From IMG/VR virus record IMGVR_UViG_3300036466_000163, positions 1 through 22,629 of that record: a stretch of 22,629 bases of DNA. One strand, 5' to 3'. Both the position numbers and the translations under genes were made by a program. Under the pieces are notes generated by a model. The model did not search any database. It was not told where the DNA came from and saw nothing but the letters and a program-made list of their open reading frames with translations. Position 1 is the stretch's first letter. The number at the start of each line of letters is the position of its first letter. The stretch is from a virus. Positions 1 through 22,629 of the stretch are shown piece after piece.

Positions 1-1172
1 GTTGTAGTCGCTTCTATTTGATTTGTTCTATCGTGCTCAAATCTTTCATCCCATTCGTGCACCGTTTCAATTACTGGTTTTTTGTTAGCTTCTCTAGACT
101 GTCTTTTTGACTCTTCGTAAGCAGATATTCTTTCATCTACTAACTTTTGGTTCTTTAATTTAATACTTTGTATTTTATCGTTATATTCTTTATTTTTAAA
201 CTCAGCTATTTCTTTTAGGATTTTCTTATTTGTTAACTGATTGGAAATTTCATCAATTTGCTCTTGTGCTAAGCAAAACCATTCTAAGGATTTATTATAC
301 TTTTTGTATTTTTTATGTAGGTATTGTTCTACCTCATAAGATTGTTCTGCGTAATCCCAAGAGGCTATTAATTCAACACCTGTAGGATTTGAATTGTTCA
401 GAGATCTCAGTCTTTTGTTGACATTTTCAGTAATTCCTATTTTTGTGTATGCTCCACTTTTTATCAAATAAATATTACTAGACACTTTCTTTAAATTTTT
501 ATTATGCCCAACTATTATTTTAGTTTTATTATAATCCTCTTCATCAACAACCAGAACTTTGAATTTTTTCCCACATCTAGCAACCACATTTTTATGTGTA
601 TAGCCTTTACAAACTTGTTTTAATGTTCTTACTGCATTCGCATGAGTTATACCCAATTGGTACATTAATGCATAACATGAGAACTGCAATTCATCTACCA
701 ATAAGTCTTTATCAAACATAATTTCTTCAGATGCTTTAAACTGACAATTATATTTATTTATAACTCTTGAATTATCTTTAGTAGTCACATAAATTGATGC
801 ATTAGGATTCATTTCTCTAACAGTAGCATAATCTGCGTATAGCTCTAAACAAAATTTACGAATTGCGTTTATTGTGGAGTCTAGTTCAAATTCAGAATTA
901 CTACTTAATCTTTTGTAGAAGTTGTACATACTAGAGTAGTGTGGAAGAGTTGATATAACAGGCTCTTTCCTACACTCTGAAGTATCGGATTTCTTATTAA
1001 CAAACACTGCTTTTTTACACTCTTTTTTACCGCAAGATTTATTTTTTCTTCCGTGTGATAAAGGCTTTTCGACATGCTCTGTACACACAGGACATTCAAA
1101 CAATCCCCATTGCTTTGTTCTTGTTGAGTTTTGTGACTCTTTTCTTGAGCCGATTTTTTGTATTAATTTCAT
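1..1172 (-). CDS. T5orf172/GIY-YIG-type homing endonuclease, 3' end cut by window edge
   Basis: An open frame runs from ATG at 1172 to the left edge without a stop (390 codons seen), so the protein is partial at its C-terminus. Residues about 27-52 hold a Cys4 zinc-site candidate (CPVC, then C47 and C52). Residues about 233-300 match the T5orf172/MUG113 branch of GIY-YIG nucleases: IYLI at 234-237, KIGIT at 244-248, an Arg at 254, a Glu-containing helix EVEQYLHKKY near 280-289, and the closing LEWF near 296-299. The rest (310-390) is charged and probably helical. Such proteins cut DNA and are often free-standing mobile endonucleases in phages. The gene sits directly after the major capsid gene, with AAAGGAAG as ribosome-binding site inside a hairpin. 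The domain call is by motif reading; the mobility role is inferred. Confidence 0.75.
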   Translation of the reverse strand, partial: MKLIQKIGSRKESQNSTRTKQWGLFECPVCTEHVEKPLSHGRKNKSCGKKECKKAVFVNKKSDTSECRKEPVISTLPHYSSMYNFYKRLSSNSEFELDSTINAIRKFCLELYADYATVREMNPNASIYVTTKDNSRVINKYNCQFKASEEIMFDKDLLVDELQFSCYALMYQLGITHANAVRTLKQVCKGYTHKNVVARCGKKFKVLVVDEEDYNKTKIIVGHNKNLKKVSSNIYLIKSGAYTKIGITENVNKRLRSLNNSNPTGVELIASWDYAEQSYEVEQYLHKKYKKYNKSLEWFCLAQEQIDEISNQLTNKKILKEIAEFKNKEYNDKIQSIKLKNQKLVDERISAYEESKRQSREANKKPVIETVHEWDERFEHDRTNQIEATT

Positions 1173-1205
1173 ATACTTCCTTTATGTTTTATAAAGGAAG
1201 TATAT
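1171..1205 (-). promoter_or_regulatory. Perfect 15-bp hairpin enclosing RBS of the endonuclease gene
   Basis: Bases 1171-1185 (ATATACTTCCTTTAT on the plus strand) and 1191-1205 are exact reverse complements separated by a 5-nt loop. In the minus-strand transcript the 3' arm contains the AAAGGAAG Shine-Dalgarno sequence and the first two bases of the endonuclease ATG (1172-1170). Folding would hide the start site, or the stem could protect or end the capsid transcript. RBS-sequestering hairpins are known for T-even homing endonucleases such as I-TevI; the parallel here is inference. Confidence 0.75.
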
Positions 1206-1242
1206 CAGAGGTTAACTTAATTTAGTCTTAGTAGACAGTGAA

Positions 1243-2664
1243 TTAAGCTGCTGCCACCACTGAAGGGTTCTTAGAAACGCTGAATTTCAATGAAGCGATT
1301 CTTTCAGGTCTGTAGTTAAGGAATCCATAACTCCAGTTAGCAGAGATACCAGCCATTTGAGCATGCATATCATTATGTACATCTTTTTTAGGAGGAATGT
1401 ACGAAGCAGCTGTGCTGTTACTACCAAATCCAGTAATTGTAAATGAATCGTCACCAACAACTAGTGCAGTAAATACATCATATTTACCATTTGTTTGGTA
1501 AGCAGCAGATTGTGTTGCAGAATTCGCAGAATCTGTACCATTTCCAGCATCTACAGCTAAACCAACTTCTAGTCCAGCACCATATTCTCTTTCCATATCT
1601 TTAACAGTTACGAATCTGAATTGACCAATTTTACCTTGCTCACCATCAACTAAGTCAGTACCAGCAGCATATTGCTCCTTTGGAACCCATACAAGTGTGT
1701 CACCTGGACCTTTCATTGCTCTTAATGTTGGAAGTACTTCAGTATTTACATACACAATCCATGCGTCTGATACTGTTTTAGTATCAACTAAATCAACCCC
1801 AGTAAGGATCTCAGTATCCATTGGAACATCGTTGTTTAGTAAGTACTGCTCTAATGTTTCTAAACCAGTGTAACTTAATACATCTAACCCATCAATTTCA
1901 GAAATTGTGTCTGTTGCAGGATTTTCAGAAGCATTACAAACGATTGCATTAACTGAACCAGCAGCAATTAAGTCTCTTCTAACTTGCATTTCTTTTAAGT
2001 CTTGAACAGCATCTGCCATGTATTGGATCTTTCTTGCGATTAACCCTTTTCTTGAATCTAAATTAACAGATCTCATTGAGAACTTGTGACCAATACCATG
2101 GAAAGTGATGTTAGCAGAAACCATTTTACTGTAGTGGTTTAATAAGTTAATTACTCCACCTTCTTCTGGCATTTCAACTAATGGACCTTCTGTAGCAGCA
2201 TATGATGCTTCACCATTAACCATACCACCTGAACCAGAAACAACTTCTTCTCCAGCACCTGCATCAGCATCAGCAGCAGCTTTAGCAGCAGCTCTAGCTA
2301 AAATCCATGTAGCATAAGAACCAGTAGCAAAGTAATCTTTAGTGTCAAAGATTGCAGTTGCAGAAGTAATGTCTTTTGAACCAGTTGGAACAACATAAAA
2401 TACATCTTGTAGGATTGTTGCTGTGTTAGCATCAACACCACCATCAATTAGTACTCTCTTATCTAACATACCGTATGAAACTTCTCTTAATAATTTATCC
2501 CCAGATTTTTTTGGCATTGAGAATTTATCAGCTCTTACTAAGAAATGACTCTTTCTTTTTGGTACTTCTACCACTGCTTTTGTTACGAACTCTTCTGAGA
2601 ACTGTTTATCAATTGTATTAGATGTTACTCCACCTTTGTTAAATTTTCCGATTAATTCAGCCAT
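1243..2664 (-). CDS. Major capsid protein, N4-gp56-like family
   Basis: A 473-residue protein likely to build the icosahedral head. It starts with ATG at 2664 behind AAAGG and ends TAA at 1243. The N-terminus (MAELIGKFN), the lack of a signal peptide or membrane segments, an Ala/Gly-rich insertion around residues 120-155, and the C-terminal wording (NWSYGFLNYRPERIASLKF, then Val/Ala tail) resemble the N4-gp56 major-capsid family, in which a similar W..G....RPE.I segment lies near the C-terminus. Position supports the call: it follows a scaffold-like gene and is in the portal-scaffold-capsid order typical of tailed phages. Family membership is recognised from sequence feel and context, not from a search. 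A less likely alternative is another abundant head protein. Confidence 0.8.
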   Translation of the reverse strand: MAELIGKFNKGGVTSNTIDKQFSEEFVTKAVVEVPKRKSHFLVRADKFSMPKKSGDKLLREVSYGMLDKRVLIDGGVDANTATILQDVFYVVPTGSKDITSATAIFDTKDYFATGSYATWILARAAAKAAADADAGAGEEVVSGSGGMVNGEASYAATEGPLVEMPEEGGVINLLNHYSKMVSANITFHGIGHKFSMRSVNLDSRKGLIARKIQYMADAVQDLKEMQVRRDLIAAGSVNAIVCNASENPATDTISEIDGLDVLSYTGLETLEQYLLNNDVPMDTEILTGVDLVDTKTVSDAWIVYVNTEVLPTLRAMKGPGDTLVWVPKEQYAAGTDLVDGEQGKIGQFRFVTVKDMEREYGAGLEVGLAVDAGNGTDSANSATQSAAYQTNGKYDVFTALVVGDDSFTITGFGSNSTAASYIPPKKDVHNDMHAQMAGISANWSYGFLNYRPERIASLKFSVSKNPSVVAAA

Positions 2665-2686
2665 AATACACCTTTGTTTTTATTTG

Positions 2687-2711
2687 GTTGATGAGCGGCT
2701 AGCCCATCAAC
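2687..2711 (-). other. Stem-loop overlapping scaffold stop codon
   Basis: GTTGATG (2687-2693) pairs with CATCAAC (2705-2711) around a GC-rich interior that includes the scaffold TAG (2699-2701). No U-tract follows on the minus strand, so it is not a standard terminator. It may protect or process the mRNA between the scaffold and capsid genes, whose products are needed in different amounts. Confidence 0.4.
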
Positions 2712-3919
2712 ATGTCTCTGAACGCGTTCCTAAAGTCATCACCTTTTAGCTCTTCTAGCTTAGGTTTAGGCTTAGGTTTTGACGAAACCCTTTTCTTACT
2801 CACAGAAGCAGCCTTTTTTCTAGCTTCAGCAGCCTCTAGCTCTCGCTCAGCAGCCTTTCTCTTGAACTCAGCTTCTTCTGCAATCCTCTTAGCCTCTGCA
2901 GCTTTATCAACTGCTGGCTCTTCTTTAACCTCTGGTTTAGCCTCAGTTTTTGGGGCATTTTGTGCTAACTTATTAATAGCAAGTCTATACTTTTCTATTG
3001 ATGTTTTACCACTTAAAGCACCTGTTGAGTCTAATAATTCCATTCGGTCAATTTCATTTTGTACGATGTCATAAGTCCCATCTTTTAAGTGTTGCATTAA
3101 GTCATTTCTAACCGCACCATTTTTGATGAACTCTTGTAGACTATCTACATCCCAGTCTTTGCTGATAACTTTATTAAACTTATCACCAATTCCTAAGTTG
3201 TCTGCTTGCTCATAAGTTTCCTCAATCAGCATCTGTGCTTCTGAAGGTAACGTATTCTTTGGAGCGTATTCAACATTCTCTAAGTCTAACTCAAGAGGAT
3301 CAACTCCTTTATCTTTTAGTATTTTTTTGAATGCTTCTTGGTCTCCGTCTAGCAAGCTCATTGTTAAGTTGAATTGTTCTGAATCTTTAGTAATCCCACG
3401 TTCTTCAAGTGCTTTAATAAATGGTTTATATTCTTTGAATACTTTCATCTTGTCACTGTAACCGTGTAGCATTTGTTGTGCTCTTACCAGATCTTCTGGA
3501 TCTTTAAATCCTTCAACTTCTTTCCCATTAGCTGTAAATTTAGCTAAAGCCACTTTCTCGTAGAACTCCTTATAATTGGGTTCTTCTGGTTCAGTGTTTT
3601 CTGATTCGTCTTCAGACTCTTCAGCTTCCTTTTGAGCGTTTTCTTCCAGGTCTTCCTCTACAGTCTCTGAAGTTTCCTCAGCAGAATCGTCATTCTCCTC
3701 ATTCGTTTCTTCTTCCTCAGCAGTGTCAGTTTCCTGGTCTGTGTCCTCAAGGGCTTCTTCAGCTTCTTCAACTTCATCAGTTTCGACTTCTGGTTCAGTC
3801 TCTTCTTCAACCTCTACCTCAGTCTCTTCTTCTTCATTAACACCATCTTCAATGATCTCGTCAACATGTGTACCTGCAATCATTTGTTCTAATTGTTCTT
3901 TTGCACTTAATTCAGCCAT
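2699..3919 (-). CDS. Putative scaffolding / head morphogenesis protein
   Basis: A 406-residue soluble protein. Residues about 18-118 are overwhelmingly Glu and Asp with Thr/Ser (disordered, strongly negative). A mixed globular or helical middle spans about 119-315. Residues about 320-385 are an Ala/Lys/Glu-rich coiled-coil ending in a basic KKRVSSKPKPKPK stretch, followed by a short helix with FRNAFRDMLMG. Phage scaffolds are typically acidic, helical, and use a basic C-terminal segment to contact the coat protein. The gene directly precedes the major capsid gene and follows portal-proximal genes, which is the scaffold position. Start ATG at 3919 with GGAGAATAGTC before it. The role is inferred from composition and synteny; no catalytic protease motif was seen. 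It could instead be a head-vertex or internal protein. Confidence 0.6.
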   Translation of the reverse strand: MAELSAKEQLEQMIAGTHVDEIIEDGVNEEEETEVEVEEETEPEVETDEVEEAEEALEDTDQETDTAEEEETNEENDDSAEETSETVEEDLEENAQKEAEESEDESENTEPEEPNYKEFYEKVALAKFTANGKEVEGFKDPEDLVRAQQMLHGYSDKMKVFKEYKPFIKALEERGITKDSEQFNLTMSLLDGDQEAFKKILKDKGVDPLELDLENVEYAPKNTLPSEAQMLIEETYEQADNLGIGDKFNKVISKDWDVDSLQEFIKNGAVRNDLMQHLKDGTYDIVQNEIDRMELLDSTGALSGKTSIEKYRLAINKLAQNAPKTEAKPEVKEEPAVDKAAEAKRIAEEAEFKRKAAERELEAAEARKKAASVSKKRVSSKPKPKPKLEELKGDDFRNAFRDMLMG

Positions 3920-3921
3920 GA

Positions 3922-4296
3922 CTATTCTCCTTCACCAGCTAGTAATTTTTGTTTCATACTAATCAGTGTTTCTTTATCTTTTTTAGAGTTGTCTGCACTG
4001 ATCTTAATAACCCCTTTATATTCTGAAGTACCTAAGTATCTCCCAAGGTTCTTAATAGTGTCTAATTGACTCAAGTAACTTTCTTTGTCCTCTGGCTTAA
4101 CTGTTAACGGATGTGTTAGTAAGTTGAATACTCTTTCAGCTTCAATTTCTAAGTAGCCCTCCATAATTACTAACTGGAATTCTTCCATACCTATTAACTT
4201 TTCTAATGCCTCGGCTCTTTTAATGTTCCAATCTAGAACTTCCAGATTGTTGTCGATCTCTTTGATTTGTTCATCAATGTTAAGTGTTTCACTCAT
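3922..4296 (-). CDS. Small helical phage protein of unknown function
   Basis: A 124-residue acidic, mostly helical protein with no membrane segment and no motif I recognise. The first 60 residues (LNIDEQIKEIDNNLEVLDW...) look like an amphipathic helical hairpin or coiled coil; the C-terminus is Lys/Glu-rich. Start ATG at 4296 has AAGGAAAA upstream. The stop lies 2 nt before the scaffold ATG, so the two are almost certainly co-translated from one message. Between portal and scaffold genes, a minor head or assembly factor is the natural guess, but nothing in the sequence proves it. Confidence 0.6.
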   Translation of the reverse strand: MSETLNIDEQIKEIDNNLEVLDWNIKRAEALEKLIGMEEFQLVIMEGYLEIEAERVFNLLTHPLTVKPEDKESYLSQLDTIKNLGRYLGTSEYKGVIKISADNSKKDKETLISMKQKLLAGEGE

Positions 4297-4336
4297 TGCA
4301 TTTTCCTTAGTGTTTTAATTTACAGCTTTTTGTTAA

Positions 4337-4359
4337 TGGGACATCAGTGTTTGGTCCCA
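4337..4359. other. Inverted repeat in portal-scaffold gap
   Basis: TGGGAC (4337-4342) and GTCCCA (4354-4359) form a 6-bp stem with an 11-nt loop, directly after the stop (4366) of the preceding minus-strand gene. The T-rich run follows it only on the plus strand, so it is not a convincing terminator for the minus-strand genes. Confidence 0.3.
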
Positions 4360-4365
4360 GTTTGT

Positions 4366-4770
4366 TTATCTAGGATTTAATCCTTCAGGAGCTATCTCAT
4401 CCTGTGGACCGCCACTCATCAAACTCATAAGAACTCTTTTGGACATGTCTGGTACATTTGGATCACTTAGAAAGCCTCTTGGATCTAAGGCACCTTTAGT
4501 AACACCCTCAAACATTCTGTCTGCGTACTCTTCCTGACTTCCAACTGAATTAGCAACTTGTGCAGCAACTCTTCCGTAATCTCCAGCATCTAATCCTTGT
4601 TGATCTTGTGGTTGTGCATTTAACCCTTTTTGCATGTATTGTTGCAACATTGGGTTTTCTCTCGGCACTGCTTCTTGAGACACTTGAGACTGTTGCATCT
4701 TTTGCTGTCTTTGCATGTCAACATTTGCTCTTTCATCTTTTAATTCTTGGTATCTAGGTGCTTCTGCCAT
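4366..4770 (-). CDS. Gln/Met-rich small phage protein, function unknown
   Basis: A 134-residue protein with an unusual Gln/Met-rich N-terminal half (MQRQQKMQQSQ and QPQDQQG segments) and a C-terminal half with Asp-Pro and Met-rich short segments. No membrane helices or enzyme motifs are visible. ATG at 4770 lies just past the portal stop (4773), and its GGAG ribosome site lies within the last codons of the portal gene, so expression is coupled to portal. Small low-complexity proteins of this kind often sit next to portal genes as head-completion or ejected proteins; this is a positional guess only. Confidence 0.55.
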   Translation of the reverse strand: MAEAPRYQELKDERANVDMQRQQKMQQSQVSQEAVPRENPMLQQYMQKGLNAQPQDQQGLDAGDYGRVAAQVANSVGSQEEYADRMFEGVTKGALDPRGFLSDPNVPDMSKRVLMSLMSGGPQDEIAPEGLNPR

Positions 4771-4772
4771 AG

Positions 4773-6959
4773 TTATTCTCCTAATCTTTGGGGTATTTTA
4801 CCTTCTCTAACCTTAGAACTAGCTTTCTGTGCTAGTTTTACAGCAGCATCGAACTCTTTATCTAACTCTTGTTCAGCTCTTTTTTGTCCTGTTACATCTT
4901 TAAGGAACTCATTTGCAAGTGCATCAGTTTGTTCCCTAACATGAGCAGCATTAGCCATTGATTCTTCAGCTCTGGCTAATCTTTCTTTAGCTTGTGCATC
5001 TTTAGCAACTCTGTCATATACATTCTCTTCAGCCCTACTAACTCTTTCAACAATTCTTGAATCCATTTCTTCTAATTCTTTTCTGGCAATTGCTAATTTA
5101 GTTTTAGCTTCTTCAAGTGCTAACATTTGTAACTCTTGTTGAACTGGATCTGGTTGTGGTTGGTACGATTCTATAGCCTTAGCCATATCAGGCTGTTTCC
5201 ACAATTTAGCAATCTTAGCTCTATATATTCTAGCCTCAGCCGGATCCATACTAGCAGCATTTGTTTGTAGCAACATAGTTAACTTATTAGCAGTATCTTC
5301 ATCCTTCTCTGGTGTTGACACATCAACCTTTAAGTCGAACTCACCCATTAAGTCATCTCTTCTAATTACTACAAATTCTTCATTAGTAACCCTAATTGTT
5401 TCTTCTTCGGTTAAGTATGCTTGATTCATAGCAATTGTTAATCTTGCCATATCTTTAAACAACTCACTTAGTCTTCTTAATATACTTAGCTCTCTTTGAC
5501 TTGTAGCATCTAGTGCTGACCTAACCTGACCATTGCTTTCACCAAGTGCTGCACCACTAATCCCATCATTGAATCCTTTTGTACCAGTAAGTGACTCAGC
5601 ATCAGCTTGTTGCCATTGTATCATGTTGAACACAGTTGATGGGATACCTTGAACATCTTTTTTATATATTGCTGTTTTAGGGTTTAGCCCTGCTCTATAA
5701 TATACAGTGTTACCTTTTTCGTACTGCTGTCTAACTGCCATACTTGGGAATAGTGACTCATCAATGAATTCTTGACCAACTGCTTGCTCACTCGTAATAT
5801 CATGTGCAGCTCTTGTTAGTTTACCAATTGATTCTTGATTTTCTCTTATCAGTTCTGCATCTGGCTCACCCATAACTTCTTTCTTAACTGGCATGTACTG
5901 TGCTATACTGAATGGTAGTCTACCATGAGGGAACGGATTTTCTTCTAATCTAATTAATACATCTCCTACCCATGTAGCAACTATTGGGACTAGCACATCA
6001 TCATCATTGATATCCCAGTAACCCCAGTATTCATATGCTGTTAATTTCTTTCTAGCTCTATCTGTAAATTTGAAGTCATTGTACGCTTGTGCTTTATGTT
6101 CATCATATTTAGCATTTCCAGCCTCTTTATCTATTAAGTCTAAGTTGTGGTAAACACCAGCAACCTCACCAGTTTCAGGGTCTTTATAGTATGCTTCTTT
6201 TGTTAGCGCTGCTAAGTTTGTATCATATTCATGGATTATGAACCCAGCATCTTCTATGTAACCTTCACATGTTGGATCTATAATGACGTTAGCAGTATTA
6301 CACACTTCGTACTTCGGTTGATTCTTAACTAGTTTAGGAACTTCCACCTCAACTTGTCTAACCCCAATTTGCATAGGTTCACCAGTTTGCATTCTTTCAG
6401 CGAATTCTTCTTGAGTCATTTTACCAGCTCTAGCCAACTCTTCCATCATTATTAACGATTCTTCTGGACCAGCATATACCGGTTCCTCTTGCATAACTTT
6501 AACTAATTTTTCTTGTACATCCCAACCTGTCTTAACGATTACTGTACCATCATCTACTATGTATCTAATTATATCATTAATTAATTTTACTTTAGGAACT
6601 TTAGTAGCCCATTGGTAGTTCAGCAGCAATCCATTTTGTTCAGCAGCTTTAGTGTCTTCCCAAGTTCTTGGCTTAATCTCATACATATCTTCAGTGTTTA
6701 GGAATGGGTCTTCTAGTTTTGGGTATTTCCACTCAGCATTCTTTCTAACCACTTTTGGCCTTGCTGACGATTTACCTGGCCGGGCATTAATATTTTTACC
6801 TCCGTCTCTATCTTCCTCATATTGGAGTAATCTTTTTTTGAACTCCTCATGGAAGCTTGACGAATTATCATAATCATTTTTTAAGTCAGCACAACTTGGC
6901 TCATTAGCCCAAGTGGTTAGTTTAGTCATATGTTTAGTTTTATTGTTTATGTGTTTCAT
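4773..6959 (-). CDS. Portal protein
   Basis: A 728-residue protein expected to form the dodecameric DNA gate at the head vertex. Start ATG at 6959 is preceded by GAGGTATAC. Size and arrangement fit podovirus-type portals: N-terminal charged region (1-110), a mixed alpha/beta clip-wing region with repeated Trp/Tyr-rich strands (about 110-380, including YEYWGYWDINDDD), a helical crown-like middle with the segment SIGKLTRAAHDIT near residue 380, and a long Ala/Glu/Arg coiled coil (about 600-720). The following genes are scaffold and capsid, the standard order. N4-like portals are of similar length, which agrees with the N4-gp56-like capsid. The call rests on length, composition and context, not on a catalytic motif. 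Confidence 0.8.
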   Translation of the reverse strand: MKHINNKTKHMTKLTTWANEPSCADLKNDYDNSSSFHEEFKKRLLQYEEDRDGGKNINARPGKSSARPKVVRKNAEWKYPKLEDPFLNTEDMYEIKPRTWEDTKAAEQNGLLLNYQWATKVPKVKLINDIIRYIVDDGTVIVKTGWDVQEKLVKVMQEEPVYAGPEESLIMMEELARAGKMTQEEFAERMQTGEPMQIGVRQVEVEVPKLVKNQPKYEVCNTANVIIDPTCEGYIEDAGFIIHEYDTNLAALTKEAYYKDPETGEVAGVYHNLDLIDKEAGNAKYDEHKAQAYNDFKFTDRARKKLTAYEYWGYWDINDDDVLVPIVATWVGDVLIRLEENPFPHGRLPFSIAQYMPVKKEVMGEPDAELIRENQESIGKLTRAAHDITSEQAVGQEFIDESLFPSMAVRQQYEKGNTVYYRAGLNPKTAIYKKDVQGIPSTVFNMIQWQQADAESLTGTKGFNDGISGAALGESNGQVRSALDATSQRELSILRRLSELFKDMARLTIAMNQAYLTEEETIRVTNEEFVVIRRDDLMGEFDLKVDVSTPEKDEDTANKLTMLLQTNAASMDPAEARIYRAKIAKLWKQPDMAKAIESYQPQPDPVQQELQMLALEEAKTKLAIARKELEEMDSRIVERVSRAEENVYDRVAKDAQAKERLARAEESMANAAHVREQTDALANEFLKDVTGQKRAEQELDKEFDAAVKLAQKASSKVREGKIPQRLGE

Positions 6960-6987
6960 GTATACCTCATTATTTATTCAATTATTT

Positions 6988-7008
6988 TAGCTAAGTACTA
7001 CTTAACTA
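6988..7008. other. Near-perfect inverted repeat between lysis and portal genes
   Basis: TAGCTAAGTA and TACTTAACTA flank a single C, with one mismatch, in the 53-nt gap between the M15 gene stop and the portal ATG. A real hairpin would have about 7 bp and a short loop. No U-tract follows on the minus strand. It could be a weak terminator, an RNase site or a dyad operator. Confidence 0.35.
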
Positions 7009-7012
7009 TTTC

Positions 7013-7420
7013 TTATGGATAAAACATTTTAACTTGTTCTACATTTCTAACATCTATGTGCAACCAACTAATCCCAAGTTCTATTCCACCTACTTCAGGG
7101 AATTCTTCTAAATTATCAATTATGTACTGTCTTACTTCTTCAGCAGTGTATTTGCTAAACACAGCATCGAATGCTCTACCAAAGGAGTGTTGACTATACT
7201 TACTGTAATATGGACTTTCTGGTGTTCTTAATCCGCTCCAGTTTCTATTACCATTCCACAACCAGTTATTAACTGTCATACTTCCTTTTGGAAACTTCTT
7301 CTTAATTCTATCCAATACCTTGATCATATTTGGATCTAACAATTCCCATGCTTTGTCACCTCTAGTTTGGTATACTTCTTTAGGAACCAACTCCTCTATT
7401 TTAAATAATTGACTTTTCAT
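7013..7420 (-). CDS. M15-family peptidase endolysin
   Basis: A 135-residue peptidoglycan hydrolase predicted to cut peptide cross-links (L,D- or D,D-endopeptidase or carboxypeptidase) at the end of infection. The zinc-site signature of the M15 family is present: SxHxxGxAxD as S76-H78-G81-A83-D85, and WLHIDV with H121 and D123. E114 in GGIELG is the probable catalytic base and R65 (GLRTPE) lies where substrate-binding Arg is usual. It is a minimal catalytic domain without a cell-wall-binding module. No signal peptide is seen, so it needs the holin. Its ATG (7420) overlaps the TGA of the holin gene by ATGA, a tight lysis pair. Confidence 0.88.
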   Translation of the reverse strand: MKSQLFKIEELVPKEVYQTRGDKAWELLDPNMIKVLDRIKKKFPKGSMTVNNWLWNGNRNWSGLRTPESPYYSKYSQHSFGRAFDAVFSKYTAEEVRQYIIDNLEEFPEVGGIELGISWLHIDVRNVEQVKMFYP

Positions 7421-7953
7421 AATCTACCTTCTTTACTTCTTTGTTTATCTGCATTTACTTTACTGTCTCCAAAATAGAAAGACAAAACCTGAATAGCTCT
7501 AGCACTTGAATACCCTGCTATTAATGTAACTATTGGATTAAGTTCAGTGATGCCATTCTTAAATGCTTCATAAAGAATAAATGAATCAAGTGCAAATGCA
7601 AACAAAATTGTAAGCAATGCAATAATACTTCCAGTAACTCTAACCAACCAATCTTTAGATTCTTGTCTTTTTATACTAGTCTCTCTAGCATTTGCAACAT
7701 CTTGCAGTCTTAAAGACTCAATATCTGTAGCATATTTTAACTCTATATCTCTAAGCTTCAATACATCCTCTGGATTACTGTTTAACTTGTCTTCAATACT
7801 TTTTTTAGTAGGTTCCACACCCAATGCTTTACTTGCTTCATTTACTACTGTATCAGTTAATTCTCTTACACCATCACCTCTACTGTCACTATCAAACAGT
7901 TTTACTATACTAGGTATAGCACTTAATGCTCCTGCCACTAAACTTAATGCCAT
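7417..7953 (-). CDS. Holin, 3TM (GTA_holin_3TM-like) type
   Basis: A 178-residue membrane protein. Residues 1-20 are hydrophobic (a short first segment), 25-100 form a charged helical linker with DVANARETSIKRQ, and two strong membrane helices lie near 104-130 and 138-162. The closing SFYFGDS at about 158-164 resembles the YYFGSS-type ending of 3TM holins found in gene transfer agents and many phages, which also carry the N-R/Q helix before the first strong TM. It would assemble in the inner membrane to release the M15 enzyme encoded next to it. Start ATG at 7953; the downstream gene overlaps by 4 nt. Holin type is a motif-level judgement. Confidence 0.78.
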   Translation of the reverse strand: MALSLVAGALSAIPSIVKLFDSDSRGDGVRELTDTVVNEASKALGVEPTKKSIEDKLNSNPEDVLKLRDIELKYATDIESLRLQDVANARETSIKRQESKDWLVRVTGSIIALLTILFAFALDSFILYEAFKNGITELNPIVTLIAGYSSARAIQVLSFYFGDSKVNADKQRSKEGRL

Positions 7954-7963
7954 ATGTTCTCCT

Positions 7964-8449
7964 CTATTTTATATCTAATAACTGAAGTAGTTTTTTAGCT
8001 TCTTCATAACCCTCTTCGAGTCTATTGTAAGCTGCCTCACTATCTTCAACTATCTTATTTTTATTTTGCATCTCATTGACTACTTTAATTATATCAAATA
8101 TTGAATACGGTTTAGTAAGTGTTTCTATATTATACACGTTCTCATACACTCCAACAAATTCAGCATGTCCAGTTGTTATAATTATGGGTAAAGTCTTAGA
8201 CATAGCACGTATTTCTTTTACTAGATCAATACCACTCATATTAGGCATATTAATATCTGATATAACTATATCTATCTGATGCTTACGCATTTCTTCCATA
8301 GCCTGAACACCATCTTCTGCAGTGTAGACTTTTTCAAACAATAGTCTCAAACTTGATGCTGTTCTTTCTCTTATATCTTTAGCATCTTCAGCATACAACA
8401 CTACATAAGGCTTTTTATGTAAACGTTCCCTGCTTATACTTCTCATCAT
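7964..8449 (-). CDS. CheY-like stand-alone response-regulator receiver
   Basis: A 161-residue protein with one receiver domain (about 14-128) and no DNA-binding or enzymatic output domain. All phosphorylation-site residues are present: acidic pair E21-D22 in YAEDAKD, acceptor D65 in ISDINMP, T93 in ITTGH and K113 in LTKP. The tail (130-160) is a predicted helical coiled coil. A host histidine kinase would presumably phosphorylate it, and it would act by protein contact as CheY or Spo0F do. It sits between the holin gene (10 nt away) and a membrane coiled-coil gene whose TGA overlaps its ATG; two consecutive ATGs occur at 8449 and 8446. The N-terminal wording resembles Campylobacterota receivers, suggesting host origin. 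Its target is unknown. Confidence 0.88.
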   Translation of the reverse strand: MMRSISRERLHKKPYVVLYAEDAKDIRERTASSLRLLFEKVYTAEDGVQAMEEMRKHQIDIVISDINMPNMSGIDLVKEIRAMSKTLPIIITTGHAEFVGVYENVYNIETLTKPYSIFDIIKVVNEMQNKNKIVEDSEAAYNRLEEGYEEAKKLLQLLDIK

Positions 8450-8850
8450 TTTATAGCTCCTCTAGCCCAAAAACTGATCAGACCTATAACTATCCCAACT
8501 ACAGCAGAAATAAAAGCAGTTATCCATCCTAACTTTCTATCTTTCCATTTAGAGTCTATTCTACTATCTATAGTATTTCCTAGGTCCTTTCTAACTTCAG
8601 GCTTATTGAATATAACCATAACCACTTCTTCAATCTGCAGACTAATAGCTTTATCAAAGTCCTTAGTATCCAGAACCTGCCTAACTATCCTCCTAACTTC
8701 AGAATCGAAAGCATCTCTAAACTTTTTAGACTCTTGTGACTCTATCTTTAAAGCAGTTAACGAATCCTGAGCTTCTAGTATCTTCTCAATAGACACTTTA
8801 ATCTGCGGTAAGGCTAATTCTAGTTTTAATAATCTCTCTTCATCACTCAT
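8446..8850 (-). CDS. Tail-anchored coiled-coil membrane protein
   Basis: A 134-residue protein from ATG at 8850, preferred over an in-frame GTG 6 nt upstream because GAGAAAG is well spaced for the ATG. Residues 1-100 are charged, heptad-like helix (KLELALPQIKVSIEKIL and onward); a single hydrophobic segment near the C-terminus (GWITAFISAVVGIVIGLISFW) is a membrane anchor followed by a short basic tail. This puts the coiled coil in the cytoplasm. Its TGA overlaps the ATG of the receiver gene, so both are translated together. Candidates are a lysis-associated accessory (antiholin or pinholin-like), or a membrane partner for the receiver. I do not recognise a named family with certainty. Confidence 0.65.
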   Translation of the reverse strand: MSDEERLLKLELALPQIKVSIEKILEAQDSLTALKIESQESKKFRDAFDSEVRRIVRQVLDTKDFDKAISLQIEEVVMVIFNKPEVRKDLGNTIDSRIDSKWKDRKLGWITAFISAVVGIVIGLISFWARGAIK

Positions 8851-8922
8851 ATGCACACTTTCTCTACATTTTTTTACGATTTTATCATCAATTTACTTAG
8901 GATTCTATTAGTCATGGCTTTA

Positions 8923-9387
8923 CTATATACTTTTTCCATTAGGTAAAGTGATAGAGTCTATCCCATTACCTTTTTCTCTATCGAAATAGTGCTTTAATCT
9001 ATTCAAGTAATTAGAGTCTCTTTTAATTTGTTCATTACTTGGTGTGTAATTCCAATCCAATCCTTGCTTATCCCAAGTACCACCTTCAGCAGGAGCAAAC
9101 CCTTTTATGTGGTAAGGACTCTCACTACTAAATGTTGGGTGACTTGGTAATTTACCTCCTGCAATTGACCCTAGCCACATACCTTCAGGATTGTCTGAAG
9201 CATGCTCTCCACTTCTGATTCGTTCTAATTCTGTAAGAGCTTGACTATCTGTTAAAACGTAATCACCTAATAAAGCAGAGTCTCTTTGTAGTACTTCAGG
9301 TGTAAGTCCTTTTTTACCTTCAGCAGCATTCATAAGTTTAACTGCATCTGCTAAAGTAAACACATGCTTATTTCCTGATATCCTCAT
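8923..9387 (-). CDS. Soluble phage protein of unknown function
   Basis: A 154-residue protein starting at ATG 9387 with AAGGAAATTAA before it. No signal peptide, membrane helix or catalytic motif stands out. The N-terminal third is helical (TLADAVKLMNAAEGKKG); the centre is Gly/Pro/Ser-rich with aromatic residues (GMWLGSIAGGKLPSHPTF); the C-terminus returns to charged helix ending in a short ITLPNGKSI strand. The small gap to the next gene and shared direction place it in the same operon as the lysis-region genes. It could be a virion protein; function cannot be assigned. Confidence 0.55.
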   Translation of the reverse strand: MRISGNKHVFTLADAVKLMNAAEGKKGLTPEVLQRDSALLGDYVLTDSQALTELERIRSGEHASDNPEGMWLGSIAGGKLPSHPTFSSESPYHIKGFAPAEGGTWDKQGLDWNYTPSNEQIKRDSNYLNRLKHYFDREKGNGIDSITLPNGKSI

Positions 9388-9556
9388 TTAATTTCCTTTT
9401 GTCTGTATTTGTATGACTCTTTTACTTGCACCATAATTCTTACTAAAGTCCACAGCAACACCTATTTTCTTATAATCACTGCTCTGTACATCTTCACAGC
9501 ATTGAATATTACATGCTTACCCAACCTTCAGGCAGCAATGTTTCTGTTGTGCCTAA
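9388..9556 (-). other. 169-bp gap with a 42-codon open frame lacking a good start
   Basis: Minus-strand positions 9516-9388 stay open for 42 codons (ending in the residues RVIQIQTKGN) and stop with TAA immediately before the next ATG, a junction style common in this genome. No ATG occurs in frame; only GTG at mid-frame or ATT could start it. In another frame, the region just downstream of the 266-codon gene stop is also open for 15 codons. This may be a decayed small gene or plain spacer. Confidence 0.25.
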
Positions 9557-10357
9557 CTACTTCTTGTCTAGTTTATCATAATCTTCACTACACCAAACCA
9601 AACTACCTTTTCTTTCAGAGTTTGAATAAGGAATATATCCAAAGTGCCAACCTAATCTAGGAAACTTTATATAAAAGTTATTAGGGTCATTTTCTCTTAT
9701 TTCTTCTTGACTATAATTGAAGTTATATGCAAGATTTCTAAACATCCATAAAGTACTTAAGATAGGTACCCAAAATGGTTGAACATTATTACCTAAAGAA
9801 AATACGGTTCCATCAGGTTCCTCGACAACTTTAGCCTGCTCTTTTTTAATTATATTCAAAATAAACTTTAAACTTTTGTGTTGTAAGAATTTCAAATTTT
9901 CACCATCTATTATATCTTGACCATATTCTCTAGCAACGGTATCTGCTCTACAGTCGTCATCAACCCATCCCCAAAGTAGCCAATAAACTAGTAAGTATTT
10001 TGTTTTTGATACTTCAAGTCTCTTCACAAATCCTTTTTGCTTATAACTTTTATCTCTTAAATTCCAACCGTCTTTGGTTTTTGTTATTTTTAAATCTGGT
10101 TCATCTGTTAATCTTGGTAAGTACAACCCATTTTCCAAGGTATAGCTATATACAATTCCTCTTGAGTAGGCTCTCTTATTGTATGCAATTATCATCCAGC
10201 TAATTATGGTAACACCAATCAATCCAATCAATCCACTTACAATAAATGAACTACCAATCAGCATACTAACTATGCTACATAAACACAATAATATACCAAC
10301 ATATAGTATGCTTTTGGCTATTAATTTCCAAATTATTTTTCCTATGTATTCTAACAT
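9557..10357 (-). CDS. Phage membrane protein of unknown function
   Basis: A 266-residue protein with two adjacent hydrophobic helices in the first 62 residues (about 14-34 and 38-60) and a third short hydrophobic, Trp-rich stretch at about 123-137 that runs directly into WVDDDCRAD. The remainder is soluble and rich in aromatics with a Leu/Lys helical part near 155-175 and a C-terminal WxxGYIPYSNS segment. Start ATG at 10357 follows AAGGA at good spacing. I do not recognise the family securely, though membrane proteins with a conserved W(I/V)DD element occur in several phages. It lies between the DGR region and the lysis cassette; a membrane role late in infection is possible. Confidence 0.6.
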   Translation of the reverse strand: MLEYIGKIIWKLIAKSILYVGILLCLCSIVSMLIGSSFIVSGLIGLIGVTIISWMIIAYNKRAYSRGIVYSYTLENGLYLPRLTDEPDLKITKTKDGWNLRDKSYKQKGFVKRLEVSKTKYLLVYWLLWGWVDDDCRADTVAREYGQDIIDGENLKFLQHKSLKFILNIIKKEQAKVVEEPDGTVFSLGNNVQPFWVPILSTLWMFRNLAYNFNYSQEEIRENDPNNFYIKFPRLGWHFGYIPYSNSERKGSLVWCSEDYDKLDKK

Positions 10358-10554
10358 GCTTTTATCCTTTTTGTACAGTTTTAATCCAGTAACTTAAGCA
10401 TGAAGGGCTTAATTTCCCTATTCTTCATACTTCTTCCTTATTGCTACTAACCTTTATATTACCATTAACCACTAATTGATCCTATTTTGTTCTCATCTTT
10501 GATTTTTTGTATCTCATCTAGCCAAACTTGTTTATAAGTATACCAATATAACCT

Positions 10555-10589
10555 TAAGCCTATAACTAATACCGTAAGTTATGAGGCTT
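10555..10589 (-). terminator. Possible terminator or RNA stem-loop downstream of DGR operon
   Basis: AAGCCTATAACT (10556-10567) pairs with AGTTATGAGGCTT (10577-10589) with one bulged G and a 9-nt loop. It lies 66 nt past the stop of the last DGR-linked gene. A clear U-tract is missing on the minus strand, so Rho-independent termination is uncertain; a stability or processing element is the alternative. Confidence 0.4.
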
Positions 10590-10599
10590 TAGGCCTGTT

Positions 10600-10618
10600 A
10601 CATACCTAAGAGGTATGT
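10600..10618 (-). other. Perfect 8-bp tri-loop hairpin
   Basis: ACATACCT (10600-10607) and AGGTATGT (10611-10618) are exact reverse complements with a 3-nt AAG loop on the plus strand. Together with the larger stem 11 nt away it makes a tandem-hairpin structure right after the DUF4376 gene. Confidence 0.5.
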
Positions 10619-10655
10619 CTCCTGTCGTCTGGTAAAGACTGCCACTTAGGCCTTA

Positions 10656-11129
10656 TTATTCAACAACACCTACTATATTACCTTTAGCTTCTAAAGCTTT
10701 ATTACTAGCTTCCCTAATTTCATCAATGGTAACAAGGACTATCTTTTGGCCCTCAAACTCCTCAGCTAATTTCCACATTGTTTCTGTTGAACCCAATAAG
10801 TTTGAAGCTTCAATAGCACTTTGTAAATCTATTCTAGCTTCTGTATCTGCATAGAACACTTTACCACTTTCAGTAGTTACTGTAAGTCTTTTAAGAGCTT
10901 CTGCCTTTGCTGTGTCAGCATTATCTCTACTAGTTTGTAATTCTAATTTAGCTACCTTAGCATCTGTTATTTCCACAGGTATTGCTGCACTAAACTCTAT
11001 TTCATCATACGTATAGTATAATTCTGTGCCTTCCATACCCTCTTTAGTTACCTCTTGTACATTGATTCTGTACTTACGTTTTCCGTTTATTTCAACCATC
11101 TCTTGTGGTATTTCGTGTGATTGTATCAT
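10656..11129 (-). CDS. DUF4376-like protein, coupled to the DGR reverse transcriptase
   Basis: A 157-residue soluble protein. The first 60 residues are beta-rich (VEINGKRKYRINVQEV). Residues about 70-150 match the pattern of DUF4376, a domain in phage tail-fibre or baseplate-linked proteins: a helix with AKAEALKRL, the VTTESGKVFYADTEAR turn, an Ala-rich helix, a strand with TMWKLAEEFEGQKIVLV and a final helix. Its ATG (11129) overlaps the RT TGA by ATGA, so translation is coupled. The position just after RT and the fibre gene suggests a fibre-assembly or tail protein. It is not an obvious Avd homologue, but it is the only small protein directly linked to the cassette. Domain assignment is by pattern recognition. 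Confidence 0.65.
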   Translation of the reverse strand: MIQSHEIPQEMVEINGKRKYRINVQEVTKEGMEGTELYYTYDEIEFSAAIPVEITDAKVAKLELQTSRDNADTAKAEALKRLTVTTESGKVFYADTEARIDLQSAIEASNLLGSTETMWKLAEEFEGQKIVLVTIDEIREASNKALEAKGNIVGVVE

Positions 11130-12067
11130 TTTAATTTCCTATTTAATTCTTTTGTTAAGTTATAGCCGTTACAATGCTTTAACCATCCAACATAACTGTG
11201 TAGATTATACTCATTAATCCCTTCGTACGCTGCATCTCGTATCCTGCTTCTAAGTAACACTCTGTTACTATACACTACATACCCTAGGAAATCAAGTCCT
11301 ACTGACTCAGTTATCAAATGTAGCTTAGCATACTTAAGTTTAAGGTCTAATTTATCCATACTATCTAGCACTATTTTATGCACCTTCCATAGTAACTCTT
11401 TATTACTACTTATACATACTATGTCATCGCAGTATCTATAATATGTTATTCCCTGTATAGCACTTATCTCATGATCTAGCCTATTTAAGTATAGGTTCCC
11501 AAAGTATTGGCTTATGTAGTTACCTATAGGTACACCTTTACAACTATCTATTATGTCATCTAGTAACCGCAGCGTACCTGGGCATTTTATCTTCGTACGT
11601 ATTATACTCTTCAACCTATCGTTGCATATTGACGGATAGTACTTAACTACATCTAGTTGTAGGTAGTACATCCCTTCTTTTCCAAGTACTTCTTTACGTA
11701 TCTTCTTCAACGCTTTATGAGGGCCTCTACCTTTCAACGACTGGAATGTATTGGCTATCAATGTCGGTTCCCATATAGGTTCCAGTACTTGCATTATAAC
11801 ATGATGTACAATCCTATCAGGAAAGTACGGTAACTTGTACAATGTACGTAACTTACCTTTGTCAAGTTTATCTTCGATGGTATACTCGCTTGTAGTGAAC
11901 TCTCCACTATCTAGTAATCTATATACCTCATCTAAGTAGTAATCCAGATTACTATCTACTTCTTTTACTTCATCGTAATGTAACTTACCTTTTCTAGCAT
12001 TCTTATGTGCTAGTCTTATATTGTCTTTATCTTTTATCTTCTCGAATAAATATCCGAATCTTTTCAT
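11126..12067 (-). CDS. DGR-type reverse transcriptase
   Basis: A 313-residue reverse transcriptase that should copy the template-repeat RNA with errors at adenines and drive retrohoming into the fibre gene. Motifs in order: RTLYKLPYFPDRIVHH (74-89); palm motif with catalytic D139 in LQLDVVKYYPS; IGNYISQ at 181-187, matching the [IVL]GxxxSQ signature that separates DGR RTs from group II intron RTs (QGxxxSP); the active site YCDD with D214-D215; a lysine-containing primer-grip-like region and LDFLGY at 258-263. There is no endonuclease, maturase or integrase domain, as usual for DGRs. ATG at 12067 lies 130 bp past the TR; its stop overlaps the next gene. Confidence 0.95.
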   Translation of the reverse strand: MKRFGYLFEKIKDKDNIRLAHKNARKGKLHYDEVKEVDSNLDYYLDEVYRLLDSGEFTTSEYTIEDKLDKGKLRTLYKLPYFPDRIVHHVIMQVLEPIWEPTLIANTFQSLKGRGPHKALKKIRKEVLGKEGMYYLQLDVVKYYPSICNDRLKSIIRTKIKCPGTLRLLDDIIDSCKGVPIGNYISQYFGNLYLNRLDHEISAIQGITYYRYCDDIVCISSNKELLWKVHKIVLDSMDKLDLKLKYAKLHLITESVGLDFLGYVVYSNRVLLRSRIRDAAYEGINEYNLHSYVGWLKHCNGYNLTKELNRKLK

Positions 12068-12378
12068 ATTGTGTCATTCCCTACCTGATCTTCGACAATT
12101 AAGCTACCAATCAGTATTGCAGTTTAGTAATTTGTTCTGGCCATAGTTTTTGCCAAGGACATAAACTCCAGTTGTGTTGTTTGTATTTTAAAATGAATTC
12201 CCGTGCCGATATTAGCATTCACATTAGTCGTAGCATTATTACCATTCAGATAAAGTGGTCCTGCAGTCAGTCCAGTAGTAGCATTGCTACCTACTATCGT
12301 ATGTGTTTGTAGTATCTCGGAGTTCACATCCTAGTACATTTTACCTTTCGGAGCCTCAGTACCATTGGCATGTAACCG
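12068..12378 (-). ncRNA. DGR template RNA region (TR plus flanks)
   Basis: The 311-bp stretch between the fibre stop and the RT ATG has no convincing gene and includes the TR. In known DGRs this region is transcribed as the template RNA and its flanks fold to engage the RT. A weak minus-strand TAAAAT (12343-12338) about 35 nt before the TR could be a -10 element, but the RNA may simply be part of fibre-RT read-through. Ends of the RNA cannot be set from sequence. Confidence 0.6.
12197..12302 (-). repeat. DGR template repeat (TR)
   Basis: 106 bp that align without gaps to 12389-12494 at a constant offset of 192. On the minus (coding-sense) strand 34 bases of 12198-12302 are A; 26 of these differ in the VR, and all 71 non-A bases are identical. 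Read in the frame of the fibre it has seven AAT codons and one TAT. The 3' end has TCGGCACGGG, a G/C-rich candidate for the TR side of the homing-initiation site. Confidence 0.95.
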
Positions 12379-12382
12379 TTAC
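12372..12382 (-). other. Dyad next to VR, possible homing-associated structure
   Basis: GTAAC-C-GTTAC lies 6 nt beyond the VR 3' end and contains the fibre stop codon. In BPP-1 and relatives a hairpin or cruciform just past the VR helps target-site recognition. This dyad has only 5-bp arms and a 1-nt centre, so it is a weaker structure than the known ones. The equivalent is absent at the TR end, as expected for a target-only element. Confidence 0.4.
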
Positions 12383-15300
12383 CGGGACACACCCGCGCCG
12401 ACATAAGCATACACAGTAGCCGCAGCAGGATGACCAGCCAGAGAAAGCGGCCCCGCAGTCAGCCCAGCAGCAGCAGTGCCACCCACTATCGCAGCTCTTA
12501 GTCCTGTATTTGAATAGTAATAGTCAGTTGTTCCTGTACTACTTGATCCACCAGACACGCTTACTGGTATGAATCCTTTACTCGTATTAGCTAGTTCCCT
12601 AGCATACCCATTTGCACTTCCACCAGTCACTCCACTATCAGTATACCCATTAGTAGTTAGCGATGTATCATCAAATGTAGCTGGACTGTTGCTTAAATGA
12701 TACTTTCTTTCATTTATGTTTATACCATCTAACCATTTCCATACGTTACCGAAGAAGTTCTCACATCCTCTGTATGTCATGTAGCTTCCATCGGCTGCAG
12801 CATCATTAGCATTACCTGTATATGTTACATTGTTTGTACCATTACCGTCACTGTTACTTAGTCCATTGATTCCGATGAAGCTTCCGCCTGTCCAGCTTCC
12901 TCCACTTAGTGCAGTTCTACCTTGCCCTAAAGCACTCTGTATATTCATTGTACCGTACTCGATTATCATCAGTAGCGTAATTGCTTCATATAATGCAAAG
13001 TCAATCTGATGCCATCCTGTACCGTTAGCTTCTGCATATGTTCTAGCAGTAGTTCTACTTATACTTGTAGTAGGATAGACTCCACTTATACTTTTCAGTA
13101 CTCCTCCATCGTTGTGCCCTAAGTACGCTGGGTAGTATCTGTAGTCTACCTCTACCCCATCTTTTACGAATGCCCAATGTACAGGATACCCATCACTACT
13201 ATTCAGACTAACTGAGTGGCTGTGTATAGTGTTGCCTGTTGTTAAGTAGTTATATCCGTAGTAGAACTTAGGTACCTCTACCATTACATTTCCATCTGTA
13301 CCGTCTAAGTTTGCAGCTGTGCCATCAGTCTTCTTTGTACTATCGAACGGATCTAAGTAGTAGTTAACTGAACCATCTGCATTTAGTACACATCTCTTCA
13401 TCATTGATTGTATTGCAGTGTAGTTACTAGCACCTGTTCTAGTATACTCATCTGCTGTCTGATCCCAGTTTAGTCCGTAGAAGCTAGTGTACTGTGCTCT
13501 AGGATCTAGCCTGTCTGCCAGTATTTCAACCACCTCTACTTTTGTATACGTTGTAGTCTTATCTGCTTTTGAGTTCAATGCAACTTGACCAGCAGTACTG
13601 ATTGGTTTATCAGTATCACTAGTATTATCTACATTTCCCAAACCTACTTGTGCCTTTGTTACTCCGTGAGGGTTTGCCGTGCTAGAAATATGCGATTGTA
13701 TATTTGCATTTTTAGGTTCAAAGTTTGTGTTACTCTCATTCTTAGTATAATGGTTATCCAAAGCACTTGCAAGCTCCCCACTATTAACAAAGTCCGATAA
13801 ATCAACTGTTACCTCAGCCACACCATCAGCACTTGTTAAAGTTAGCACATTTGTTGTAGCATCAAGTGTTGCACCGCTTACGTGTACATCAGTTATTATA
13901 TCATTTATATTTAGTTCAGATGTTGTACTATCTGTGTAAGTAATTACTAGCCTATTATTTAAGGCATTAGTTACTACATTCTTAACTTTATTTGTAGTTA
14001 ATAGCGTAAGAAGCGCATCTGTTAAAGCATTTGTATCAGCGTTTGACTCATAAGCTGTTTTAATCTCTTCTGCTGTTTGATCATCTTTAGCATTCGTCTC
14101 TATTGTATCTAACTTGATTTTATCAGCAGATGTAAGCAGCCCAGCCTCAGTATCTGTTACTTCTGGTAAGGTAGCATCAGTTCCATCTGAACTTGTCACA
14201 TCAAGCGTATTTGCAGTTCTGTTTGCTACTGCTAAATCTGTGGTTTCTGATTCTAGTGCTGTAACTCTACCTTCCACGATGTCTAACTCATCATGCACTT
14301 CATTAACAGCTGTTGGTAATGTAGTCGCAGTAGTTGCTAATACTGTAGCAACATCAACCAGTAACTTCTCAGCATCTGTATATTTGTTAGTGTTTGTTAA
14401 GCCTTCATACAGTCCTTCTATTTCATTAGCAGTCTGGTCTGCTGTGGCACCATCTTCTATACCAGCAAGTTTAGTTGTATTTAGTGTTACTTGTGTACTA
14501 TCTCCTACAGCTGTGTCAAAGTCACTAATAGTGGATGCAAGCTGCGTACCAGTATGGTTATTCCTATACCTATTTGCGATATCCCTAGAATCAAGCTGTG
14601 CAGATGTTTCTAATGTATCCAGCTTAGCTTTCTCAGCATCACTATAAACGTTTGTATCAGCATTTGCTTCATATAGTGACTTTACATCTGATGCATTTAG
14701 AGTATTACTAACCATAGCGTATATTGAACCAGTCCATCTGTATGAGCTTGTATCCCCTCCGCTAGTTTCATCTGCCACTACTACATAGATCTTACCTGTC
14801 TCACCAGAAACTGGTAAATCAGCATATGTTGCAACTTCTACCACATCATCTACATAGCTTGGTAATTGTTCTGCAGTAACTTTACCCGATTCGTCTAGAC
14901 CAGCCAAACCATTTGGTTGTCCTATTCTATCATCAAATAGCGCTCCTTCAGCAGTTAGCATATCATTTAATACTTGAGTATTTACTTGTACTATTACATC
15001 ATAAGGATTTGTCTTTACTGTAAGTTCTATAGTTTTACTGTCGTACACTGTGTAGTCTACATTTTCAGTCAACAAAGTACCATTTGCATAGTATATGTAG
15101 TTTGCATCTGTTGTGTCTAGAAACGTTATCATATGTGTAGCTGTTTTAGCCACATACTCATCAAGTATTCCCATAAAGTTCCTAGTTTTTATCATTTCTA
15201 CTATTCTATCTGCATAAGCGTAGTTTATTTCACTGAGTCTTTCAATGTGATTTTCATTGTATTGGTCCATCTTTAACGAGTCATTAATATTATATGAGCT

Positions 15301-16029
15301 TAGCTTATCAGTGTGATTATCATTATATTGATTTAACTTACTTAACGCATTAGCATTGTACTCACCTACTTTAGCAGTTGAATGTGTACCTAATTCAGTT
15401 TTTTCTAGCTCTGCTTGTGCATCTATTTCATCTATTTTTGTATTTGTATACGTAGCAATTTCTTGCTTTTTTGTTACTACCGTTGCATCAAATGAATTAC
15501 TTATTCCTTGAGCAGTTGCAACTGCATCCAGCACATCTTGTTTTGCTTCTAACGTTTCTTGCACACCAACATTTGTACTAACTTTTGAATCTACTAATGC
15601 ATCTAAATTTAGTAGGTTAGTATTTGTTACAACTACACCGTCTACCGTTACTGTACACTTTAAGTTTCCAGAATCATATAGTATTGCTACTTCTGGGGTA
15701 AACCCATCATCACCATCAGTCCCATTTGTTCCTTGTGGTATTCCTATCTGCCACACACCATTTACTAATGAACTAGTAGCATCACTTCCGGCAGGTAACG
15801 TTGTAACCTCAACATTTAAGTTTTCAAGTATTGCTACTGCTTGATCAAATGTACCAGCACTTTCTGTAATTATTCCATATTTAGCAAGTATGTCTCCATA
15901 TATTCCCGGATTTCCATTTGTATCTGCAACTGTTAATTCATACCATATTCCATCTGTTAAAGGTTTACCAGGTGCTGCAGAACCTCGAACTTCTCTTAAA
16001 ATATCTAAAAAATCCCTTTGTCTAGTCAT
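12379..16029 (-). CDS. Tail fibre / receptor-binding protein with DGR-diversified C-type-lectin-like tip
   Basis: A 1216-residue fibre. ATG at 16029 is chosen over a longer frame (to 16110) because GGGAGG precedes it and the upstream gene stops 1 nt before. The N-terminus (1-160) has Gly/Asp-rich short strands (IPQGTNGTDG). A coiled-coil region follows with repeated QYN.NH...KL units (about 200-270). The shaft (about 440-830) contains TDAEK.KLDTIE repeats and NPHGVTKAQVGLGNVDNTSD, a classic phage-fibre repeat. The last 330 residues resemble FGE-sulfatase/C-type-lectin folds of DGR targets, with GNVWKW at 1094-1099 and GLR just before the VR at 1179-1214. It should bind the host receptor, the VR residues forming the contact surface. 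It is followed by TR and RT. Confidence 0.93.
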   Translation of the reverse strand: MTRQRDFLDILREVRGSAAPGKPLTDGIWYELTVADTNGNPGIYGDILAKYGIITESAGTFDQAVAILENLNVEVTTLPAGSDATSSLVNGVWQIGIPQGTNGTDGDDGFTPEVAILYDSGNLKCTVTVDGVVVTNTNLLNLDALVDSKVSTNVGVQETLEAKQDVLDAVATAQGISNSFDATVVTKKQEIATYTNTKIDEIDAQAELEKTELGTHSTAKVGEYNANALSKLNQYNDNHTDKLSSYNINDSLKMDQYNENHIERLSEINYAYADRIVEMIKTRNFMGILDEYVAKTATHMITFLDTTDANYIYYANGTLLTENVDYTVYDSKTIELTVKTNPYDVIVQVNTQVLNDMLTAEGALFDDRIGQPNGLAGLDESGKVTAEQLPSYVDDVVEVATYADLPVSGETGKIYVVVADETSGGDTSSYRWTGSIYAMVSNTLNASDVKSLYEANADTNVYSDAEKAKLDTLETSAQLDSRDIANRYRNNHTGTQLASTISDFDTAVGDSTQVTLNTTKLAGIEDGATADQTANEIEGLYEGLTNTNKYTDAEKLLVDVATVLATTATTLPTAVNEVHDELDIVEGRVTALESETTDLAVANRTANTLDVTSSDGTDATLPEVTDTEAGLLTSADKIKLDTIETNAKDDQTAEEIKTAYESNADTNALTDALLTLLTTNKVKNVVTNALNNRLVITYTDSTTSELNINDIITDVHVSGATLDATTNVLTLTSADGVAEVTVDLSDFVNSGELASALDNHYTKNESNTNFEPKNANIQSHISSTANPHGVTKAQVGLGNVDNTSDTDKPISTAGQVALNSKADKTTTYTKVEVVEILADRLDPRAQYTSFYGLNWDQTADEYTRTGASNYTAIQSMMKRCVLNADGSVNYYLDPFDSTKKTDGTAANLDGTDGNVMVEVPKFYYGYNYLTTGNTIHSHSVSLNSSDGYPVHWAFVKDGVEVDYRYYPAYLGHNDGGVLKSISGVYPTTSISRTTARTYAEANGTGWHQIDFALYEAITLLMIIEYGTMNIQSALGQGRTALSGGSWTGGSFIGINGLSNSDGNGTNNVTYTGNANDAAADGSYMTYRGCENFFGNVWKWLDGININERKYHLSNSPATFDDTSLTTNGYTDSGVTGGSANGYARELANTSKGFIPVSVSGGSSSTGTTDYYYSNTGLRAAIVGGTAAAGLTAGPLSLAGHPAAATVYAYVGAGVSR
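12389..12494 (-). repeat. DGR variable repeat (VR) in the fibre gene 3' end
   Basis: Recipient copy encoding about fibre residues 1179-1214, ending 8 nt before the stop codon. Changes relative to the TR on the minus strand are 15 A-to-G, 8 A-to-C and 3 A-to-T. All seven AAT codons are altered (to Thr, Ala, His, Pro, Thr, Tyr, Tyr) and TAT became TCT. These substitutions make the segment conspicuously GC-rich in an AT-rich genome. Confidence 0.95.
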
Positions 16030-16030
16030 A

Positions 16031-16492
16031 TTATTTTCCCTCCCAGCTATGCATTGTCTCATAGCAACTGTTTTTATCGAATTGCAGCACTTCAGCGTAT
16101 GCCCAATCACTTAGTGTTCTAACAACAACCTCAGGAGCTAGGAATATTGTCCCAGCTTCGTACTGTGTTTTTGCTTCTGCATCTATCTGTGCATCATTCC
16201 ATAATGGATTTGCAATCATTATAGTATTCACTAATCCTTGATAGTTAAGGTAGTCCCAGTATAAGTACTTTTCCAACTTACTCATTTTAGCCATACATTC
16301 ATTACTATCAGCTTCTCTCATAACTTCTATAAAATGTTCACTGAACACCACTACTGTATCAGGACCTTCGACTCCGTCTTTTAACATGAATGGCTTATTA
16401 TTTGATTTGAATAGTTGTTTAGCTTCTTTAGTACAGTCATCTACTGTTATACCAGAATCAAGTTCAGGCTGTGTAAGTATTGTTTTTATCAT
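16031..16492 (-). CDS. Unknown protein preceding the tail fibre
   Basis: A 153-residue soluble protein without a recognised motif. It has a beta/alpha N-terminal half and Trp/Tyr-rich helices in the second half (EKYLYWDYLNYQGL, LSDWAYAEVLQF). ATG at 16492 overlaps the stop of the upstream gene by ATGA, and its own TAA is 1 nt before the fibre ATG, so it is translated as part of a fibre operon. A tail-adaptor or fibre-attachment role is suggested by this coupling only. Confidence 0.6.
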   Translation of the reverse strand: MIKTILTQPELDSGITVDDCTKEAKQLFKSNNKPFMLKDGVEGPDTVVVFSEHFIEVMREADSNECMAKMSKLEKYLYWDYLNYQGLVNTIMIANPLWNDAQIDAEAKTQYEAGTIFLAPEVVVRTLSDWAYAEVLQFDKNSCYETMHSWEGK

Positions 16493-16896
16493 GATTCTTC
16501 CCCTTGTAGTTTTGGCAAGCTTTCTATTAATTCATCCACTTTAGCATTGTAGTTTCTAATTCCCTCATCTGCTCTTGTCTGATGAACTGCTGTCTTTTTA
16601 ACTGATATGTAGCTAGAGATTAAACTGGCAACAACTGGTCCTAACTCAGTATCAATGTCCAACTCATCTGTATCTTTTACAGGTAAGTCAGGCATTCGCA
16701 CTAAGTAATTGCCTCTACCCAATCTTTGGACATCAGCACTTTTATCTAGTGTTTGTAAGTTTAGTACTTGACATTTATCAGTAATGTATATGTAAGCCAT
16801 CTCAAGTAACGCTAGTACTTCTTCAGGGTCTTTTGGTAGTTTGTTGTCACCAACCAATAATCCTGAAGCCATTTTCTTTAATCTTGCATAAGTCAT
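16489..16896 (-). CDS. Unknown small phage protein, possible connector
   Basis: A 135-residue protein beginning MTYARLKKMA, with helices at both ends and a central strand-rich part (NYLVRMPDLPVKDTDELDID). The helix-strand-helix layout, its size and its place between terminase and fibre are reminiscent of head-tail adaptor proteins, but I see no diagnostic motif. ATG at 16896 has AGGACTCATTA upstream, and the stop overlaps the next ATG by 4 nt. Confidence 0.55.
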   Translation of the reverse strand: MTYARLKKMASGLLVGDNKLPKDPEEVLALLEMAYIYITDKCQVLNLQTLDKSADVQRLGRGNYLVRMPDLPVKDTDELDIDTELGPVVASLISSYISVKKTAVHQTRADEGIRNYNAKVDELIESLPKLQGEES

Positions 16897-16957
16897 TAAT
16901 GAGTCCTATCTGTTATTTTCAACAATTATAGCTAACTTAGTCTTGAATTTACCTTAG

Positions 16958-18832
16958 TTAATAACTGTCGTATGCACTAGTTGTCGGACCAGCATTTCCT
17001 TGGTAATAATAAACACCATCTTCAGTAACTTGCTGTGCTATAGCCTCATAAGCTGGGTAATATACGTGCATTAAGTTACACTGAGTTATCAAGTCAGGTC
17101 CATCATCCGACCTTGTGAACGCTTGGTGTGTAGCACCTTTTATTTGTGCAACGAACTCTTCCATGTCTGGAGTTTCTTTTAAGTGTTTTGGGAACCACAT
17201 CTTACCAGGTAGCACGAATTGGTTAACAGCAATTCTGAACCTTTCATGTTTGGCTCCTGACCCACTATTTTTACTAAGTATTCCTTTTCTTGGGCTATCA
17301 AGTGCACCTTTTTGTTTAGCAAAGCTGTAGTACACACCTTGAGTTCTCATTTCCTTTTCTAACGCATTAACGTGGGCGGACTGATTACCGTCTACCTCGA
17401 CCCCAATTTCAACATTTTTACCTCTACGCTTCCACTTAGCAGCTTCTTCCAGTGTTAGTGTGTATTGAGTATCCATTCCCATTTTACGCAAGTATAAGTT
17501 TAGTAGAAACCAATCTTCATTACTACTCACTGCCCATGTTGCTATCCCAGCAAAGTCTGATTTTTCTCCACTTGTTGTTGTAAAGTCAGTTGTTATATAC
17601 ACATTGTATGCATCTATGTTGTTTTCTATAACTTTCATATCACAGTATTGTATACAACTATCTGGGACTAGTCTTTCACTACCACTTGTTAATCGTAGCA
17701 TACGCTCTTGTAGGAATAGCCTTAATTCTTTAGCTTTCTTAGCACGTTTAATCAAACTCATTATTGATACTCTAGGGTGCATTGCTTCCCAACTACTGTG
17801 GATATCTGTTACTTTTAAGTTACTACTTTCAGCATCAAATGCTTTAGCCATTGGTATTACTACTGGGGTAAATGCTCCTGTTAGTATTGCCCTAGTATTA
17901 ACATCACCATAATGGAATGGTGTGAATAACAGTAGAACTCTACCTTTTCCTCCACCTTTTAACGAATTCACAGCATCTGAATGTAACACTGTGTGTAAGT
18001 TATCCGTCATTACTTTTGAGTATGCTGCTGCTGTATTTAATATTGTATCATCAAAAATTAACGCACATACCCTTAGTCCATTATATCTTGATCCCCTGAT
18101 ACCAGTGTTTAACCCTTGGTACCTTACTAGGAAACCTCTATCTTTTCGCGGTATCTTTGCTTCTTTTCCAACTTTACCACTTGGACACCTTCTAATGAAC
18201 TCTGATTCTGTTTCAGTGAATCTCATTTCCTCGAAGTAGTCGTTCAGGTATTTACTATCTTCACACATTGCTTTTACTGCTAATGCATTTACCCTAGCAC
18301 CACCTTTACTCGAAGCAGCAACTACTAAGTAGAACCATACTTTACCTATTCCATTCGGTAACTCGCCTTTTATTGCACTATACACAGCAAAGAATGATAT
18401 CCCAACTGTTGATTTAGCAAGTCCCCTTGAGGCCATGAATCCCAACGCATTTATATCTATTTCTATTGTTCTACATATCTCCTCACTATAAGGGAACATC
18501 ATTGGATCATCTATATAGCCTAATAAGCAATCTACCATGAAGTAATGTGCTATTGGTGTGTCGAACTCGAAGTCGCCTCCTTGAACTAATCTCATCAGAA
18601 TGAAGAACTCGAACGCATCTTTACTTGGAGTATATCTTGGGAATGTTGGATCGTAACTATCTAAGGCTCCATCCAAGTCGAACTCAGCATTTTCTAGCAA
18701 CTCTAATGCATCTTCAGCAGCTTTTCTTTTAGCTGCTTCATCCACCACATTCTTCACTATATCTTCACCATACCGTTCAATAAGTTCGGCTAACTCTTCC
18801 TCTCTTTGCTCTTTAGTTAATTCATTTTTCAT
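16958..18832 (-). CDS. terL: Terminase large subunit
   Basis: A 624-residue DNA-packaging motor with ATPase and nuclease parts. ATPase: Walker-A-like SRGLAKST (135-142) preceded by MASRG, and Walker B ALIFDD (257-262). Nuclease (RNase H fold): first metal-binding Asp in ITTDFTTTSGEKSD (D416), a second region VDGNQSAHVNALEKEM (480-495), and C-terminal acidic residues RSDDGPDLI (575-582). The first 60 residues are a charged helical extension. The length is on the large side for a terminase but within range. Its ATG overlaps the TGA of the preceding gene (18829), which is in the usual small-subunit position. Confidence 0.9.
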   Translation of the reverse strand: MKNELTKEQREEELAELIERYGEDIVKNVVDEAAKRKAAEDALELLENAEFDLDGALDSYDPTFPRYTPSKDAFEFFILMRLVQGGDFEFDTPIAHYFMVDCLLGYIDDPMMFPYSEEICRTIEIDINALGFMASRGLAKSTVGISFFAVYSAIKGELPNGIGKVWFYLVVAASSKGGARVNALAVKAMCEDSKYLNDYFEEMRFTETESEFIRRCPSGKVGKEAKIPRKDRGFLVRYQGLNTGIRGSRYNGLRVCALIFDDTILNTAAAYSKVMTDNLHTVLHSDAVNSLKGGGKGRVLLLFTPFHYGDVNTRAILTGAFTPVVIPMAKAFDAESSNLKVTDIHSSWEAMHPRVSIMSLIKRAKKAKELRLFLQERMLRLTSGSERLVPDSCIQYCDMKVIENNIDAYNVYITTDFTTTSGEKSDFAGIATWAVSSNEDWFLLNLYLRKMGMDTQYTLTLEEAAKWKRRGKNVEIGVEVDGNQSAHVNALEKEMRTQGVYYSFAKQKGALDSPRKGILSKNSGSGAKHERFRIAVNQFVLPGKMWFPKHLKETPDMEEFVAQIKGATHQAFTRSDDGPDLITQCNLMHVYYPAYEAIAQQVTEDGVYYYQGNAGPTTSAYDSY

Positions 18833-19614
18833 CTATCAACTACCTCCGCATCTTCTATTGACTCAGTCTTGATTCCAATCTTCTGTACAGAACTTATGCT
18901 TTCACCTTTAGTCATTCTTTGTCGCATTAATGTAGCCATGCTACCGACTTGATCAGCAAGGTATTTTTGCACATTTTTGGTATCCTCATCAACCCCGTGA
19001 TTCAAGTTGATTGTCATATCTTCAGGAACTTTAATCTTTTCAGCTAATGCCATAGCAGCGTTTAATTGTACTGTTGGACTAGCAGGGCCATCAGCAGCCT
19101 TACCATTCATTAACTCTATGTACTTTTGCACTATTTGGTGATTTAGAGGTGCATATGTTATTGAATCAGCAATCTGAATGTTTTCCATTATTGTTTGTGG
19201 TACTTTTGTCCTAGCATATTGACTAGCAAATGAACTTGGATCCCCATCCCTTTCAAGTATCTCTTGAGCCTTATCAGGGAATGTTATCATCCATGCCTTT
19301 GACTGGGTCATTCCTGGTGTCACACTTAGTGTTACGAACTGAATTCCTTTTAGTAATTGTTTTAATCCAACCCCAGGTCCTAGTAAGTGTAAATGGCTCA
19401 TGAGCCTTTCTTCCATCAGTCCTTTATGTACTGAGGACTCATCGATCAATCTATTAACTAATTCTACTGTTTGTTCATTGACTTTTACTCTACTACCTTT
19501 TGGTAGGAAGTATTTTAACTTCTCTACAGTTATACCTTGTTCGTCTATAGCTAAATCATCCCAGTCTTGTGTAGGTTCTGGTAAGTTAGCAATTTCATCT
19601 TTTATATTAGCCAT
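18829..19614 (-). CDS. Unknown protein in small-terminase position
   Basis: A 261-residue soluble protein. The N-terminus is acidic; residues about 25-75 include a possible short helical DNA-binding or dimer region (GITVEKLKYFLPKGSRVKVNEQ); the rest is helical with a Met-rich C-terminal segment (VGSMATLMRQRM). No HTH can be scored by eye with confidence. The TGA-ATG overlap with terL suggests a partner in packaging, hence a small-terminase candidate, but many small terminases are shorter (150-200 residues) and the identity is only positional. Confidence 0.5.
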   Translation of the reverse strand: MANIKDEIANLPEPTQDWDDLAIDEQGITVEKLKYFLPKGSRVKVNEQTVELVNRLIDESSVHKGLMEERLMSHLHLLGPGVGLKQLLKGIQFVTLSVTPGMTQSKAWMITFPDKAQEILERDGDPSSFASQYARTKVPQTIMENIQIADSITYAPLNHQIVQKYIELMNGKAADGPASPTVQLNAAMALAEKIKVPEDMTINLNHGVDEDTKNVQKYLADQVGSMATLMRQRMTKGESISSVQKIGIKTESIEDAEVVDR

Positions 19615-19741
19615 CTATTTCCTCCACTATTGAGTCCAATGTATCCCTTAGTTCATCTAGTTGATCTATTGTAGGCTCTATCCCTTGGTCAACTAACCTA
19701 TCTTCTAATAGGTCAACTAATTCATCTATTAACTCTGTCAT
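19607..19741 (-). CDS. 44-residue acidic helical protein
   Basis: A short frame from ATG 19741 to TAA 19607. Its ATG overlaps the PhoH TGA (ATGA) and its end overlaps the next gene start by 8 nt, leaving no room for chance spacer. The protein (MTELIDELVDLLEDRLVDQG... and ELRDTLDSIVEEIDG at the end) is nearly all helix with Leu/Ile and Asp/Glu alternating in heptads, net negative. Coupling on both sides supports expression. Role unknown; it could be a small helical adaptor. Confidence 0.7.
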   Translation of the reverse strand: MTELIDELVDLLEDRLVDQGIEPTIDQLDELRDTLDSIVEEIDG

Positions 19742-21123
19742 TTGTTTCCCTTATTTACAAATAATTTTTCAGTATATTCTGCCATAGGACTTCTAACAAC
19801 TTTCTTTAGCTCTATAGCAAACTGACTTATTTCTGTATCTATTAATCTCTCCCTAGCTTCGCCTTGCAGTACAGCCAACCCATTATTATATTTTGTTACA
19901 TACGGTGAATCTATCTGTCTTTGTGACCCAATTACTACCACTTTACAGTTTTTACCAATTCTTGTTAGTACTTTTTGTGTAGTTCCTTGACCAGCATTTT
20001 GCCACTCATCCATAATTACTATTGTGTTGTGGAATGTTCTACCTCTTAATCCAGTACTTATCATTGACTCAATTTGGTAGTCTTGTTTCATCTTATTAAT
20101 ATTTTCCTGTACCAGATTTTCATACTCTGCTTTATCCTGACTCTTTTTTGGTTTGTATTTAGATCTTACTATGAAGTCAATCGTGTCTTCCATTGGTCCA
20201 AGATACATAGCATACTTCTCATCATTACCTGATAAGAATCCAATTTCTTCTGCTTTATTTTCTTCATCATTTACGGGAGTTCTTATGTAAACTATTGAGT
20301 CATACTTATCTTTATTAGTGTTCATTAATTTAATAGCATTACTAAGTGCTACTATATTTTTACCACTCCCAGCTTGACCTTCTACTATTACCATATCTAT
20401 TAATGGATCTAGTATTGCTTTACTTGCTAATAGCTGTTCACTATTAATCGGAGCACAGTCTTGCTGTCTTATTGCTTTTTCTGTATCTTTGCCAAGTACT
20501 TTAATGAACCCATTGTGTACTGTAGCTAATTTCATTTGTCCACTATACTTATCTGTAAACTTGTAACTATAGTTTTCCAACTTGTATTCCGGATCCACCA
20601 ACATTATGTCTGAATCATGTAGTGTTCTGAACATTTCTGGGTCTGTTAGAAACAATTCTTTAACAAATTCAAACTCAGCATCATCAATTAACTTTAAGTC
20701 AATTACATTTAACCCAATTGCTAGTGCTCTTAATCTTGCCATCACATCATTTGTAATGAATGTAGTTTTACCATATCTATCATATGTTCTTTGTGCAACT
20801 TGTATTATTCTTTGATCATTTGCACCTGAATCATTGCTGTCCACTGTATATTCATTTAGTGACACCACTTCTATTTGCACATCACCATAGGTTAATTTAG
20901 TAATCACACAATCATGGGCTTTTTCCACTTCACCAATATCACATGCAGCTAGTATTCGTCCCATCTGTCTTGCTTGATAAGCAAGTTCTCCGAACCCACT
21001 CTTTTTATTATCACATTCTTGAATTACTGTTTCTGCTAACACGATTATGTTATCTTTACCAAGTGTTAATATGTTATTAGCATCTAGCAATACTATGTTG
21101 CTATCTAATACTACCCTATTCAT
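19738..21123 (-). CDS. phoH: PIN-PhoH fusion ATPase/ribonuclease
   Basis: A 461-residue two-domain protein. The N-terminal PIN domain (about 1-150) has all four acidic metal-site residues: D7 in VVLDSNIVL, E36 in VIQECDN, D103 in GANDQRI, D126 in TNDVMAR. The PhoH ATPase domain (about 225-440) has Walker A GQAGSGKN at 249-256, TPVND at 282-286, Walker B IVIMDEWQN at 368-376, and a GSQRQID sensor-like motif. PIN-PhoH (PhoH2) proteins are RNA-unwinding and cleaving enzymes; phoH is a widespread auxiliary gene in marine phages. An oddity is Asn in place of the usual Thr/Ser in Walker A. ATG at 21123 follows AAGGATTCGG. Confidence 0.9.
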   Translation of the reverse strand: MNRVVLDSNIVLLDANNILTLGKDNIIVLAETVIQECDNKKSGFGELAYQARQMGRILAACDIGEVEKAHDCVITKLTYGDVQIEVVSLNEYTVDSNDSGANDQRIIQVAQRTYDRYGKTTFITNDVMARLRALAIGLNVIDLKLIDDAEFEFVKELFLTDPEMFRTLHDSDIMLVDPEYKLENYSYKFTDKYSGQMKLATVHNGFIKVLGKDTEKAIRQQDCAPINSEQLLASKAILDPLIDMVIVEGQAGSGKNIVALSNAIKLMNTNKDKYDSIVYIRTPVNDEENKAEEIGFLSGNDEKYAMYLGPMEDTIDFIVRSKYKPKKSQDKAEYENLVQENINKMKQDYQIESMISTGLRGRTFHNTIVIMDEWQNAGQGTTQKVLTRIGKNCKVVVIGSQRQIDSPYVTKYNNGLAVLQGEARERLIDTEISQFAIELKKVVRSPMAEYTEKLFVNKGNK

Positions 21124-21191
21124 CCGAATCCTTTAATTTTATATACCACAAGTTTACCGACCTTAGCCTTGATTTTTACTGAATTTGCCTA

Positions 21192-21590
21192 TTAATTAAT
21201 TAGATCTGCCATCCAATTTTGCCATTTATACACCTTATCACTACCAGGCAACTTCATATTTCCTTCATACCAGTACTTTTCTAGAACCACATATAGTGCT
21301 TCTATCTTTTGGTTGTTCCATAGTGTTAATTCTTCACTATATTCACCTATTATTGCTGTTATCCCAACTTCTGACCATAAGTAGTCTATTGCTTCTTGTC
21401 CATCGATTACTGATTCTACAGCAGTAATCATTGCTAATCCAGTATCTTTACCACCTTTCCACAAGTGGTACACACATATATTTACTGGCGCTTTATCGTA
21501 TTTACTAGGCTCCAGTACTTTTACCTTCATCTCATATAATTCTTCAGTAGTCCAGAACTCATCTGGTAACCTATCTTGTGCTTCATACAT
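21192..21590 (-). CDS. Unknown protein downstream of GIY-YIG gene
   Basis: A 132-residue acidic, Trp/Tyr-rich soluble protein (LSEFW-like N-terminal motif DEFWTTEELYEM, then VYHLWKGGKDTG and WYEGNMKLPG). No known motif. Its ATG overlaps the TAA of the GIY-YIG gene by the TAATG arrangement. Function unknown; coupling to an endonuclease gene may be a by-product of insertion. Confidence 0.55.
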   Translation of the reverse strand: MYEAQDRLPDEFWTTEELYEMKVKVLEPSKYDKAPVNICVYHLWKGGKDTGLAMITAVESVIDGQEAIDYLWSEVGITAIIGEYSEELTLWNNQKIEALYVVLEKYWYEGNMKLPGSDKVYKWQNWMADLIN

Positions 21591-21985
21591 TATAAACTTA
21601 CCTCAAATTTTTTAGTCGGAGCATAGTCTTCTGCTATCGCTCTATCGTATATATCTAGTAGTAAACCTTCATCCATTTTTCTAAGCTCGGATTCACCACA
21701 CAATTCACCAAACCCCAAACTACACCTGTGCTTCTCAGTTTGTTTTAGTATTTTTGCCTCTATAGCATAATTGTCTTTTGTTTGCTTTTGTCGCAGTATC
21801 TCTATCTTTGGGATGTGTCCAAGCACTCCTAGTAATTCACCAGCTATCTCCAATATTCTGGTTTTTACCATTCTATTTGTAGTGCCCGGTTTAAAAACCG
21901 TTCCAGTATTCGTGTATATCTTTATGATGTATACCCAACCGTCATACTTCTCTTTGGGCTTTGTCCAATGTTTCTTTTTAGACAT
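21590..21985 (-). CDS. Small GIY-YIG-like endonuclease
   Basis: A 131-residue protein, start ATG at 21985 (a longer frame to 22045 would overlap the preceding gene). The GIY-YIG core is recognisable though divergent: WVYIIKI (17-23) for the GIY strand, VFKPGTTN (30-37) in place of the YIG part, R43 in KTRILEI as the catalytic Arg, E76 in YAIEAKIL as the metal-binding Glu, and GFGELCGESEL (91-101) near the C-terminus as in T5orf172-type proteins. No attached DNA-binding domain, but the preceding gene encodes one. Likely a free-standing mobile or repair nuclease. Confidence 0.7.
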   Translation of the reverse strand: MSKKKHWTKPKEKYDGWVYIIKIYTNTGTVFKPGTTNRMVKTRILEIAGELLGVLGHIPKIEILRQKQTKDNYAIEAKILKQTEKHRCSLGFGELCGESELRKMDEGLLLDIYDRAIAEDYAPTKKFEVSL

Positions 21986-22197
21986 TAGTGGTCCTCGCCT
22001 GCGGCTGCGGAAGCATGAACTAACCATCTTCCGTACATATCCCAACTAGCTCCTTGCCAGCACCTTTTTAATTCTTTAGCAATGGTATTCTCTTTACGTA
22101 CATTACCAAGTTTTGCTTCTTCAGCAATTATATACCTAGCTGCTGCTCTTGCACTTGGGTACTCAACACCATTAACTATTATTGGTTTTGATTTCAT
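21985..22197 (-). CDS. NUMOD1-like small DNA-binding protein
   Basis: A 70-residue protein whose wording matches the NUMOD1-type helix-turn-helix that normally trails homing endonucleases: VNGVEYPSARAAARYI (8-23), then KENTIAKELKR (35-45), and closing WDMYGRWL (52-59). The first helix resembles the nuclease-associated 'SxxxAAxxL' pattern. Its TAA overlaps the ATG of the GIY-YIG gene (TAATG), and GGAGG precedes its own start. Here the specificity module appears as a separate gene rather than fused. Confidence 0.65.
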   Translation of the reverse strand: MKSKPIIVNGVEYPSARAAARYIIAEEAKLGNVRKENTIAKELKRCWQGASWDMYGRWLVHASAAAGEDH

Positions 22198-22214
22198 TTA
22201 ACCTCCAAAGTAGT

Positions 22215-22460
22215 TCATACCACAACCTTTATAAATAGTTCTTCTTTGTTTGAGTCAAGTATTGACACCATTAATCCCATAATCTTAGTACAATTTCCGT
22301 CTATTGAGTAATGTTGTGGAACTACTTTCCCTGATTCAAGTAAAGCTCTTGAACGCATGAGGTTTCTATAAGTACGTCTATCCAATATTATCCCAGAAGG
22401 TTCATTACATCTCTGCATAGTTGAATAAATTTGTTTATATATCTCACCGCATAATCTCAT
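22215..22460 (-). CDS. Small protein of unknown function
   Basis: An 81-residue protein from ATG at 22460 (a TTG one codon earlier is less likely). It is basic in the centre (DRRTYRNLMRSRALLESGK) and hydrophobic near the end. No motif recognised. It overlaps the end of the right-edge ORF by 17 nt and precedes the NUMOD1-like gene by 17 nt, so it belongs to the same operon. Confidence 0.45.
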   Translation of the reverse strand: MRLCGEIYKQIYSTMQRCNEPSGIILDRRTYRNLMRSRALLESGKVVPQHYSIDGNCTKIMGLMVSILDSNKEELFIKVVV

Positions 22461-22629
22461 CAACTTCTTTTAATTCGTTAACGTATTCTGGTCTTTCAAA
22501 CTTATCTCGCATTGTTATATGCTCTCCAGAAATTAGCGTATATGCAACATTATCAACACCAAGTTCATATTCTCTATCTTCAAACATACTATTTATCTTT
22601 TTTAAAAGATCTAAACGCTTTTGATACAC
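22444..22629 (-). CDS. Partial small protein at right edge
   Basis: The last 62 codons of a frame that reaches the window edge; the GTG at 22629 may be an internal Val rather than a start. The visible part is a charged helical protein (KRLDLLKKINSMF, then RPEYVNELKEVDEIMR). No function can be assigned. Confidence 0.4.
   Translation of the reverse strand: MYQKRLDLLKKINSMFEDREYELGVDNVAYTLISGEHITMRDKFERPEYVNELKEVDEIMR

Follow-up and report, generated by a model that had tools for sequence, protein, structure and literature searches.

We describe here a diversity-generating retroelement (DGR) of a phage whose reverse transcriptase (RT) belongs to a clade that appears to read template adenines in two states. 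A template A that is not preceded by A and is followed by C or G is termed a rule site. With a probability that we put at roughly 0.6, this RT clade, or its ribonucleoproteins (RNPs), turns rule-site A into G in about 90-97% of cases and randomises the adenines of AAT codons; template and enzyme would have coevolved, AAT serving these phages as AAC serves Bordetella-type elements, and the Avd-less machinery would include a covarying helix that holds the flanks of the template repeat (TR) together. Taken alone, the element adds another case to the known phage DGRs, and it is the comparative result that would matter. The size of a DGR library is usually given as 4 to the power of the number of template adenines, but of the 34 here, only about 20 look random, the remaining 14 or so acting like fixed edits. 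If the two-state reading is correct, the error code of DGR RTs differs by clade, template codon choice follows this code, and there is an RT that, in a simple sequence context, nearly always converts A to G. The general A-to-G excess of DGRs (PMC3521204, PMC6642488) and context effects of bRT, the RT of BPP-1 (PMC12875486), are already known. In a literature that included few subscription papers and not the structural work on the Bordetella RNP, we found neither an A-to-G class that is nearly fixed nor the AAT/AAC switch reported, and the novelty of both is thus provisional.

The window, that is, the whole stretch of DNA analysed, is the complete IMG/VR record of 22,629 bases (36% G+C) and probably represents a phage fragment. 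Its minus-strand genes include a terminase, an SU10-type portal, a major head protein, PhoH and a fibre; the relatives of the portal in named phages all fall below 60% identity (best, 38% in Kosakonia phage Kc283). In the order of the coding strand, the fibre gene with the variable repeat (VR) at its end is followed by 86 nt, the TR, 129 nt and the RT gene (Table 1). A previous reading had delimited the element to 11126-12494. This interval does contain the RT, the TR and the VR, but most of the target gene, which reaches up to the ATG at 16029, lies outside it. Elsewhere on the minus strand, 7964-8449 codes for a CheY-like single-domain response regulator (Pfam Response_reg, E 2e-20), located amid small genes near the lysis region and within the part shared with sister contig L064. 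The gene at 19738-21123 (-) fuses a PIN domain to a PhoH-type ATPase (Pfam PIN_4 and PhoH), as in PhoH2-like phage proteins, and the product of 21590-22045 (-) has a weak T5orf172 match below the cut-off (E 0.012), possibly representing a GIY-YIG-like phage protein.

Table 1. Features of the element, in window coordinates.
Feature	Position	Strand	Basis
Target gene, tail-fibre-like, 1216 aa	12379..16029	-	ORF; PHROG 5302; VR at 3' end
Target C-terminal 320 aa, predicted C-type-lectin fold with VR	12382..13341	-	AlphaFold2, Foldseek
Variable repeat (VR)	12389..12494	-	26/34 template A changed, 0/72 others
H1 5' arm, AGGATGTGAACTCCG, VR-TR interval	12318..12332	-	Pairing with 12156-12170; own-versus-cross test
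Template repeat (TR)	12197..12302	-	Alignment with VR
H1 3' arm, TGGAGTTTATGTCCT	12156..12170	-	Pairing with 12318-12332
TR-RT spacer RNA, RT-17-like	12061..12173	-	Covariance model; weak RF03020 match
Spacer-RNA hairpin TGTC-CTT-GGCA	12151-12161	-	
Spacer-RNA GGTAG...CGAA core	12087-12112	-	
DGR reverse transcriptase, 313 aa	11126..12067	-	RVT_1, PHROG 1423, tree

The gapless TR/VR alignment of 106 nt (offset +192) noticed by the sequence-only reading was confirmed, as was its claim that only adenines differ: 8 template adenines are kept in the VR, 15 became G, 8 became C and 3 became T. No other template base changed; these total 72 over 106 nt (28 T, 25 G and 19 C) and not 71 over 105 as first counted. 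The outermost 2-3 nt at either end of the match could be chance. By the hypergeometric distribution, the chance of each of the 26 mismatches being at an A is 4.6e-18, and third-position, silent adenines were changed in six of seven cases. Adenines were also changed inside the G+C-rich ends, GTCGGCGCGGG in the VR and ATCGGCACGGG in the TR, which are candidates for IMH and IMH*. With A ignored, the window holds no other match to the TR, the next best having 35 mismatches in the 72 non-A positions, and the exact A-masked TR pattern has no second copy among 2.9 million viral contigs.

The RT frame is intact, and its product shows PIGNYISQ and YRYCDD, which contain the DGR hallmarks pointed out before (IGNYISQ and YCDD) and correspond to the SQ motif (IGNxxSQ) and the catalytic xDD motif of the DGR clade. 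Profile searches matched RVT_1 (E 2e-19) and the RT family PHROG 1423 (E 1e-82), and the best relative in the PDB was 8ub7, the Bordetella DGR RT (E 2e-24); group II RTs scored 1e-11 or worse. In a maximum-likelihood tree that included named DGR and group II intron RTs, and no authenticated retron, the RT sits with the named DGR RTs, separated from the group II introns by a 100/100 split, in line with the earlier expectation. Of note, the RT of Shewanella phage vB_Sb_QDWS (678-1709), annotated as 'retron-type', clusters in this tree with its counterpart from the Bordetella DGR, and its annotation looks doubtful. These data leave almost no room for a plain duplication followed by drift, which the adenine-only substitution pattern (the above P of 4.6e-18) already refutes, or for a group II intron, retron or defence RT lying beside a chance repeat. 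NCBIfam and PADLOC models of such RTs do cross-match, but all far below the NCBIfam cut-offs, and this RT, besides its tree placement, has IGNYISQ in the place of QGxxxSP.

Relatives with the same layout likewise differ between TR and VR at adenines only, and an adenine-only repeat pair lies directly upstream of the RT in most of 80 RT relatives from IMG/VR. The adenine-specific mutagenic retrohoming originally proposed is thus supported by a complete set of parts, by the position of the RT among DGR RTs and by the same pattern in relatives. The accessory protein Avd, a four-helix bundle (PF05635), is absent from the record, and there is no avd gene between VR and RT; as the record is possibly a fragment, a distant Avd homologue may lie elsewhere in the phage. 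After the VR, no stem of at least 6 bp was found within 70 nt, whereas the BPP-1 control gave 8-10 bp. Altogether, the element is very probably a complete, Avd-less phage DGR in which cDNA made from the TR would replace the VR of a tail fibre.

The VR forms the 3' end of the target gene, the stop codon lying 7 nt past it. For the start of this gene, ATG 16029 was preferred to GTG 16110, since this ATG and the stop codon of the preceding gene (16031) overlap. A tail protein (PHROG 5302, E 4e-81) is matched by residues 742-1240 of the longer frame. A single-sequence AlphaFold model of the fibre end reached a pLDDT of only 30; when AlphaFold2 was run again with 37 relatives, the C-terminal 320 aa were modelled with a pLDDT of 92 and a pTM of 0.91. 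The closest match of this model is TaqVP, a variable protein of a DGR (Foldseek E 3e-13, VIA Z 27.1), followed by TvpA (Z 13.0) and Mtd (Z 12.1), and the fibre C-terminus is therefore predicted to adopt a C-type-lectin fold of the formylglycine-generating-enzyme type. The variable proteins of Thermus aquaticus (TaqVP), Treponema (TvpA) and BPP-1 (Mtd) thus have the same fold as the VR-bearing domain of the studied fibre (Z 27, 13 and 12, respectively), but TaqVP shares only 18-22% identity with the studied domain, which ends a phage fibre of 1216 aa.

The two-state pattern emerged from the RT clade to which the window belongs. Rates at rule sites were drawn from assembled consensus sequences with the studied phage left out, and L003, whose VR has an in-frame length difference, was excluded from the final counts. 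In this clade, 91.4% of the rule sites are G in the VR (n=198, bootstrap 87-95%), whereas 44% of the other adenines are kept as A and 26.6% became G. In the window, 12 of the 14 rule sites are G and the other two (12295 and 12267) A, as against 3 G among the 20 other adenines (P 6.6e-6 for the rule sites under the other-A rate), and every A-to-C and A-to-T change falls at a non-rule A. The earlier attribution of the 26 changes to mutagenic copying thus holds in that they are adenine-only, but they are not all random, 12 of them lying at rule sites. In a tree of 120 RTs, 19 of the 20 RTs of one clade, window included, follow the rule; the crAss-like group has it only here and there or in part, and the Bordetella and ANMV-1 groups mostly keep A at rule sites (66% and 58% at BAC, 60% and 84% at BAG, respectively). 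One exception is L004, where only four of seven rule sites follow the rule. The two VRs of L006, which share one TR, agree at 8 of 10 rule sites and at 4 of 22 other adenines. Likewise, near-clade sister pairs without L003/L004 show no difference at rule sites and many at other adenines. In L006 (3385-5686), two target genes lie in tandem; each contains a VR, and the single TR feeds both. L041 carries three VRs.

The codons of the templates follow the same division. In the rule clade, the randomised TR codon is AAT rather than AAC (201:11, vs 348:243 in the same genes), and this preference extends to phages with 54-59% G+C. In the Bordetella group the TR codons are reversed, with an AAC:AAT ratio of 492:52. 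In addition, 21 of the 29 non-A mismatches of the clade are T-to-G, i.e., C in the cDNA, which suggests an occasional insertion of C opposite template U. VRs with non-A differences, mostly T-to-G, were seen in L016, L019, L021, L023, L027 and L028.

A-to-G is the commonest change in DGRs generally (PMC3521204, PMC6642488), and some rule sites belong to codons of conserved residues, CAG changed to CGG being an example. That the DGR is ordinary and its RT slightly biased towards G, with rule sites looking special only because the lectin scaffold requires codons containing G, is nevertheless improbable. At four-fold silent rule sites, 68 of 71 are G and a single A is kept, and protein selection is hence not the cause of the rule. 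Moreover, CAC, CAG, GAC, GAG, TAC and TAG behave alike in the rule clade, each giving G in 86-92% of cases. Related TRs also exchange A and G at rule sites while the VR has G in both, as would follow if the rule-clade RT did not distinguish A from G there. Other causes were rejected as well: slippage to the neighbouring base would yield C, not G, at AC, and selection, recent TR mutation and TR/VR drift are at odds with the silent sites and with the lack of changes to C or T.

Deaminase editing of A to I in the TR RNA before copying is a somewhat less probable source of the rule-site G. A near-complete A-to-G change in a defined neighbour context is what editing could be expected to give; however, the trait tracks the RT tree across phages of 28-59% G+C, presumably from many hosts, and a scan of proteins from the window gave no recognisable deaminase. 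In addition, the rare T-to-G changes suggest that the RT misinserts C, and such changes are left unexplained by editing of adenines. Misreading by the RT and A-to-I editing would leave the same mark in these sequences, but we infer that the RT itself probably causes the rule.

A second finding concerns the RNA around the TR. The helix H1 has 15 paired positions, some of them G-U, and appears in both the MFE and centroid folds. In relatives, the stretch before the TR is complementary to the stretch after it, though the sequences differ between loci: duplexes of a locus's own 5' and 3' arms have a mean of -23.2 kcal/mol, compared with -17.8 (sd 0.7) for cross-locus arms, a difference matched in none of 50,000 permutations. 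H1 is not universal, being absent at L029, L034 and L036 in one such comparison. The MFE of the whole TR transcript is ordinary relative to shuffles (z -1.06), so the support for H1 comes from the between-locus permutation and not from folding energy. Past the 3' arm of H1 come first a short hairpin and then a GGTAG...CGAA core. This spacer RNA was found by a covariance model built from 19 relatives with the window left out (27.9 bits, E 5e-4). An Rfam scan of the whole window yielded nothing at E 1; in a focused search, RF03020 (RT-17) matched at 18.8 bits (E 0.39), below its 40.4-bit cut-off, and five rule-clade relatives exceed this cut-off in the TR-RT spacer. The window matches RT-17 over its whole length and at the same, syntenic place, but the Rfam model begins after H1 and includes nothing upstream of the TR.

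By analogy with BPP-1, the TR would be transcribed together with its flanks, and the spacer RNA would recruit the RT, as in other DGRs, and provide the primer from which the TR is copied. During copying, the rule-clade RT would randomise an A that stands before A or T, or after A, and would read an A almost always as G where C or G follows and no A precedes, as the substitution pattern suggests. H1, a conserved helix between the two flanks, probably holds both ends of the TR together, and it may halt the RT about 15 nt beyond the TR, thus ending cDNA synthesis. Both roles are proposed because BPP-1 has an analogous flanking helix and because its avd gene reportedly carries, in its 3' end, a motif that terminates reverse transcription in that region (PMC12875486). 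The cDNA would then replace the VR in the terminal part of the tail-fibre gene, and the outcome would be variation of the receptor-facing lectin surface of the fibre.

The BPP-1 system (Mtd/Avd/bRT) shares with the studied element the adenine-specific difference between TR and VR, the lectin-fold target and the RT family, and its TR flanks are likewise paired (best helix score 35, vs a shuffle maximum of 32.5). In contrast, the studied element has neither Avd nor a stem-loop after the VR, its randomised codon is AAT and not AAC, and A before C or G is read as G. In cells, bRT makes about 31% errors and shows raised G misinsertion (A-to-C) at AC (PMC12875486). The DGRs of crAss-like phages (crAssphage LMMB, PMC7290462; 'lineage 3' RTs) have the same target-VR-TR-RT order, no avd and likewise a tail-protein target, and their RTs are 37-44% identical to that of the window, but the target gene is another one. 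There, A before G is fixed to G (98% at CAG), but the A of TAC mostly stays A; the two-state rule is therefore only partly common to the crAss-like group.

The element had also been described as recently active. The zero non-A changes in 72 positions, together with the changes at silent adenines, speak for copying from the present TR, and sister phages among the relatives differ almost only inside the VR. Thus, the pairs L003/L004, L027/L028 and L036/L037, each with identical TRs, show no differences in 12,733, 1,936 and 7,402 nt outside TR/VR, respectively, and 17, 22 and 4 differences in the VR (the last in 41 nt of VR). The lineage is therefore active. For the studied phage itself, activity is counted as inferred, because no second copy of its own VR was found: a search of 2.9 million viral contigs gave no second VR allele, and contig L064, nearly identical to the window (98.9% over 6.1 kb), breaks off within the RT. 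This lack of a second allele would also suit a DGR that has decayed or fallen silent and left its VR as a fossil of earlier activity, as would the long end branch of the RT (1.04, vs 0.53-0.67 in its sisters). Such a fossil is very unlikely, given that none of the 72 non-A positions differs, the RT frame and motifs and the target frame are intact, and the spacer RNA is recognised. Finally, the VRs of the otherwise identical phages L003 (5601-5709) and L004 (5604-5709) differ not only in sequence but also in length, by one codon, and retrohoming or the RT may thus produce in-frame length changes too.
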